A stretch of DNA of 64,000 bases from Calothrix sp. HK-06 (GTDB taxonomy: Bacteria; Cyanobacteriota; Cyanobacteriia; Cyanobacteriales; Nostocaceae): contig NZ_MRCD01000044.1 of assembly GCF_001904745.1 (NCBI RefSeq), forward strand, positions 1 through 64,000, given 5' to 3'. Position 1 is the stretch's first letter. Every line of letters starts with the position of its first letter. Below are positions 1 through 64,000 of this stretch, in pieces. The notes beneath the pieces were generated by a model. That model was not told the DNA's origin, searched no databases, and was given only the letters and a program-made list of their open reading frames with translations. The translations under genes and the position numbers were made by a program.

Positions 1-154
1 GCCAATTTTATATAAAATTATGACTTCTTAAAGCAATTATTTATTTGATGAAAAAATTTTTTAAAGTTACTTTAGCTAATAATTATTTATCAAAATAAAT
101 TCATTATTTACACATAATATTTACAATATAGCAAAAAAGCATATGACACTAGCA

Positions 155-197
155 AACTTGCGTAGACGGCAAATTTTATTGCCGCCGGAGTGCAAGT
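155..197. repeat. imperfect hairpin downstream of the wecG-like gene
   Basis: Nested inverted repeat: outer arms ACTTGC/GCAAGT and an inner stem GGCAA/TTGCC around an AT-rich loop. It lies just past the stop of the minus-strand glycosyltransferase gene, so it could fold in that transcript's 3' end, but it has no clear T tract. Bases 1-247 hold no recognisable gene. Confidence 0.4.
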
Positions 198-247
198 TAT
201 TCGTGACAAGATTTCACAAAAATCTTATAGAAACCAGAATTATAAAC

Positions 248-1045
248 TTAATCAGTGGTTCCATCAAGATATGCTTGTGGGACACCTTTATCTGTTAGCA
301 ATTGTTTAAGTGCCAACCAGATAAACGGTGGAATTGTTTTGGTATAACGCTGCCAGAGTCGGCGCGGTTCCTGCATCCAACGGTAGAGCCATTCTAATCC
401 TAAATCACGAACAACACGAGGCGCCCGCTTATGAATTCCTGCGTAAACAGGGAATACACCACCTAGTCCAATCATGACTGCTTGAACTTTACCTCTATGT
501 TGAGCCATCCAGTTTTCTTGTTTAGGACAACCTAAAGACACGAGTACTACACCAGCACCACTAGAGTGAATCTTGTCAATCAACGCTTGGTCTTCTGCTT
601 CTGTCAAGGGACGAAAAGGTAGAGGTTCCATTGCTGCTATTTTCAGTCTCGGAAATTCCTTGTTCAAACGTTTTCGCATTCGTGAAAGAATCTCAGACTG
701 CGAACCTAAATAGAATACACTGATGTTTTTAGCTTCAGCTAATTTACACAGTGACATCATAATATCCATTCCCGCTACTCTGTCTTGATATCTGGCGCCC
801 ATTTGACGCATCATCCAAACCAAAGGCATACCATCTGGAGTCACAATGTCTGAACCTTTAAGGACATTTGCAAACTCCGGATTCCAATGCGCTTCCATCA
901 GCATGTGTACATTCGCTACGCACACTGTTTTACTTTCACGTTCAACAGCCCAATCTAAAATCGTTTGTACTTGATCATCAAGCTTTAAAGCAGTTATAGG
1001 GAAATCAAGAACCTTCTTAGTAGGGAGAAAGGTTTCTCCTACCAT
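248..1045 (-). CDS. WecG/TagA/CpsF family glycosyltransferase
   Basis: A 265-residue protein of the WecG/TagA/CpsF (GT26) family, which transfers N-acetylmannosamine, N-acetylmannosaminuronate or related sugars to lipid-linked carriers in surface polysaccharide synthesis. Family motifs are visible: TPDGMPLVW at residues 69-77 with the conserved Asp71, GCPKQE at 172-177, and the C-terminal LGLEWLYR...EPRRLWQRY segment. Length is normal for the family. No signal peptide; the family associates with the membrane peripherally. The gene stands alone, with no other polysaccharide genes in the window, so the polymer it serves cannot be named. Confidence 0.93.
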   Translation of the reverse strand: MVGETFLPTKKVLDFPITALKLDDQVQTILDWAVERESKTVCVANVHMLMEAHWNPEFANVLKGSDIVTPDGMPLVWMMRQMGARYQDRVAGMDIMMSLCKLAEAKNISVFYLGSQSEILSRMRKRLNKEFPRLKIAAMEPLPFRPLTEAEDQALIDKIHSSGAGVVLVSLGCPKQENWMAQHRGKVQAVMIGLGGVFPVYAGIHKRAPRVVRDLGLEWLYRWMQEPRRLWQRYTKTIPPFIWLALKQLLTDKGVPQAYLDGTTD

Positions 1046-1462
1046 AACTAAACTCCTTGTGTTTAAAAAATAGACAATTCTGAATTCCCAGCTAGAAATA
1101 AGTACGTGTTATCAACTACTCTTTCTTGCTGTAGGAATATCGTCAGTCAACACTTGGAGATGCACTAGCTCTCAGTAAATTTTCGGCTTCCTGGTAATTT
1201 TATCATTAACGCTATTGTATATTACTTTACTCACAAAAAAAATGCTTATTATTTATTTGCGATAACTTTACATTTACTTTATATTCGCTTGTTGTTTTTT
1301 TTACATATACGTAAAAACAGCCTCTAGGCTATTTAAAAAATTCAAATCTAAACAGCCACGTAGTATAAAAAATTATTGAACTACTGAATTTTGATTTATT
1401 TGTGAAATTTATATATAGAGGAATAATAGATAAAAGAAATTATAATTTATTGACATAATTAA
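1046..1462. other. AT-rich gap between wecG-like gene and small basic ORF
   Basis: About 417 bases with no coding region I can support and no member of the repeat families found elsewhere in the window. It should hold the promoter of the minus-strand glycosyltransferase gene, but no convincing element was picked out. Confidence 0.5.
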
Positions 1463-1687
1463 TTAAAAAAAACTGGGAGAAGAATATCTTTTCTTCCCCC
1501 AGTCTTGATTGTCTTGATTTTGATTTTTGTTCTGATTTTTGTCTTTCTGGTTTTGCTTCGTTTCCTCCTTGAGTCGCTTCCGCAGCATTTGCTGTTGCTT
1601 CTTAAGTTGTCGTTGCCTTGCCGAACCACCTCGACCTTTGTCGTTTCTCCCTTCTTTTCGGGGAGATTCCCATCGTTTTAGTCTCAT
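1463..1687 (-). CDS. small basic Gln/Lys-rich hypothetical protein
   Basis: A 74-residue open frame opening MRLKRWESPRKEGRNDKGRG and followed by a strongly charged, Gln/Lys/Asn-rich stretch. No domain recognised; it looks disordered and could bind nucleic acid, but that is only from composition. AGGGAT lies a few bases upstream of the ATG as a possible ribosome site. A 60-residue frame on the other strand overlaps it but is Cys/Ser/Leu-rich and less protein-like. Low complexity means it could be spurious. Confidence 0.4.
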   Translation of the reverse strand: MRLKRWESPRKEGRNDKGRGGSARQRQLKKQQQMLRKRLKEETKQNQKDKNQNKNQNQDNQDWGKKRYSSPSFF

Positions 1688-1786
1688 ACTTATATCCCTA
1701 AAGTTACTTTTGAAACAGTAAATTATTATTACTCTGTACTATTAATTTTACTCCATACATTTAATATCGTCAAACTATAAATTAAT

Positions 1787-2000
1787 CCAAAGAAACCGGG
1801 CTTATTTTTGATAGATTAAGGTTTCTAGCAAAATATTTGCGAAGAAGCCCGGTTTCTAACTAAGTAATTTTGCCTTCACTTTCCTATATACTAACCCAAA
1901 GAAACCGGGCTTATTTTTGATAAATTAAGGTTTCTAGCAAAATATTTGCGAGGAAGCCCGGTTTCTAACTAGGTAATTTTGCCTTCACTTTCCTATATAC
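1787..2000. repeat. tandem pair of about 105-base repeats with AGAAACC...GGTTTCT arms
   Basis: Two nearly identical copies, 1787-1890 and 1896-2000, offset by 109 bases. Each holds an inverted pair (AGAAACCGGGCTT ... AAGCCCGGTTTCT) around an AT-rich spacer, then the same 3' tail ending TTCCTATATA. Copies differ at a few bases, such as GAAGAAGCC against GAGGAAGCC. The arms belong to the AGAAACC-family palindromes also found at 16695, 21190, 27070 and 36539. Confidence 0.9.
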
Positions 2001-2134
2001 ATTATACAATATTTACTTTCCGGAAAAGTTTGATGCAATTTTTGACATATTTTATCAACATTATGGTTATCTCAGTGACAAAAAGGAGGTCATGAGTATA
2101 TTTTCATCTCATCCTGTAATAATCCGGAAAGCTT

Positions 2135-2225
2135 GGCAACGGATTATGAACAGATGTAACGGATGGTTGATATTAAACGACTAGATTTTGTTTGTAACTA
2201 AAAACTTATCCGTTACATCCGTTGC
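2135..2225. repeat. GGATGTAACGGATG-family inverted repeat
   Basis: Begins GGCAACGGATTATGAACAG, continues ATGTAACGGATGG, and about 60 bases later gives the inverse TCCGTTACATCCGTTGC. Related copies are at 20184, 32255 and 54701. This one runs into the last codons of the RluD-family gene, so the C-terminus of that protein is encoded by repeat sequence. Confidence 0.8.
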
Positions 2226-3148
2226 AAACTTCGCCTTCTCAGCGCTTCTAAAAGTTTTGTAAACTCCTGGGGAGGCGCCGCCGTAGCTTCTATATATTCT
2301 TGTGTAACGGGGTGTTGTAATTTTAGGCGCCATGCGTGGAGTGCTTGACCAGATAAATTGACACCTAGCGACCGTGCTGAACTATATATTGGGTCGCCAA
2401 CAATAGGATGACCAATTTGTGCGCTGTGAACTCGAATTTGATGAGTACGTCCAGTTTCTAACTGAAAGCGTACAAGTGTATAATTTCCCAGACGTTCTTG
2501 TGCTTGCCAGTGAGTAACAGCTTCGCGTCCTCCTTTTTCTACTGGAACTACTGCCATTTTTTTACGGTCTATCAGATGGCGCCCAATTGGTAAATCAATT
2601 GTACCAGTTTCAGTTTTAGGCGCCCCGTAAACGATACCAAGATATTCACGACGTGCGGTTTTGGCTTTGAGTTGTGCTTGCAGGTGCTGGTGTGCTTGTT
2701 CTGTTTTGGCGATGACGATGGCGCCTGTAGTATCTTTGTCTAAACGATGCACAATACCCGGACGCTGAACTCCACCAATTCCAGGTAAGTTAGGACAATG
2801 TGCAAGTAAGGCATTTACTAACGTGCCGTTAGGATGACCTGGTGCAGGATGAACTACTATACCTGCTGCTTTATTAAGAATTATTAACTGGTCATCTTCG
2901 TAAAGAATATCAAGCGGGATATTTTCGGCAGAGAGTTCGAGAGGTTGAGCTTCGGGAATAGTAATCGTTACCAAATCACCCGATTTTACGACTACCTTTT
3001 TTGATGTGCATTCGTTGTTATTGACGTAAACACAACCTTGTTCGATAAGACTTTGAACGCGCGAACGAGATAAATCTGGCAGTTCCAATGCCAAATAGCG
3101 GTCTAAACGTTCTCCAGTATCTTCAACTTCAAAATAAAATTCAGTCAC
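2213..3148 (-). CDS. RluA/RluD family pseudouridine synthase
   Basis: A 311-residue RNA pseudouridine synthase: isomerises uridine to pseudouridine, most likely in 23S rRNA. An S4 RNA-binding domain occupies about residues 15-75 and the RluA/RluD catalytic domain about 85-300. The diagnostic motif HRLDKDTTG is at 134-142, with catalytic Asp137. Length and order match RluD (helix 69 of 23S rRNA), but cyanobacteria often carry more than one RluA-family enzyme, so no symbol is given. The last residues overlap the repeat at 2135-2225. Monocistronic. Confidence 0.93.
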   Translation of the reverse strand: MTEFYFEVEDTGERLDRYLALELPDLSRSRVQSLIEQGCVYVNNNECTSKKVVVKSGDLVTITIPEAQPLELSAENIPLDILYEDDQLIILNKAAGIVVHPAPGHPNGTLVNALLAHCPNLPGIGGVQRPGIVHRLDKDTTGAIVIAKTEQAHQHLQAQLKAKTARREYLGIVYGAPKTETGTIDLPIGRHLIDRKKMAVVPVEKGGREAVTHWQAQERLGNYTLVRFQLETGRTHQIRVHSAQIGHPIVGDPIYSSARSLGVNLSGQALHAWRLKLQHPVTQEYIEATAAPPQEFTKLLEALRRRSLQRM

Positions 3149-3172
3149 AATTATCTATAGTGTATGTTTTAA

Positions 3173-3259
3173 AACCTCTCCCCCAACCCCTCTCCTACTA
3201 GGAAAGGGGAGTATATTTACTCCCCCTTCCCTCACAGGGAAGGGGGTTGGGGGGTTAGG
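3173..3259. repeat. CCTCTCCCCCAACCCC-type inverted repeat
   Basis: Inverted repeat: arms CCTCTCCCCCAACCCC and GGGGTTGGGGGGTTAGG enclose a shorter inner palindrome (AGGAAAGGGGAG / CTCCCCCTTCCCT). Typical interspersed cyanobacterial palindrome, placed between the rluD-like promoter region and the PatA-like gene. The remainder of 3260-3644 shows no other gene. Confidence 0.8.
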
Positions 3260-3644
3260 TTTTACGTTTGTAAAGTCTATTACAAATCTAATTATAGTTA
3301 AATCTTAAATTTTCTCTATTTTTTGCAGTCGTGTTACCTAAGAAAACTTGATTAACGTTGGGTCTCCCTATGTGAAAACTATGTTTACGTTCCTCGACCC
3401 AACCTACGAATTGTCAATTGAGAATTTCTAATTTTAAAATGTCCGGAAAATAATCTTGATATAGGAAATTATATCTAATGTATATAAGGATGATTCACCT
3501 GCAAGATTGACGAATAATTGCTAAATTGCTAAAAATAGGTTGTTCACGCACTTAATTTATCCGGTTACATTTATAAGTACAGATAAACCTATCACAAGTA
3601 GTTTCTTATATTACCAACTTTATATTATTAGAATCAGTATAAAA

Positions 3645-4607
3645 ATGCAAACACTCCCTATTGGAAGATACCGATTTTTTCAGCGTTTACAACCATTGCA
3701 AATTTTAAGCTCTTCTGTTAATGCACACGCAACTGGTTGTTTACAAGTTTTTAGTGTTTCTGCTTCTTGGCTTATATATTTAGAGAAGGGTAAACTTGTA
3801 TACGCTTGCTATGAGTCGGGAATGTTTGAGATACTATATAAAAAGTTGCAGGTACTTAGTAAAACTGTTCCAACACTTAATCGTGAAGTATATACTCGAC
3901 TAAAAGCTATTTTTGAAACCAGTATTGAAAATCAAGCAATACCCAATTCAGATTACTTAGCAATATGCTGGTTGGTCGAGCAGAAATATATTAACCTAAC
4001 TCAAGCTGCAATGCTTATTGAGGAAATAGCAGTCGAAGTTTTAGAATCATTCTTATTATTAAAAGAAGGTTGTTACGAATTGGTATCTAATAGCTTCATT
4101 GAGAAAATGCCAAAATACTGCCGTTTAAATATTCTCTCACTCGTTGAAAAAATTTCTTCTCCAAATAAACAAAAACATCAAACTAAAAACACGACTAATA
4201 AATATAATACATCTAAACCATCGAAAAAACTTCCGAAATTACAATACACAATTATGTGTATCGATGATAGCCCAAGTATCTTAAATGCTATTAAAACCTT
4301 TTTGGATGAAACTTTTTTTGATGTTGTGCAACTCAATGATTCTGTAAAAGCTTTGATGCAAACTATTCGCGTCAAACCTGATTTAATTTTACTCGATATT
4401 GGAATGCCAAATTTAAATGGTTATGAATTCTGTTCTTTATTAAGAAAGCACTCGTATTTTAAAAAGACACCTGTAATTATGGTGACAGCAAGGTCTAGTT
4501 TAGTTGATAAAGCTAAAGCTAAAATGGTCGGCGCCTCTGGGTATATAACTAAACCATTCACACAAGTTCAATTGATGAAGGTTATTTTCCAACATTTAGA
4601 AGTGTAA
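3645..4607 (+). CDS. patA: PatA-family response regulator (DUF4388 + receiver)
   Basis: A 320-residue PatA-type regulator from the ATG at 3645; a TTG 35 codons upstream would add a tail that does not fit the family. The N-terminal PATAN/DUF4388 region (about 1-170) opens MQTLPIGRYRFFQRLQP and carries IFETSIENQAIPNSDYLAIC, which strongly resembles Anabaena PatA as I recall it. A charged linker (171-200) leads to a C-terminal receiver domain (about 201-320) with acidic pair Asp207-Asp208, phospho-acceptor Asp251 in LLDIGMPN and the conserved Lys in YITKPF. In Anabaena, PatA promotes HetR activity and intercalary heterocyst formation. Nostocales encode several PatA-like paralogues, so orthology is likely but unproven. 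Confidence 0.8.
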   Translation: MQTLPIGRYRFFQRLQPLQILSSSVNAHATGCLQVFSVSASWLIYLEKGKLVYACYESGMFEILYKKLQVLSKTVPTLNREVYTRLKAIFETSIENQAIPNSDYLAICWLVEQKYINLTQAAMLIEEIAVEVLESFLLLKEGCYELVSNSFIEKMPKYCRLNILSLVEKISSPNKQKHQTKNTTNKYNTSKPSKKLPKLQYTIMCIDDSPSILNAIKTFLDETFFDVVQLNDSVKALMQTIRVKPDLILLDIGMPNLNGYEFCSLLRKHSYFKKTPVIMVTARSSLVDKAKAKMVGASGYITKPFTQVQLMKVIFQHLEV

Positions 4608-4641
4608 AAGTAATTTTTTTAATAGTAGTCGGTTAAGATTT

Positions 4642-4755
4642 GAATCCCCCCTAGCCCCTCTTAATAAGGGGGGAAAAGAGAGTTTTAAGCCCCCTTAATA
4701 AGGGAGAAAAATAAAATTTAAAGCCCCCCTTATTAAGGGGGGTTGGGGGGATTTA
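4642..4755. repeat. CCCCCTTAATAAGGGGGG-family inverted repeat
   Basis: Arms GAATCCCCCCTAGCCCC and GGGGTTGGGGGGATT face each other across two inner CCCCTTAATAAGGGG-like palindromes. Same family as 15500, 47750 and 59386. It follows the PatA-like gene and may also act as its 3' hairpin. Confidence 0.85.
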
Positions 4756-4923
4756 ATGACACAAAAAGTTTAATTAAGCAGTAACAATCATTAGTCGGTG
4801 CGTGACGCTACAAGTTTTATAACTGGTACTTACTTCAGCTAAAAATCTTATTTGATGTTGGGTTCCGCAAAGCCTCCACCCAACCTACAAAAGAGGCGCC
4901 GAACTACAATTAAATAAGAAACC

Positions 4924-4951
4924 GTACAGACGTGATTAATCACGTCTGTAC
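4924..4951. repeat. perfect 28-base palindrome after fba
   Basis: GTACAGACGTGATT followed by its exact reverse complement; a variant of the TAGAGACG palindrome family. It lies 18 bases past the fba stop codon and in the fba transcript would form a 14-base-pair hairpin, so it may stabilise or terminate that mRNA. Confidence 0.8.
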
Positions 4952-4969
4952 ATTTAATTTCCTATTTAT

Positions 4970-6049
4970 TTAAACTTTTGCAGCAGCTTTGGTGAGTGCG
5001 GTAAGTTCGCCTTTAGCGTACTTAGCAGCGAAGTCATCCAAGGACATTTGCTTGATTTTGCTTCCGTTACCAGCAGTACCAAACTGTTGATATCGGTCAG
5101 CACAAACTTTTTGCATGTACTTGATGGAAGGTTTGAGGAAGTGACGGGGGTCAAATTCCTTGGTGTCTTTTGCTAGTGCTTCGCGCACAGCAGCGGTGAT
5201 AGCCAAACGGTTATCGGTGTCGATGTTTACTTTACGTACACCGCACTTGATACCTTTTTGAATTTCTTCAACAGGTACACCGTAGGTTTCAGGAATGGCG
5301 CCACCGTATTGGTTAATTAATGCAATTAAATCTTCTGGTACAGAAGAAGAACCATGCATTACCAAGTGGGTGTTAGGCAAACGACGGTGAATTTCTTCAA
5401 TACGGCTAATTGCCAAAATTTCGCCAGTTGGTTTGCGGGTAAACTTGTAGGCGCCGTGGCTGGTACCAATAGCAACAGCTAAAGCGTCTACTTGTGTTTG
5501 TTCAACGAATTGAACCGCTTCGTCTGGGTCGGTTAGAAGCTGGGAATGGTCGAGTTTACCTTCAAAACCATGTCCGTCTTCTGCTTCACCCATACCTGTT
5601 TCCAATGAACCCAAACAGCCAAGTTCACCTTCAACACTTACACCTAAAGAGTGAGCCACTTTCACTACTTCGCGAGTAACGTTGACGTTATACTCAAAGC
5701 TTGCGGGGGTTTTGGCATCAGCTTGTAATGAACCATCCATCATTACACTGGTAAAGCCATTTTTCATTGCTGAATAGCAAGTTGCTGGCTCGTTACCGTG
5801 GTCTTGGTGCATCGCAATAGGAAGATGAGGGTAAGTTTCCACTGCTGCCAAAATTAAATGGCGAAGGAAATTCTCACCTGCATACTTACGGGCGCCGCGT
5901 GATGCTTGTAATATTACGGGGCTATCTGTCTCATGGGCAGCCTGCACAATTGCTTGAATCTGCTCCAGGTTGTTAACGTTGAAAGCTGGAATGCCGTAAC
6001 CGTTCTCAGCGGCGTGGTCCAACATGAGCCGCATTGGTACGAGCGCCAT
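4970..6049 (-). CDS. fba: class II fructose-1,6-bisphosphate aldolase
   Basis: A 359-residue zinc-dependent aldolase that joins dihydroxyacetone phosphate with glyceraldehyde-3-phosphate (or erythrose-4-phosphate) in the Calvin cycle and runs the reverse in glycolysis. Sequence matches the long 'Calvin-cycle' class II subtype: [20 protein letters not shown] at the start, substrate/metal residues around HQDHGN (81-86), and GTSHGAYKF and HGSSSVPED farther on. A strong AGGAGG lies 7 bases before the ATG. Single gene, followed by a palindrome at 4924-4951. A key photosynthetic carbon-fixation enzyme, expected to be essential. Confidence 0.97.
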
Positions 6050-6196
6050 AGATAGTCCTCCTGAATGTGTTGTCAGATAATCGGTTGAATGATGAGCGTA
6101 TGTACTACGCTGAATCTTAATGTTTTTTTCAACTTATAGGAAATTATAACTAGTGATTGGTGTTTATGTTTAAAAAGTTTAAGAGATTTAGTGTTC

Positions 6197-6221
6197 AGTG
6201 CTGAGTGCTGAGTGCTGAGTG
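6197..6221. repeat. heptamer repeat (AGTGCTG)3
   Basis: Three perfect AGTGCTG units followed by AGTG, in the gap between the fba promoter region and tRNA-Lys. A short tandemly repeated repetitive (STRR) sequence of the type known from heterocystous cyanobacteria. Confidence 0.9.
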
Positions 6222-6300
6222 AATGGAGGATGATAATGAAGAATTATGAGTTGAAGAGAAAATTAAATCTGTAACTTATAGTTCAATAGTCTTATTCTAT

Positions 6301-6383
6301 CTTGTGGAACAGGCATCCCTGCCTGTTACTATTAATTAATTTAATTAAATTTCGAGTGCAGGCAAGGATGCCTACCCCACAAG
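6301..6383. repeat. CTTGTGG...CCACAAG-family inverted repeat
   Basis: CTTGTGGAACAGGCATCC and the inverse GGATGCCTACCCCACAAG enclose an AT-rich core. Same family as 28465, 33603, 37158, 42085, 58308 and 59482. Confidence 0.85.
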
Positions 6384-6402
6384 AGTATTTGAATCTTTAG
6401 TA

Positions 6403-6474
6403 TGGGTAACCCGGGACTCGAACCCGGAACTAATCGGTTAAAAGCCGAGTACTCTACCATTGAGTTAGTCACCC
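6403..6474 (-). tRNA. trnK: tRNA-Lys (anticodon UUU)
   Basis: Read on the minus strand: acceptor arm GGGTGAC paired with GTTACCC (one mismatch or wobble), D arm ACTCAATGGTAGAGT, anticodon loop CTTTTAA with anticodon TTT, and T arm CCGGGTTCGAGTCCCGG, with discriminator A. CCA is not encoded. All arms are present in 72 bases with no long variable arm. An isolated tRNA gene in a repeat-rich gap. Confidence 0.95.
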
Positions 6475-6537
6475 GTGCCGCGTTTTTTTCGCTGGCTTAT
6501 ACACTCTAACACAAGGGTATATAGTTTTGTAAAGGGG

Positions 6538-7410
6538 TTAAGAGAAAAAATTTGCTGTGAGTTTGAAAAATGTTGAGTAACTGGCGCCTGGTTGGAGTAC
6601 TGTAAGGTTTTCGCCCGTGTTAATGGCGTTTCTACCTGCGCTCCAAGGTTCGAGACAGTAAAAGTCTTTGCCTTTGAGTGTCCAAAATACTAGGGTTGAA
6701 AATACGTTGTCGTAATCGAAGGTTAATTTGAGTTTACGGCTTAAGTCGGTAACGGTAGCTGTTTGACTGCTAAGTTGTTTGAAAGCTACATCGATTTCAT
6801 CGCGGTTAAAGTCGAAACTGCCGTTAAATGTGTGATTTTCTTTGGTTTTCTGGTCTTGGTACTCTCGCGATGGTATATCAAACTGAAGTTGATTTTTATC
6901 CTGCACGACAAAGTAAGGATGAAACCCAAAGGAAAAGGGCATTGGTTGAGATGACTTATTTATATAATGCTGGCCAACATTCAAACTGTTACCTTGAAGT
7001 TGATAGGTAAAAGTTATCTGAAAGTTGAAAGGGTAAACTGCTTGTGTTTGCTCGTTGCTATGTAAAGTAGCTTGCAGCGACACTCCTTCATCTGAGACAG
7101 AACCAAGAGATACCCAAGGTAAATCGCGTGCAAATCCATGCTGCTTAAGGGTATACTGTTTGCCCCCTGTACTGTAAGTGTTTTCTGGTAAGTTACCGCA
7201 AATGGGAAATAAAATTGGATTACCTCCTCGAACACTCAACTCTGGGTTGACAAAGCGTTCTTCATCGAGGTAAAAAATTTCTTTTCCATTGAGGCGCCAT
7301 TTAGTAATTATGCCACCACGTTCGGGTACAACTTCTAACTGGGAGTTAGTGCTTTCATCTGTGAGGATGTAGGTTTTATATTGATTCTGTTGAAGAGAAA
7401 TTGAATACAT
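6538..7410 (-). CDS. aldose 1-epimerase family protein
   Basis: A 290-residue member of the galactose mutarotase-like beta-sandwich superfamily. Visible family features: GGNPILFPICGNLP early, the conserved KQHGFARDLPW with the likely catalytic His, FGFHPYF in the middle, and the C-terminal CLEPWSAGRNAIN. Members interconvert alpha and beta anomers of aldoses or act on sugar phosphates; the substrate cannot be told from sequence. It lies 60 bases downstream of pdhA on the same strand, with a palindrome between, so co-transcription is possible but not evident. Cytoplasmic. Confidence 0.88.
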   Translation of the reverse strand: MYSISLQQNQYKTYILTDESTNSQLEVVPERGGIITKWRLNGKEIFYLDEERFVNPELSVRGGNPILFPICGNLPENTYSTGGKQYTLKQHGFARDLPWVSLGSVSDEGVSLQATLHSNEQTQAVYPFNFQITFTYQLQGNSLNVGQHYINKSSQPMPFSFGFHPYFVVQDKNQLQFDIPSREYQDQKTKENHTFNGSFDFNRDEIDVAFKQLSSQTATVTDLSRKLKLTFDYDNVFSTLVFWTLKGKDFYCLEPWSAGRNAINTGENLTVLQPGASYSTFFKLTANFFS

Positions 7411-7423
7411 ATGTTTTATATTG

Positions 7424-7449
7424 TAGAGACGTGATTAATCACGTCTCTA
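7424..7449. repeat. perfect TAGAGACG-family palindrome
   Basis: TAGAGACGTGATT followed by its exact reverse complement (26 bases), between the pdhA stop and the epimerase start. It would form a 13-base-pair hairpin in the pdhA transcript and could separate the two genes. The same family is at 18339, 21944, 25042, 34977, 39918, 56144 and 61262. Confidence 0.85.
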
Positions 7450-7470
7450 TCTACATTGTGCGTGTGTTGT

Positions 7471-8505
7471 TTACTCGTCTTCGGCGAAGATAAAGCGGTA
7501 TAACTCGTCTGGACTTGGTTCGGGACTGCTTTCGGCAAATTTGACGGCCTCTTCGACTTCTGTTTGTATTTTTTTGTCGATGGCTTTTAATTCGTTGGCA
7601 GTTGCTAGTTTTCTTTTAATCAATTCGCTAGCTAGCTTTTTGATTGGGTCGCGTGCGAACCAAAATTCTTTTTCTTCTTTGCTTCGCAGTTCGTCTGGGT
7701 CTGCTAACGAGTGTCCTCGGAAACGGTAGGTTAATGCTTCGATTAAAGTTGGTCCTTCTCCTGCACGCGCACGTCGCACAGCTTCTTTGGCTGCTGAATA
7801 CACTGCAAGAACGTCCATACCATCAACTTCAATACCCACCATATTGAAGACGCTGGCTTTTTTATAGATTTCGGGGTCAGATGTTGCGCGTTCGTGCGCC
7901 ATCCCTATTGCCCATTTATTATTTTCGACAACAAAGAGTATTGGTAATTTCCATAACGCTGCCATGTTGAGCGTCTCGAAAAATTGCCCATTGTTGGCGG
8001 CGCCGTCACCGAAGAAACAAGCTGTTACCTCCATCGGATTGGTATCACCTAACACTTCTTTGCGGTACTTGCTTTGAAATGCAGCACCCGCCGCTACAGG
8101 AATGCCTTCAGCAACAAACGCATATCCACCGAGTAAGCGATGTTCCGCAGAGAACATGTGCATCGAACCACCGCGTCCTTTACTACAACCTGTAGCTTTG
8201 CCAAATAGCTCTGCCATAACTTCGCGCGCTGGCACTCCAGCACTTAAAGCATGAACGTGGTCGCGGTATGTGCTGCTAACATAGTCTTCTCCCGGTTTCA
8301 TGGCTTTGACAATACCACTGGAAACAGCTTCTTGACCGTTGTAAAGGTGGACAAAGCCAAACATTTTTCCCCGGTAGTACATTTCGGCGCACTTATCTTC
8401 AAACATGCGCCCCAAAACCATGTCTTCGTAAAGCAGCAAGCCTTCTTGCTTCGTAATTTGTGCGGATGCCGCATCAAACGTTGGTAACGTGCGTTCTTGA
8501 ACCAT
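7471..8505 (-). CDS. pdhA: pyruvate dehydrogenase E1 component, alpha subunit
   Basis: A 344-residue E1-alpha that, with E1-beta, decarboxylates pyruvate on thiamine diphosphate and hands the acetyl group to E2. The ThDP/Mg motif is clear: GDGAANNG at 166-173 through [13 protein letters not shown] at 192-204. The segment RGGSMHMF (111-118) and the phosphorylation-loop-like [15 protein letters not shown] are also typical. Full length for the cyanobacterial/plastid type. The beta-subunit gene is not in the window, as is usual in cyanobacteria where pdh genes are scattered. Transcribed away from ftn2 across a 740-base gap. Confidence 0.97.
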
Positions 8506-9245
8506 TATCTTTTGAGTATCCCCGTAGTAACACTGAATGTCACCATTATTTATATAACGTTCATGTGCGCTGACTCGATTTATAGGCGACTTCCTTTTAA
8601 TGCAGGCGCCGCGCTACCCAAGAGCGTCCAATTGCTTCGGCTTTACTACTCTCTAAACTTAGAAGCAGCAAATAAACTGTCAAAATCAAGATTCGATAAC
8701 TCGAAGCTCGTTCATTTGATTGTAAGGAAGCAACTTTATTTGATGTCCTAGTCGGCGCGCTTTCGCTACCCTCGGCTATACACTAACAGTTAGGATAGCA
8801 AGATTCTGCATATTGATTAACAATTTTTAGCTTTCGGCACAGCGTTACTTATCAGCAATGTGCTTCTAGGTAATTGTAACAATAATATCGTTGTGGTAGA
8901 ATTTTACTCGCTCTATAGTAGCGAACAACAGTTCACAATGATGTATAATTCGTTGCTAACCTGAGAATGAATATAGCTACCTATTTATAGTGATAGTTAA
9001 TTATTCAATCTCTTGGTATTGTTGTATACTTCTCGATTACTTAACTATTTTTTACTTATGTTCATTAGTTAAGTGTAGAGGGAAGCTGGCTTAGATATAG
9101 GCGGCGATTACATACTTTAAACAACAGTTGAGTTGTAAACAAAACGCGCGTGTAAGTTCAACAAGGTATTATTATGGCACGGTTTGATAATGCCTGGAAT
9201 GGTCTAGGTGAAACATCACATAATACGCTGTAGGGGAAGTAGGCT
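8506..9245. other. 740-base gap between divergent pdhA and ftn2
   Basis: Carries the promoters of two divergent genes. Short frames here (for example 8497-8751 on the plus strand, which starts inside pdhA on the opposite strand) lack start signals and recognisable content. No member of the main repeat families was seen. Long leaders for pdhA and/or ftn2 are possible. Confidence 0.5.
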
Positions 9246-11468
9246 GTGCGAATTCCGCTCGATTACTACCGTATATTAGGATTACCGTTGGCGGCAACAA
9301 GGGAGCAATTGCGGCAAGCTTATAATGACCGCATTGTCCAGCTACCACGACGGGAATATTCAATTGCAGCAACTACATCGCGAAAACAATTAGTTGAAGA
9401 AGCTTACGTGGTTTTATCTAATCCTTTAGAGCGCAAAGAATACGACAGGGTGTATTTAGCGTCTGCATATACTCAAAACGGTACCGATGTCGCTGTCGCT
9501 GTTGAGAACAGAGTTGCTCGAAACCCAAATTCTGATACTCAAAACCCAACTATAGATGTTAATGAAGACGAATTAGTCGGCGCCTTGCTGATTTTACAAG
9601 AGCTTGGAGAATACGAACAAGTTCTTAAACTTGGGCGCCCATACCTTGTTAACAGAAATAAAACAGATAATGAAAGTTTTGCCTCCGAACGTCCGGATGT
9701 AGTACTAACAGTAGCATTAGCCTGTTTAGAATTAGGACGCGAACAATGGCAGCAAGGAAACTATGAAAACGCAGCAATTTCTCTGGAGACAGGAGAAGAA
9801 TTGTTAGCAAAAGAAGGAATGTTCAATAGCGTTCGAGTTGAAATTCAAGCTGATTTAAATAGATTGCGTCCATATCGCATTCTCGAATTAGTTGCATTGC
9901 CACTTGACCATGCAGCAGAAAGGAAGCAAGGATTACAGCTATTACAGCAGGTTTTAGAAGAGCGTGGTGGTATAGACGGGTCGCTCAACGATGAGTCAGG
10001 ATTAAACGTTGATGATTTTTTACGCTTTGTTCAGCAGTTACGGCATCATTTAACCGTAGTTGAACAGCATCATCTATTTGAATCAGAAAGTAAACGTCCT
10101 TCAGCAGTTGCCACATATTTAGCTGTTTATGCTTTAATCGCACGTGGATTTACTCAGCGTCAACCAGCATTAATTAGGCAAGCAAAGCAAATGCTGTTGC
10201 GTTTGGGTAAACGGCAAGATGTTCACCTTGAGCAATCGTTATGTGCGCTACTTTTGGGACAAACAGAAGAAGCTACTAAGGCATTAGAATTAAGTCAAGA
10301 ATACGAAGCTTTGGCTTTTATTCGCGAACATTCTCAGTCTTCGCCAGATTTATTACCAGGACTGTGCTTATACGGTGAACGTTGGTTACAAAATGAAGTA
10401 TTTCCACATTTTCGTGATTTAGAAGACCAAGTAGCATCGCTCAAGGAATATTTTGCAGACCCTAACGTGCAAGCTTATTTAGAAGTTTTACCCAGTGATG
10501 CAGAAAATGTTGATGGTGACTGGCGTACTTCTACACTCAAGTCTCCTAATGGCACATCAAATACTACATCAAGTAATTATAATAATTCTACAGTTACGGC
10601 TCGACCTAATTATCGCGATAGGGTAACAGAAATTCCCAAGTCGGCGCCTGTGAATTACACTATATCAACCGATAACTACGATACTAGATTTAATCACGAG
10701 GTGCCTGTTACTTCCAGACCACAAGCGAACGGTCGTGTACCAAAAAATCAAAATAGCCAAATTGCGACAAGCACAGTTACGGCGCCAAAATCGAAAAGAC
10801 GTAGACATAAACCATCTAGTAATGTTAAGAATATTCCGAACGCGAACCAACGTGTGGCGCCAAGACATAGACAATCTCGTAATAAAAGTGCGAGTTTGTT
10901 GCTAAAAGTATTAGCTTCGGTCGCGGGTGTATTATTATTTTGGCTGTTAATTAGTACAACATTTAGCTGGTTAAAAAATATATTAATTCCAGCCCCAGCA
11001 TTACAAGGGAAACAGCTAGGAATAGAAATAAATGAACCACCTGTAGCGATTCCTACACCAGGTAGTCAACCGCAGTACCCAGAAGGAGATTTAACCAAAG
11101 AATCTGCAACACAAGTAGTTCAGAGTTGGTTATCAGCAAAATCAGCTTCTTTAGGTTCCAAGCATGATATAGATAGTTTGAACAAAATACTAACAGGTTC
11201 AGCATTATCATACTGGAGAGGTATTGCTTTGCAAGTCAAATCAAGCAATAAGTATCGACAGTACGAACATACAGTATCAAACGTATCTGTTAAACCAGAT
11301 GTTAATAATAAAAACCACGCAACGGTAGAAGCAACAGTAGTAGAAAATACGACTTACTACGAAAACGGAGAAAAGAAGGAACCAGAAAAAGATAAAGTCA
11401 GAGTTAGATACGAAGTAGTGCGTGTAGACAACGGATGGCGTATTCGTGATATCGCTTTGGTTAACTAA
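9246..11468 (+). CDS. zipN: ARC6/Ftn2 (ZipN) cell division protein
   Basis: A 740-residue bacterial ancestor of plant ARC6, a membrane protein that tethers and organises the FtsZ ring. It starts at a GTG (9246) with MRIPLDYYRILGLP, matching known homologues. The N-terminal J-like domain (about 5-70) lacks the HPD motif, as is normal for this family. A long helical middle region follows, then a basic Ser/Asn-rich linker (about 470-555), one transmembrane helix (LLLKVLASVAGVLLFWLLI, about 560-580) and the C-terminal IMS domain (about 625-740). Also called ftn2 in Synechococcus. No division partner is adjacent. Confidence 0.95.
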   Translation: MRIPLDYYRILGLPLAATREQLRQAYNDRIVQLPRREYSIAATTSRKQLVEEAYVVLSNPLERKEYDRVYLASAYTQNGTDVAVAVENRVARNPNSDTQNPTIDVNEDELVGALLILQELGEYEQVLKLGRPYLVNRNKTDNESFASERPDVVLTVALACLELGREQWQQGNYENAAISLETGEELLAKEGMFNSVRVEIQADLNRLRPYRILELVALPLDHAAERKQGLQLLQQVLEERGGIDGSLNDESGLNVDDFLRFVQQLRHHLTVVEQHHLFESESKRPSAVATYLAVYALIARGFTQRQPALIRQAKQMLLRLGKRQDVHLEQSLCALLLGQTEEATKALELSQEYEALAFIREHSQSSPDLLPGLCLYGERWLQNEVFPHFRDLEDQVASLKEYFADPNVQAYLEVLPSDAENVDGDWRTSTLKSPNGTSNTTSSNYNNSTVTARPNYRDRVTEIPKSAPVNYTISTDNYDTRFNHEVPVTSRPQANGRVPKNQNSQIATSTVTAPKSKRRRHKPSSNVKNIPNANQRVAPRHRQSRNKSASLLLKVLASVAGVLLFWLLISTTFSWLKNILIPAPALQGKQLGIEINEPPVAIPTPGSQPQYPEGDLTKESATQVVQSWLSAKSASLGSKHDIDSLNKILTGSALSYWRGIALQVKSSNKYRQYEHTVSNVSVKPDVNNKNHATVEATVVENTTYYENGEKKEPEKDKVRVRYEVVRVDNGWRIRDIALVN

Positions 11469-11568
11469 CTTTTACTTAATTAAGGTAACTTGGTATTGGA
11501 TTGCATTAACGTTGGGAAGAAAATAAATTCTACGGTTCCCAACTAGCCATTACAAGCAAATTAATTTA

Positions 11569-12546
11569 ATGACTGACACTTTATTTCAAGCTTACACACC
11601 TTTAATTATCTGGATAGGGTTAGGGTTACTGGTATGTCGCTTACTACCTAAGTCTTTCTCAAAGATATTAGGTCGTGGTCTTTACTGGGTTGGAGTCCCT
11701 CTAGAACTTATTGCGTTGTCTCGTCAGGGTACCCAAAAGCAGTATCAAGCAATTGATACTTCCGTATTGGCGCCAGTAATAACCGTTGGTACATTAATAA
11801 TTGGTTTACTGGTGACACTATCAGTTATATGGATATGGAAATTATTAGCCAACCAGCAAGAGTCTGAACACGACTCAAAAATACAACCATTGAGTCGAGT
11901 CAGCGAGGGGAGTTTTCTTCTCGCTGCTGTTTTAGGTAATACTGGTTTCGTTGGACTGGCAATTGCACCTTCGTTAGTCGATGCCAATGCATTAAATTTA
12001 GCAGTAATATTCAGTATTACCCACAATGTTATTGGTCCATTTGGTTTAGGAGTATGGATTGCTAGTTACTATAGCCACACTCAGCAACAAAATAACTTTT
12101 TAACGCAACTACGGGATATTTTAACAGTACCTCCGTTATGGGCATTTATATTTGGATACTTTACGCGCTCTTTAAAACTACCAGATGCTGTTGAAATAGG
12201 ACTTCAACAATCAATTGGCATCGTTATTGCATGTGCTTTTTTACTCATCGGAATTAGACTCGCTCAACTACAAGGATGGAAAAGCCTTAAATTAGCCCTT
12301 ATTCCGGCTACTTTGCGAGTTATTATAATACCTTTACTAGTTGGAATTTTTACTAAATTTGTACTTAAGCTGCCTGCTTCATCAAGCTTGGCAATGGTAC
12401 TGATGTCAGGAATGCCATCAGCATTTTTGGGTTTAATTCTGGCAGAAGAATATAATTTAGACCGTGATTTAATTGCTAGCAGTATTTTTGTATCAACAAT
12501 ATTGTTGCTTTTTGTATTGCCATTATGGATTTTTATATTTGGATAA
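11569..12546 (+). CDS. AEC (auxin efflux carrier) family transporter
   Basis: A 325-residue membrane protein with about ten hydrophobic helices and the AEC-fold pattern: GNTGFVGLAIAPSLV near residue 125, and MSGMPSAFLGLILAEEYNLD near 280-300, a region typical of AEC permeases. The substrate is unknown; bacterial members move malate, malonate or other small anions. It starts 100 bases after zipN on the same strand. Encoded alone otherwise. Confidence 0.88.
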   Translation: MTDTLFQAYTPLIIWIGLGLLVCRLLPKSFSKILGRGLYWVGVPLELIALSRQGTQKQYQAIDTSVLAPVITVGTLIIGLLVTLSVIWIWKLLANQQESEHDSKIQPLSRVSEGSFLLAAVLGNTGFVGLAIAPSLVDANALNLAVIFSITHNVIGPFGLGVWIASYYSHTQQQNNFLTQLRDILTVPPLWAFIFGYFTRSLKLPDAVEIGLQQSIGIVIACAFLLIGIRLAQLQGWKSLKLALIPATLRVIIIPLLVGIFTKFVLKLPASSSLAMVLMSGMPSAFLGLILAEEYNLDRDLIASSIFVSTILLLFVLPLWIFIFG

Positions 12547-12558
12547 GCTTTTGTGCAA

Positions 12559-12770
12559 GTGGCGAAATTTGGTACTACTGGTGTGCGTTAACCAGTAGTA
12601 CTCTTAAATAACAATTTTAATAGTTTAAATCTATACCATTACTAAAAATGAAAAGCCGAGTTTGACTCAATATAAGTACTGAATTTTCGCAAATGGGTCA
12701 TTAAATAATACTAGTATAGAACTTTGAGTGGCGGAATTTGGTACAAAGGCGTGAGTTAACCAGTAGTACT
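12559..12770. repeat. two copies of a GTGGCG...GTTAACCAGTAGTACT element
   Basis: Copies at 12559-12602 and 12728-12770 share GTGGCG(A/G)AATTTGGTAC, then GTTAACCAGTAGTACT. A third copy, with a partial inverted partner, is at 58864-58965 beside a broken kinase gene. Within each copy GGTACTACTGG and CCAGTAGTACT can pair. The rest of 12547-13065 also holds GGCGCC sites and a diverged repeat at 12819. Confidence 0.75.
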
Positions 12771-12818
12771 GCTCACCCCATCGGATGTGATTACAACTTG
12801 TTAAACGAATTGTTCTTC

Positions 12819-12850
12819 AATTAGCGCGCGAGTTCCAACAAGAAATTGCA
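12819..12850. repeat. diverged direct repeat, copy 1 (partner at 13606)
   Basis: GCGCGAGTTCCAACAAG and AAATTGCATTTTA here match CCGCGAGTTTCAGCAAG and AAACTGCATTTTA at 13606-13638, with weaker similarity continuing for about 100 bases in both places (for example AGTGCTTAAGAATTTAAGTATTT against AGTACTTGAGTATTT). The two copies bracket the small-gene pair at 13066-13563. Confidence 0.55.
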
Positions 12851-13065
12851 TTTTAAAGTAATCACTTAAATAAAAAATACTATTCGTCTCGTTTTTATAA
12901 AACGACTATTCCATGCTGGGAAAATTTGGCGCCAAATTTAAATAGTGCTTAAGAATTTAAGTATTTAGGCATTTACATATCAATGCTGTTTAATAATCAA
13001 TGAATTGCGGCGCCAGGTTCAATTAATACAGATTGCCTTTATATTGCTAACCGAGGTTATATTCA

Positions 13066-13203
13066 ATGAATAATTTTTTTGACATAGCAATAAAGTTTAT
13101 TGAGATAGAAAATCTAGATATATATACTACTCATAGAGAGAGGCTAGATTCAACAGTTGTCTACTACCTCAAGGGTGAATTTTATGAAGCAAGCTTAATA
13201 TAA
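13066..13203 (+). CDS. possible 45-residue small protein
   Basis: An ATG preceded by GAGG at good spacing opens a 45-codon frame beginning MNNFFDIAIKFIEIENLD and ending YEASLI. Composition is mixed and protein-like, not low complexity. It ends 39 bases before the next small gene in the same direction, which suggests a two-gene unit. No family recognised and no membrane segment. Support is only the ribosome site, composition and position. Confidence 0.4.
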   Translation: MNNFFDIAIKFIEIENLDIYTTHRERLDSTVVYYLKGEFYEASLI

Positions 13204-13242
13204 ACTGCTTTGTACGTAACAATACTTCACATACATAAAACG

Positions 13243-13563
13243 ATGAAAGATATTATTCGATTTGGAAAACAGCTACTGTCGATGTTTTTAGTGCTGGTTG
13301 CAAGTAGTGTAATATTTTTGTCATTTCCTACTGGAACTGCTCCTTTATCAATAGATAGAGATACTATTAATAAAGAAGAAAATCAAATATTAAAATCAGA
13401 TAAGCCTGTTAAAGCATCAAAGCCCGATGAACCTACTGTAATTTTGACACCACAAGAGGCTGTAAGACAAGCAAATACTTCTGCTAAAAAACGAGAATCT
13501 TTTTCTAAAGGTTTTTTTAGTGAATCAAAGACTAGCAAAGAAACGGCGCCCTCTTCAAAGTAA
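13243..13563 (+). CDS. small exported or membrane-anchored hypothetical protein
   Basis: From the ATG at 13243, 106 residues. A basic start (MKDIIRFGK) leads to one hydrophobic segment (LLSMFLVLVASSVIFLSF, about 10-27), followed by a hydrophilic Lys/Ser/Glu-rich tail. This looks like a signal anchor or uncleaved signal peptide with a disordered periplasmic tail. A TTG 11 codons upstream is less likely. No family recognised. It follows a possible 45-residue gene. Confidence 0.5.
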   Translation: MKDIIRFGKQLLSMFLVLVASSVIFLSFPTGTAPLSIDRDTINKEENQILKSDKPVKASKPDEPTVILTPQEAVRQANTSAKKRESFSKGFFSESKTSKETAPSSK

Positions 13564-14020
13564 ATTCAACATGGTAAGTGGTATGGTAGGCACCACCCAC
13601 TTCTCGCGTGCCGCGAGTTTCAGCAAGAAACTGCATTTTAGCCCAAACCCCGTTGATTGGGCAGCTTTTACGCTAATTGGAGAAGCTAATTGATTTATAG
13701 TACTTGAGTATTTGTGGGTAGGCGCCGTTTCAATCCATGACTGGGCGTTCATATCCGTTCGTAAATGTCCAAATAAGGTAGTGGTAATTCTTATTACAGA
13801 TTTTTTGAGACACTGCGTGAACGGTTCAACGACAGTGGGAAAAATCGTTTTCATCCTTAACCGACGCTTGAGACTGGCTAACCTCATTGAGTCTTGACCT
13901 GTAAGCGGACTAAAAAGGTTCTATCCCTAACGCAGAAGGAACAGTTCTACGTTGAGTCTGGACATAACCCGGAATTATTAGAATTGCTCCTAATTACCCC
14001 GTTTTCCCGTTACGCCACTA
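13564..14020. other. gap with diverged repeat, copy 2
   Basis: Holds the second copy of the repeat described at 12819 (13606-13638). A minus-strand frame of 110 codons (13555-13887) crosses it, but its translation is basic, lacks a recognised family and overlaps the repeat, so it is not called. No other feature recognised. Confidence 0.45.
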
Positions 14021-15436
14021 CTAGATAATTTCATCAACTACGACGCGACGAATAATTTCGGTGACATCCGCTGCCATACGCGCGTCAACTTCAACCAAGG
14101 TACGGGGTGGTTGCACTGCTGCTCGTAATGTCATTGCTAGGGTTTTGAATTTACCAGGTTGGTTTGCGTTACTGTTACGTTCATCGATGAATTCTACGAG
14201 CACAACGTAAGTAATTTCGTGTGAAGTTCTACTTTCGCTAAAACCATTACCTAATTTTGAGATAATGACCCCAGAAGTAATAACATTTTCTAGTCCAAGA
14301 GTTTCTATTGCCACATCTATATATCTTGCTCTGTCGTTACCCATTGCTTGAACTATAGATTTTAAACTTTGCCATTGGGCGCCGGGTAAACGTGCATCTC
14401 CAGGTAAATGCCAATGCCATCCTAACATTGAGATTAACCGCGTCAAATCGTATGCTGATAATAAATTTTGACCATCAAGTGGGGCGCCGGGTGAAGTGAG
14501 TATTTGTTTGCCTGAGACTCTATCGAATAGTTTTGGTTGTCTAATAAATGCATTTTCACCATATCCACCCCGAAAACTAAGCTGTTGATTCCCTGTAATA
14601 TTTTTAACCCATGTTTCTAACGCTGTTGGAGTTTGAAACAGTTTTAAGCAAGCTGCTCCGGCATTTGAGGAAGTAATTTTGCCTCGGTAGCTAATAATAT
14701 CTAAAGCGATATCAGTAAATTTGTTTTGTAATTCATTTACATAGCAGTTCGCAATATCAACTCCAGGCGCCTTAGTGTTAGCATCGCAAACTGTGTTTAG
14801 AATTGGAATAATCTTGCTAGCGCTCCAGAACTGACGTTCTTCAAGAGCATTTTTTCCCAACCACCGAGTTTTTATTTCCTCATTCGCAAAATTACCAATA
14901 CAAATACAAGCTTCTTTAATATCCGCATGAAGAAAGTTTAAACCTTGACTATCTATATTCGGAATTACTCCTCGTTTCGGATACGGTGTATAAGTTGATG
15001 GCAAAGCTTGAGGTTCATGCTTAGTTGTTAACCTTTCTGCATACTCAGCAATTTCTGTAATGTACTTAGAGTTTTGTATACCTCGATGTAAAAAAGCAAC
15101 TTCCCCTTCAGGGGGTCGGGTAGCTTTCGCAATATCAAGTAAATTTTGGAAAGTTTGCGTGCGGTTACTAGTTACCATTCCTAGAACAGAAGGTAACTGC
15201 TTTTTGGTTAAAAGATTTTGAGCAAAGTTTCTATCGTATTGAGGAAAGGGAATACCAACAGCATCACAAAAGCTTTTAATCGCATTCCTAGTTCTTGGGC
15301 CAAAGTCACCATCAACAAACTTTCCACCCGGATATAAACCTAAAGCTCGTAATTTCATTTGAATTTGTGCAACTAGCTGATTATCAGCTTTTACTTGCTC
15401 TTCACTAAGACGGGAAGTTATATTTTCTAGTTTCAT
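14021..15436 (-). CDS. peptidoglycan-binding domain + serine beta-lactamase/DD-peptidase-like hydrolase
   Basis: A 471-residue protein. Residues about 20-75 form a PG_binding_1 domain (LRALGLYPGG...DGDFGPRTRNAIKSF). The rest carries the three motifs of the serine beta-lactamase/penicillin-binding fold in the right order and spacing: SASK at 205-208 (SxxK, nucleophile Ser205), SSN at 256-258 (SxN) and KLG at 394-396 (KTG position). It could be a DD-peptidase, esterase or amidohydrolase acting on cell wall. No signal peptide is visible, which is odd for a cell-wall enzyme. It is divergent from a Uma2 gene; a second PG-binding enzyme lies 1.4 kb away at 16821. Assignment rests on motifs, not on overall similarity. 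Confidence 0.72.
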   Translation of the reverse strand: MKLENITSRLSEEQVKADNQLVAQIQMKLRALGLYPGGKFVDGDFGPRTRNAIKSFCDAVGIPFPQYDRNFAQNLLTKKQLPSVLGMVTSNRTQTFQNLLDIAKATRPPEGEVAFLHRGIQNSKYITEIAEYAERLTTKHEPQALPSTYTPYPKRGVIPNIDSQGLNFLHADIKEACICIGNFANEEIKTRWLGKNALEERQFWSASKIIPILNTVCDANTKAPGVDIANCYVNELQNKFTDIALDIISYRGKITSSNAGAACLKLFQTPTALETWVKNITGNQQLSFRGGYGENAFIRQPKLFDRVSGKQILTSPGAPLDGQNLLSAYDLTRLISMLGWHWHLPGDARLPGAQWQSLKSIVQAMGNDRARYIDVAIETLGLENVITSGVIISKLGNGFSESRTSHEITYVVLVEFIDERNSNANQPGKFKTLAMTLRAAVQPPRTLVEVDARMAADVTEIIRRVVVDEII

Positions 15437-15499
15437 ACTATATGTGTTTATGTATAAATTTTCCTAATTATACAAGTTTACAGTTAACCATTACGGAAA

Positions 15500-15534
15500 A
15501 ATTCCCCCAACCCCCCCTTATCAAGGGGGGCTTT
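15500..15534. repeat. CCCCCTTA-family palindrome
   Basis: AATTCCCCCAACCCCCCC then TTATCAAGGGGGGCTTT: a short member of the CCCCCTTAATAAGGGGGG family. The remaining bases of 15437-15878 show no gene; they should contain the promoters of the divergent hydrolase and Uma2 genes. Confidence 0.7.
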
Positions 15535-15878
15535 AGATTACCTTTTTCAATGTAAAAATAATTACTCTGTTCTCCAGTTACCCCCGAATTCGCGTTCTTG
15601 TTAGGGGGATCAAATCGATAGAAAACCCACCATTTAACGGCAGAAATGAATACTTTACTAGTGACAGTAAAATATCTGTCACAAATGTACTTTTTAGTAT
15701 TTAAGTTTTATAACAGTATTTTATTACTATTTTAATACCCATAAATTATGACGACGTGCATTTGCTTTCCAATCACACAGTTCGATGCTGTTCTAAGTTT
15801 CTTAACAAACAGGCGCCAGTTTATAGCAAATAGTATAATAGTACAAAAGTTTTCAAAATATTGTAATCGGGTGGCGCC

Positions 15879-16683
15879 ATGACCACTGTGGATATTATGA
15901 CACCTCAAACCGCTGAAGTAGCACAATTAGAAACGCAATCACCGGAAGAAGAGTGGCAACCACCGATGCCACCTACAGATTTAATATTTGATGACGGAGA
16001 ACCCTTGGAAAGTAGTCGTCACCGCGTCACAATGTACGCGCTAATTCGTTCTTATCGGCACCATTGTGCAGGACGAAATAACTTTTTTGTTGGCGGCAAT
16101 ATGTTTGTTTACTATAGCAGTCAGCAAGTTAAAAACAAAGAATTTAAAGGCCCTGACTTTTTTATTGTTTTAGATGTGCCACCTGACCCAGCACGTCAAG
16201 GTTGGGTTGTTTGGGAAGAAAACGGACGTTATCCTGACATGATTGTTGAGTTACTTTCTGATAGTACAGAAGTAAATTACCTAGGAGAAAAAAGCGCTGT
16301 ACGAAAAAGTCTTTAAAGCTAAAGATTATTTTGTATTTCATCCCTTCAAGGTCAAATCACTACAAGGATGGCGCCTTGATAGCTACAAAGGCTACCAACC
16401 AATCGAAGAAGATTCGCGAGGATGGTTGTGGTGCGAGAGTTTACGTCTTTGGTTAGGGACTTGGAAAGGTGTTATTGAAGATGATGACGCGGTTTGGCTA
16501 AGGTTTTACCACGAAGCCGGAAATCTGGTTTTATTGCCAGAAGAAGCTGAACAGCAACGCGCTAATGCCGAACGGCAGGCAAGATTAGATGCGGTATCTC
16601 AGTTGCTACAAATGGGATTAAGCGTCGAACAAGTTGCACAGGCACTTTCATTAACTGTCCAAGAAGTTGAGGCAGTTAGGTAA
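15879..16683 (+). pseudogene. Uma2 family (DUF820) endonuclease, frameshifted
   Basis: Uma2 proteins have a PD-(D/E)XK-like nuclease fold and occur in dozens of paralogues in cyanobacteria. The first frame (15879-16316) gives the N-terminal part, including GPDFFIVLDVPPDP and YPDMIVELLSDST, then breaks. The natural continuation, YEKVFKAKDYFVFHP through the AE-rich coiled C-terminal tail, is in another frame up to 16683. The break lies in the six-A run at 16288-16293: with five A residues the frame reads GEKALYEKVF, exactly as expected. Either a homopolymer indel has inactivated the gene or this is a sequencing error; slippage during transcription could also restore some product. Confidence 0.85.
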
Positions 16684-16694
16684 AATATCTCTTT

Positions 16695-16727
16695 AGAAAC
16701 CAGGCTTTTTAAAGAAGCCTGGTTTCT
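16695..16727. repeat. AGAAACC-family hairpin after Uma2
   Basis: AGAAACCAGGCTT and AAGCCTGGTTTCT form a 13-base-pair stem with a short T/A loop, just past the Uma2 stop codon. It may double as a 3' hairpin. Confidence 0.85.
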
Positions 16728-16820
16728 TGGTCTGTATTTTCCGAAATAATTTAGGCGGTGCATGTAGTTAAAACCACAAGAAAATTCCAACGAAAAAGAT
16801 TATTATTGCGGAGAAACTAC

Positions 16821-17954
16821 ATGCCAGCTTTATCAACTCCTATTCAAAATTTAATAACTAACGCGCGTTTTACTGTTGCCGAAATGGTTGAGTTAGAAAG
16901 ACGCATTAAAGCAGGGCAAACAAATAGGCAAGAAGCGGAAGTAATAGCAACTCGTTACGCTGACACAATAGAACCAGGTGTAGGTAGCTGGTTAAATAAA
17001 CTTTTAAAATCTCTTGGTAGCAACGTTACAGTTGCACAACCAATTGCTAATCTTGCTAGCGATACCGATTTACTTAATGGCAATATTAGTTTACCCGACT
17101 CAGGACGTAATCATCCCTCTGTTCGTAATATTCAACGCTCGCTAATTGCTTTAGCCAGCCGTACTAGTAAATTAAACTACATGTTACCTGAGTTTGGCGC
17201 CGATGGTGACTATGGTGATGAAACAATTAAAGCTGTAAGGGCATTTCAACAAGGTAATGCATTACTTGTTGATGGTAAAGTTGGCGCCAAAACAGCAAAA
17301 GCTATTGATGCAGCACTTCGTAAAACTGATGTACCAGGAATTACAGGCGCCAGTCCCAAAGATTTAGTAAATGCAGCAATTGAACTTTCCACAGGCGAAG
17401 TAGCAAAATTTTATGGTGTACCTCAACCTTGGATAAACATCGACCCCAGACATAACGTACCTACCAACAAACCCTTTGATTTTCTCAAAGACCGTTGGAA
17501 ATGCAACTTATTCGGTGGAAATGTTTTGCGTAAAGGTGGTTACGAACCTCCTTATTACAAAGACAACACCAACGACGGTAAAGGTGAATACCCCAACGCG
17601 AACCAATGGTTTAGATGGACAGATAAATACGCTGCTGCAAATAACAACCCCGTTCGTTTCGTATTAATAGACGAAATTAAACCAACATCATTAACCGAAG
17701 CACAACTTTCGACACGACTTAAACAACTATTTGCAAAAATTCAACCCGGTGACTTCTTAATGGTTGACCACCAAGGTAGCGGAGTTCAAGACGGTGGACA
17801 CACGCGCGTTGCAACCAAGAATAATTTCGCTAGCTCCGGTACAATTTCCTTTGCACAAGCAAGCTTTGATAGCTCGTTAATTCGCGAAGAAAGTATTGAA
17901 GCTCTTTTCGCAGAAGAAGCTATTTGGCTAATGCGTCCTAACACCAAAATGTAA
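16821..17954 (+). CDS. peptidoglycan-binding domain protein with NlpC/P60- or CHAP-like C-terminal domain
   Basis: From the ATG at 16821, preceded by GGAG at 7 bases, 377 residues. Residues about 95-165 form a PG_binding_1 domain (HPSVRNIQRSL ... FGADGDYGDETIKAVRAFQ ... VDGKVGAKTAKAI). The C-terminal domain has a candidate catalytic Cys228 in WKCNLFGGNVLRKGGY and His327 in GGHTRV, with GDFLMVDH before it, the layout of papain-like NlpC/P60 or CHAP cell-wall peptidases. No signal peptide, so export would need lysis or a dedicated system. An alternative GTG 21 codons upstream adds only a basic tail. Paired in theme with the PG-binding hydrolase at 14021. Confidence 0.75.
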   Translation: MPALSTPIQNLITNARFTVAEMVELERRIKAGQTNRQEAEVIATRYADTIEPGVGSWLNKLLKSLGSNVTVAQPIANLASDTDLLNGNISLPDSGRNHPSVRNIQRSLIALASRTSKLNYMLPEFGADGDYGDETIKAVRAFQQGNALLVDGKVGAKTAKAIDAALRKTDVPGITGASPKDLVNAAIELSTGEVAKFYGVPQPWINIDPRHNVPTNKPFDFLKDRWKCNLFGGNVLRKGGYEPPYYKDNTNDGKGEYPNANQWFRWTDKYAAANNNPVRFVLIDEIKPTSLTEAQLSTRLKQLFAKIQPGDFLMVDHQGSGVQDGGHTRVATKNNFASSGTISFAQASFDSSLIREESIEALFAEEAIWLMRPNTKM

Positions 17955-18030
17955 ATTACAGTGTCATACTGAACGCAGTGAAGTATCTAAAATCAGTATC
18001 GACATCTCAAAATGTATTTATATATGAAAA

Positions 18031-18058
18031 AAAACCTGCATTTAAGCAGGCTTTTTTA
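18031..18058 (+). terminator. Rho-independent terminator
   Basis: Stem CCTGC/GCAGG with loop ATTTAA, an A run before and CTTTTTT after, 80 bases past the stop of the PG-binding protein gene. Confidence 0.75.
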
Positions 18059-18338
18059 TAGCAATCCAAAAAAGCAACCATCTGTAACTGTGACTAAATT
18101 TACAAAATTTTTGTGAATTGTATACTTTCTAAGTGGCGCCTTTTAATATTTGATACTTGTATTATCAGGAAAAATAAAGTATTGTTTGTTCTTAATAAAT
18201 AAGCTTAGTGTTACCTTTTTGACATAATCGTTTAATCACAGCTTTGCTTCAAATATTTAATGCAGGTCTAAGTCGTAGCGCATGTCATTTCTCAAAGAAA
18301 GATAGGCTAGACGCCGTTTTTTATTCTTCTTCTCTGTG

Positions 18339-18364
18339 TAGAGACGCGATTTATCGTGTCTCTA
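18339..18364. repeat. TAGAGACG-family palindrome
   Basis: TAGAGACGCGATT and its near-inverse AATCG(T)GTCTCTA pattern. Lies in the 889-base gap 17955-18843, which also holds a terminator, a GGCGCC site and, just before the DUF4912 gene, a probable long leader with an ACCCC/GGGGT hairpin near 18575-18612. A 67-codon frame at 18244-18447 spans this repeat and is not called. Confidence 0.75.
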
Positions 18365-18843
18365 CATGTCTCTGTGGTAATAAGAAAAACATTGTGGATT
18401 GCACATCTGGGACTTTGTGCCACATCAATTTGCACCCTCAAAATTAAATGTTATGGTTCCATGACATGATTTTGAAGATTTGAAGGCTGGGAAAGCTTGT
18501 AATTACGTTGAATGTTACAAAATGATGACATATTGCTCCCCGAAAGCGTGTAAATTCGTTGAAAGCTGAAAAAATACCCTTTGAGACCCCTTGATCCCTA
18601 GTGGGGGTGATTGGTTAATATTCATTAACATAAAGACTTGTTTCGCTCCTAGTGAATACCCGTAGGAGAAAAGCAAGTTGTAAAAGGTAGATTAATTCAA
18701 ATAAAAGCACGTTTCTTAAGCTATAAGTTTAGCAAATAAGAACGTTAATTTTTGATTATGTGAATAACATTTATGCTCATTAGTTGAATTAGCCAGGGGA
18801 AGTAAAACTTAAAAATCTTAGGAAAAAACTGGAGTTAATATTC

Positions 18844-20097
18844 ATGGCAAAAGAACGCCCACCGTTAGACGAGATGACATTGCGACAGTTACGTAAAGTA
18901 GCTAGTGCTTATGGTGTATCTCGTTACAGCCGGATGCGTAAGACCCAATTACTCGCATCTATTTTAGAAGTAGAACGTAGCAAACCTTCATTAAATCAAT
19001 CTCGTACATTAGAGGCACAGGAAGTCGTGGAAGCAGCAAAGTTTGAGTTAGGACAAGTAGACCGCAATGCAGGAAATCTCTCGGATGTAGATGAGTTTTT
19101 AGCTGACCTACCAGGTGGTTATGGTGAAAGCCGCATTGTATTAATGCCCCGTGACCCACAATGGGCGTATGCTTACTGGGATATACCCAAGGAGCATAAA
19201 GAAGAGTTGCGTCGCAATGGTGGACAGCAATTAGCTTTAAGAATCTACGATGTTACTGATATAAACTTTGACACTCAAAGCCCCCACAGTATTCAAGAAT
19301 ACCCAAGCGATGAAATGGCGCGGGAATGGTATTTACCTGTTCCTGTAAGCGATAGAGATTATGTAATTGATATCGGTTATCGTTGCGCTGACGGTCGCTG
19401 GTTGGTGCTTGCTCGTTCCGCGCGCGTTCACATTCCTCCTGTGTATCCATCTGACTGGATTGAAGATGTCTTCATTACCGTCAACTTTGAAGAAGAACTC
19501 CGCAGTAAAACTTTATACGAACTTGTTCCTCCTGCTAAGAAAGTTGCTGCGGGTGCGGGTGCCGATGTTGCAGGCGCCAATGGCAATGCGATTTACGAAC
19601 AAATCTTTGGTATGTCAGAATCTACCGAAGCTTTACGTGTAGCTGGTTCATTGTTTGGTTCAATGCAGCACGTACCTGGTTCGATGGCGCCTGAGCAAGC
19701 GATTAGTTCTTACGTATTCCCATCTGGTGTAGGTATGTGGGCAGTACCCACCACATCAGGTTTGAATATGTCTGGTGTAGGTATGTCGGGTATTGGTTTG
19801 GGTGAAGTTCCAATGCAACCCCGTAAGTTCTGGTTAATTGCTGATGCTGAGTTGATTGTTTACGGTGCTACCGAGCCAGATGCAACTGTTACAATTGGTG
19901 GGCGCCCAATCAAGTTAAATCCAGATGGAACTTTCCGCTTCCAAATGTCGTTCCAAGATGGATTAATTGACTACCCCATTATGGCAGTAGCAGCAGATGG
20001 AGAACAAACTCGTTCGATTCAGATGAAGTTTAACCGCGAAACCCCATCGCGCAATACCAATACTAAAGACGAAGCTGTCTTGGAATGGTTTAATTAA
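18844..20097 (+). CDS. DUF4912 domain-containing protein
   Basis: A 417-residue protein with a Rho-N/SAP-like N-terminal helix pair (LDEMTLRQLRKVASAYGVSR, about 8-45), a possible nucleic-acid-binding module, then a DUF4912 domain (about 90-225) with PRDPQWAYAYWDIP and DRDYVIDIGYRC. The C-terminal part has a Gly/Met/Pro-rich stretch and a beta-sandwich-like segment (GATEPDATVTIGGRPIKLNPDGTF). Function unknown; the family is common in filamentous cyanobacteria. GGAG lies 9 bases before the ATG. A strong terminator follows at 20152, so it is a single-gene unit with a long upstream leader. Confidence 0.88.
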   Translation: MAKERPPLDEMTLRQLRKVASAYGVSRYSRMRKTQLLASILEVERSKPSLNQSRTLEAQEVVEAAKFELGQVDRNAGNLSDVDEFLADLPGGYGESRIVLMPRDPQWAYAYWDIPKEHKEELRRNGGQQLALRIYDVTDINFDTQSPHSIQEYPSDEMAREWYLPVPVSDRDYVIDIGYRCADGRWLVLARSARVHIPPVYPSDWIEDVFITVNFEEELRSKTLYELVPPAKKVAAGAGADVAGANGNAIYEQIFGMSESTEALRVAGSLFGSMQHVPGSMAPEQAISSYVFPSGVGMWAVPTTSGLNMSGVGMSGIGLGEVPMQPRKFWLIADAELIVYGATEPDATVTIGGRPIKLNPDGTFRFQMSFQDGLIDYPIMAVAADGEQTRSIQMKFNRETPSRNTNTKDEAVLEWFN

Positions 20098-20151
20098 TTT
20101 TCAATTTTGGAACAATAAAATCTAATATCCAACTAATAGCTAAATGTTTTG

Positions 20152-20183
20152 AAGCCCACTATACAGGTTATAGTGGGTTTTCT
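20152..20183 (+). terminator. Rho-independent terminator of the DUF4912 gene
   Basis: Stem CCCACTATA/TATAGTGGG (9 base pairs), loop CAGGT, flanked by AA on the left and TTTTCT on the right, 55 bases after the stop. Confidence 0.85.
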
Positions 20184-20212
20184 GGCAACGGATATAACGG
20201 ATGTAACGGATG
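20184..20212. repeat. GGATGTAACGGATG-family repeat, short copy
   Basis: GGCAACGGATATAACGGATG then TAACGGATG, directly between the preceding terminator and the ATG of the next gene (20217), so it provides that gene's immediate upstream region and probably its ribosome site. Confidence 0.75.
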
Positions 20213-20216
20213 TGTT

Positions 20217-21206
20217 ATGAGGAATATTGTTAAGTTGGTGATTTTATTGGGGTTTGTTGTTGGTTGTCAAAGAATAAGTCAAAGTGTACAGGATGTAAGT
20301 GAATCTCCTGGGTTAAAGTTAGAACCTGTTGCTGGGAAAGCAAAACAGGATTGTGCTGACAAAAATAAAGATTTTAGTATTGAGTTTTTTAAGACAAATA
20401 ATTCTGGAGATGTTTATGAACGAGGTATTAATCACGTAATTATTTTTAATCCCAAGTCTGACAAGCTTGATTTTAAGGTGAATGTGGGTTTGGCCCATAA
20501 ATTGTATGAGAAAGATAATCAAGGTAAAGTAAAACGAGAGTATGTAGCGAAAACGTTTCGTGAAATTATTAGTGATGAGAATGCGAAGTTGAAGGGGCAA
20601 TTACCAATTGCTGCGATTAATGCTGATTATATAGATACGCTAAATAAACCCCAAGGTTTGAATATTTCGCGAGGTGTTGCGTATGCAGGTGATTTTCAAA
20701 GTAAGCGCTCGTCGTTTGGAATATCGTCTGGAGAAGCAACAAGGCGCCGAGCGACAATTGCTACAGGTAGAAGGAAAGAAGATATTTTAAATTACAATTT
20801 AGTGGGTGGTAATGGTAGATTTTATCGAGATGGAAGTTTTAAAGATATTTGTCAAGATTTAGGTGAGTTTGCTTGTAAGCAAGCTACTAATCGTTCAATG
20901 GTAGCAGTTACTAATCGCGGTTATGTAATTTTATTAGTTAATGACGCTAAAGCTAACTCGGATATAAGTATATCGGAGAACAATCAGGAGTTGTTGCCTG
21001 ACCAGTTTAATAATGTTTTGATGGGAATAGCGAAAAATAAGTGTTTAGGCGCCATTACTGAAGCAATGCTATTTGATGGGGGGATGTCTCCTGGATTGTA
21101 CTATGACAATAAAATCTACGTAGAAAACCCAGGATCCATAGGTTCGGTGTTTTTAATATATAACTTCGCTCTTCAGCATATTCTTTATAAGAAACCCGGT
21201 TTCTAA
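20217..21206 (+). CDS. phosphodiester glycosidase (NAGPA domain) lipoprotein
   Basis: A 329-residue protein of the NAGPA/DUF2233 family, related to the enzyme that uncovers mannose-6-phosphate by removing N-acetylglucosamine from a phosphodiester. The N-terminus is a lipoprotein signal: basic start, hydrophobic core (LVILLGFVVGC) and lipobox Cys17. Family motifs include AAINADYID near 125, LNISRGVAYAG near 140, and EAMLFDGGMSPGLYY near 290. It should be anchored in the periplasm. The ATG directly follows a GGATGTAACGGATG repeat, and the AGAAACC-family palindrome overlaps its last codons (KKPGF from GAAACCCGGTTTC). Confidence 0.87.
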   Translation: MRNIVKLVILLGFVVGCQRISQSVQDVSESPGLKLEPVAGKAKQDCADKNKDFSIEFFKTNNSGDVYERGINHVIIFNPKSDKLDFKVNVGLAHKLYEKDNQGKVKREYVAKTFREIISDENAKLKGQLPIAAINADYIDTLNKPQGLNISRGVAYAGDFQSKRSSFGISSGEATRRRATIATGRRKEDILNYNLVGGNGRFYRDGSFKDICQDLGEFACKQATNRSMVAVTNRGYVILLVNDAKANSDISISENNQELLPDQFNNVLMGIAKNKCLGAITEAMLFDGGMSPGLYYDNKIYVENPGSIGSVFLIYNFALQHILYKKPGF

Positions 21207-21256
21207 GCCAAATCTTCATTTTTATTACAAGATAACGAATAAGAAACCGGGTTTCT
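21190..21256. repeat. AGAAACC-family inverted pair
   Basis: AGAAACCCGGTTTCT at 21190-21204 and AGAAACCGGGTTTCT at 21242-21256. The left copy encodes the final residues of the NAGPA protein; the right copy abuts the end of the next, convergent gene. Confidence 0.9.
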
Positions 21257-21263
21257 AGGGTTT

Positions 21264-21812
21264 TTAGGGTTGGTAATTTCGGCGCCACTGTTCGAGTTTT
21301 TCTATTGAGATAGACTCTGTAATTACACCAGCATTGTTACCACGCCATTCTACTTCGGAGTCTGTAGTAAATACACCACAACTTAGATACGCAAGCTGAA
21401 TATCCCAGTACTCACTAAATCGACTTTTTAGAGTAATTACTTGGTCAAAGACTTTATTTCTGTGCTTATTGCGACGTTTACGTTCGGTGGCGCCTGTTGC
21501 TTCGGTATCAATAAATTTGGTTTCGATGAGAAATAAGTTACCTGTAGTAGTTAGGTAAACAAAATCACACTTACCCAAATCAGTATAGTCAGCGATCGGA
21601 GATTTTTCAAACAGCAATAACTCAGAGCAATTCGTGAACAAGCTCTGGATATTTAAAAATAAATACGCTTGTAAAAGCAGTTCTTTATCGTAGGGAAACC
21701 CCACAACTCCTTCAAAAAAACGTTTTATATCTTGCTGTGATTGGGGCTGAATTTTTTTGCAGTAAGCCACAAATTTATTCAGTTCATCTGCGCTCATGCA
21801 ATCTTTGTTCAT
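21264..21812 (-). CDS. hypothetical protein with PD-(D/E)XK-like nuclease motif
   Basis: From the ATG at 21812 (opening MNKDCMSADELNKF), 182 residues; a frame extends 19 codons upstream, but that Cys/His-rich tail looks spurious. The middle contains LGKCDFVYLTTTGNLFLIETKFI: an Asp, a beta turn, then ExK, which is the core pattern of PD-(D/E)XK restriction-like nucleases. The segment after it is Arg/Lys-rich (TERKRRNKHRNK). It may be a solitary nuclease of restriction or Holliday-resolvase type, or an inactive relative. No methyltransferase or other partner is adjacent. Converges with the NAGPA gene. Confidence 0.6.
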   Translation of the reverse strand: MNKDCMSADELNKFVAYCKKIQPQSQQDIKRFFEGVVGFPYDKELLLQAYLFLNIQSLFTNCSELLLFEKSPIADYTDLGKCDFVYLTTTGNLFLIETKFIDTEATGATERKRRNKHRNKVFDQVITLKSRFSEYWDIQLAYLSCGVFTTDSEVEWRGNNAGVITESISIEKLEQWRRNYQP

Positions 21813-21943
21813 TCCACTGATGCTGCATACAAATAGTCTATGGCATAAAACGATACCATGTACATGCAATATTTTTCATCCGCATAAGTAACTATTTATA
21901 TGATTTAAATACAGAATACTTACGTTATTTTACTGATGACAAA

Positions 21944-21973
21944 TGTAGAGACGCGACATGTCGCGTCTCTACA
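21944..21973. repeat. perfect 30-base TAGAGACG-family palindrome
   Basis: TGTAGAGACGCGACA followed by its exact reverse complement, two bases past the dnaE-c stop codon at 21976. In that transcript it would form a 15-base-pair hairpin. Confidence 0.9.
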
Positions 21974-21975
21974 AG

Positions 21976-23322
21976 TTAATTTGTTAGGGGTTGAAGACGT
22001 GCTTTGAAGTCGGCATTTTGTAGTGCGGTGATGGCGTTGATGGAATCTTGCACCCAAAATTGTCTGCCGAAACGAACGAGTTGACGAGTTCCTCCAGATT
22101 GGACGACTCCGATAACGGGTGTTTTACCTTTTTCGCTGCCACCTGCTTGTTTGACTAGTACATTTCGTAAACGGTCTTGTTCTTCGATAACGGTTGCTTG
22201 TTCAGGGGTAAGTTCGACCATTATTATTTGTACTTGTTCGACTGGCTCTACATCGTCTACTATTATTTGGTTTTGGTCATCGCGACGTTTGATTTTTGCC
22301 CAAATAATTAATCGTGCATCTACCTGAAGTAATGGACTAATACGTTCGTATATTTTAGGAAAAACGACGGCTTCAGATTGTGTTGTTAGGTCTTCGATTT
22401 GTAAAATTGCCATTGGGTCGCCTTTTTGGGTGATGCGTTTGATGACGTTGTTGAGCATCACGACCGTGCAAATTGCAGCGTCTTCTTTTTGTTCTGAGAT
22501 TTGCGATAGGTTTACGGGTGAAAGAATACGCGCGGATTGGCGAATTGATTTAAGTGGATGGTCAGAGACGTAAAAGCCCAGTAGTTCTTTTTCTTTATGA
22601 AGTTTTTCTTGGGGAGGGAAATCTGGAACGGGTTTAGCTTTCGGCGCCGTATCAAAGCTATTTTTTTTGCCGCTATCGTTACTGCCAAATCCTCCTCCTA
22701 ACAAGTCAAATAAGTTTCCCTGCCCGCTAGCACGGTCTTTTGCACGACCCAAAGCCCAGTTAAAAGTTAATTCTAAATCGTGGATTAGTTGTTGACGATT
22801 TTGAAGGATTGTATCGAAGGCACCGCAATATATTAACGATTCTATAGTTTTACGAGTAACAGCACGCAAATCAACGCGGTCACAAAAATCACCAAGCGAT
22901 TTAAATTCCCCACCTTCGGAGCGTGCTTCTAATATCGACGAAATGGCGCCTTGTCCTAAACCACGCACAGCCGACAATCCAAACACAATTTTGCTATCCG
23001 TTGGGGTAAAGTGAATACCCGACCGATTTACGTTTGGTGGCTCAATTGGAATAGACATGGTGACGCAGGCAGAAATATATCTCTGTACCTTGTCTGTATC
23101 AGCACTGTTAGCTGTTAACAGCGCTGCCATGTACTCTATGGGATAATTAGCTTTTAAGTACGCAGTTTGATAAGTTACATAACCATATGCAGTAGAGTGT
23201 GATTTGTTAAAGCAGTTAGAAGCTACAAAGCCTTGTTTTGTAACAAAATTATGGTCTTGTGCGACCCCTATATCATAGACATTTTGTATACCAAGAGTTT
23301 TTTTAGCAATTATTTTTACCAT
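21976..23322 (-). CDS. dnaE: DNA polymerase III alpha subunit, C-terminal half with split-intein C fragment (dnaE-c)
   Basis: From the ATG at 23322 (GAGG 8 bases upstream), 448 residues. The first 36 are a split DnaE intein C fragment: MVKIIAKKTLGIQNVYDIGV then AQDHNFVTKQGFVASN, ending in the catalytic Asn36. The extein begins at Cys37 with CFNKSHSTAYGYVTYQTAYL, the conserved DnaE insertion point. The remainder is the C-terminal polymerase region with the helix-hairpin-helix and OB-fold parts (for example GLSAVRGLGQGAISSI and AICTVVMLNNVIKRITQKGD). The N-terminal half and intein N fragment must be encoded elsewhere; protein trans-splicing then makes full-length DnaE. A GTG six codons upstream (23340) is less likely. 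Confidence 0.96.
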   Translation of the reverse strand: MVKIIAKKTLGIQNVYDIGVAQDHNFVTKQGFVASNCFNKSHSTAYGYVTYQTAYLKANYPIEYMAALLTANSADTDKVQRYISACVTMSIPIEPPNVNRSGIHFTPTDSKIVFGLSAVRGLGQGAISSILEARSEGGEFKSLGDFCDRVDLRAVTRKTIESLIYCGAFDTILQNRQQLIHDLELTFNWALGRAKDRASGQGNLFDLLGGGFGSNDSGKKNSFDTAPKAKPVPDFPPQEKLHKEKELLGFYVSDHPLKSIRQSARILSPVNLSQISEQKEDAAICTVVMLNNVIKRITQKGDPMAILQIEDLTTQSEAVVFPKIYERISPLLQVDARLIIWAKIKRRDDQNQIIVDDVEPVEQVQIIMVELTPEQATVIEEQDRLRNVLVKQAGGSEKGKTPVIGVVQSGGTRQLVRFGRQFWVQDSINAITALQNADFKARLQPLTN

Positions 23323-23520
23323 TACCGTAGCCTCAAACACTTATGGAATTAATTAAAAGCAACTTATATCAGGTATTTATAAAATTCTGGCTGTGCCATC
23401 AATACTAGTTTAAAACGAGTTACTTGTACCCAACCTATATTAGAATCAATCTTTTGATAAGAGTTGTAAGTGCGCTCGTGCTGAATTGGTAACGTGGGCA
23501 GTGCCCACCCTACAGTTTAT

Positions 23521-23541
23521 CTAACTCCTAACTCCTAACTT
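23521..23541. repeat. heptamer repeat (CTAACTC)3
   Basis: Two perfect CTAACTC units and a third ending CTAACTT, 18 bases before gatA. Just upstream (23490-23510) is the palindrome GTGGGCAGTGCCCAC. The same palindrome-plus-heptamer arrangement recurs at 56219-56301. Confidence 0.9.
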
Positions 23542-23558
23542 TAAGCAAGGGAATTACT

Positions 23559-25022
23559 ATGGCATCCATTCGTGAATTACATGAACAATTAGTTAAAAAG
23601 GAGCGTTCAGCCGTTGAAATTGCCCTTGAAGCGCTAAAACGTATAGAGACTTTAGAACCAAAGGTACAAAGTTTCTTGTGCGTAACGGCAGAAAAAGCAA
23701 TGGAACAAGCACGCGCTGTGGATGCGAAAATAAGAGCAGGTGAAGAAATCGGCATGTTAGCTGGTATCCCCATCGGGATCAAAGATAATATGTGTACGAA
23801 GGGAATCGCTACAACTTGCGCTTCACGAATTTTAGAAAATTTTGTCCCACCTTATGAATCAACGGTAACGCAAAAGCTATTCGATGCAGGTGCCGTAATG
23901 GTTGGTAAGACGAATCTCGATGAGTTCGCAATGGGAGGTTCCACAGAAACATCAGCTTATAAAAAAACTGCAAACCCTTGGGACTTATCGCGTGTACCAG
24001 GTGGTTCATCGGGAGGTTCAGCAGCAGCAGTTGCAGCAGGTGAATGTGTTGTATCGATAGGTTCAGATACAGGTGGTTCCATTCGTCAACCTGCTTCGTT
24101 TTGTGGTGTTGTGGGTATTAAACCTACTTATGGACTTGTCTCACGCTATGGGTTAGTCGCATTTGCTTCTTCGCTCGACCAAATTGGACCTTTTTCGCGT
24201 AGCGTTGAAGATTCGGCTATTCTACTAAATGCAATAGCAGGATATGACCCTAAAGACTCGACGAGTTTAAAAGTTGAAATTCCTGATTATACGGCAAATC
24301 TCAAACCTGGTTCGATGTCGTATAACGGCAGAAAAATTCGTATTGGTATTATCAAAGAAACTTTTGGTGAAGGTTTAGATGCAACTGTTGAGCAATCTGT
24401 CAATACTGCTATTGAAAAACTTAAAGAACTAGGCGCAGAAATCGTTGAAATTTCTTGTCCTCGTTTCCGCTACGGTTTACCAAGCTATTACATTATTGCT
24501 CCCTCAGAAGCTTCTGCGAATTTAGCCCGTTATGACGGTGTTAAATATGGTATGCGTGCAGAAGATGCCGAAAATTTACTATCAATGTACACCCGCACTC
24601 GTGCTAATGGTTTCGGCGCCGAAGTCAAACGTCGTATTATGATAGGTACTTATGCACTATCTTCAGGTTACTATGATGCGTATTATCTCAAAGCCCAAAA
24701 AGTCCGCACCTTAATTAAACAAGACTTTGAGAGCGCATTTGAAAAAGTCGATGTTTTAGTATCTCCAGTAGCTCCCACAACTGCATTCAAAGCAGGAGAG
24801 AAAACAACCGACCCATTAAGCATGTATTTAATTGACTTGATGACGATCCCTGTTAACTTAGCTGGATTACCTGGTATAAGTGTACCATGTGGTTTTGATC
24901 ATGAAGGAATGCCAATAGGTTTACAGTTAGTGGGTAATGCGTTGCAGGAAGATTTGTTGTTCCAAGTTGCTTATGCATACGAGCAAGCAACAGATTGGCA
25001 TTCACGCGAACCCAAAATTTAA
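23559..25022 (+). CDS. gatA: glutamyl-tRNA(Gln)/aspartyl-tRNA(Asn) amidotransferase subunit A
   Basis: A 487-residue amidase subunit that frees ammonia from glutamine for the GatCAB complex, which converts Glu-tRNA(Gln) to Gln-tRNA(Gln). The amidase-signature triad is visible: Lys75 in PIGIKDNM, cis-Ser150 in [14 protein letters not shown] and nucleophile Ser174 in [10 protein letters not shown]. Length is normal. AAGGGA precedes the ATG. gatB and gatC are not adjacent, which is normal for cyanobacteria. Divergent from dnaE-c. Confidence 0.97.
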
Positions 25023-25041
25023 AAAATCAAAAACAAACCCG

Positions 25042-25093
25042 TGTAGAGACGCGATTTATTCCCTGCGGGACACTCCGTGAACGCGTCTCTACA
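25042..25093. repeat. TAGAGACG-family palindrome with internal CCCTGCGGGACACTCCG
   Basis: TGTAGAGACGCG and CGCGTCTCTACA enclose ATTTATTCCCTGCGGGACACTCCGTGAA, followed by TTTTTTGCGTCTCTACA. Nearly the same long form occurs at 39918-39967. It lies between the convergent gatA and HTH genes and may serve as a shared 3' hairpin. Confidence 0.88.
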
Positions 25094-25113
25094 TTTTTTG
25101 CGTCTCTACATTT

Positions 25114-25983
25114 TTATGGTGTTGAGGAAGGTGTTGGTGTTGCGGCAGTTTCAGGAGTGTACTTAACTTCTCGGACACTACCTTGAGTACCCATAGCTGT
25201 AGCAGGTTGCTTATTCGGGGATACTAAAACAGCACCAGCATTACCCGAACGTATCGAAACTTCTTTCAAAGCCTTCCACGTTCTTTTTTCTCCTTTATTT
25301 AAGGTTCCTTCAAAATCAGTATTTCCATCGACTTTGACTCGTATCCACGAACTATCTTGCAGTTCAACACCAACTTCAACCCCTTCCCCAGCTTGAATAG
25401 TAGGAGTAGGAGTAGGAATAGGAGTAGTTTGAGGGGTAGAAGTTAATGTTGGTGATGGTGATGCTGACGCGATAGGAGAGCTTGTTGGGCTTGATGTTGG
25501 GTTTGGTAATGATACTACTGGAGAAGTTTTAGAAATAACTGCTGTTCTAGTAGTATTACTTTTGCTTTGAGCTACCGACTCAGTTCCTCGACGAGGAACA
25601 AGAATATAAATAAGTCCTAAAGAGGCGGCAACTAGTAGTAAGATATACGGTACGGCTAGAGGTATATATAAACTTTGTTTCTTTTCAATGTCTTGTGGTT
25701 CGCTTTCAGTCGGTACGGGTAAAAATACATCACCAAAGTTTGTGGTTAGTGCGGCGCCATCGATACCGATAGCATCACAATAGCGGCGAATGAATCCTTG
25801 TACAAAAACTGCTTCGGGAAGAACCTCAGCATTTCCCTCTTCAATGGCTTGTATGAACGCTGGGCGTATCCGCGTATGTACTGCGATTTCATCTATACTT
25901 ATAGATTTGTCTTCGCGTCGTTTGCGTAAGTAAGCCCCAATCTCCCTTAATTGCTCTATTTGAGCCTCAGTCGCTAACTTCAC
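25114..25983 (-). CDS. RodZ-like helix-turn-helix membrane protein (DUF4115)
   Basis: A 289-residue protein: an N-terminal HTH_25 domain (about 10-80; LREIGAYLRKRREDKSISID, then IRPAFIQAIEEGN and VQGFIRRYCDAIGID), one transmembrane segment (about 107-126), a Ser/Thr/Pro-rich spacer (about 145-200) and a C-terminal DUF4115 domain (about 200-265) with the SSWIRVKVDGN and ALKEVSIRSGNAG signatures. This is the architecture of RodZ, which links MreB to the membrane in cell-shape control, although cyanobacterial versions are little studied. Another HTH_25 protein is encoded at 27337. Confidence 0.85.
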   Translation of the reverse strand: MKLATEAQIEQLREIGAYLRKRREDKSISIDEIAVHTRIRPAFIQAIEEGNAEVLPEAVFVQGFIRRYCDAIGIDGAALTTNFGDVFLPVPTESEPQDIEKKQSLYIPLAVPYILLLVAASLGLIYILVPRRGTESVAQSKSNTTRTAVISKTSPVVSLPNPTSSPTSSPIASASPSPTLTSTPQTTPIPTPTPTIQAGEGVEVGVELQDSSWIRVKVDGNTDFEGTLNKGEKRTWKALKEVSIRSGNAGAVLVSPNKQPATAMGTQGSVREVKYTPETAATPTPSSTP

Positions 25984-26218
25984 TTGATTCTCCTCTTATC
26001 CACCTATGCTTATTCAATAGAGAAAGTACTGATTTTTGTGTATATAATTAAACTAATCAATCTCGATTATAAGAATTCATATTTGCCAATCGTATCTCTA
26101 ATTTAATAGAGTACCAAATTTAGTTACAAAAATAATAATGATTGTGTTTAGAATTACCTGAAGGAGGGCAGGAAAGCTGATATATATAATACATTTACTC
26201 CCCAAGTTTCTTATTGGT

Positions 26219-27061
26219 ATGGGGCTGCTGGTTATTATTGCTTACATCGCAACGTGCTTATTTTTATACGCACGACAGCACAAGTATCTTTTTTATCCTT
26301 CGTCAGAGATTGAAAAAACACCTGCTGCTTATGATGTACCTTTTGAAGAAGTTTGGATACCTGTAAGTTCGAGTAGCAATCAGCGAATTTACGCTTGGTG
26401 GATGGATAATTCTAAGTACTCAAATGGTAAAGTACTACTCTATCTCCACGGTAACGCAGCTAACATTGGCGCCAATCTTTATGCAGCAACTGGATATTAC
26501 AAAGCAGGGTTTTCAGTATTGTTAATTGATTATCGAGGATTTGGGCTGAGTGTTGGTAAGCATCCTACTGAAAAGAGTGTTTACGAAGATGCGTCCATCG
26601 CTTGGAATTATTTGGTAACACAAAAGAAAGTAGCTGCTCACAACATCTATATATATGGACACTCGTTGGGCGGCGCCGTTGCGATAGAATTAGCTACAAA
26701 GCATCCAGAAGCTGCCGGGTTGATTGTGGAAAGCACTTTCACATCAATACGAAATGTGATTGTAGCTCGGAAACTTTTCCGGTTTTTCCCCGTCAAGTTA
26801 ATTCTGAAACAAAATTTTGATTCAATCAGTAAAATACCACTGATAAAAATACCTATCCTATTAATTCACGGCGCCGAGGATTCAACAGTTCCAGCGTTTA
26901 TGAGTAAACAGCTGTATAATGCGGCTCCAAAGCCCAAAGAAATACTAATTGTTGCTGGTGCAGACCATAACAACGTTGGAGAGTTCGCTCCCGGAGTATA
27001 TTTAAAAGCTGTGCAGTCTTTTATAAAACTAATTGAAGCGAGACGACCAACTATTTATTAG
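26219..27061 (+). CDS. alpha/beta hydrolase, BEM46-like, membrane-anchored
   Basis: A 280-residue serine hydrolase. An N-terminal membrane anchor (about 2-18) precedes the alpha/beta-hydrolase fold: oxyanion region LYLHGNAANIGAN (about 76-88), DYRGFGLS, nucleophile elbow GHSLGGA (about 147-153), acid in HGAEDSTVP and catalytic His in GADHNNVGE. Close to the eukaryotic BEM46/ABHD13-like and bacterial YfhR/YqiA-like group; substrate unknown. The ATG at 26219 is in TTGGTATGGGG without a strong Shine-Dalgarno; upstream in-frame codons cannot be excluded. It sits between two HTH_25 genes. Confidence 0.88.
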   Translation: MGLLVIIAYIATCLFLYARQHKYLFYPSSEIEKTPAAYDVPFEEVWIPVSSSSNQRIYAWWMDNSKYSNGKVLLYLHGNAANIGANLYAATGYYKAGFSVLLIDYRGFGLSVGKHPTEKSVYEDASIAWNYLVTQKKVAAHNIYIYGHSLGGAVAIELATKHPEAAGLIVESTFTSIRNVIVARKLFRFFPVKLILKQNFDSISKIPLIKIPILLIHGAEDSTVPAFMSKQLYNAAPKPKEILIVAGADHNNVGEFAPGVYLKAVQSFIKLIEARRPTIY

Positions 27062-27069
27062 AGAAACCA

Positions 27070-27135
27070 AGAAACCAGGTTTCTACGCAAAATCATCTTA
27101 TTTATATGTATCATCGACGAAGAAACCTGGTTTCT
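27070..27135. repeat. AGAAACC-family inverted pair
   Basis: AGAAACCAGGTTTCT at 27070-27084 and AGAAACCTGGTTTCT at 27121-27135, starting 9 bases after the hydrolase stop. The rest of 27136-27336 shows no other feature. Confidence 0.88.
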
Positions 27136-27336
27136 GGCAGGCACCGATTTCAGCAATTACATCCTCACTTAGGTGTAATTGTTGATATTTTCGTGCGTTT
27201 ATAAAAATAACTTTGGTGGTTCAAAATACCTGATGGATTGATACACAAAAATCCGGAATCACCCGCAATCAAGAGAATAAATTACACAGGGAAAGCTTTT
27301 TCGCTCTTATAAATATTATTGGTTTAGACAAAGATT

Positions 27337-28446
27337 ATGACAGCTGTATACTCACTAAGTATTCCTGGAAAATCAGCTATTGATATCAGCCAAGACGAAC
27401 TACGGTCAATCTTAGGCGAAATTGAAGCAGAGCTGCATCGCAGCAAAGTTTACCGTCGTGCGTTAGCTACTGTAAAAAAAATGCTCGGAGAATCTTCTGA
27501 ACAAGCAAGTCAGTTATTTAAAGCTGTGGGACGGGAAGCAATAGGTTTAGCTTTTCATCAGTTTGCTAAACAGCAGCAACAAATAGAGGAAGTCCAACCA
27601 GGTGCTGCTTCATCTCCAAATTCTGTAAATAACGAAGAAAAAGCTGAATTAGAAGAAAACGTAAATCATTCTGTTGAGCATAACCTAGAACCTAACGGTG
27701 ATTTATCAGAATGCTTAACCAGCGCAAAGTTTCATTCCAAAGCAGAACATGAAACTGATGCAGTAGTAGAGAATAGTAATTCACCTAGTGTAGAAGTTAA
27801 AAGCGCTGTTAAATCCAACTTATCGTTATCGTGGTTGAACAAGAACAAAAACAAAAAACCTTCCAAGGCTGAACTCGCTAGACTTGCAGCAGCAGAACAA
27901 CGCATCAAAACTTTAAACGACATTGGTCAACAATTGCAACAAGCACGTGAGTTGAAAGGAATGTCACTGACTCAGTTGAATATCTATACCCATGTACCCA
28001 TCCATCAAATGGAAGCGATTGAGAATGGGAAATGGGAAAATCTACCTGAAGAAGTATATGTTCGTGGGTTTATTCGTGTGATGGGTAATGCATTGGGATT
28101 AAATGGAACTAATTTAGTTACTTCTTTACCTGCTCCCGAACCAGCAAAGACAATTGCACCAGTTTGGTATAAAGAACAAAAAAGCTCAGGTGCTAGAATC
28201 GGATTTGATATTAAACCGATGCATTTATATGTCGGTTATACAGCACTCGTAGCCGGCGCCGTTAGTGGACTATCATTAATGTCGCAGCAAGCAGAAGCAA
28301 AACGACTACTGCCCGACACAAACACATCTTCAACTTCATCTTTCACTAAAACACCCCAAGAGAAAGAAACAAATACTAAACCCGGATTACAATCTAACGG
28401 TCAAGTTTCAGTAGGTGCCGGCATTGCAGCACCTGAAGCTTTGTAA
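27337..28446 (+). CDS. HTH_25 domain protein with C-terminal membrane segment
   Basis: A 369-residue protein. Residues 1-90 are helical (LRSILGEIEAELHRSKVYRR ... FHQFAKQQQQ), 90-180 are Glu/Ser/Asn-rich linker, and about 192-265 form a RodZ-type HTH_25 domain (IGQQLQQARELKGMSLTQL ... YVRGFIRVMGNALGLNG). A hydrophobic stretch (MHLYVGYTALVAGAVSGLSL, about 295-315) follows, then a Ser/Thr-rich tail with no DUF4115 domain. It differs from the RodZ-like protein at 25114 in domain order, having a long cytoplasmic N-terminal extension. Role unknown, perhaps envelope or cell-shape related by analogy only. Confidence 0.8.
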   Translation: MTAVYSLSIPGKSAIDISQDELRSILGEIEAELHRSKVYRRALATVKKMLGESSEQASQLFKAVGREAIGLAFHQFAKQQQQIEEVQPGAASSPNSVNNEEKAELEENVNHSVEHNLEPNGDLSECLTSAKFHSKAEHETDAVVENSNSPSVEVKSAVKSNLSLSWLNKNKNKKPSKAELARLAAAEQRIKTLNDIGQQLQQARELKGMSLTQLNIYTHVPIHQMEAIENGKWENLPEEVYVRGFIRVMGNALGLNGTNLVTSLPAPEPAKTIAPVWYKEQKSSGARIGFDIKPMHLYVGYTALVAGAVSGLSLMSQQAEAKRLLPDTNTSSTSSFTKTPQEKETNTKPGLQSNGQVSVGAGIAAPEAL

Positions 28447-28464
28447 AGGGATGCTTAAATTGCT

Positions 28465-28532
28465 CTTGTGGAATGGGTGTCAAAGCCCGTTCCAAATATA
28501 CAAGGTGTTTGCTTGGATGCCCACCCCACAAG
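28465..28532. repeat. CTTGTGG-family inverted repeat
   Basis: CTTGTGGAATGGG opens and GGATGCCCACCCCACAAG closes the element, just after the HTH_25 gene. Confidence 0.82.
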
Positions 28533-28628
28533 ATAAATGAAATCTTTTAGGGTCTTTAGCTGGATAAATAATTCATCGACTTTAGTAATTAGCGACATTA
28601 TTTCTTTCTTCCTGATATATTTACATAA

Positions 28629-28769
28629 TATAGACGCTTTAGTTTATCTCATTGGGACTTCATGATTATTGCTGCTTGCCTAGAAGCAAATATTCAGACG
28701 CTTTACACAGAAGATTTTAGTTATTCAAATATAGAAAGTTTAGATATTATTAACCCTTTTAAAGTTTGA
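28629..28769 (+). pseudogene. C-terminal remnant of a PIN-domain (VapC-type) toxin gene
   Basis: An open stretch after a TAA reads YRRFSLSHWDFMIIAACLEA, then NIQTLYTEDFSYSNIESLDI and INPFKV before a TGA. This is the C-terminal third of a VapC-type PIN domain: WD with the conserved Asp, the helix IIAACLEA, the acidic LYTEDF and the terminal INPF. No N-terminal PIN part or antitoxin is recognisable upstream, so it is a decayed toxin gene. An internal ATG at 28662 could give a 35-residue peptide without an active site. Confidence 0.68.
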
Positions 28770-28803
28770 TAGGCAATACATTAATTTTTAATGTAATCTC
28801 AAC

Positions 28804-28865
28804 GGTGCGTGACAGCAGTTAATTAGTCATGTGCATTTCTAGTTTGTGATTAGCTGTCACGCACC
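28804..28865. repeat. GGTGCGTGACAGC inverted repeat
   Basis: A 13-base-pair stem GGTGCGTGACAGC/GCTGTCACGCACC around an AT-rich 36-base loop, upstream of dusB. A partly diverged copy in the opposite orientation lies at 30091-30150, and GGTGCGTGACGC also occurs at 4796. Confidence 0.82.
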
Positions 28866-28922
28866 CTACATATATATCTATAGGAATGTCAAAATATAGA
28901 AGCTATATAGATTTTATCTTTA

Positions 28923-29975
28923 ATGCTGCAATTACCTCCCCATCTCAAAGCCAGACTCTCTACACCTCTAAAAATCGGCGCCCTCTCAGTCAACAGTCGT
29001 GTGCTTCAATCTCCTTTATCTGGTGTAACAGATTTAGTGTTCCGGCGCCTTGTTCGTCGTTATGCACAGCAGTCAATGTTGTATACCGAGATGGTTCATG
29101 CTTCTAGGTTGCAGCATATAAAGGAAATTCCGATTATTATGGAAATTGACCCAAACGAACGTCCGGTAAGTATTCAACTATTTGATTGCCGTCCACATTT
29201 TTTAGCTGAAGCTGCACAAAAAGCGGTTGCCGAAGGCGCCGATACTGTGGATATAAATATGGGGTGTCCGGTAAATAAAATTACTCGCAAGGGTGGGGGT
29301 TCTTCGCTGTTACGACAACCAGAACTAGCTCAAGAAATAGTAAGAGAAATAGTTAAGGCGGTTGATGTGCCAGTCACCGTAAAAACACGCATAGGTTGGG
29401 ATGATGCAGAAATTACGATACTAGATTTTGCTCTTCGTATGCAAGATGCAGGTGCCCAAATGATAACTGTACATGGTCGTACACGTGCCCAAGGTTATAC
29501 AGGTAACGCGCGTTGGGAATGGATAGGAAAGGTAAAACAAGTATTGGATATTCCAGTAATTGCCAATGGGGATATATTTTCTGTAGAATCGGGAGTGCGA
29601 TGTCTGGAAGAAACTGGTGCCGATGGTGTAATGTGTTCGCGCGGGACTTTGGGATATCCGTTTTTAGTAGGAGAAATTGATTATTTTTTGAAAACAGGGG
29701 AAATATTAGCGGTGCCAACACCTATACAAAGACTAGAATGTGCCAAAGAACATTTAGAAGCGTTGTATGAATATAAAGGAGAACGCGGTATTTACCAAGC
29801 GCGTAAACATATGGCTTGGTACGCAAAAGGATTTGTTGGCGCCTCTGAATTACGTAGTGACTTGAATAAAATAGAAACCGTAGAGCAAGGTGTTGAGTTA
29901 CTTAATAGAGCAATTGACAAGTTAGCTTCTGGTTATGAAGTTATCGAAGAAAAACAAGTTGTGATGTCGCAATGA
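28923..29975 (+). CDS. dusB: tRNA-dihydrouridine synthase
   Basis: A 350-residue flavoprotein that reduces uridine to dihydrouridine in the tRNA D loop using NADPH. TIM-barrel Dus features: QSPLSGVTDLVFRRLVRRY near the start (FMN binding), DINMGCPVNKITRKGGGSSLL (about 117-137) with the catalytic Cys, VKTRIGWD, VHGRTRAQGYTG, IANGDIF and MCSRGTLGYPF. The NMGCP...GGGSSLL pattern fits the DusB (NifR3) group. Starts at ATG 28923. Bracketed by two GGTGCGTGAC repeats. Confidence 0.95.
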   Translation: MLQLPPHLKARLSTPLKIGALSVNSRVLQSPLSGVTDLVFRRLVRRYAQQSMLYTEMVHASRLQHIKEIPIIMEIDPNERPVSIQLFDCRPHFLAEAAQKAVAEGADTVDINMGCPVNKITRKGGGSSLLRQPELAQEIVREIVKAVDVPVTVKTRIGWDDAEITILDFALRMQDAGAQMITVHGRTRAQGYTGNARWEWIGKVKQVLDIPVIANGDIFSVESGVRCLEETGADGVMCSRGTLGYPFLVGEIDYFLKTGEILAVPTPIQRLECAKEHLEALYEYKGERGIYQARKHMAWYAKGFVGASELRSDLNKIETVEQGVELLNRAIDKLASGYEVIEEKQVVMSQ

Positions 29976-30090
29976 CATACCATTGCTCATACTTATCATT
30001 GCAATCAATAAAATCAAATATTATTTCTGTGTCTTTTGTTACAGTTAATCTAAATATTAAGGTATCATGACATTATAGAAAGGAATGTAG

Positions 30091-30150
30091 GGTGCGTGAC
30101 AGCCATTACAAACTAGAAATAGAACGACAATTAAAGTGCTGTCATGCATA
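30091..30150. repeat. GGTGCGTGACAGC repeat, diverged copy
   Basis: GGTGCGTGACAGCCATTAC, then AAACTAGAAAT, and a weaker inverse GTGCTGTCATGC. The core matches the copy at 28804 read in the opposite orientation. The two copies lie on either side of dusB. Confidence 0.65.
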
Positions 30151-30182
30151 TCAACTATTTGAGTGTTACTTGAGCCACCTTT

Positions 30183-30773
30183 ATGCAAAAATTTTCTCAT
30201 AAGCGAAAGTTAGATAAAATTTTTTATCCAATAAATAAAATTTACCAAATAGTTTTGGCATACTTAAAACAAAATACATTAAAACTCTATAGAAGTTCTA
30301 CACATCAGCCAAATTTCTCACTTAGACAGATATTATTATCTGGCGTAGGCAGTTTCTTGGGAATCGCAGTTCTCGTATATTTAACATTACACACAAAGTA
30401 TCCATTGATTGCGGCGCCATTTGGAGCTACGGCAGTACTATTGTATGCTGTACCCGAAAGTCCTCTAGCTCAACCAAGAAATGTAATTGGAGGAAATATT
30501 GTTGGAGCTTTAACGTGTATTGTCTTAGTTAGTTTATTCGGAACAGAACCTTGGGTTCAAGCTGCTTCAGTTGCTGCGGCAATTAAGTTAATGCAGTTAA
30601 CTAAAACACTTCATCCTCCAGGTGGAGCAGTAGCACTTGTTGGAGCGATGGGTCATGCATCTTGGGGATTTTTGTTTACTCCAGTTTTAGCAGGGTCGGT
30701 AATTATCTTACTTTGTACATATACTTTTAATAATTTAGTCGCAAGAAGAACTTACCCTGTATATTGGATTTAA
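30183..30773 (+). CDS. HPP family membrane protein
   Basis: A 196-residue HPP-family protein with a cytoplasmic basic N-terminus (about 1-50) and four hydrophobic segments between about 55 and 190. The family signature THPPGGAVALVGAMGH-type sequence is present as KTLHPPGGAVALVGAMGH (about 139-156), and APFGATAVLLYAVPESPLAQ is also typical. HPP proteins of chloroplasts and some cyanobacteria have been linked to nitrite transport; whether that holds here is an inference. It ends 28 bases before the ClC gene in the same direction, so the two probably form one transcript. Confidence 0.88.
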   Translation: MQKFSHKRKLDKIFYPINKIYQIVLAYLKQNTLKLYRSSTHQPNFSLRQILLSGVGSFLGIAVLVYLTLHTKYPLIAAPFGATAVLLYAVPESPLAQPRNVIGGNIVGALTCIVLVSLFGTEPWVQAASVAAAIKLMQLTKTLHPPGGAVALVGAMGHASWGFLFTPVLAGSVIILLCTYTFNNLVARRTYPVYWI

Positions 30774-30801
30774 TATATACAACTTTTAAAAACAAAGTAC
30801 T

Positions 30802-32073
30802 TTGAAAAGACATCAACAAACTTTAGCTTGGCTTAACGGTATAACCGCGCGTAACCCTTTAACAGTATCGCGTTGGCTTTTGTGCTGGGCAGCTATAGGA
30901 ATTTGCAGCGGTTTATTTGCAGGACTTTACTGGCATATTCTTGAGCAACTGACTAAGTTTTTAAGTTCATTTCAAGGTTACAGCTTGTTAGTCGTAATGC
31001 CCTTATCTGGATTACTGATAGGATTAGTGATACATTTTCTTGGTAATCCAGGCGAAATTGCTTTAATAGTTGATAATATCCATTTTCGTGGCGGAAGAAT
31101 TGATAAACGCGAAAATCCTTCTATGATTCTCTCGTCGCTTATTAGTATTTCGGCGGGGGGAAGTCTTGGGCCAGAGGCGCCGATGGTTCAGGTAACAGGT
31201 TCTTTGGGGACTTGGATTGCAGATAAATTGCATTTAGAAGGCGAAAAATTACGCACGCTTAGTATTGCGGGTATGGCTGCTGGTTTTACGGCTTTATTTG
31301 GCGCCCCATTAGGAGGTGCTTTCTTTGCATTAGAGATTTTGCACCATGAGTATTTTTTAGAGTACTATGAAGCAGTTTTACCTGCTATTGTCTCTAGTTG
31401 TGCTAGCTACTTAGTATTTGTTGTAATTACGCACTTGGGTATTGCGCCTACCTGGGATTTTCCGCAGTATCAAGTTAATAATATTGACGACTTTGTTGTA
31501 GCTATTTTATATGCAATTGTTGGGGCTATAGCAGGATGGGTGTTTATCAGTATTTTTAAACTTTGCAGGCAGGTTTTTGCTAAAATTCATGCACCTATTT
31601 ATGTGCGAACAACGCTAGCAGGGTTAGTATTGGGGAGTCTGGCAATAGTTGTACCACTAACACGCTACTTTGGACATGAACAACTTAATACAATTGTTGA
31701 GAATAATTTTAGTGCTTATGCATTACTAATTATAGTACTAGCTAAAATGATTGCGATTAGCGTCACTGTAAACGGCGAGTGGCGAGGTGGATTTATTATT
31801 CCACTATTTTTTACTGGAGCATGTTTAGGTAAAGCCATAGCAACTTTAATACCAGGGGTGCATCCTGTACTCGCGATGATTTCAGTAATGGCAGCAATTA
31901 ATGCCGCAGTTACTCGTACTCCAATTAGCACCACGTTACTACTTACAAAACTAACAGGCTTTACTCCCTTTACACCAATTCTATTTGCTAGCTTAGTTGG
32001 TTTTTTCCTATCGCCGAAAATGCCGCTGATTAAATCACAATTGAAATCTCAAAATAGAGAAATGACGCATTAG
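30802..32073 (+). CDS. ClC family chloride/anion channel or antiporter
   Basis: A 423-residue ClC protein with about ten to twelve membrane helices, starting at TTG 30802 (the next in-frame ATG would remove the first helices). Pore motifs: GGSLGPEAPMVQ (about 119-130), retaining the gating Glu of the GxExP motif, and FGAPLGGAFFALEI (about 163-176). In proton-coupled E. coli ClC the latter motif ends in EE; here the second position is Ile, so the internal proton-transfer Glu is missing, as in ClC channels. The C-terminal GGFIIPLFFTGACLG and TRTPISTTLLLTKLTG segments are present. No CBS domains. Likely an operon with the HPP gene. Confidence 0.92.
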   Translation: MKRHQQTLAWLNGITARNPLTVSRWLLCWAAIGICSGLFAGLYWHILEQLTKFLSSFQGYSLLVVMPLSGLLIGLVIHFLGNPGEIALIVDNIHFRGGRIDKRENPSMILSSLISISAGGSLGPEAPMVQVTGSLGTWIADKLHLEGEKLRTLSIAGMAAGFTALFGAPLGGAFFALEILHHEYFLEYYEAVLPAIVSSCASYLVFVVITHLGIAPTWDFPQYQVNNIDDFVVAILYAIVGAIAGWVFISIFKLCRQVFAKIHAPIYVRTTLAGLVLGSLAIVVPLTRYFGHEQLNTIVENNFSAYALLIIVLAKMIAISVTVNGEWRGGFIIPLFFTGACLGKAIATLIPGVHPVLAMISVMAAINAAVTRTPISTTLLLTKLTGFTPFTPILFASLVGFFLSPKMPLIKSQLKSQNREMTH

Positions 32074-32254
32074 TAAGAAATGTGTGATTATTTTTACCTC
32101 ATTAATTATTTATCATATATATAGAGTCAGTGAAATGAAATCAGCTTTCTTATGCTTGTGCATATTGAATTGCTTAACAATATTTTACAAATAAATGTAA
32201 ATCAAGCATAGCAACTAGTGGTTTGTGTCATAAGTTTTGAGAGGTAAAAATATT

Positions 32255-32355
32255 GGCAACGGATGATGAACGGATGTAACGGATGGATAATTTTAAATAA
32301 CCAACCCTTGTTTGTAACAAATAACTTATCCGTTACATCCGTTGTATCCGTTGCA
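32255..32355. repeat. GGATGTAACGGATG-family inverted repeat
   Basis: GGCAACGGATGATGAACGG then ATGTAACGGATGG, and on the far side TTATCCGTTACATCC, GTTGTATCCGTTGC. Most complete copy of the family; it lies in the 545-base gap between the ClC gene and por. A frame at 32427-32615 from a TTG lacks a ribosome site and family resemblance and is not called. Confidence 0.88.
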
Positions 32356-32615
32356 AAATAACCCCCCAAAATTAATGAAAAGGACTACTAGTAAATTTAG
32401 TCATAGCACAAAAAACAATACAGTGCTTGTACTTGCTACTTTTCAGGCTATGTCAAGTTTTGGGAATGATTAAGATAGATAAAGTTTTAATAATATCTTA
32501 TGTAGAATCTTTTATTATCATTTCACGATATTTATTTTTGTTTGACGAATCGCGAACATCGCATGAGATTCTAGAAACAGCAAAAAAATTTAATTCTGTT
32601 TTGATGAGGTTTTAA

Positions 32616-33587
<972 letters not shown>

Positions 33588-33602
33588 TACTGTGTAAAAA
33601 CT

Positions 33603-33662
33603 CTTGTGGAATGGGCATCCTTGCCCGTTTCAGACCTGGGCGGGCGGGGACGCCCACCCCAT
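33603..33662. repeat. CTTGTGG-family inverted repeat between por and the caspase gene
   Basis: CTTGTGGAATGGGCATCC and the inverse GGACGCCCACCCCATAA around a G/C-rich core (CCTGGGCGGGCGG). It may act as a transcription or processing boundary between the two genes. Confidence 0.8.
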
Positions 33663-33721
33663 AATAAAATTTTGAATATTTTTATTTAAAACCCATATTC
33701 CGCACTTCAATATGTAGTACA

Positions 33722-35875
33722 ATGTCTCCTGTAGCTATTCGTACCAGTAACTCAATTAATGCTTTAGAAACAGGCACCGCCAAAATATGGCAGTTGTTAA
33801 TAGGTGTAAATCAATATCAAGATAAAAACATACCTTGTTTAAATTATTCGGCTCAAGATTGTCAGGGTTTAGCGGATGCTTTACAACAAGCTACACAAGC
33901 ATTTCCACTGAAGCAAGTTATAATTCATCATGATTTTGCTTCGGAACTTCCATACTTAGAAGCAGTTCGCAGCAGTTTACGGAAAATTACTACATCAGCA
34001 AAACCGCAAGATACGGTGATATTTTATTTCTCTGGACATGGAATTATTGATAGTACCGCGCGGGTAGTTTTATGTTTACAAGATACGCATAAGGATAATT
34101 TAGGCGCCACAGGTTTAACTTTACAAGAATTGTTAAAAACTCTCGAAACTTGTCCAGCACAGCAACAGGTGGTTTGGTTGGATGCTTGTCATAGTGGGGG
34201 AATGACTTTATTTGGCGCCAAAGGAGATAATGAAAACGAAGAAAATCCTACGAACCAGTTAGTAAACTTGTTGCGACAACGTGCGGCTAAAAGTAAAGGA
34301 TTTTATGCTTTACTATCTTGCGACCAAGACCAGTTATCTTGGGAGTTTCCAGAGTTGGAACATGGATTATTTACGTATTATCTTATGCAAGGGTTGCTTG
34401 GTGATGCGGCAGATGCACAAGGTGTAATAGATGCAGATGGTTTATATAAGTATGTTTATCAGCAAACGCTCTCATATATAGATAAGACAAATCAACAATT
34501 AAGATTAATTAACCAGCAGAACCGAAGTATTGGAATAACTGAAGCTTATCAAGAGTACTCTCTGCAAACTCCTAAACGAATAGTTGAAGGGGTAGGACAA
34601 TTAATTTTGGGTTTGAAAAGTAGTAAAGGTAAACAGCACCCTTTGCGAAAAGCTTTAGTTATTGAAGGACTTCCAGCTAGTGATGCTTGTCAAGAAATTA
34701 TTGAAATACTGCGTGCTGATGGTGATTTTGACGTAGACTATTTATTTCAACCTGCAACATCGGCTGATTTGCGTTCTAGTATAACTAAACTATTAGAATT
34801 GGAACATGGCGCCGTTTTGTTGTATTTGCGTGCGAGTATTGAAAAAACACCCGACGACGTAGGTGAAACTTTAATCGAATTATCTCCAACTTTAAAGATC
34901 ACTCGTTCGTGGCTGAAAAAACAGTTACAAAAAATACCAAATGTACAGCAAATTATTATTTTAGATTGCCCAATTGTAGAGACGCCATTAATCCCTACCC
35001 TTCGGGAAAACCTCCGCTTTACGGGAAAACCTCCGCTTTACGCGTCTTTACGGGAATGGGTAGAAGATTTACATCTACATCACGATCGAGGACAATGTGT
35101 AATTGCCGCATCACCCAAAGAACATTTAGAACAACTCACAAATATTCTACTTAGTACTTTAAAACAAAGGCGCCAAGCATTAGCATTAACGGCAGCAAGT
35201 TGGATTACTCAATTACAAATCGAGTTAGCTTCATTAAATATTAAACCATACTTTTGGTTATGCGGGACAAAAGGCATTATTGAAATTCTAATAAATCAAA
35301 CATTGTTCACAGACAAAATAGATATAGAAGACATATCTTTAAATTTTGGTGCCAATTACCAAAAACTACACGATTTGCTCAAATCTGGAAAATGGCAAGA
35401 AGCAAATAATGAAACAACACGTATTTTACTTGATCTTGCTCATCAAAACATCTATCTCAAGCCAGAAGATATTAATAATTTAGCTAGTGAAGACATTTAT
35501 ACTATAGATGGTCTTTGGGTAAAGTATAGCGGTGGACGTTTTGGTTTTAGTGTTCAGAAGCAAATTTGGGAAACTTTAAAGTCAACCAAACCTAACGATT
35601 ACGTTTTAGCAATGGTCATTGGTAAAGATAATGTCAAATTTGGTGAAACAGGTATCGATTTTGCGAATCGTGTAGGTTGGAGACTTAAAGATAACTGGTT
35701 AGATTATGATTATTTGAATTTTAGTTTAGATGCTGCCACTGGACATTTACCGTTTTTTAGCTTTATTGAAAACCCTTGGAGAATAAAGCTTTTGGGAATA
35801 TGGGAGATGAACAGCATGATTTTAACAGCTCGCTGGTGGCAACAATGTGTGTATTTTTTAAGTCGCGCGCGATAA
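33722..35875 (+). CDS. caspase-like (peptidase C14) protein fused to a GUN4 domain
   Basis: A 717-residue protein. Residues about 20-260 form a caspase-like p20 domain with the dyad His106 (FYFSGHGI) and Cys156 (LDACHSGG), so it may be an active orthocaspase. A middle region (about 300-535) has alpha/beta character with no family recognised. Residues about 541-690 form a GUN4-like domain: YQKLHDLLKSGKWQEANNET, DIYTIDGLWVKYSGGRFGFS and the W(K/R)-type core. Stand-alone GUN4 binds porphyrins and stimulates Mg-chelatase. Two features are notable: the gene lies next to por, and a TAGAGACG-family repeat (34977-35050, residues about 419-443) is translated in frame. No signal peptide. Confidence 0.9.
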   Translation: MSPVAIRTSNSINALETGTAKIWQLLIGVNQYQDKNIPCLNYSAQDCQGLADALQQATQAFPLKQVIIHHDFASELPYLEAVRSSLRKITTSAKPQDTVIFYFSGHGIIDSTARVVLCLQDTHKDNLGATGLTLQELLKTLETCPAQQQVVWLDACHSGGMTLFGAKGDNENEENPTNQLVNLLRQRAAKSKGFYALLSCDQDQLSWEFPELEHGLFTYYLMQGLLGDAADAQGVIDADGLYKYVYQQTLSYIDKTNQQLRLINQQNRSIGITEAYQEYSLQTPKRIVEGVGQLILGLKSSKGKQHPLRKALVIEGLPASDACQEIIEILRADGDFDVDYLFQPATSADLRSSITKLLELEHGAVLLYLRASIEKTPDDVGETLIELSPTLKITRSWLKKQLQKIPNVQQIIILDCPIVETPLIPTLRENLRFTGKPPLYASLREWVEDLHLHHDRGQCVIAASPKEHLEQLTNILLSTLKQRRQALALTAASWITQLQIELASLNIKPYFWLCGTKGIIEILINQTLFTDKIDIEDISLNFGANYQKLHDLLKSGKWQEANNETTRILLDLAHQNIYLKPEDINNLASEDIYTIDGLWVKYSGGRFGFSVQKQIWETLKSTKPNDYVLAMVIGKDNVKFGETGIDFANRVGWRLKDNWLDYDYLNFSLDAATGHLPFFSFIENPWRIKLLGIWEMNSMILTARWWQQCVYFLSRAR
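34977..35050. repeat. TAGAGACG-family repeat inside the caspase-GUN4 coding region
   Basis: TAGAGACGCCATTAATCCCT opens and ACGCGTCTTTACGGG closes an element enclosing two tandem 21-base copies that begin CGGGAAAACCTCCGCTTTA. It resembles the long copies at 25042 and 39918. It keeps the reading frame open and is translated in the central region between the caspase and GUN4 domains. Confidence 0.75.
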
Positions 35876-36117
35876 TCATTAAATTTAATATTGCTTGATG
35901 CCAAACACATTTTGTTTTGCATCATACTTTTGATAGATTAGTGGTAGAACCACATTATAAGAATAATATTTATATGTTACTATTTGCACAAATAAATTGC
36001 TGAATTTTAGATTTAGAATAATATAGAACTTTTTAAATTAAACGATAAGTAACAACAATTACTGTTAAATATTAAAATATTAGTGAATCTAATAAAACAA
36101 GTTTTAATCAGAGTGTT

Positions 36118-36537
36118 ATGAGTATCGACGAACTTTTATTGAGATACAAATCAGGTGAAAGGAATTTTAAAGGCGTAAATCTGATTGGTAGTTATCTCAA
36201 CGGTGTGGATTTGAGTGGGGCAAATTTACACGGCGCCACGATTTGTGAAGCAGATTTAAGTCAAGCAAACTTGATGGGTGCTGATTTAACCGAAGCGTCA
36301 CTTGTTGGTGCAAATCTAAGTGGCGCCGACCTAAGCGGTGCAAATCTAAGTGGCGCAAAATTATATGAAGCAAAACTTACTGGTGCTGTGTTAAATAAAG
36401 CAGAATTAAAAATGGCACATTTAATAGATGCAGATTTAACGGCAGCAGAATTACTCGAAGCAAACCTTTACGGAGCATATACTATTGGAGCAACATGGGA
36501 CGGCGCCATAATGCCTGATGGAAAGATGTATAAGTAA
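36118..36537 (+). CDS. pentapeptide repeat protein
   Basis: A 139-residue protein that is almost wholly A(D/N)Lxx pentapeptide repeats from about residue 18 to 128 (for example LSGANLHGATICEADLSQA). Such proteins fold into a right-handed quadrilateral beta helix. Cyanobacteria have many; some lie in the thylakoid lumen or act in regulation, but no signal peptide is present here, so a cytoplasmic place is likely. Function not inferable. AGAAACC-family palindromes begin directly after the stop codon. Confidence 0.93.
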   Translation: MSIDELLLRYKSGERNFKGVNLIGSYLNGVDLSGANLHGATICEADLSQANLMGADLTEASLVGANLSGADLSGANLSGAKLYEAKLTGAVLNKAELKMAHLIDADLTAAELLEANLYGAYTIGATWDGAIMPDGKMYK

Positions 36538-36538
36538 A

Positions 36539-36571
36539 AGAAACCCGGTTTCTTTAAGAAACCGGGTTTCT
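36539..36571. repeat. AGAAACC-family double palindrome
   Basis: AGAAACCCGGTTTCT and AGAAACCGGGTTTCT separated by three bases (TTA), forming a strong hairpin between two convergent genes. Confidence 0.9.
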
Positions 36572-36580
36572 AAAGGTTAA

Positions 36581-36955
36581 TTAAAATACTCTAAAAATAA
36601 ATGGATAACGGAATGGTTCATCAGGTTGGGTAAAACAGTGCAGCAGTGCGACGATGGTTAACCCCCAATGTATTAAAAAACCAAGCCCTATAACAGGAGA
36701 TAGTAAAAATCCACCTATCCCTAGGGTTATAAAAGAAATAATTGCTATAGGTATACCAATTAAAAGTGCCCAAAACCAAACATTAAAGTGAAAGTTTATC
36801 GACTCTTTTGCGTTGTTCCTAACTACTGGGTCATCCGAAACAAAGTAAACTGCAATCGGAATTCCCACCGATAAAACCGTTGTACTTAAAAAAATGGCGC
36901 CATGACACAGACAGGACAACAGTTTACGCTTATCAGAATCGAATGACGTTTGCAT
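36581..36955 (-). CDS. DUF4870 domain membrane protein
   Basis: A 124-residue protein with three hydrophobic segments (about 18-40, 57-80 and 85-110) and the DUF4870 signature NAKESINFHFN at about 47-57. Small integral membrane proteins of this family are widespread and uncharacterised. A strong GAGGAG lies 8 bases before the ATG. Convergent with the pentapeptide gene. Confidence 0.9.
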   Translation of the reverse strand: MQTSFDSDKRKLLSCLCHGAIFLSTTVLSVGIPIAVYFVSDDPVVRNNAKESINFHFNVWFWALLIGIPIAIISFITLGIGGFLLSPVIGLGFLIHWGLTIVALLHCFTQPDEPFRYPFIFRVF

Positions 36956-37425
36956 CCTGGTTGCTCCTCTACTTGTTTTCTTACTTTGATTGTAACAATC
37001 GTTTATATAAACGCGCGTTATGAGCTTACCGTACTCTAGCTGTTTTGTCGCTTTTGCTTTAAATAGCCTAATTTTTGCGTTATTTCTTCGTCATTGCTTG
37101 AAGAGTTGATGAGGTTTACCGAACTATTAAGGAATTTTCTTTAATTCAATTTATCATCTTTGTGGAGTGGGCATCCTTGCCCGCCCAGATATATGGACTC
37201 CCATCCCACAAGAACTTAACTTTTTGTTACAAAAGTACTAATTTGAACATCAAGTCACGACAAATCTTGCGGAAATAATTTATAAGGTTTAATATAGCCC
37301 GGTTTGCGATTAACAGATGTTTTTCAGCAAATGCATCATAATTACTGTAGGCAAGGTGGATTTAAATTATACGCAGGCTTACTGTTGTGATTTTGTCAAA
37401 CTCGTTTTATCTGTAATTCCCTTTA
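36956..37425. other. 470-base gap with one CTTGTGG-family repeat
   Basis: The repeat at 37158-37212 (TTTGTGGAGTGGGCATCC ... CATCCCACAAG) is the only clear feature. An ACGCGCGT palindrome is at 37010. No gene is supported. Confidence 0.6.
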
Positions 37426-37857
37426 ATGACTGCCTGTATAAATAAATTTATGACTATTGTATTTTCTGAAACGCGGGATATTGAAATGATACAGGTTGTT
37501 CTGTTGTACAAAGCTAACCGCTGGTCTTCAGTTATGAAGCCACATTCATTACATCAAGCTTTGCTCAACTCGCATTATCTCGTTTCCGCGTGGGATGATA
37601 CACAATTAGTTGGTATAGGAAATGCTATTTCTGATGGTTCGTTGGTAGTTTATTATCCTCATCTGCTAGTACATCCAGACTATCAAGGGCAAGGAATAGG
37701 CAAAACTTTGGTAGAGATGTTGAAGAGACGGTACGAGGGTTTCCATATGCAAATGCTAGTCGCAGATGGCGAAGCTATTGCTTTTTATGAAAAGTGTGGG
37801 TTCAATAAAGCTGGCAATAGTCAGGCGATGTGGATTTATGATGGAAATGAGCATTGA
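37426..37857 (+). CDS. GNAT family N-acetyltransferase
   Basis: A 143-residue acetyl-CoA-dependent acyltransferase. The acetyl-CoA loop is clear: HPDYQGQGIGKTLVEML (about 84-100, Q/RxxGxG/A), preceded by VVYYPHLLV and followed by FYEKCGF. The substrate is unknown. An internal ATG at 37450 is an alternative start. Its stop is 15 bases before the next gene, which itself ends in a second GNAT domain, so the two are probably co-transcribed. Confidence 0.9.
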   Translation: MTACINKFMTIVFSETRDIEMIQVVLLYKANRWSSVMKPHSLHQALLNSHYLVSAWDDTQLVGIGNAISDGSLVVYYPHLLVHPDYQGQGIGKTLVEMLKRRYEGFHMQMLVADGEAIAFYEKCGFNKAGNSQAMWIYDGNEH

Positions 37858-37872
37858 TGGTATATATTATCT

Positions 37873-39006
37873 ATGTTTAGCAATTCATCGTTCGATTTAA
37901 TTTCTATACTTTACAGCATTATCAGTCTTGATACTATTATTCGTTTATTACAAAGTTGGAGTTCGGTTTGGGATGATTCTGTAACAGCAAAAGATAAACT
38001 TTTAATTCAACGAACAGCAGCTTTTATACTAATTCCATTTGGAGTATTTTTTCATGAATTGGGACATGCTGTGGCAACTTGGCTGTTTGGTGGTCAAGTT
38101 CGAGACTTTCAATGGCGCCTTTTTTGGGGTTATGTTGTCCCAGTAGGAAATTTTACCACAGACCAAATTTGGTGGATAGCGTTTAGTGGTAATTTAATTT
38201 CAATTTTACTAGGTATTATTGCTATATTAATACTGCCTCTAGTTAAAAAGCCTTCATTAAAAGAATTATTTTATACTTTTGCTATTGCTCAGTTAGTTTA
38301 CTGTTTAATATTCTATCCACTTGTTTCGTTTACAGGTTTTCGAGGAGATTGGTTAACTATTTATGATTTCTCGATTCAACCCTATGCACAAGTTACGCTT
38401 GTTTTACATATAGCTTTACTTTTAAGTTTATGGCAAGGCTCAAAAAACAGGTGGTTGGACAAGTATTTAATCGATAATTCCAAGAAAATACAGACAATTA
38501 TTGAAACACCACGTTTAATTATACGTGAATTTACAATGTCAGATGTAGATAATTTAGCGTATATTCTAAGTAAACCAGAAGTAATGCATTTTTCTCCTAC
38601 TGGCGCCATATCTACCAAAGAAACAGCAATTAAAATCAAAAGCTATATAAATTCATATCAACAGCATGGGTATGGGAAATGGGCAGTAATTCACCGTAAT
38701 ACAGAAAAATTAATTGGTTACTGCGGAATAGCTATAGAACAAATAGATAATAATTTAGAAAACGAACTAGGTTATCGATTTGACCCAGATTTTTGGCACC
38801 AGGGTTTTGCCACCGAAGCAGCGAATAATTGTATTAATTACGCATTTGATACATTAAACCTCGAATATTTACTAGGTATTGTGGAACCAGAAAATACAGC
38901 ATCTGTAAGAGTATTACAAAAAATTGGCATGGAGTTTGTCAAAGAGTCCCTATGGTGCGACAAAATAGTTTACATATATAGAAAAGAAAAAGAAAATAAT
39001 GGCTAG
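37873..39006 (+). CDS. membrane HELGH metallopeptidase-like domain fused to a GNAT acetyltransferase
   Basis: A 377-residue fusion. Residues 1-190 are a membrane region with several hydrophobic helices and the zinc motif HELGH at 61-65 in FFHELGHAVATWLFGG, as in M50-type intramembrane peptidases. Residues about 208-371 are a RimJ/RimL-type GNAT domain (ETPRLIIREFTMSDV ... LGYRFDPDFWHQGFATEA ... ASVRVLQKIGME). The frame is continuous across the joint. It overlaps the next gene by 8 bases and follows another GNAT gene by 15, forming a three-gene unit. The fusion would place an acetyltransferase at the membrane next to a possible protease. Function unknown. Confidence 0.82.
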   Translation: MFSNSSFDLISILYSIISLDTIIRLLQSWSSVWDDSVTAKDKLLIQRTAAFILIPFGVFFHELGHAVATWLFGGQVRDFQWRLFWGYVVPVGNFTTDQIWWIAFSGNLISILLGIIAILILPLVKKPSLKELFYTFAIAQLVYCLIFYPLVSFTGFRGDWLTIYDFSIQPYAQVTLVLHIALLLSLWQGSKNRWLDKYLIDNSKKIQTIIETPRLIIREFTMSDVDNLAYILSKPEVMHFSPTGAISTKETAIKIKSYINSYQQHGYGKWAVIHRNTEKLIGYCGIAIEQIDNNLENELGYRFDPDFWHQGFATEAANNCINYAFDTLNLEYLLGIVEPENTASVRVLQKIGMEFVKESLWCDKIVYIYRKEKENNG

Positions 39007-39886
39007 ACCAATTCGCATTCTTCTACAAACCACAATTCCAACTACCGAAGATGATTGGAGTATCGTGCGTTTCTCGATGCTACAAAATTATCTAGCATCG
39101 TTACGCGATGAAGCTGGAAATGCTTTGTTTGAAGTAGTTGGACGTGATAGAGTTACTGACATTGAAGGTAATGACCCAATATTAAGCTCCCTTGACCAAT
39201 CTGATTTTAATGAGCTTTGGTTATTTGCCTTAGATGTTGGTGAAGGACTAAGCGAAAAAGACATAGCAGGTATCAATGCATTTCGTCAACGTGGTGGTGG
39301 TATTTTAACAACACGCGACCATCAAGACATGGGTTGTTCTATGTGTGGGTTAATAGATATTGGTGATACTCATTACTTCCATACAAAAAACCCTGACCCA
39401 GATACAGCACGTTTAACTCGTGATGACCCGTATACAACTTATATTAACTTTCCCAACTATCATTCTGGCGCCAACGGTGACTATCAAAAAATAACCCTAC
39501 TTGAACCACACGAACTTTTTAAAAACCCCAACTCACCATCAGGAACTATTGAATACTTCCCAGCACATCCACATGAAGGAGGTATTGGGGCGCCTGCAAA
39601 TAATAAATACGCGCGTGTAATCGCAAAAAGTAAAAGTATAATAACAGGACGCGACTTTAACTTAGTAGTAGCTATCGACCATCATCAAGATGCCCAAGGA
39701 AATAACTTAGGACGTGCCGTCACAAACTCCAGCTTTCATCACGTAGTAGATTATAACTGGGATATTGAAAAAGGTTGCCCCAGTTTTGTAGATGAACCAC
39801 CCGGAAACGGAATGAAAACAGAACCGCGTGCATTAGATGACATTCATGCTTATGTTAAAAATGTTGCTTTCTGGTTAGCAAGGTAA
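38999..39886 (+). CDS. hypothetical protein, possibly class I glutamine amidotransferase/ThuA-like fold
   Basis: A 295-residue soluble protein beginning MARPIRILLQTTIP, overlapping the preceding fusion gene by 8 bases. Residues about 70-115 (FNELWLFALDVGEGLSEKDI ... AFRQRGGGILTTRDHQDMG) recall the beta-strand/helix/GGG pattern of ThuA-like and class I amidotransferase-like folds, with Cys residues nearby (GCSMCG). His-rich segments (HYFHTK, HPHEGG, DHHQD, FHHVVDY) suggest a metal site. I cannot assign a reaction. Translational coupling suggests it works with the GNAT proteins upstream. Confidence 0.8.
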   Translation: MARPIRILLQTTIPTTEDDWSIVRFSMLQNYLASLRDEAGNALFEVVGRDRVTDIEGNDPILSSLDQSDFNELWLFALDVGEGLSEKDIAGINAFRQRGGGILTTRDHQDMGCSMCGLIDIGDTHYFHTKNPDPDTARLTRDDPYTTYINFPNYHSGANGDYQKITLLEPHELFKNPNSPSGTIEYFPAHPHEGGIGAPANNKYARVIAKSKSIITGRDFNLVVAIDHHQDAQGNNLGRAVTNSSFHHVVDYNWDIEKGCPSFVDEPPGNGMKTEPRALDDIHAYVKNVAFWLAR

Positions 39887-39917
39887 AACAAAAATTGTAA
39901 AAAATTACATAAATGAA

Positions 39918-39967
39918 GTAGAGACGCGATATATTCCCTGCGGGACACTCCGTGAATGCGTCTCTAC
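39918..39967. repeat. TAGAGACG-family palindrome, long form
   Basis: GTAGAGACGCG and (A)TGCGTCTCTAC enclose ATTCCCTGCGGGACACTCCG, nearly identical to the core at 25042. Confidence 0.88.
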
Positions 39968-40033
39968 AATTTGGATTTTTATGACGGTTTAAAATTGCCA
40001 CACAACCATCCAATTCATCTACATAAACCTAAT

Positions 40034-40663
40034 TTAATAAATAAAGCTTCCCTGCTCAACTACTCTTTGCATCAACTCATAAAAAGAGCAATAACGAACT
40101 GCTCCTGGGAGTTTACTTCCGAAATGCCAAGCTTCCCATTCTCTATCATCAAAAACAACATCAGGGATTAGTAAAAAAATATCACCATCACCACTATCAG
40201 TACTAATTTCTAATGCATTTTGTAAATACTCAGTTCTTAAATTTATACAGTCTTGTTCTTCACCATAAACAAAATATAAATCATCAACAACGGTTGGTCT
40301 TGTTTCAGTATAATCTGGAAACCAACCGTTAATCCAATTCTGATTTTTAGTTGCAAACCAATCTACTTCCTCTGTTGACCAAAGCTTCAACTCAGTCCAG
40401 TCAGCATTTCGCCAACCGTTCGAGACTTTTAGAAACTCTCGGTAAGAGAGAGGAAAGTTAACATTTAAACGAGTCTCAGCATTGGAAATCTGCTCTTCTG
40501 TTGCACCTAGATATCCGAGCCAGTTTGATTTACGAAGCTCATTATTTAACTTAGGTTGTATAGCTGAACCATCTGCTCTAAGTTTACCACTTTGTTTTAT
40601 ATCATATTCAATAAGTTTTAAACTAAATTCTTCTAGAACGCTTTGCCAATCATATATAGACAT
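40034..40663 (-). CDS. SMI1/KNR4 (SUKH) family protein
   Basis: A 209-residue protein with the SUKH signature at about 45-80: LGYLGATEEQISNAETRLNV, then FPLSYREFLKVSNGW. SUKH proteins often serve as immunity proteins in bacterial toxin systems and also as general interaction modules. No polymorphic toxin gene is adjacent, so the immunity role is only a family inference. Monocistronic. Confidence 0.88.
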   Translation of the reverse strand: MSIYDWQSVLEEFSLKLIEYDIKQSGKLRADGSAIQPKLNNELRKSNWLGYLGATEEQISNAETRLNVNFPLSYREFLKVSNGWRNADWTELKLWSTEEVDWFATKNQNWINGWFPDYTETRPTVVDDLYFVYGEEQDCINLRTEYLQNALEISTDSGDGDIFLLIPDVVFDDREWEAWHFGSKLPGAVRYCSFYELMQRVVEQGSFIY

Positions 40664-40778
40664 GTTTTATACGTAATACCTTGTAAATAGCTATACTTAT
40701 TCAATTGCACATTACATTATATTATTAAATTAAATTAGAATAGATATTATAAAACTAACTTAAGATACACATTTGACT

Positions 40779-41534
40779 ATGCCCTCACCACTACCAGGCA
40801 TGAATCCTTACTTAGAAAATCCAGAATTTTGGTCAGAATTTCATAGTCGTATGATTGTAGCAATTGCTGATGCATTGGATGATTGTCTCAGCAGAGATTA
40901 CCGCGTTGCCGTCGAGAAGCGTGTATACCTAAGTGACGATGGTAATAACGTACTGGTTGGAATTCCGGATGTATCTGTTACTGCTTCTTCACAAAGCACA
41001 ACACTAACAGCTACTTTAGAACCAATTACTCAACCGCTAAATATTGAAATTCCAATTGCCGAGGAAGTACAAGAGCGATTTTTGGAAATTCGTGAAGGCG
41101 CCACTGGAGATGTTGTTACAGTAATAGAATTAATATCGCCTAAAAACAAGCGTACTGGTGAAGGACGTAGTACTTATTTACAAAAACGCCAAAAAATTTT
41201 AATTAGTGCCACTCATTTAATTGAAATAGATTTATTGCGAGGTGGTGAACCTTTCCCGATGGGCGCCGTTATTCCTTCAGATTATAGAATAATGATTAGT
41301 CGTAGTTACCAACGTCCAAAAGCACAACTATATGCTTTTAACCTGCAACAAATAATACCAAGTATTCCAGTTCCTTTACGCTTTGGTGAAAATGAACCTG
41401 TTTTAGATTTACAATCTTTGTTGCATAAAGTTTATGACCGTGCCAGATTTGAATTAGGTATTGATTATAAACAAGCTTGTACGCCTAAATTATCTCAAGA
41501 AAATCAAGCTTGGTTACGAAGCATAATTTTGTAA
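40779..41534 (+). CDS. DUF4058 family protein
   Basis: A 251-residue protein from the ATG at 40779 (MPSPLPGMNPYLENPEFWSE), the typical start of this family; an upstream TTG adds two residues only. Conserved segments include PDVSVTAS, VIELISPKNKRTGEGR and LLRGGEPFP. DUF4058 is abundant in cyanobacteria; the VIELxSPxNK stretch resembles a restriction-endonuclease-like (PD-(D/E)XK) core, but no activity is known to me. No partner gene. Confidence 0.9.
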   Translation: MPSPLPGMNPYLENPEFWSEFHSRMIVAIADALDDCLSRDYRVAVEKRVYLSDDGNNVLVGIPDVSVTASSQSTTLTATLEPITQPLNIEIPIAEEVQERFLEIREGATGDVVTVIELISPKNKRTGEGRSTYLQKRQKILISATHLIEIDLLRGGEPFPMGAVIPSDYRIMISRSYQRPKAQLYAFNLQQIIPSIPVPLRFGENEPVLDLQSLLHKVYDRARFELGIDYKQACTPKLSQENQAWLRSIIL

Positions 41535-41592
41535 GTGTCAGTCTTAAATCTCTTTTTCTCGCCTCCCTGCGTCCTCCGTGTCTCTGTGGTAA

Positions 41593-41835
41593 TTAACATC
41601 CACCTATTTTACCACGATGACCATTATTCAACTTCAGGACAGGAGTTGCATTTAAACCATAAACTATACGGATATAATTATTATTTTTATTTTGAGTAGG
41701 AATGGTTTTATCTTCAGTAGGAACAGGTGTATTGTAGTCTGCTTTTTCTAATGGATTTTTTGGAGCCAATATTTGGTCTATTGTAATGTTTTTAAGCGAT
41801 TCAGAATCAACTGTGTGAAATGTAGGTTCGCTCAT
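41593..41835 (-). CDS. small hypothetical protein ending in NGHRGKIGGC
   Basis: An 80-residue frame beginning MSEPTFHTVDSESLKNITID, with a Pro/Thr/Asn-rich middle and a basic C-terminus ending GHRGKIGGC. There is no clear ribosome site before the ATG. The short acidic leader and C-terminal Gly-Gly-Cys superficially recall a peptide precursor, but no maturation enzyme or transporter is nearby. No family recognised. It could be real or spurious. Confidence 0.42.
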   Translation of the reverse strand: MSEPTFHTVDSESLKNITIDQILAPKNPLEKADYNTPVPTEDKTIPTQNKNNNYIRIVYGLNATPVLKLNNGHRGKIGGC

Positions 41836-41998
41836 AAGTTTTGTAGTTTGAGTCCATTATGTATATACACCTACAATACTTGATAGAAGCTTTTCGGATT
41901 TTTCTTATATCATTTATTTTTGGAAGCAGGCGCCAATCTTAAATCTCTTTTTCTTCTCTCTATGTACTCTGTGTCTCTGTGGTAAATAAATATATTGA

Positions 41999-42059
41999 GG
42001 AGATGCTTCGTTCCTCAGCATGACAGAGAAGAGAGATGCTTCGTTCCTCAGCATGACAA
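41999..42059. repeat. two direct copies of GAGATGCTTCGTTCCTCAGC
   Basis: Two tandem copies of about 27 bases (each continuing ATGACA), separated by a few bases. Reverse-complemented they read TGTCATGCTGAGGAACGAAG, a widespread bacterial repeat type; a related copy is at 17961-17990 (TGTCATACTGAACGCAGTG). The gap 41836-42152 also holds a TCTGTGTCTCTGTGGTAAA tract and a CTTGTGG-family element at 42085. Confidence 0.85.
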
Positions 42060-42152
42060 AAGGGAGGGAGTGAGAAGTATAATTCTTGTGGGATGGGCAT
42101 CCTTGCCCGTCCCTAATTATACTTTTGCCCGTCCCAATTATAGCTTCTTTAC

Positions 42153-42731
42153 TTAGGCACTGGCGCCTTGGTCTAAACTTTGGTCTGCGCTGTTTAATGC
42201 TGAACGCGCGTTGAGTGATAGCATTACTCGTGATACACCTGTTGCTAAAATGCTGGCGCCTAGACCTGTACCAATTAACCAAGGTGCGTTATATGGAAAT
42301 TGGAACCATATTAAGGCGCCTAATATTAAGGTGACAATACCGTTACCTAATGCCCATGTCCAGTTTTGTTGTGGACGAATACGGAATGCTAGGATTAACT
42401 CGAATGTACCTTCAGTTAATAAGAAACTACCAAGTAACAGTGTTAAAGTTAAAATTCCTGTTAATGGGTAGACAAATAGCATTATACCTGTTGCTATATA
42501 TAAAGCGCTGAGTAAAATCTTCCAGATGAAACCACCTTCATGACGGGTTTGGGTGGCATAGACTAATTTGGTAAATCCTGCTGTAATTAAGATTAAAGCT
42601 ACCCAAGTCTCTGCAAATATTGTAGATACTACTGGTAATGCAATTGCTGCTATTCCCAAAACTGTTAGTACTATACCTGATATGAGGGCGCCGTTTACAC
42701 TTTTTTTAATTTCGCTAGAGTTAGCTACCAT
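42153..42731 (-). CDS. HdeD family (DUF308) membrane protein
   Basis: A 192-residue integral membrane protein with about six hydrophobic segments: GIVLTVLGIAAIALPVV, then ETWVALILITAGF, and later ILTLTLLLGSFLLTEGTFEL and WLIGTGLGASILATGVSRVM. This matches the HdeD/DUF308 pattern. In E. coli HdeD aids acid resistance at high cell density; in cyanobacteria the role is unknown. AAGAAGGT precedes the ATG. Several GGCGCC sites lie in the gene. Confidence 0.9.
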   Translation of the reverse strand: MVANSSEIKKSVNGALISGIVLTVLGIAAIALPVVSTIFAETWVALILITAGFTKLVYATQTRHEGGFIWKILLSALYIATGIMLFVYPLTGILTLTLLLGSFLLTEGTFELILAFRIRPQQNWTWALGNGIVTLILGALIWFQFPYNAPWLIGTGLGASILATGVSRVMLSLNARSALNSADQSLDQGASA

Positions 42732-42865
42732 AAATACCTTCTTTTTGCTTGAAATTCCTTAACCTTAAGGCTAGGTAATTTCGAGGGTGTTTTGCATCAC
42801 CCTAGGGTAGAACTGTAGGTATGATTTTATCTGCTGAAAGAATTATTTGATATATGTATCCAAAG

Positions 42866-43288
42866 TTATTTGATTATATGTTCTAATTTATCTACAAGTT
42901 GTTGCGCTAAATTTAATAAATCTATTCCACTTTTATTGCTGATACTACCTATGAGCAAATCTTTAACTGCAAATACTCTATTTTCTTCTGTAGAAATGTT
43001 CATGCAGTTGTCTAAATAATTACATATTTCTGGAATTGATTTGTCGTGAAGCACATCTCGTAAATTTAATGCTACCAAATCATTACTTAGGAGAAAACTA
43101 GTTATTAATTCTAATGGTGTATCTTCGTCTCCCCATTTTGATAACCAATCTCCATCTACATCTTCATAATATAGATAAGCGGCATTGATTCCATATCTAA
43201 GTATATTATTTTGCAGTTGTTGGGCGGCATCTACAGCTTGCACAAACTTTTCTAGTCTTTGCTGACGGTCAATAGCCTTATTTACCAT
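42866..43288 (-). CDS. hypothetical protein
   Basis: A 140-residue acidic, mostly helical protein starting MVNKAIDRQQRLEKFVQAVD, with the central segment YLYYEDVDGDWLSKWGDEDT. No family, signal peptide or membrane segment recognised. Base usage matches neighbours. It is followed on the same strand, after a 90-base gap upstream, by another unknown gene at 43379. Confidence 0.65.
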   Translation of the reverse strand: MVNKAIDRQQRLEKFVQAVDAAQQLQNNILRYGINAAYLYYEDVDGDWLSKWGDEDTPLELITSFLLSNDLVALNLRDVLHDKSIPEICNYLDNCMNISTEENRVFAVKDLLIGSISNKSGIDLLNLAQQLVDKLEHIIK

Positions 43289-43378
43289 GATGACTGTTAT
43301 TCTCTAAGTAATAGGAATGTAATAATTATTTTAAGTGCTTGAAATTAGAATCAAAAAAATTAGTGTGATGGCATGAGG

Positions 43379-44134
43379 TTATAAGTTAAATTTTAGATAA
43401 CTAGCAGGCGCCAGATTATTGCTGTTATATATTATTATATTTACAATTTGACTCACATAGTTACTTGTGGCGGGGTTGTAACTTAAGAATAGCCCTCTCT
43501 CTATTGCCCATATACGCAGCGTATTTTCCCATTCATCCGACTTATATTGTGAGTGTTCATCTGAAAGGCTCGTGAGTTGTACGCAAAGCGGTTTCTGCCT
43601 GCTACAAACTATTATATCAGTTGCCATCGATAAGTCAGCTATATACCGTCGAACAATTTCACTATTACGTTTTTGTATCTCCGAACTCACAGATTCTATC
43701 AAGGCGCCGTCTTTTTGAGTAAACTCACCCGCCATAATTTTCTGTCTCCAAACATAAAATTTGGGGTCATTCTCGTTTAACCATTTGGGGAATAAATCAC
43801 TATACCAATATCTTAATGCAGGACTGAGTACATTTAACGCAGCAAGTCGTTCTTCTTCGGATGGCATTGATTGAAGTATCAGCCAAGCTTCTGCATCTTG
43901 AATTATTTGTAACAAAAGTAAACTTACCAAAGGTTTAGCCGTCAGTAAACCAGGTTTGACATTTTTTACCCAACGATTTAATTCCTCTAACCTGCTTGCT
44001 AAATTCATATCTACGTCAAAAGCTGACTCTATCAATGATTTCAGCCTTTCTTTTAACTCTGTTGCTTGCACTCTGCACTTTTCCTTGGAGAAATACTCAC
44101 GCTCGAAAGAGATTTTAAGATTTTTTGGACACAT
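43379..44134 (-). CDS. hypothetical protein
   Basis: From the ATG at 44134, 251 residues (MCPKNLKISFEREYFSKEKC). Helical and rich in Leu/Glu/Lys, with no family recognised. Segments include LLLLQIIQDAEAWLILQSMP and EIVRRYIADLSMATDIIVC. The start lies directly after the T tract of the lysS terminator, which is unusual: either it has its own promoter inside lysS, or it is expressed by read-through. A TTG seven codons upstream would lie within the terminator stem. Confidence 0.6.
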   Translation of the reverse strand: MCPKNLKISFEREYFSKEKCRVQATELKERLKSLIESAFDVDMNLASRLEELNRWVKNVKPGLLTAKPLVSLLLLQIIQDAEAWLILQSMPSEEERLAALNVLSPALRYWYSDLFPKWLNENDPKFYVWRQKIMAGEFTQKDGALIESVSSEIQKRNSEIVRRYIADLSMATDIIVCSRQKPLCVQLTSLSDEHSQYKSDEWENTLRIWAIERGLFLSYNPATSNYVSQIVNIIIYNSNNLAPASYLKFNL

Positions 44135-44137
44135 AAA

Positions 44138-44163
44138 AAAGGGTAAGCTTTTCAACCTACCCT
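44138..44163 (-). terminator. Rho-independent terminator of lysS
   Basis: On the minus strand: GGGTAGGT, loop TGAAAA, GCTTACCC (eight pairs including two wobbles), then TTTTTT. It lies 13 bases after the lysS stop codon and immediately before the start of the next minus-strand gene. Confidence 0.82.
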
Positions 44164-44175
44164 TACAAATGTTAT

Positions 44176-45702
44176 TTATTTTTCTGTTTCAGCTTTTTCA
44201 GAGTCGGGTTTTTCTGGTTTTAGGAGCGGGAATGCGATAACGTCACGGATGCTCGCAGAGTCGGTAAGCAGCATAACTAACCTGTCTATACCTATACCTA
44301 AACCTCCTGTAGGTGGCATTCCATATTCCAAGGCAGTCAGAAAATCTTCATCTACACCTTGTGCTTCTAAGTCTCCCTCCGCTTTTCGTGCTGCTTGTGC
44401 TTCTAAGCGTTGACGTTGGTCGATGGGGTCGGTAAGTTCTGAGAAACTGTTTGCTGTCTCTCTTCCGACTATAAATAATTCAAACCGTTCTACTAAACCT
44501 GGTTTGGAACGATGTGGTTTTGCTAAAGGTGAAATTTCAACCGGGTAGTCTATTACAAATGTTGGCTGAATTAAAGTTGTTTCTACTTTTTCTTCAAATG
44601 CCAAATTTAATAGCTTACCTATTGATTTACATTCGTCTACACCTGGTACGCCTGCACTTTTTAAGGCGCCTTTTGCTTCATCTAAACTACAAGTAGTGAT
44701 ATCCATACCTGTGGCTTCTTTCACTAAATCATGCATTGTCACCCGTCGCCACGGAGGTGTTAAATCGATTTCCTGTCCCTGATAGTTGATTTTCAAGGTT
44801 CCCAAAACCGCCAACGCAACAGTGGTAATAACCCCCTCCGTTAAATCCATCATGTCGTTATAATCAACATATGCCTGGTAAATTTCAACGGATGTAAATT
44901 CAGGATTATGACGAGTCGAAATACCCTCGTTGCGGAAAATCCGCCCCATTTCAAAAACTTTTTCAAACCCACCTACTATCAACCGTTTTAAGTGTAACTC
45001 CGTAGCGATACGTAAGTACAACTCCATTTCTAAGGTGTTGTGGTAGGTAATAAACGGTCTTGCGTCGGCGCCTCCTGCTTCGCTCTGTAATACTGGGGTT
45101 TCAATCTCCAGAAAATGGCGTTCTTCCAAATAGCGACGAATACCCGCTGTAATTTGGGCACGGCGGCGAAAAGTTTGTTTAACTTCGGGGTTGACAATTA
45201 AATCAACATATCGCTGACGATAGCGCTTGGTAATATCTGTTAACCCATGCCATTTGTCGGGCAAAGGCAATAAAGATTTACTCAAAATATTAAATTGCTT
45301 GACAAATACCGACAATTCACCCTTTTGAGTTCGTTTAATAGTACCTTTAACGCCAATGATGTCACCCACATCTACGAGTTTGTCAAGTGTTTTGAAGGCA
45401 TTGGGAATTGTTTCTCCCATACCTTCGTCTATAACTTGCTTCTCTATATATAGTTGAATTTTTCCCGAATCATCTTCAAGGGTACAAAAAGCCAGCTTTC
45501 CCATAAAGCGGCGCCCCATTACACGTCCAGCAACAGCAACTTCAACATCTGCTTCTTCGCCGCTAGGCAAGTCAACGAATTTTTGCTGTAACTCGACTGT
45601 ATGGTGGGTTGACTCCCAACGATAGGCGTAGGGATTTATTCCTAGCTGTCTAAACTGCTCTGCTTTCTCTAGCCTTGTGGCACGGATATCTTCTTCCGAC
45701 AT
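44176..45702 (-). CDS. lysS: lysyl-tRNA synthetase, class II
   Basis: A 508-residue class II synthetase that charges tRNA-Lys. The N-terminal OB-fold anticodon-binding domain (about 50-150) is followed by the catalytic core with motif 1 ([20 protein letters not shown]), motif 2 ([20 protein letters not shown]) and motif 3 ([20 protein letters not shown]). Full length. The tRNA-Lys it acts on is also encoded in this window (6403). A terminator follows. Confidence 0.98.
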
Positions 45703-46595
45703 GGTTTACGAACTATTAAGGGCAAGAATTAATTATAGAACCGTCGATACGCCACCAGAATTTTAAATTCTTTCTTGGCTATCTAAAGATAAAACTTAAA
45801 AGTTTCCAATTAAGTAGGTAAAATAGCTTACAATGATTCGACTTTTAATTGTTAACAAATTTGAAGCAAAATTCCTTTACTCTTCCGTATAACTACGAGT
45901 GACATGAGTACTTTTAACAAGCTACAACGTAAGTGAAATTAATGCTGCGGTGTTTCCCTAAATTGTTTTGCTCATGTATTACCTTTAGCTGAAGCTAGAA
46001 ACTCTGAGCAAAGTTAATAATTTCTTAATAATTTGAGTAAGTATTTATACATTATTACTCAGTTAGCATCAAATTTCGACAACCGTAAAAACACGCTTAT
46101 ACTATGTCATCATCAACAAGGTTAAAAAAGGAGAATTTTTGCTGTTATTGCTCTTGGATACTACTGTTTACATACATTTTCAGTAGCATTGCTCACCAAA
46201 GGGCGACTGATTATTTATTGTTAACCAACAAAGATTAACAATAAAATTAACATATGTTAACCATTAACTATTAACATTTTATAAACTTATGTTTATTTTA
46301 TTGCTATAGAATGGAAAATATAGTTAAGGGTTGTCATAGAAAATTAAAAAACAGCAACTTTCATCCACAGTTTTTAACTTTTGTTCATGAAATCGGTATG
46401 TTTAAGCCGGAAAGTTGACAAAAAGTAGAGAATTTACCGAGTGATTGCTCACTCAACCCTTTACCAACAAGCTGTTGCGCGCTTGTACCCAAGGTTACTG
46501 AACCTGTGTCTACCGTGTTCGCAGCACTTTTTAATGCGTCTTAAATAGGCGCCCTCTTACTAGAACACAAATACTAAAATTTTTTGAGCGGGACT
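45703..46595. other. 893-base gap upstream of the WD40 gene
   Basis: Contains a cluster of TTAAC-type motifs at about 46214-46282 (GTTAACC, ATTAACA, ATTAACA, GTTAACC, ATTAACT, ATTAACA), which might be a repeated protein-binding site or a simple repeat. No gene is supported; the region divides promoters for divergent lysS and the WD40 gene. Confidence 0.5.
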
Positions 46596-47663
46596 ATGTT
46601 TTTACCATCACGTATATCGAATTTCGTTTCTGAATCCACCGCAAGTGCTGCAAATCGTGTGTCTTCAATAGAAGCTTCAGCTAAAAGTGCTGTGTTATCG
46701 CCTGTACAAGAATCATCAGGGAAGACGGTAACATTAGGATTAGCAGAAGTAGCAGTAGAGGTAGTTAAAAAAACTGCTTCGTTACTTAGAGCTACGAATT
46801 GGAAGTGCATCCATAATTTTTTGAGAAACTCGCAGGCAGTAGCATTTAGTCCCGATGGAACAATGCTGGCGACTGGTAGTATAGAGATTAAACTGTGGGA
46901 TTTGCAGACTGGTGAAGTAATTCATACAATTAAGCGCAACTCTGGTATTTTGAAGTCACTTGCCTTTAGTCCCGATGGCAAGACCTTGATTAGTACTGGT
47001 TTGAGTCAGCGTATTGAGTTGTGGAATACTATCAGCGGTGAGCAAATTCGTGAATATGTTACTCATGCATATGGAGTAAATGCACTAGTGTTCTGTGCAG
47101 ATGGTAAAACTTTCGTTTCGGGTGACAGAGGTAAAACAGTTCAAATTTGGAATGCAGACGAAGAACATGCAGCAGCTACTTTTGTCAAGCATGACGATTG
47201 GGTAAATGCTCTGGCAATTAGTCCCAACGGTGCAATTCTTGCGAGTGGAAGTTATGACGAAACCATAAAACTGTGGAATTTGAATACAAAAATTGAAATT
47301 GCGACCTTCAACGCGCAGTCCCCAGTATTCTCAATTGCATTTAGTCCAGATAGACGACTATTTGTTTGTGGTTGTGCTGATGGAAAAATTAAATTGTGGA
47401 ACTGGCAGACCGGAGAGTTTGTTGGAGTAATTGTTGGTCATAGCGATGAAGTATATTCTGTAGCGATAAACAGTGATAGTACTGTACTTGCCTCGGGCTG
47501 TGCCGATAAAACCATTAAACTTTGGAATTTACAAACTGGCGAAGAAATTACAACTCTTACCGGACATGAATCCAGCGTTAAAAAATTAGTGTTTAGTCCT
47601 GATGGGCAAATGCTAGTAAGTGCTGGTGCTAATGGCGCCGTTAAAGTTTGGCAACGTGGTTAA
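46596..47663 (+). CDS. WD40 repeat protein, single seven-bladed propeller
   Basis: From the ATG at 46596, 355 residues. The N-terminal 75 residues are Ala/Ser/Val-rich and precede seven WD40 repeats (about 75-355), each with the SPDG...LASG...IKLWN pattern (for example ASGSYDETIKLWNLNTK and ASGCADKTIKLWNLQTGEE). This should make one closed beta propeller, a protein-interaction platform. No kinase, caspase or NACHT domain is attached, unlike many cyanobacterial WD40 proteins. A strong hairpin follows at 47700. Confidence 0.9.
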   Translation: MFLPSRISNFVSESTASAANRVSSIEASAKSAVLSPVQESSGKTVTLGLAEVAVEVVKKTASLLRATNWKCIHNFLRNSQAVAFSPDGTMLATGSIEIKLWDLQTGEVIHTIKRNSGILKSLAFSPDGKTLISTGLSQRIELWNTISGEQIREYVTHAYGVNALVFCADGKTFVSGDRGKTVQIWNADEEHAAATFVKHDDWVNALAISPNGAILASGSYDETIKLWNLNTKIEIATFNAQSPVFSIAFSPDRRLFVCGCADGKIKLWNWQTGEFVGVIVGHSDEVYSVAINSDSTVLASGCADKTIKLWNLQTGEEITTLTGHESSVKKLVFSPDGQMLVSAGANGAVKVWQRG

Positions 47664-47699
47664 TTATACCAACAAATAATTCATGCTAATAATAACTTG

Positions 47700-47725
47700 A
47701 AGGGTGTAAAGCTTGGCTTTGCGCC
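47700..47725 (+). terminator. hairpin terminator after the WD40 gene
   Basis: AAGGGTGTAAAGC, a short loop and GCTTTGCGCCCTT form a long stem (with two G-T pairs), 36 bases after the stop. The T tract is weak (TACTAATTTT), so efficiency is uncertain. Confidence 0.6.
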
Positions 47726-47749
47726 CTTTACTAATTTTAAACTGTAGAA

Positions 47750-47828
47750 GAATCCCCCAACCCCCCTTGATAAGGGGGGCTAAAAATGCCTCTTTTTCCC
47801 CCCTTATTAAGGGGGGCTAGGGGGGATT
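47750..47828. repeat. CCCCCTTAATAAGGGGGG-family inverted repeat
   Basis: AATCCCCCAACCCCCC, inner palindromes TTGATAAGGGGGGC and CCCCCCTTATTAAGGGGGGC, closing TAGGGGGGATT. It lies between the convergent WD40 and protease genes. Confidence 0.88.
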
Positions 47829-47838
47829 TTTCTAATCT

Positions 47839-49062
47839 CTAAGAAGGGTCTTGAAGTTGTGCGGTACGTATAGAAAGTTGCTGTGTTTGGTTGCCGCGCT
47901 GAACTCTTAATTGTAAAGTTTGACCGATGCGACTTTGCTCAACAATATTGAGTAAATCTTCACCTTTGGTTACACGCTTACCATCGACTTGAAGTACAAC
48001 GTCTCCAATACGAATTCCCGCAGCAGCAGCAGGAGAGTTAGGAACTACACGCGCGACTAAAATACCATCAACTTCTGGCACTTGAATAGGAGAATTAGGA
48101 TTTGAATTAAATTGTCTTGCCGTTTCGGGAGTTAAATCTTCCATGCCAATACCAATAAAGGGGTGAGAAACTTGCTCACCACGTTGAAGTTGAGAGGCAA
48201 TCGATTTTGCTCTGTCGATAGGAATTGCAAATCCAATACCCATTGCATCACCGCGAATTGCAGTGTTAATACCAATTACTTCACCTTGTGCGTTTAAAAG
48301 CGGTCCACCTGAGTTACCTGGGTTAATCGCTGCGTCGGTTTGAATAAATTCAAGTCGTTTATTACCAATACCAACATCTCGACTAGTACGACGTAAAGTA
48401 CTTACAATACCTAAAGTTACAGTATTGTCTAGTCCCAGAGGGTTTCCTACTGCAATCGCCCAGTCTCCAACTTGTACATCTGAAGATGAACCTAACGCTG
48501 CTACTGGTAAATCGGCGCCTGCATTAACTTTAACTAACGCCAAATCGGTAACTTCATCGACACCTTGGACTTTTCCTTGTAAAGTACGACCATCTTTAAA
48601 TCTAACTGTAACTCTATCAGCTTTATCGACGACGTGGGCATTAGTTAAAATTAGTCCACTTTTGTCAATGATAAAACCAGAACCTAAACCACGTTGCTGT
48701 TGACTCGGCGCCTGTTGTGGCAAGCTATCGCCAAAGAAGCGTCGGAAAAAAGGGTCATCAAAAAAAGGGTCAGCAGTACGTCTTGTAATTGTACGTTCAG
48801 TATCAATACGGACAACTGCCGAACCAACTCGGTTAACTGCCGCAGTTACAAAGCTACTGTTACCAATAGCAGCGTTCGCGTTTGATGGACGTTGAGCTAA
48901 TAACTCCTTAGTTAATTCTGGCGCCAGAGTGTCACTAGATACAGGGGAAGCAATGGAAGGAGATACGCTTAGGGTGCCAACTGTTAGCATGACCCCCATA
49001 ATTATAGCTAATACATGCGTACCAAATTGGCGGAGTGACCGAGGTAGTTTGGAAAATCGCAT
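47839..49062 (-). CDS. HtrA/Deg-type serine protease (HhoA/HhoB/HtrA group)
   Basis: A 407-residue exported protease. A signal peptide or anchor covers about 1-40 (HVLAIIMGVMLTVGTLSVSP ... ASP). The trypsin-like domain (about 65-285) shows the triad His in NAHVVDKAD, Asp in VTDLALVKV and Ser in GNSGGPLLN. One PDZ domain follows (about 300-400). Cyanobacteria have three such proteins (HtrA, HhoA, HhoB) that degrade damaged periplasmic or thylakoid proteins; length suits HhoA or HhoB, but I cannot choose between them. Confidence 0.95.
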   Translation of the reverse strand: MRFSKLPRSLRQFGTHVLAIIMGVMLTVGTLSVSPSIASPVSSDTLAPELTKELLAQRPSNANAAIGNSSFVTAAVNRVGSAVVRIDTERTITRRTADPFFDDPFFRRFFGDSLPQQAPSQQQRGLGSGFIIDKSGLILTNAHVVDKADRVTVRFKDGRTLQGKVQGVDEVTDLALVKVNAGADLPVAALGSSSDVQVGDWAIAVGNPLGLDNTVTLGIVSTLRRTSRDVGIGNKRLEFIQTDAAINPGNSGGPLLNAQGEVIGINTAIRGDAMGIGFAIPIDRAKSIASQLQRGEQVSHPFIGIGMEDLTPETARQFNSNPNSPIQVPEVDGILVARVVPNSPAAAAGIRIGDVVLQVDGKRVTKGEDLLNIVEQSRIGQTLQLRVQRGNQTQQLSIRTAQLQDPS

Positions 49063-49083
49063 ATCTACAACCTAATTTTTCGT

Positions 49084-49344
49084 TCAATAAATAAAGTAAT
49101 GGAAGTGTGAAAACCGCGCGTATTGGTTTAAATCTCTAGAAAACAGACGAAGAAAGGCATCTAATGGTTGCACATTCTCGCTCCAACAAACGGATAAGTT
49201 TTCTTCGCAGTACAGCATAAACCACTCATTATCAAAGTTATTTGTAAATGTAAGGGAAAAGCTATTATAGACATCCGTACTTGCCCATTCGGGTTTTACA
49301 CCTGAGCAGTTATCATCTTTATAATTCCACTTTCTAGCTTGCAT
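49084..49344 (-). CDS. hypothetical 86-residue protein
   Basis: Begins MQARKWNYKDDNCSGVKPEW and is rich in aromatic residues and Asn (YNSFSLTFTNNFDNEW, SHFHYFIY). Four Cys. No family recognised, no signal peptide. Upstream sequence lacks a good ribosome site. It lies between the protease and InrS-like genes on the minus strand. Confidence 0.45.
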   Translation of the reverse strand: MQARKWNYKDDNCSGVKPEWASTDVYNSFSLTFTNNFDNEWFMLYCEENLSVCWSENVQPLDAFLRLFSRDLNQYARFSHFHYFIY

Positions 49345-49388
49345 CTAGGCTAGGATTGATTTTAATAACACTTCTTGCTTACTAACTC

Positions 49389-49793
49389 ATGAATGGAACC
49401 AACCGACTAAAAAAAGAACCTTTGCCTGTTTCTGATTCACTCAAAAATGTCTCGGATAGTTCCTCTCTCAAAATCGAACATGATGAACATGACCATTCAC
49501 ATAACCACTCAGCGCATCCTCACGTACATAGCGAAGAGTCTCTCAGACGTATTGTAAACCGACTATCGCGAATTGAAGGACATGTTCGTGGTATAAAGAC
49601 AATGGTACAACAAAATAGTCCATGTCCAGATGTACTATTACAAATTGCTGCTGTGCGTGGCGCCTTAGACCGAGTTGCCCGCATCGTTTTGGATGAACAC
49701 TTAAGTGAGTGTATTTCTAGAGCCTCGAAGGAAGGTAATATTGAAATAGAAATCGAGCAGCTCAAAGCTGCCTTAGATAGATTTTTACCTTAA
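49389..49793 (+). CDS. CsoR/RcnR family metal-sensing repressor, InrS-like
   Basis: A 134-residue helical DUF156 repressor with a His-rich N-terminal tail (HDEHDHSHNHSAHPHVH, 31-47). Candidate ligands are His47, Cys79, His104 and Cys108; their spacing (32, 25, 4) equals that I recall for the nickel ligands His21/Cys53/His78/Cys82 of Synechocystis InrS. The RcnR/CsoR core LSRIEGHVRGI is at 59-69. It likely represses a nickel/cobalt exporter when metal-free and releases DNA on binding nickel; no exporter gene is adjacent here. The long His tail may buffer metal. Confidence 0.88.
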   Translation: MNGTNRLKKEPLPVSDSLKNVSDSSSLKIEHDEHDHSHNHSAHPHVHSEESLRRIVNRLSRIEGHVRGIKTMVQQNSPCPDVLLQIAAVRGALDRVARIVLDEHLSECISRASKEGNIEIEIEQLKAALDRFLP

Positions 49794-49840
49794 GCAACTT
49801 TTTATCAAGGTAAATTATACAGTTATAGTATAAATTAAAA

Positions 49841-50662
49841 ATGCTGGGTAGTAAATATCAACTTAATTATATTTTTCAGGGTGATGTAAATAAACCAACA
49901 ATTCTATTTCTACACGGTTTTATGGGTGACTGTGAAGAATTTGAACACGTTGTGACAATAATTTCACATTTAAATCATTTTTCGTTTTTAACAGTTGATT
50001 TACCGGGACATGGAAAAACTCAACTGTTAGAAAGTAATGATTATTACACAATGGAATTCACAGCCCAAAGTATAATTAATTTACTCAACCAATTAAAAAT
50101 ATCTAACTGTTTTTTGATTGGTTACTCAATGGGTGGTAGATTAGCTTTATATTTAACATTAAACTTCCCTGAACGTTTTTTAAAAGTTATTCTAGAATCT
50201 GCCTCTCCTGGCTTATTTACAGAAACACAGCGTTTAGAACGAGTCAAAAGCGATAATCAAATAGCCAAAAAGCTAAACCGAATCAATACAAGTGAGGATT
50301 TTACAGCCTTTTTATCTACTTGGTATACTCAATCTATTTTCGGTAATATTAAAAATCATTCTCACTATGAGAAACTAATTACAACTCGGCTCAAAAATAC
50401 TCCTGCTAAATTAGCAAAATCCTTATGTTGGATGGGAACAGGAAGCCAACCATCACTTTGGGAAAAGATAAAGACAAATACACTGCCAATACTCTTATTA
50501 GTTGGAGAATACGATAAAAAATTTATTGACATAAACACTAAAATGGTAGATGCCTGTAATTATTGTAACTTGAATATAATTTCAGGCGCCGGACATAATA
50601 TTCATTTTGAACAACCAGAGATTTTCGCGTTTAAAGTCTCAACTTTTTTTAGTATTCTTTAA
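49841..50662 (+). CDS. menH: SHCHC synthase
   Basis: A 273-residue alpha/beta hydrolase that removes pyruvate from SEPHCHC to make 2-succinyl-6-hydroxy-2,4-cyclohexadiene-1-carboxylate in the phylloquinone (menaquinone) pathway; phylloquinone is the photosystem I A1 cofactor. FLHGFMGDCEEFE (24-36), DLPGHGKT, nucleophile Ser96 in GYSMGGR, acid in VGEYDKKF and His in GAGHNIHFEQPE match MenH. The 3' end overlaps the convergent endolysin-like gene by 24 bases. Confidence 0.93.
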   Translation: MLGSKYQLNYIFQGDVNKPTILFLHGFMGDCEEFEHVVTIISHLNHFSFLTVDLPGHGKTQLLESNDYYTMEFTAQSIINLLNQLKISNCFLIGYSMGGRLALYLTLNFPERFLKVILESASPGLFTETQRLERVKSDNQIAKKLNRINTSEDFTAFLSTWYTQSIFGNIKNHSHYEKLITTRLKNTPAKLAKSLCWMGTGSQPSLWEKIKTNTLPILLLVGEYDKKFIDINTKMVDACNYCNLNIISGAGHNIHFEQPEIFAFKVSTFFSIL

Positions 50663-51331
50663 TTCATCTTGCAACATTCTTTGATAAATACCAGGTAAAG
50701 AGCGACTCATTGAGTTATTTTCAATACCATATCCTAAACTAGTCCAAGTCGAAGATAGTCGTTTTAACACATCATTAATTTTACCTTGACGTAATAATTG
50801 GGGAATATTGGCGCCCCATACACGTGAATCACTTAACCAGCGATGAACTACCATATCTTGGTACTCTGCCTCAAAGCTATAATTCGTCCAAAACATTAAA
50901 TTTGATGGATTCGGATGATAGCGAGGAGCAATTTTATACCAAGTTGTATTAATAATTTGATAGCGACCAGCAGCAGTAGAACAGTTACCTTTATTAGGCC
51001 CATTAACTATTGTGACGCAAATTTGGGGATGATGACTTAGGTCATTAACATTTTGACCACCATATAAAACAGAATAGGGACGCGGTGTATTAGACTCGCT
51101 AGCAGAAATCGTTCGCATCAACGCACGAATATATGGGTCTCCCCCCTTCATCACCAAAGGTGGCTGTTGTTGGTTAAAAGTAGGGTCAGAAAACTCGGAG
51201 CGCAAATCACCACGTATTAGCCATTGTACTAAGAACACGAAACCAAGCAGTGCAATAAGTGGGGCAATAAGTTTTTCAACCCCTTTAGCTTCAACGTCTT
51301 TCAGAAATTTCGCTCCTTGAACTAGCTTCAT
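50639..51331 (-). CDS. membrane-anchored lambda-R-type endolysin/lytic transglycosylase-like protein
   Basis: A 230-residue protein. A membrane anchor (LIAPLIALLGFVFLVQWLI, 21-39) leads to a domain (about 65-225) resembling the phage lambda R endolysin: ALMRTISASES with likely catalytic Glu79, YSVLYGG, LSHHPQ, and STAAGRYQIINTTWYKIA (the AGRYQ motif), then WASLPG-like SSTWTSLGYG. Such enzymes cleave peptidoglycan glycan strands. No holin, spanin or phage gene is near, so a domesticated muralytic enzyme is more likely than a prophage remnant. Convergent overlap of 24 bases with menH. Confidence 0.85.
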   Translation of the reverse strand: MKLVQGAKFLKDVEAKGVEKLIAPLIALLGFVFLVQWLIRGDLRSEFSDPTFNQQQPPLVMKGGDPYIRALMRTISASESNTPRPYSVLYGGQNVNDLSHHPQICVTIVNGPNKGNCSTAAGRYQIINTTWYKIAPRYHPNPSNLMFWTNYSFEAEYQDMVVHRWLSDSRVWGANIPQLLRQGKINDVLKRLSSTWTSLGYGIENNSMSRSLPGIYQRMLQDELKNTKKS

Positions 51332-51591
51332 CTAAATATCTAGCACAAATATCCGTAAACGATGGGTGCCTCAAGCATCAACCTACTCGCTTATATAGTA
51401 GCTACCCATTCACGGAAAGCTTTTTTAACAGCTAATTGCCCAATAGTTCGGCTTTCAGTATAACTTAACTCAACCCCGACTTTTTCTCTTGTCTAGCAAT
51501 GAAGACATATCAAAATCGGTGAATGCATTATTACAGATGCACCCACCGAATAGTTTTATATATTTATTACGTCAATTAGTTATATAGCTGT

Positions 51592-51831
51592 TTATTTTCT
51601 TGCTAGGTGTTTTGCTGCGCTGTATTTGTGGGCACGAGCTTGATGTTTAGCGTGGTGTTTAGAGTGACGAACTTTTGTAGCTTTGGCGCCAGATGTAGGA
51701 GCATAAGCAACTTTCATTGTCTTAGCATTGGCATGATGAGGAATTGTTTTTGCTTGTGCATCAAGGGCGCCTAGTGAGAGTGGTGCAACTACTGCAAGTG
51801 TAACTAAAAGTGCTTTAGCGAGCTTATTCAT
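51592..51831 (-). CDS. small exported His/Lys-rich protein
   Basis: A 79-residue protein with a signal peptide (MNKLAKALLVTLAVVAPLSL ... AQA) and a mature part rich in His, Lys and Ala (VRHSKHHAKHQARAHKYSA). AAAGGAAA precedes the ATG. Probably periplasmic or cell-surface; strongly basic. Its signal region is alike to that of the protein at 52071 (MNKFAKALLLTLVFSAPVAL), so the two seem paralogous. Metal binding or wall interaction is possible but only inferred from composition. Confidence 0.7.
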   Translation of the reverse strand: MNKLAKALLVTLAVVAPLSLGALDAQAKTIPHHANAKTMKVAYAPTSGAKATKVRHSKHHAKHQARAHKYSAAKHLARK

Positions 51832-51996
51832 AAGATGTTTCCTTTCTTTGTGGAATCAGTCGATGTTTTTAATATCCCAGATTCATGTGTCATTCTCTTG
51901 TTAGTTATATGAATTTTATATGGAGGTTTTTAGATAATTTTGTTAATCAAAAAGTGTTTCAAAATATTGAGATTTATTGCGCGTTTATTAAAAAAT

Positions 51997-52025
51997 AAAA
52001 CCTTGCTGTGGTGAGCAAGGTTTAA
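51997..52025 (-). terminator. hairpin terminator after the 52071 gene
   Basis: AAACCTTGCT and its inverse AGCAAGGTTT with a short loop GTGGTG, 46 bases downstream of the stop codon in the minus direction, followed by A/T-rich sequence (TTTTATTTTTTAA on the minus strand). Confidence 0.78.
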
Positions 52026-52070
52026 AAGTATTAATAAAGTAGGGTAATAGGATAATTATGTGAGCAAAAA

Positions 52071-52364
52071 TTAGTTTGTCGCAGGTTTAGTAGCAGGTGT
52101 TGTTACTGCTGGTGTAGTGTTTACAGATGTTTTAGCCGCGGCAGCTTTTTTGATAACGGCTGCTTTCTTGTGTCCTTTTCTAACTCTTTTCTTACCATGT
52201 TTAGCTGCAACTGGTTTAGTAGCAGGTGCAGTTGTTTTAACTGGAGCGGTCGCGGTAGGAGCAGTTGCAGGCGCCGTAGATTCAGCTTTAACAGAAGATG
52301 CGCTTAATGCGACAGGTGCGCTGAAAACCAAAGTTAAAAGTAGAGCCTTTGCGAACTTATTCAT
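52071..52364 (-). CDS. small exported Ala/Thr/Lys-rich protein
   Basis: From the ATG at 52364 (GAGGAG 6 bases upstream), 97 residues. Signal peptide MNKFAKALLLTLVFSAPVAL ... VKA; mature region of Thr/Pro/Ala repeats (TAPATAPTATAPVK) and a basic centre (KHGKKRVRKGHKKAAVIKK). Paralogue of the adjacent protein at 51592. Likely surface or periplasmic, with unknown role. An upstream in-frame start at 52403 would place extra residues before the signal peptide and is rejected. Confidence 0.7.
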   Translation of the reverse strand: MNKFAKALLLTLVFSAPVALSASSVKAESTAPATAPTATAPVKTTAPATKPVAAKHGKKRVRKGHKKAAVIKKAAAAKTSVNTTPAVTTPATKPATN

Positions 52365-52515
52365 GCGATACTCCTCATTCACATCAAAGAACCGACAAAA
52401 CAAACTATCTCAGGTTGATGTGTCGCTGTGTTGTAATCGATGTGGAGTTTTGATGTAAAAATAGAAAGGTAGCAAACGATGCCGTATATGAGATGCAACG
52501 ACATCGCTAGTACAA

Positions 52516-53271
52516 TTAAGCTATTGCCGCCATTAATTGTTCAGGCATTTCAAAATTAGCTGTGACGTTTTGGACATCATCTAATGCTTCAAGGGTGTCA
52601 ATTAACTTGAGGAGTGTGCGTGCAAGAAGTTCGTCATTAATTTCGACGCTATTGTCAGGAATCCAGCGTAGTTCAACTTCGGTAACTTTAAAGCCTTGAT
52701 TTTTGAGGGTTTGGCTAAGGGTTTCGAGGTCAGCGACTTCGGTAAATACTTCGGCTGTTTCTTCGTCGGTCATTTCATAATATTCGGCGCCACCTTCAAT
52801 AGATGCTTCGAGTAATTTATCTTCATTTGTAACAGATTCTACGATACACACGCCCTTTTGGGCAAACATCCAACTGACACAACCAGTTTCACCAAGGTTT
52901 CCGCCATTTTTGCTAAACGATACTCGCAATTCAGCAGCAGTACGATTACGGTTATCGGTCAGTGCTTCGATTAAAATAGCTACACCACCTGGGCCATAAC
53001 CTTCGTAACGAATTTCTTCTAGTTGGGTATTGTCACCAGCAAAATTCCCGGCGCCTTTAGCAATGGCACGCTCAATATTATCATTGGGAATACCAGCAGC
53101 CTTAGCTTTTTCGATAGCCGTCCGCAGTTGAAAATTTCCTGTTGGGTCTGGAATGCCACTGCGTGCCGCCAAAATAATCGCTCGTGACATTTGCGTAAAG
53201 GTTTTACCTCTTTTCGCATCCACCACTGCTTTTTGGCGTTTAATATTTGCCCATTTACTGTGTCCTGCCAT
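52516..53271 (-). CDS. yebC: YebC/PmpR family protein
   Basis: A 251-residue YebC-family protein starting MAGHSKWANIKRQKAVVDAK, the unmistakable family opening, with RAIILAARSG, GIPNDNIERAI and GYGPGGVAILIE. Members were annotated as transcription regulators; recent work on the family points to relief of ribosome stalling at proline-rich stretches. Full length. Divergent from the sugar-binding lipoprotein gene. Confidence 0.97.
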   Translation of the reverse strand: MAGHSKWANIKRQKAVVDAKRGKTFTQMSRAIILAARSGIPDPTGNFQLRTAIEKAKAAGIPNDNIERAIAKGAGNFAGDNTQLEEIRYEGYGPGGVAILIEALTDNRNRTAAELRVSFSKNGGNLGETGCVSWMFAQKGVCIVESVTNEDKLLEASIEGGAEYYEMTDEETAEVFTEVADLETLSQTLKNQGFKVTEVELRWIPDNSVEINDELLARTLLKLIDTLEALDDVQNVTANFEMPEQLMAAIA

Positions 53272-53317
53272 AATCGTTCGTAAGTCAACTCATCTATATT
53301 TATTAAGTATTTGCCTT

Positions 53318-54637
53318 ATGCCGTTTTTTTTCAACGCTCGCAGTTGTAGAAGCACCTTTAGTGGGTTATTAGTAGTACTCTTGTGTGCCATATTCTTGAT
53401 AACAGGGTGTCAGGCGCCTTCTAACACTTCTAGCAATAATGCAGTAATACGTTTAACACTATGGCAAGGTGTCAACCCACCACCCAACCGTGATGTGCTA
53501 CAAAAGCTAGTCGATAAATTCAATCAAACTCATCCAGATATTCAAGTTGAATCATTATATGTTGGGCAGCAAGACCAGCAAATGCCAAAAATATTAGCGG
53601 CAGTCGTCGGAAATGCACCCCCTGATTTATTATGGTACAATCCAACTATTGGTGGTCAGTTAGTCGAACTCAATGCGTTGATACCTTTAGATGAATATTT
53701 AAATAAGTCTCCTGTAAAAGCAGAGATTGACCCGACACTGTTCGAGTCGATGGAATACAAACAAAAAATATGGTCTGTACCTTTTGCAACAAATAATGTC
53801 GGTGTTTTTTACCGTCCTAGTTTATTTAAAGCTGCCGGGGTAGAAGTACCCAAGACTTGGGAAGAATTTCGACAAGTAGCAAAAAAACTAACGCGCGATA
53901 CCAATAACGACGGACAAATTGACCAACATGGTATGGTTCTACCTTTAGGGAAAGGAGAATTTACAGTATTTACCTGGTTGCCGTTTATGTGGAGCGGCGC
54001 TGGTGAGTTAATAAATGGTGAAGGTCAAGTAGCTGGCGCCGTTGAGCTAGCAAATAATAAAGGAGCAATATCAGCGTTAGAGCTTTGGCGAAATTTAATT
54101 ACAGATGGTTCAGCTGTGCTGTCAGGACCAGAACGCGGATATGAAACCGATGCCTTGATTGCGGGTAAAGTAGCCATGCAACTAACAGGCCCTTGGACAC
54201 TAGGAGAATTTCAAGCTAAAGGTATAGACTTTAGTGTATTCCCCATACCAGTAGGTCAACGTCCAGCAACCAGTATTGGTGGTGAAAACTTATTTTTGTT
54301 TAAAACGGCGCCAGAGCGAGAAAAAGCCGCATTTAAATTCGCAGAGTATGCACTAAGCGAAGAATTCCAAACCGAACTAGCACTTGGAACAGGATACTTA
54401 CCCATAAACATCAAATCTCGCCAAAACCCCAAATACTTAGAATTTGCCAAAAAACAACCTGCAGTCAAAGTATTTTTAGACCAAGCCAAATATGGACGCT
54501 CTCGCCCAATATTCCCAGGTTACAACCGAGTTTCAGAAAACATCGGTCGAGCAGTCGAAGCAGTCCTACTAGGCAAAACCTCCCCCACAGAAGCACTAAA
54601 ACAATCACAACAACGCTTAGATTTAATTTTTGATTAA
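53318..54637 (+). CDS. ABC transporter substrate-binding lipoprotein (sugar type, SBP family 1)
   Basis: From the ATG at 53318, 439 residues; upstream in-frame codons overlap yebC and are rejected. A lipoprotein signal ends in lipobox ITGC (Cys at about 31), followed by the family 1 extracellular solute-binding fold (LTLWQGVNPPPNRDVLQKLV, then PPDLLWYNPTIGGQLVE, DALIAGKVAMQLTGPW and GGENLFLFK). This type delivers oligosaccharides or polyols such as glycerol-3-phosphate to an ABC permease. Permease and ATPase genes are not adjacent. Confidence 0.93.
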   Translation: MPFFFNARSCRSTFSGLLVVLLCAIFLITGCQAPSNTSSNNAVIRLTLWQGVNPPPNRDVLQKLVDKFNQTHPDIQVESLYVGQQDQQMPKILAAVVGNAPPDLLWYNPTIGGQLVELNALIPLDEYLNKSPVKAEIDPTLFESMEYKQKIWSVPFATNNVGVFYRPSLFKAAGVEVPKTWEEFRQVAKKLTRDTNNDGQIDQHGMVLPLGKGEFTVFTWLPFMWSGAGELINGEGQVAGAVELANNKGAISALELWRNLITDGSAVLSGPERGYETDALIAGKVAMQLTGPWTLGEFQAKGIDFSVFPIPVGQRPATSIGGENLFLFKTAPEREKAAFKFAEYALSEEFQTELALGTGYLPINIKSRQNPKYLEFAKKQPAVKVFLDQAKYGRSRPIFPGYNRVSENIGRAVEAVLLGKTSPTEALKQSQQRLDLIFD

Positions 54638-54700
54638 AAGCACCATAGGATAGGCTTGGAGCCTGTCCTACCCATCCACTTCTAAGAACAAAATAATATT

Positions 54701-54732
54701 GGCAACGGATTATAAACGGATGTAACGGATGG
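54701..54732. repeat. GGATGTAACGGATG-family repeat, half copy
   Basis: GGCAACGGATTATAAACGG then ATGTAACGGATGG without the inverted half seen at 32255. Just before it, at 54646-54672, is AGGATAGGCTTGGAGCCTGT, a palindrome related to the CTTGTGG family. Confidence 0.7.
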
Positions 54733-54824
54733 TTTATGTTAATTAACTTATTTTTAAAACTAAAAGTAAATTATCGGCGCGTTTGCAGGTCATTAATAGA
54801 ACATAATATCAGTAGACTGCTTCT

Positions 54825-55310
54825 CTAAGTAAACCACCAAGCATCATCCCAGTGATACGTATCTGTATGGTATCGCTGTAAATCTTTAACATTTGTTGTT
54901 GCAATAATTACTCGTTTGCCAAAGTCTTGTGCTGCAATAATTGCGGTTGCTGCTAAAATAACATCTCCATCGAGTGCTGCCGACTGTGCAGTTGATTGTC
55001 CTGTACTACGTGCCCATCCCCACAATTGTGCAGCTTTAAGCATAATTTTTGTGGTGATTGGCAAATAACCAACTTGATCAGAAGTTATTAACTCATCAAG
55101 ACGGTCTAAACTAACATTTAGTTTTCTATGAATTAGCTCTCGCCGAACTTCATAGTCATTAATTTCTGCGATTAAGATTATGTGACGTTTCAACATTGAC
55201 TTAAACCATCCTCGGCACCTGATAACATCTGGATTATCAGTATTTTTATTAGTCACCCAACTTAGTGGTCCGGAATCAAGCAAAACAATGTTATTTCTAT
55301 TATCTTTCAT
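54825..55310 (-). CDS. PIN-domain protein, putative toxin nuclease
   Basis: A 161-residue PIN-domain protein. Candidate metal-binding acids are Asp12 (VLLDSGPL), Glu54 (NDYEVRRELI), Asp116 (ALDGDVILAATAI) and the later Asp/Asn of ATTNVKDL. These are the positions used by VapC-type ribonuclease toxins. It overlaps the upstream gene by ATGA, showing translational coupling. The partner is far larger than a VapB antitoxin, so an unusual toxin-antitoxin pair or a different RNA-processing unit is possible. Confidence 0.85.
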   Translation of the reverse strand: MKDNRNNIVLLDSGPLSWVTNKNTDNPDVIRCRGWFKSMLKRHIILIAEINDYEVRRELIHRKLNVSLDRLDELITSDQVGYLPITTKIMLKAAQLWGWARSTGQSTAQSAALDGDVILAATAIIAAQDFGKRVIIATTNVKDLQRYHTDTYHWDDAWWFT

Positions 55311-56113
55311 GAAAACAATGTCCGTCCACCCTGCCTACGACGTTCTTCATCAAGTCCTTTTTGTAATATTTCTAATGATTCTTTCATCTCCTCATCAGTA
55401 TATAACGTATCCCAATAATCCCATAGTTCGTCTATATCCTTAAATCTCTTAGGAAATGTACGAGGCTTTAATCTGTAAATACTTAACAAAACATCCTTTG
55501 CATAATTATTAATTAATTGAATATAATTTTTTATTCCTTCTTTTGCAGTCTCATCGGCTAAATTATATTCAACTGTACTATCATCAAAAATATTACTTGC
55601 AATAATGTTTTCTATCGCTTCTATAAGATGATTTTTTAAGAAGCTATCCGCTAAGTAGCAGCCATATGCATTCACAAATTTTTGTAAATATTCCAACCCT
55701 TCATGAAACTTTTTATATTCGTCAAGTTCAAGATGGTTTAGATGATGACTTGAAAACGCTGTTAATATTAATGATTCAGCTTTGATTAAATAATTTAAAG
55801 CTTGAATATGCGAATCAATCTGCTCCATACCTCTAATCACAGGCTTTTGCAGTGCCTCACTATACTGAGTCTTTATTTGAATTAAATACGAATTGAATTC
55901 CTGATATGCTTTCAATTTTAAACTTAATAAAGGCGCCTGTTTAACTTCTGAGTATAATTGTTGATACTTAGTAGCAAATTCTTCTGCTTGTGGCGCCGTT
56001 ATTTTGCTTCTCTCAGCTTGGAAAAATTGGTCAATTTCTTTGATGGCTTGCGATATTCTATTCTCTACGTCAGCAAAGATTTGATTTATAACATCTTCTA
56101 ACACTTTGGTCAT
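55307..56113 (-). CDS. large helical partner of the PIN protein, putative antitoxin
   Basis: From the ATG at 56113, 268 residues; a TTG eight codons upstream is less likely. Almost wholly helical, with heptad-like stretches (FADVENRISQAIKEIDQFFQ; LKAYQEFNSYLIQIKTQYSE) and a charged C-terminal tail (EEMKESLEILQKGLDEERRR). That short amphipathic tail looks like the toxin-wrapping segment of many antitoxins. No DNA-binding domain recognised. Its TGA stop overlaps the PIN start as ATGA. No family recognised. Confidence 0.7.
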   Translation of the reverse strand: MTKVLEDVINQIFADVENRISQAIKEIDQFFQAERSKITAPQAEEFATKYQQLYSEVKQAPLLSLKLKAYQEFNSYLIQIKTQYSEALQKPVIRGMEQIDSHIQALNYLIKAESLILTAFSSHHLNHLELDEYKKFHEGLEYLQKFVNAYGCYLADSFLKNHLIEAIENIIASNIFDDSTVEYNLADETAKEGIKNYIQLINNYAKDVLLSIYRLKPRTFPKRFKDIDELWDYWDTLYTDEEMKESLEILQKGLDEERRRQGGRTLFS

Positions 56114-56143
56114 ATTTATAACTTTTTTAATAAACAAATAAAT

Positions 56144-56169
56144 TAGAGACGTTATTTATAACGTCTCTA
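56144..56169. repeat. TAGAGACG-family palindrome
   Basis: TAGAGACGTTATT and its inverse AATAACGTCTCTA (one near-perfect 26-base palindrome) upstream of the PIN pair. Confidence 0.85.
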
Positions 56170-56218
56170 CTTTAAATATACGATATTGAATCAATTTGTA
56201 AAAATCATATGTTGTATG

Positions 56219-56301
56219 GTGGGCAGTGCCCACCTTACCCCGGAAGTCACAAGTTAGAAATAATTATTCATCCCTAACTCCTAACTCCTAACTCCTAACT
56301 C
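56219..56301. repeat. GTGGGCAGTGCCCAC palindrome plus (CTAACTC)4
   Basis: GGTGGGCAGTGCCCACC at 56218-56234, then four CTAACTC heptamers at 56274-56301 that run up to the typA stop codon. The same pairing of palindrome and heptamers occurs upstream of gatA (23490-23541). Confidence 0.9.
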
Positions 56302-58095
56302 TTACCTTCTACCTGCAAGCTTCTTGGCCATTTTGCGTAAACGAATTGATTGGGGAGTTACTTCCACAAGTTCGTCTGGACCAATGTATTCGAGCGCACG
56401 CTCTAAACTCATTTCAACAGGCGCCTGTAATTGTACTAGTTCATCACCACCAGATGCACGGTGGTTAGTTAGCTGCTTGGTTTTACAAACGTTGAGTTCT
56501 AAGTCTTGAGGACGGTTGTGTTCTCCGACAATCATGCCTTTGTATACTTTGATGCCGGGAGTAATAAAGAATGTGCCTCTATCTTCGGCGTTCTTCATTG
56601 CGTAGAAGGTTGATACACCTTCTTCAAACGAGATAAGTACACCTTTGTTACGTGCTTCAATGTCACCACTTAAACCACGATATTCTAAGAAACTATGGTT
56701 CATGATACCTTCACCACGAGTCATCCGCATGAACTCACCACGGAAACCAATTAAACCACGTGCAGGAATTACAAAATCAAGTTGGGTACGTCCACCGTTA
56801 CCTGGTTGCATGTCTTGCATTTCGCCTTTGCGCTGTCCCAAACGTTCGATACAGCTACCAACAGATTCTTGTGGAACGTCTAGTACCAAAAGTTCGTATG
56901 GTTCGCAAGGTTGACCGTTAACTTCACGGTAAATTACTTGTGGCTGAGAAACTTGGAATTCGTAACCTTCGCGGCGCATTGTTTCGATTAAGATACCCAA
57001 GTGTAATTCTCCACGTCCTGAAACGAGGAATTTGTCAGGGGAGTCTGTTTCTTCTACACGCAAAGCAACGTTTGTTTCAAGTTCGCGCATCAGCCTGTCT
57101 CTAACTTGACGCGATGTTACTAACTTACCTTCTTGACCTGCAAATGGGGAATCGTTTACCCAGAAGGTCATTTGTAAAGTAGGTTCGTCTACTTTAATAA
57201 GTGGTAAAGCTTGTGGGTCGTTGGGGTCGGTAATTGTTTCGCCAATGTTCGCATCTGCAAAACCAGCAACCGCCACAATGTAACCAGCAGAAGCTTCTTC
57301 CATATCCACACGACGCAAACCTTCAAAGCCCATCAACTTGCTGATTTTACCTTTGATGATGGCGCCTTTATCGTTGATTAATGCGGCTTGTTGTCCCATA
57401 CGGATTGTACCGTTATGGATACGACCAATAACAATACGTCCTAAGTACTCTGAGTAGTCAAGAGTTGTAACTTGTAACTGCAAAGGCTTGTTAACATCAC
57501 CTACTGGTGGTGGAACATGGCGCAAAATTGCATTGAATAAAGGCGCCATGTCCTTGGATTCGTCTTCTAACTTATCTTTAGCGAATCCAGCCAATCCTGA
57601 AGCAAATAAGTATGGAAAATCACACTGGTCATCATCGGCGCCGAGTTCTAAAAACAAATCAAGAACTTTGTCAATAGCGCTGTGTGGTTCAGCTTGAGGA
57701 CGGTCAATCTTGTTTACAACAACAATAGGACGTAAACCCTTTTCGAGTGCTTTTTTCAACACGAAACGAGTTTGAGGCATTGGGCCTTCGTTAGCATCCA
57801 CAATTAAAATACAACCATCAACCATGCCAAGTACGCGCTCAACTTCGCCACCGAAGTCCGCGTGTCCAGGAGTATCAACAATATTAATCAGCGTCTCTTT
57901 ATATTTAACCGCTGTATTTTTAGAAAGAATAGTAATTCCACGCTCACGCTCTAGGTCATTAGAGTCCATAACGCAGTCCGGAACGTCTTCGCCTTCGCGG
58001 AAAATGCCGGACTGTCTCAAAAGGGCATCAACCAAGGTGGTTTTGCCGTGGTCTACGTGGGCGATAATAGCGACGTTACGGATAGGGAGCGTCAT
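56302..58095 (-). CDS. typA: translational GTPase TypA/BipA
   Basis: A 597-residue GTPase from the ATG at 58095 ([20 protein letters not shown]); the frame runs 35 codons further upstream but that tail is not part of the family. G1 AHVDHGKT, the switch region ERERGITI, G3 DTPGHADF and G4 NKIDRP are present, then the EF-G-like domains and the TypA-specific C-terminal domain ([20 protein letters not shown]). TypA binds ribosomes and supports growth under stress and ribosome assembly. Single gene. Confidence 0.97.
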
Positions 58096-58349
58096 AGTGC
58101 GCGTTCCAATAATTTTGATGGGGTTTTCTAGATATTGTTTACACGGCTGTAATAACAGAATACGGATTTTTTGGGTAACTCTGTAAAGAAGCCTTAACAA
58201 TAATATTCTAACCTTAATACTTCACCATTGTTTGCTTTGACAAGACTTTTTTGAAATTAAAGTAAAGTCGCTGCTAATTACCCATCTAATTGTAACATAT
58301 ATGTAATCTTGTAGGACAGGCATCTTGCCTGTGCAGTATAAGTAATTAT

Positions 58350-58382
58350 CTTTACCACAGAGACACAGAGGACACAGAGAAG
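58350..58382. repeat. ACCACAGAGACACAGAGGACACAGAG tract
   Basis: Imperfect CACAGAGA-type repeat. Inverse copies (CTCTGTGTCTCTGTGGTAA) are at 41944-41987 and 41553-41592, and a part near 18366. With the CTTGTAGG element at 58308-58334 it fills the gap before the broken antitoxin. Confidence 0.7.
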
Positions 58383-58403
58383 GTATAAATTTAGCTTAAT
58401 ATT

Positions 58404-58781
58404 ATGAAAAACGACAAAATGCCGACGAGTGATAGTTATAACGAGTATCTTATTAAATCTTTGAAAAAAGAGCCTGAGTTAGCAGCAGCTTACATAACTG
58501 CAACATTAAACGAGCAAGACCCAGAACTATTACTCCTAAAATCCGCATTAACCGACATTGCTGAAGCTCTCGGTGAACAAAATAACATGGTGCCTCTTCA
58601 AATTAAACAGCACCAATAAAAATTAGATGTATTGCTAGTACAGCGCACGGACGAAGCTATATATAAGCTTGCAGAATGGCTAGAAGCGTTAGGACTAAAG
58701 CTAACTGTTAAGGTTGTATGTAAACAACAAGACAGTGACGCTAACACGCATACAAATTTAGAATTAACAGTAGCAGAGTAA
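58404..58781 (+). pseudogene. antitoxin-like (addiction-module) regulator interrupted by an in-frame stop
   Basis: The first 71 codons read MKNDKMPTSDSYNEYLIKSL, KKEPELAAAYITATLNEQDP and so on, typical of HigA-like or addiction-module antidote proteins. TAA at 58617 stops it, but the same frame continues KLDVLLVQRTDEAIYKLAEW and LEALGLKLTVKVV to a TAA at 58779, the expected C-terminal part (LEALGLKLTV). A G-to-T change of GAA (Glu) to TAA would explain it. The full frame would give about 125 residues. No toxin gene is adjacent. Confidence 0.75.
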
Positions 58782-58863
58782 AAATCAACTTTTTACAGGT
58801 GTTATACCAATAGTAAATTATTCATATTTCAATTTTACTGAAGTTTTAGAATATTTATCTCTT

Positions 58864-58965
58864 GTGGCGCCACTTGGTACAAAAAAATGTTTGTTAACCA
58901 GTAGTACTGCTGATACAGATTGTCCTCATTGTAGCAAATCAGTACTACTAATTTAAGTTAACAGG
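58864..58965. repeat. GTGGCG...GTTAACCAGTAGTACT element with inverted partner
   Basis: GTGGCGCCACTTGGTAC then GTTAACCAGTAGTACT at 58864-58908, and an inverted partner AGTACTACTAATTTAAGTTAAC at about 58941-58962. Related to the two copies at 12559-12770. It abuts the 5' edge of the kinase remnant and may have broken the gene. Confidence 0.75.
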
Positions 58966-58971
58966 TAGTAT

Positions 58972-59421
58972 AAGCCTAACAATATAATTATTAGAACTGG
59001 GAAATCAGAAGCTGTTTTAATAGATTTTGGTATTGCTCGTGAACTTAAAGCGAATGCAACACAAACTCATACAGAATTTATAACACCTTTTTATCCCCCA
59101 CCTGAGCAGTACAATCCTCGTGCAAAACGTGGTGCTTTTACAGATGTATATTCTTTAGCTGCAACTTTATATAAAGTATTAACGGGAGAAGAACCAGAAT
59201 CTTCAATTTATAGAGCCATAGGTTGTACTCTTGCATCACCTAAAAAACTAAATCCAAATTTAAGTAATAAAGTAAATGAAGCTATTTTGAAAGGTTTGGA
59301 GCTAGTTCCAGAAAATCGTCCTCAATCAATAAAAGAGTGGTTAAAGTTACACACAAGTTTCTTAAAGTTATTTTATATGAATTTAATCCTCCCAACCCCG
59401 CGCTCCGGAGGGGGGCTATAA
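58972..59421 (+). pseudogene. remnant of a Ser/Thr protein kinase (C-lobe only)
   Basis: An open frame reads KPNNIIIRTGKSEAVLIDFG, IARELKANATQ, then PPPEQYNPRAKRGAFTDVYS and LAATLYKVLTGEEPE. This is the C-lobe of an Hanks-type kinase from just after the HRD loop: the DFG motif, a PPPEQY activation segment, the DVYSLAATLY helix and a NRPQSI-type end. The N-lobe, Lys and HRD are missing and a repeat element lies at each edge (58864 and 59386), the latter supplying the last codons. No start codon; a non-functional remnant. Confidence 0.85.
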
Positions 59422-59466
59422 TTTTTGCTTTTCTTGTTCCCCCCTTAATAAGGGGGGTTAGGGAGG
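59386..59466. repeat. CCCCCTTAATAAGGGGGG-family inverted repeat
   Basis: TCCTCCCAACCCCGCGCTCC, GGAGGGGGGC and CCCCCCTTAATAAGGGGGG then TTAGGGAGGA. It forms the 3' edge of the kinase remnant. A CTTGTGG-family element follows at 59482-59520. Confidence 0.85.
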
Positions 59467-59601
59467 AGCAATTTTTTATGTTTTGTGGAATGCACAGGCA
59501 GGGATGCCTGTTCCACAAGAAGTGATGCTTTGTATAATTTTGACTTTTTATATGACTTGAACATCAATATTCTAAGGGTGCTTAGTTTTTGATGTTTGAG
59601 T

Positions 59602-59841
59602 ATGACAGCTATAACGTTTCAATTTAGTGATGAACACGGATTAGAAGATTATCGTCGTGCTAGATTTTTTGCTGGTTGGCATCACGGCGCCTCTGGTGAG
59701 GTATATACTGAGAAGACACTGCAACAGATGAATTGGACAAATTTGGGTTACCGTTTGGGTGCCATTTTTGGGACTGCGAAGGCTCAAGAAATTGATGAGG
59801 TTTACCAATGGTGCTTTCGTTTGTGGTGCCGATGTAACTAA
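59602..59841 (+). CDS. small hypothetical protein
   Basis: From the ATG at 59602, 79 residues beginning MTAITFQFSDEHGLEDYRRA and including GWHHGASGEVYTEKTLQQMN and NLGYRLGAIFG. The sequence looks protein-like with mixed composition, and ends RLWCRCN. No family recognised. The Cys-rich end may mark a frame change near the 3' end. An upstream TTG at 59596 adds two residues only. Confidence 0.5.
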   Translation: MTAITFQFSDEHGLEDYRRARFFAGWHHGASGEVYTEKTLQQMNWTNLGYRLGAIFGTAKAQEIDEVYQWCFRLWCRCN

Positions 59842-59923
59842 GGCGCTATAACTATAAAGAAAAGTAAACAAATATGAATTATGAATAAATTCTATACACT
59901 TTTACGTAGATAATTAAAAAAGG

Positions 59924-59958
59924 AAAAGTAAGAACAAGGTTATTGCCCTTACTTTTTT
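59924..59958. terminator. bidirectional terminator between 59602 gene and prs
   Basis: AAAAGTAAG and CTTACTTTT form a 9-base-pair stem around a partly paired loop. It is followed by TT on the plus strand and, on the minus strand, by CCTTTTTTAATTATC, so it can serve both convergent genes. Confidence 0.72.
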
Positions 59959-60012
59959 GTGCATTAAAGCGTTTTGTTCTTTTTGTAGGCTAGCTCACAT
60001 ACAAAAAGGCTG

Positions 60013-61053
60013 TTATCGGAACATACTACTTACAGAGCTATCTTCGTGTATGCGCCAAATCGTTTCTCCGAGTAGATTCGCCACTGACAGAACTACGAGT
60101 TGTGGGAAGCGTTTACGAAGCGATTCGTGGGAAGTGTCGCCGCACAACATGGGAATTGTATTGGTGACGATTACTTCTTCAAATAATCCGCTTGATAAAC
60201 GCTCGATTGCTGGTGGTGAGAACACCGCATGGGTTGCACAAGCGTATACTTGTCTCGCGCCTTCTTCGCGCAACAGTTTGGCGCCTTCGGTGATGGTACC
60301 GCCGGTGTCTATCATGTCATCTACTAGTACGGCTGTTTTACCTTTAACATCACCGATTACATTTAATACTTCAGCGACGTTGTGCGCTTGACGACGTTTG
60401 TCAATGATTGCCAACGGGGCATCATTGAGCTTTTTCGCAAATGCACGCGCTCTTGCAACACCACCTGTATCAGGTGATACTACGACTAAATCCTCTAATT
60501 TTTTGCTCGTCAGATAGTCTAAAAGTACTGGCGAGCCGTATACATGGTCGAGAGGAATGTCAAAGTAACCCTGAATTTGAGCAGAGTGCAAGTCCATCGC
60601 CAAAACTCGATTGGCGCCTGCTTCCGTAATTAGGTTTGCAATCAATTTGGCGGTGATTGATTCGCGTCCTGCCGTTTTACGGTCGGCGCGTGCATACCCA
60701 TAGTACGGAATGACTGCCGTGACTTGCCGCGCGGAAGCACGACGACAAGCATCAATCATGATTAGGAGTTCCATCAAGTTGTCGTTGACAGGATTGCAAC
60801 AAGGCTGGATGAGGTAAACATCACAACCCCGTATTGATTCCTGTATTTGGACATACAGTTCTCCGTCCGCAAAACGTTTGCGAATCATCGGTCCCAAATC
60901 CATGCCCAAATAGCGGGCAACTTCTTGGGAGAGTTGTAAATTAGCAGAGCCAGAAAATAGCCGCAGACGATTACTTTCGGTAAATCCCGTTGGCGCTGGC
61001 TGCATTTTTAAAGTTGCAGAACTAAGCACAGCAGTTCCTCGATGTGCATTCAT
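60013..61053 (-). CDS. prs: ribose-phosphate pyrophosphokinase
   Basis: A 346-residue PRPP synthetase that makes 5-phosphoribosyl-1-pyrophosphate from ribose-5-phosphate and ATP for nucleotide, histidine and tryptophan synthesis. The N-terminal LRLFSGSANLQLSQEVARYL, FADGELYVQIQESIRGCDVY, VIPYYGYARADRK, DLHSAQIQGYFDIP and the PRPP loop VLVDDMIDTGGT are present. About 25 residues longer at the N-terminus than E. coli Prs, as in other cyanobacteria. Confidence 0.97.
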   Translation of the reverse strand: MNAHRGTAVLSSATLKMQPAPTGFTESNRLRLFSGSANLQLSQEVARYLGMDLGPMIRKRFADGELYVQIQESIRGCDVYLIQPCCNPVNDNLMELLIMIDACRRASARQVTAVIPYYGYARADRKTAGRESITAKLIANLITEAGANRVLAMDLHSAQIQGYFDIPLDHVYGSPVLLDYLTSKKLEDLVVVSPDTGGVARARAFAKKLNDAPLAIIDKRRQAHNVAEVLNVIGDVKGKTAVLVDDMIDTGGTITEGAKLLREEGARQVYACATHAVFSPPAIERLSSGLFEEVIVTNTIPMLCGDTSHESLRKRFPQLVVLSVANLLGETIWRIHEDSSVSSMFR

Positions 61054-61765
61054 GGCAATCTTATCATCAGAGATTTGGCTTTTCTACGCGGAAGGTGCTG
61101 AAAAATGAATAGTCTGTTGTTTGAAGTTTTGATGAAAACTTTCACGTATGACTCCGCAAAACATAACTATTAAGTTTTCAGTCTTAAAAATAGTGAAACT
61201 ACCTTTTTGACAGCTTAACAGACATAAAGTCTGGATATAAGACCTATTTTTGTTTTTTTCTGTAGAGACGGGATGTTCCTTGCGTCTCTATCCTCCTCAT
61301 TTATACCTTAGACCATCAGTGTTGGATTAATTTTGTGTACAGTTTTTATTTCGGCAATGACAAAAACACCTATTATGAGTGCAGATAGGGGGCAGTACAA
61401 TATTCTATGCTATTCGTCGCAAATTGTTTACACTGTTGTAACTCCTCTTATCAAATGCAATGCTGATTTTTACATGTAATGCAAATCACTTTACTTGAGT
61501 GTTACCGAGGCAGTATTTTGTATCAAGCACTAATATTGATGACGCAATAGACTTGATTTCGGGTTGCAAATCTAACAATATATCCAAGAAGTGCGGAAAA
61601 TCATATTTTTCTGCTGAAGTACACTCATGGTAAATGTAAAAATTGTCAAAATAGAGTTACATAAGCCGTTTAAAGTCTACGGCACTTACTATATTGTGCG
61701 TCTGTCTGTCTTTATAGCTTATCCTCGTATAAAGCTTTTATTGGCGTTCTTAAATTAACATCACC
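61054..61765. other. 712-base gap between divergent prs and kinase genes
   Basis: Contains a TAGAGACG-family repeat at 61262-61290 (TGTAGAGACGGGATG ... GCGTCTCTA) and otherwise AT-rich sequence with no supported gene. It should carry promoters for both divergent genes. Confidence 0.55.
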
Positions 61766-63556
61766 ATGCAACCACCCATTCCAGCTGGCACTATCCTACA
61801 AAATCGCTATCGCATTATCAATATTCTGGGTCAGGGCGGGTTTGGTAGAACCTATCTGGCAGAAGACCAGCGACGTTTTAATGAACCTTGTGCAATAAAA
61901 GAATTAATTCCCAATGCTACGGGCACAACTTCCGCTTGGGAGAAAGCACAAGAGCTTTTTCAACGCGAAGCCGAAATTCTCTATCAAATTCAGCATCCGC
62001 AAATTCCACAATTTCGCGAACGATTCGAGCAAGACCAACGGCTATTTTTGGTGCAAGATTACGTTGCTGGTAAAACTTATCGCGATTTACTCGAAGAACG
62101 TAAAGCTACAGGAAGTACTTTTACAGAAGATGAAGTTGTCTATATTATACGCTCTTTATTACCTGTACTCGAACATTTACACAATCGCGGCATTATTCAT
62201 CGTGATATTTCCCCAGAAAATATTATTCAACGTCAAGTAGATAATAAACCAGTACTAATAGATTTTGGTGTAGTTAAAGAATTGGCGACTAAATTACAGT
62301 CACCAAGTGGAACTGTTAACGCCACATCTGTTGGTAAGTTGGGTTATGCGCCTGGTGAACAAATGCAAACTGGCAGAGCATACCCTAATAGTGATTTGTA
62401 TGCTTTAGCTGTAACCGCAGTTGTTTTGTTAACTGGGAAAGAACCAGCAGAAGTATATGACGAAAATTTGACATTATGGAATTGGCAGCGTTTTGCTAAA
62501 GTTAATCCCCGTTTTTCCCAAGTTTTGAATCGAATGCTTAAGTATATTCCTGGGGAACGTTATCAAAGCGCACGCGATGTTGAGCAAGCATTAGATTCTA
62601 TAAATGGTTTAACAAATGGTTCAACACAGCCGGATCCCAGAGCTAATAATTTATCTAACGTACAAACTGTTGCTGTCGGTCGGCGCCCAGACCCGCTACC
62701 GCAACCAATAGAACAAGAATACCAAGGACGCGCTTCTAACAGACCCGACCCAGTTATTCCTCCTGCCAATAGCAATAATAACTCAGTATTAGATAATCCT
62801 TTGGCAGTTGGAGCTATTGGTGCTGCGGTCGTTGTGCTAGCTGGATTTGGTTCTTGGGCATTAGTTAGTTCAATTCGTAACCAGCCTAAATCCCAGGCAC
62901 CAATAGAAACACCACCGCAAACTTTTCCTTCTCCTGTAATTAGTGAAAGCGCAACGCTAACTCCAACACCAACGTCAACCTCGGAACCTGCTGTATTTAG
63001 TAAAAGGTTGAGATTTGACGCTTCTGGTCTTGCTACTGTTCAAGGTAAATTAGGCGCCAATCAAACTGTTTTATACACATTTCAAGGTCAAGAGGGACAG
63101 CAACTAACTGCATCGTTGGCTCAACAAGGTCAAATCGAGCTAACGGTACTGGCGCCAAACCGCGAAGCAGTAGATGGGGCAGCAAGAAATGTTTTATCAT
63201 ATCAAGGTACGCTTCCATTTACAGGTAGATATACGATTCAACTTAGTCCGGCGCCTGGAGTTACAGAAAGTGAGTATAGTTTAACAGTTGGGTTAGTTAA
63301 ACCTTTAATTTCTACACCAACACCATCTCCCATAATCCCAACACCCACACCAACAGCAACGCTTGAACCAACTCCCGAACCAACACCTACTACAACAGAG
63401 ATTTTTCCAACACCAACCCCAACTGTTAACTTAACAAAACCAGCAGAAGGCATTTTCAGAAGAATTGCACCAAGTAGTTTTCCTTATCCTACACCAGATA
63501 ATACTCAACCAGGAAATGCTGCTCCTACTGAGTCTTCAGTCCGAAATAATCGATAA
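61766..63556 (+). CDS. Hanks-type Ser/Thr protein kinase with one membrane helix and a PPC-like extracytoplasmic domain
   Basis: A 596-residue receptor-like kinase. The kinase domain (about 14-280) has GQGGFGRTY (22-30), catalytic Lys45 in CAIKEL, HRDISPENI (145-153) and DFGVVKE (166-172). The activation-segment end is APGEQ, as in many cyanobacterial kinases. A Pro/Asn-rich linker (280-345) precedes one transmembrane helix (about 346-368), a Pro/Thr-rich stretch and a beta domain resembling the PPC (pre-peptidase C-terminal) fold (about 414-510; LRFDASGLATVQGKLGANQT ... YTIQLSPAPG), then a Pro/Thr-rich tail. It could sense an envelope signal. Substrates unknown. Confidence 0.92.
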   Translation: MQPPIPAGTILQNRYRIINILGQGGFGRTYLAEDQRRFNEPCAIKELIPNATGTTSAWEKAQELFQREAEILYQIQHPQIPQFRERFEQDQRLFLVQDYVAGKTYRDLLEERKATGSTFTEDEVVYIIRSLLPVLEHLHNRGIIHRDISPENIIQRQVDNKPVLIDFGVVKELATKLQSPSGTVNATSVGKLGYAPGEQMQTGRAYPNSDLYALAVTAVVLLTGKEPAEVYDENLTLWNWQRFAKVNPRFSQVLNRMLKYIPGERYQSARDVEQALDSINGLTNGSTQPDPRANNLSNVQTVAVGRRPDPLPQPIEQEYQGRASNRPDPVIPPANSNNNSVLDNPLAVGAIGAAVVVLAGFGSWALVSSIRNQPKSQAPIETPPQTFPSPVISESATLTPTPTSTSEPAVFSKRLRFDASGLATVQGKLGANQTVLYTFQGQEGQQLTASLAQQGQIELTVLAPNREAVDGAARNVLSYQGTLPFTGRYTIQLSPAPGVTESEYSLTVGLVKPLISTPTPSPIIPTPTPTATLEPTPEPTPTTTEIFPTPTPTVNLTKPAEGIFRRIAPSSFPYPTPDNTQPGNAAPTESSVRNNR

Positions 63557-63604
63557 AATTTATAAGATAATAAGTAAGTAAAAACCTTAAAAAAGAAATC
63601 AAAG

Positions 63605-64000
63605 TTGAATTCACTATTCATTACAGCCACAGATACCGAAGCAGGTAAAACAGTTTTGACAACTGCGCTTGCAGCTTATTGGCAAAAATATCGTGCATCC
63701 CATAGCTTTGGCATCCTGAAGCCAATACAATCAGGAGAAGGAGACCGCGAAACTTACCAAAAGCTATTTTCGTTACAGCAGTCACCATCCGAAATCACAC
63801 CACTATATTTTCAGGCGCCACTGGCACCACCAATTGCCGCTGCCAAAGAAAATAGAAATGTAGATTTGGGGTTAGTGTGGCAAACTCTAACAAAGTTACA
63901 GCAAAATAAAGATTTTGTATTTGTTGAAGCATTAGGAGGACTAGGTTCTCCTGTCACTTTTGAGTTAACAGTAGCTGACTTAGCAGCCGAATGGCGTTTA
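63605..64000 (+). CDS. bioD: dethiobiotin synthetase, N-terminal part (runs off the window)
   Basis: From a TTG at 63605, 132 codons to the window edge. Begins [20 protein letters not shown]; the P loop [10 protein letters not shown] matches the BioD G-TDTxxGKT motif with Ala for the first Gly. [10 protein letters not shown] (the BioD KPxxSG site), LPLYF-like [13 protein letters not shown], and [12 protein letters not shown] (the BioD VEGAGG equivalent, with Leu) follow. BioD closes the ureido ring of dethiobiotin with ATP and CO2. The VEGAGG to VEALGG change is a mild deviation; the family has a diverged cyanobacterial form. 48 bases after the kinase stop. Confidence 0.88.

Follow-up and report, generated by a model that had tools for sequence, protein, structure and literature searches.

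A Calothrix caspase-GUN4 protein with a predicted pseudocaspase domain and a recurrent N-terminal module

Analysis of a 64,000-nucleotide stretch of Calothrix sp. HK-06 DNA (the window) reveals a gene at positions 33722..35875 (+ strand), a single 717-residue frame with an ATG start, in which a complete caspase dyad and a GUN4 domain are supported as parts of one conserved protein under purifying selection. Between the two lies a region that profile comparison and structure prediction indicate to be a second caspase fold, a pseudocaspase that was absent from an earlier sequence-only reading of this DNA. The active and dead caspase domains together make up a unit of about 523 residues that recurs with quite different C-termini, and we consider it probable that the protein is a cis-regulated orthocaspase, in which this unit is joined to an exchangeable C-terminal input, here GUN4.

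Domain composition

There are two segments that Pfam recognizes. The first is Peptidase_C14 at residues 25–227 (33794..34402, + strand), with 63.3 bits against a cut-off of 21.4. It contains the catalytic histidine, His106, within YFSGHG (codon 34037..34039, + strand) and the catalytic cysteine, Cys156, within LDACHSG (codon 34187..34189, + strand). Alignment A1 shows no change at either residue in any of its 69 rows, and all 38 full-length orthologues keep the SGHG and LDACHSG motifs; with its p20 domain and His-Cys dyad the protein is an orthocaspase, a bacterial member of C14. The second is GUN4 at residues 543–689 (35348..35788, + strand), which scores 122 bits (E 2.6e-35) with PF05419, well above the cut-off of 29.2 that defines membership of this domain family, and which hhalign aligns to true Gun4 with a probability of 99.68. 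The intact dyad at these residues and the C-terminal GUN4-like domain in the same frame had both been recognized in the sequence-only reading, and both stand. In Pfam, C14 matches one stretch of the 717 residues, and it is followed by the degenerate caspase fold described below. A match to lincosamide nucleotidyltransferase at residues 502–612 (NCBIfam, 20.2 bits against a cut-off of 340) is taken as chance. The full-length structure model has a mean pLDDT of 68.7 and is poor in the GUN4 part (10-residue means of 25–52), and for this reason no arrangement of the three domains is read from it; the GUN4 part of the model was set aside because its alignment is too shallow.

The fusion is not itself new. 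Caspase-GUN4 proteins have been in print since 2010 (PMC2853523; also PMC3501461 of 2012 and PMC8283722 of 2021), GUN4 being counted in 27 true and two pseudo orthocaspases, 29 among 473 orthocaspases (PMC8283722), and tetrapyrrole allostery over GUN4-fused caspases, kinases and other proteins was proposed in 2020 (PMC7159879). The published examples (PMC2853523, PMC3501461, PMC8283722) likewise carry Peptidase_C14 and GUN4 in one chain, but are described, in the parts of these papers that deal with them, without the second, dead caspase and without the 523-residue module, both of which are present here.

A predicted second caspase fold

Residues ~305–525 (34634..35296, + strand) have no match in Pfam, but several lines of evidence indicate that they form a caspase fold. 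First, a profile of this middle domain built from 69 sequences aligns in hhalign with that of the protein's own caspase domain at P 1.9e-5, a value reached by none of 100 column shuffles and none of 21 reversed-and-rotated profiles; the corresponding probability of 77.8 is below 90, which counts against a pseudocaspase. Second, the AlphaFold model of residues 296–525 has a mean pLDDT of 84.8 and adopts a caspase fold. Third, a Foldseek search with this model gives 53 PDB matches at E<=0.001, of which the best 50 of the 53 are all meta-, para- or caspases, led by metacaspase and MALT1 (best E 1.7e-7, TM to query 0.60). The positions aligned with the dyad, 372 and 417, hold His in none and Cys in none of the 69 rows, respectively, and near-misses consist of Cys at 416 (58 of 69), Cys at 418 (two of 69) and His at 370 (one of 69). 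Because the dyad is missing we infer that the domain is inactive, and on the predicted structure we interpret it as a pseudocaspase. In the window, positions 34979–35047 form an in-frame insertion of ~23 residues within a low-confidence loop of this domain that is absent from the four aligned genus relatives; it holds 2.1 copies of a 19-base repeat (35003–35042), read in two frames.

A tandem unit of an active and a dead caspase has no description that we could find in the literature surveyed, which included passages of PMC6426788, PMC8283722, PMC8195603, PMC10907252 and PMC5587647. Pseudo-orthocaspases (PMC6426788; SyOC, PMC7889975) likewise have a caspase fold without a working dyad, but in the proteins that these sources describe the dead domain is the p20 itself, whereas in the window protein it comes after an active domain of the same chain.

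A caspase-pseudocaspase module with exchangeable C-termini

About the same residues 1–523, comprising the caspase and the predicted pseudocaspase, recur in many longer proteins. Seven long tails from the 74 related loci were scanned, and an nSTAND1 domain opens every one of them, with WD40 repeats also present in five. Other proteins with the 523-residue module carry a helical tail in place of nSTAND1 or GUN4; this has no match in Pfam (two tails tested), and the tail of L012 matches all six of the others compared. Two copies of a 'GPIA' motif are found in the helical tail (L012, L181, L182 and L184–L187). All three types are present in the genome to which the window belongs: GUN4 (the window protein), helical tail (L012) and nSTAND1 (L014). 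Rows of A1 that lack GUN4 are 42–56% identical to P0001, and A1 omits six of the 74 related loci (L072, L077, L078, L086, L087 and L088).

A quick maximum-likelihood tree built from 104 module rows separates the 38 rows with GUN4 from all others by a single branch, nested inside the rest; its SH-aLRT is 94, just under the tool's mark of 95. The topology suggests a single gain of GUN4, in an ancestor of these Nostocales. The label 'STAND-WD' on 58 rows of the tree was given to seven by tail scan and to the rest by their long tail, and the eight 'helical' rows include L188, with a tail of 31 residues, and L183, with one of 144. The tree also omits L020, L025, L031, L036, L045 and L019 (the last on the same contig as L131), and includes L015–L018 as GUN4 rows.

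Two groups of known proteins share this general design. The nSTAND1/WD40 orthocaspases, which correspond to the WD40 and AAA_16 types in the classification given by PMC8283722, have residues 1–523 in common with the window protein, but end in an NTPase (with WD40 in five of the seven scanned tails) where the latter ends in GUN4. The EACC1-associated caspases, as presented in PMC7159879, likewise combine an unvarying caspase at the N-terminus with C-terminal domains that vary; the window protein differs from them in lacking an upstream EACC1 partner, in scoring under the family cut-off, and in having a predicted pseudocaspase between the caspase and the variable part. A tandem of active and dead caspases whose input can be exchanged (nSTAND1, alone or with WD40; GUN4; or the helical tail) would offer a natural set for studying how bacterial caspases are restrained.

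Conservation and selection

Full-length matches, defined as spanning query residues 1 to 713 or beyond, number at least 38 among 217 family genomes, including the window protein, with at least five inside the genus and at least 33 outside; at most five candidates per genome were scored, and split or diverged orthologues may escape this count. At 82–89% identity, the nearest relatives that the search yielded belong to Calothrix sp. PCC 7103, Dulcicalothrix desertica PCC 7102, Calothrix sp. PCC 7716 and Calothrix sp. NIES-4105. The best matches in the other two of the seven genus genomes, at E 3.6e-131 and 4.2e-134, are much weaker than the full-length matches (1e-207 or better). A wider search of the order at E<=1e-170 found matches in four of 291 genomes, of which two are full-length and both of these inside the family, and the strictness of the threshold and the richness of the sample in family genomes mean that this does not establish absence outside the family. 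The other two matches extend no further than residues 1–528 or 1–525 and lie in frames of 1787 and 1740 residues.

Comparison with the four genus relatives yields dN/dS values of 0.08–0.24 for the caspase, 0.26–0.35 for the middle domain and 0.10–0.16 for the GUN4 domain, and all three are therefore constrained within the genus.

The GUN4 domain and its possible ligand

The GUN4 domains of the 38 fusion proteins were compared with those of 31 true Gun4 proteins (L001 plus the 30 PF05419 loci with the highest scores), using the residue numbering of Synechocystis Gun4 (1y6i). There are several differences. First, the LxNxLR motif, which contacts tetrapyrroles in true Gun4, follows GHLP and marks Gun4 orthologues, is present in all 31 true Gun4 proteins and in none of the 38 fusions. 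Second, 35 of the 38 fusions have Leu at the F196 position. Third, the fusions have an insertion of ~21 residues with invariant positions, plus ~8 extra residues after GHLP. Finally, MAFFT places Leu at the R214 position in 37 of 38, in a register that is not settled: the local hhalign alignment to true Gun4 stops just after GHLP, and R687, an arginine that is invariant in all 38 and comes after a Trp, is situated four residues beyond the R214 position, so that a reading in which R214 is lost to Leu is not firm. R687 ends the sequence IENPWR (residues 682–687; 35765..35782, + strand), a possible displaced counterpart of LxNxLR. On the other hand, all 38 fusions retain W189 and have Tyr at 192, as do the 31 true Gun4 proteins. 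The window domain thus belongs to the same family as Gun4 (Synechocystis sll0558; PDB 1y6i, 4xkb, 7e2t) and shares its W189 and Y192-type aromatics, but lacks LxNxLR, has two insertions and is fused to a protease. The sequence-only reading had made a porphyrin-gated caspase depend on the presence of porphyrin-binding residues, and for this part of its argument the outcome is divided, the two aromatics being kept throughout and the motif being gone throughout.

Published mutants indicate how such changes might be read. R214 probably corresponds to R211 of Arabidopsis, judging from the spacing to F191, and mutation of R211 is reported to cut Mg-porphyrin binding 7.5- to 12-fold (PMC8967248). The F191A, R211A and R211E forms of Arabidopsis GUN4 nonetheless still bind porphyrins, with an affinity 2- to 12-fold lower (PMC8967248), so losing such residues need not abolish binding. 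In Chlamydomonas GUN4 the Asn of the motif is required for binding of bilin and not of porphyrin, and GUN4 paralogues are proposed to have lost bilin binding along with LxNxLR (PMC10156173). In view of the loss of the motif, the retained aromatics, R687 and these mutants, the ligand of the domain may have changed, its porphyrin site may be weaker, or it may bind no tetrapyrrole; our first guess for the ligand is nevertheless a tetrapyrrole.

It is possible, though doubtful, that protoporphyrin, Mg-porphyrin or bilins bound to GUN4 switch the protease on or off and so couple pigment stress to proteolysis. Homology to GUN4 (at the E value given above), the conserved W189 and Y192 positions, the invariant R687 close to where the porphyrin-binding arginine would be and the residual binding of the Arabidopsis mutants all favor such gating, which the text of PMC7159879 proposes for GUN4 fusions generally; these are offset by the absence of LxNxLR, the Leu at F196, the reshaping of this region by the insertion and the extra residues after GHLP, the proposed lack of bilin binding in paralogues without the motif (PMC10156173), and the want of any genomic tie to por beyond one genus.

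GUN4 domains occur at 11 places in the window genome and at 1–20 per genome in 60 sampled family genomes. The window genome encodes its likely Mg-chelatase cofactor separately, in L001 (222 bits), and the Asn and Arg of LxNxLR are absent from all six of the other GUN4 domains aligned from this genome. The best GUN4 match has an E value of 2.8e-63 or better in 59 of the 60 family genomes, as expected for a true Gun4, the remaining one (G027) having a best match of 4.0e-38. The window genome also encodes an EAD1-CHAT-GUN4 protein (L002:1456-2940, - strand; contig C48 of G000), a second case of GUN4 fused to a protease with a caspase fold, here with a conflict-system adaptor domain.

A model for regulation in cis, and alternatives

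How might these parts work together? In the cis-regulated orthocaspase that we favor, the conserved N-terminal unit of 523 residues, in which a dead caspase follows an active one, would either carry out or hold back proteolysis, and the C-terminal domain would serve as an exchangeable input, a role filled in related proteins by an nSTAND1 NTPase (with WD40 in five of the seven scanned) or a helical tail and taken over by GUN4 in what appears to have been a single ancestor of these Nostocales. The pseudocaspase would most likely act on the active domain as an in-built partner or inhibitor; cFLIP is an example of a pseudo-enzyme that acts as a partner or inhibitor of caspases. Binding of a ligand or a protein by GUN4 would then relieve or impose this restraint, and the released caspase may act on itself or on a small number of substrates, with cleavage probably following Arg or Lys, as in other orthocaspases. 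The EAD1-CHAT-GUN4 protein supports this scheme, being another caspase-fold protease that carries GUN4 in the same genome. GUN4 could instead be a localization or protein-binding domain and not a sensor. If it does gate the protease, the protein would be a bacterial caspase under small-molecule control, and would raise directly the question of whether pigment chemistry triggers death in filamentous cyanobacteria.

A role as an anti-phage or abortive-infection effector resembling the EAD/EACC1 conflict systems, with GUN4 as a recruited effector-associated domain without photosynthetic meaning, seems rather unlikely. The caspase part does score 133.1 bits with NCBIfam caspase_w_EACC1 (NF047832) and 71.7 bits with the PADLOC 'caspase' model, sister proteins carry nSTAND1, and EAD1-CHAT-GUN4 is encoded in the same genome. 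However, the NF047832 score is below the cut-off of 140 and the upstream gene is por and not EACC1, and we therefore do not assign the protein to the EACC1 systems. Nor do we assign it to PD-T4-6, since the PADLOC match to that system (model positions 295–429 of 450) is confined to the GUN4 part. Among ten proteins encoded beside outside-genus orthologues, one of which has no match, there is no Pfam defense family.

A bolder form of the cis-regulated orthocaspase, and an unlikely one, is an executioner that responds to the state of photosynthesis: an apoptosome-like single chain of active caspase, dead caspase and STAND-WD40 sensor, in which an ancestor of these Nostocales would have swapped the NTPase sensor for a reshaped GUN4 pocket, so that a tetrapyrrole or one of its breakdown products frees the caspase directly. 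Still less probable is a function in everyday proteostasis or heterocyst development in which GUN4 merely places the caspase at membranes or pigment complexes. True Gun4 is membrane-associated, and the protein is found within one Nostocales family, both of which would suit such a function; but the family genomes with a listed full-length match number 38 of 217 (a minimum), which argues that the protein is not generally needed in the family.

Relationship to por

The upstream neighbor of the caspase-GUN4 gene is por (32619..33587, + strand), encoding the light-dependent protochlorophyllide reductase (TIGR01289 LPOR, 576.2 bits against a cut-off of 331.35) and the sole match at E<=1e-80 in the window genome. 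The sequence-only reading correctly placed the gene 134 bases downstream of por on the same strand (gap 33588–33721), regarded this coupling as the notable aspect, and proposed a comparison of neighborhoods in relatives. That comparison does not bear the coupling out. The gene lies downstream of por on the same strand in all five genus orthologues, but with gaps of 134 (window), 67 (PCC 7103), 1376, 2798 and 4522 bases, and ORFs of at least 80 residues intervene in the three wide-gap genomes (three of five), on the opposite strand in two of the five. Outside the genus, por is near none of the 32 testable orthologues (E<=1e-15, 2.8 to 7 kb upstream; a 33rd, on a 3.6-kb contig, was left out of the count), and one of these has a 30%-identical dehydrogenase there instead. 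The adjacency is thus conserved in the genus and not beyond it. The ten proteins beside outside-genus orthologues include, by Pfam, pseudouridine synthase, glycyl-tRNA synthetase beta, Mur ligase, two FAD/NAD oxidoreductases, a PAS histidine kinase, an MFS transporter, an alpha/beta hydrolase, a sugar transferase and the one without a match, with no recognizable chlorophyll gene among them. Moreover, HPP, pentapeptide, DUF4870 and GNAT neighbor genes are common to the same five genus genomes, so the proximity of por is explained by general synteny; a single ancestral juxtaposition would account for the neighborhood, and por is no part of the mechanism proposed here.

The two short gaps also contain strong hairpins. 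The window gap folded whole gives -44.3 kcal/mol (z -4.55 against shuffles), with the hairpin at 33604..33664 (+ strand), and the 67-base gap of PCC 7103 forms one with z -4.76 against shuffles, and a transcript shared by por and the caspase gene therefore looks unlikely. A light- or chlorophyll-stress operon of the two genes, suggested by their common strand and the 134-base gap, is very improbable and is rejected on the neighborhoods and the gap hairpins. The hairpin itself may be a terminator or an interspersed repeat, the former only a possibility since a consensus terminator scan leaves it unflagged on the + strand and gives counts equal to those of shuffles. The 15-mer GGGCATCCTTGCCCG is present at positions 33613, 37169 and 42095 of the window, with one copy within the por/caspase hairpin, and is probably an interspersed repeat.
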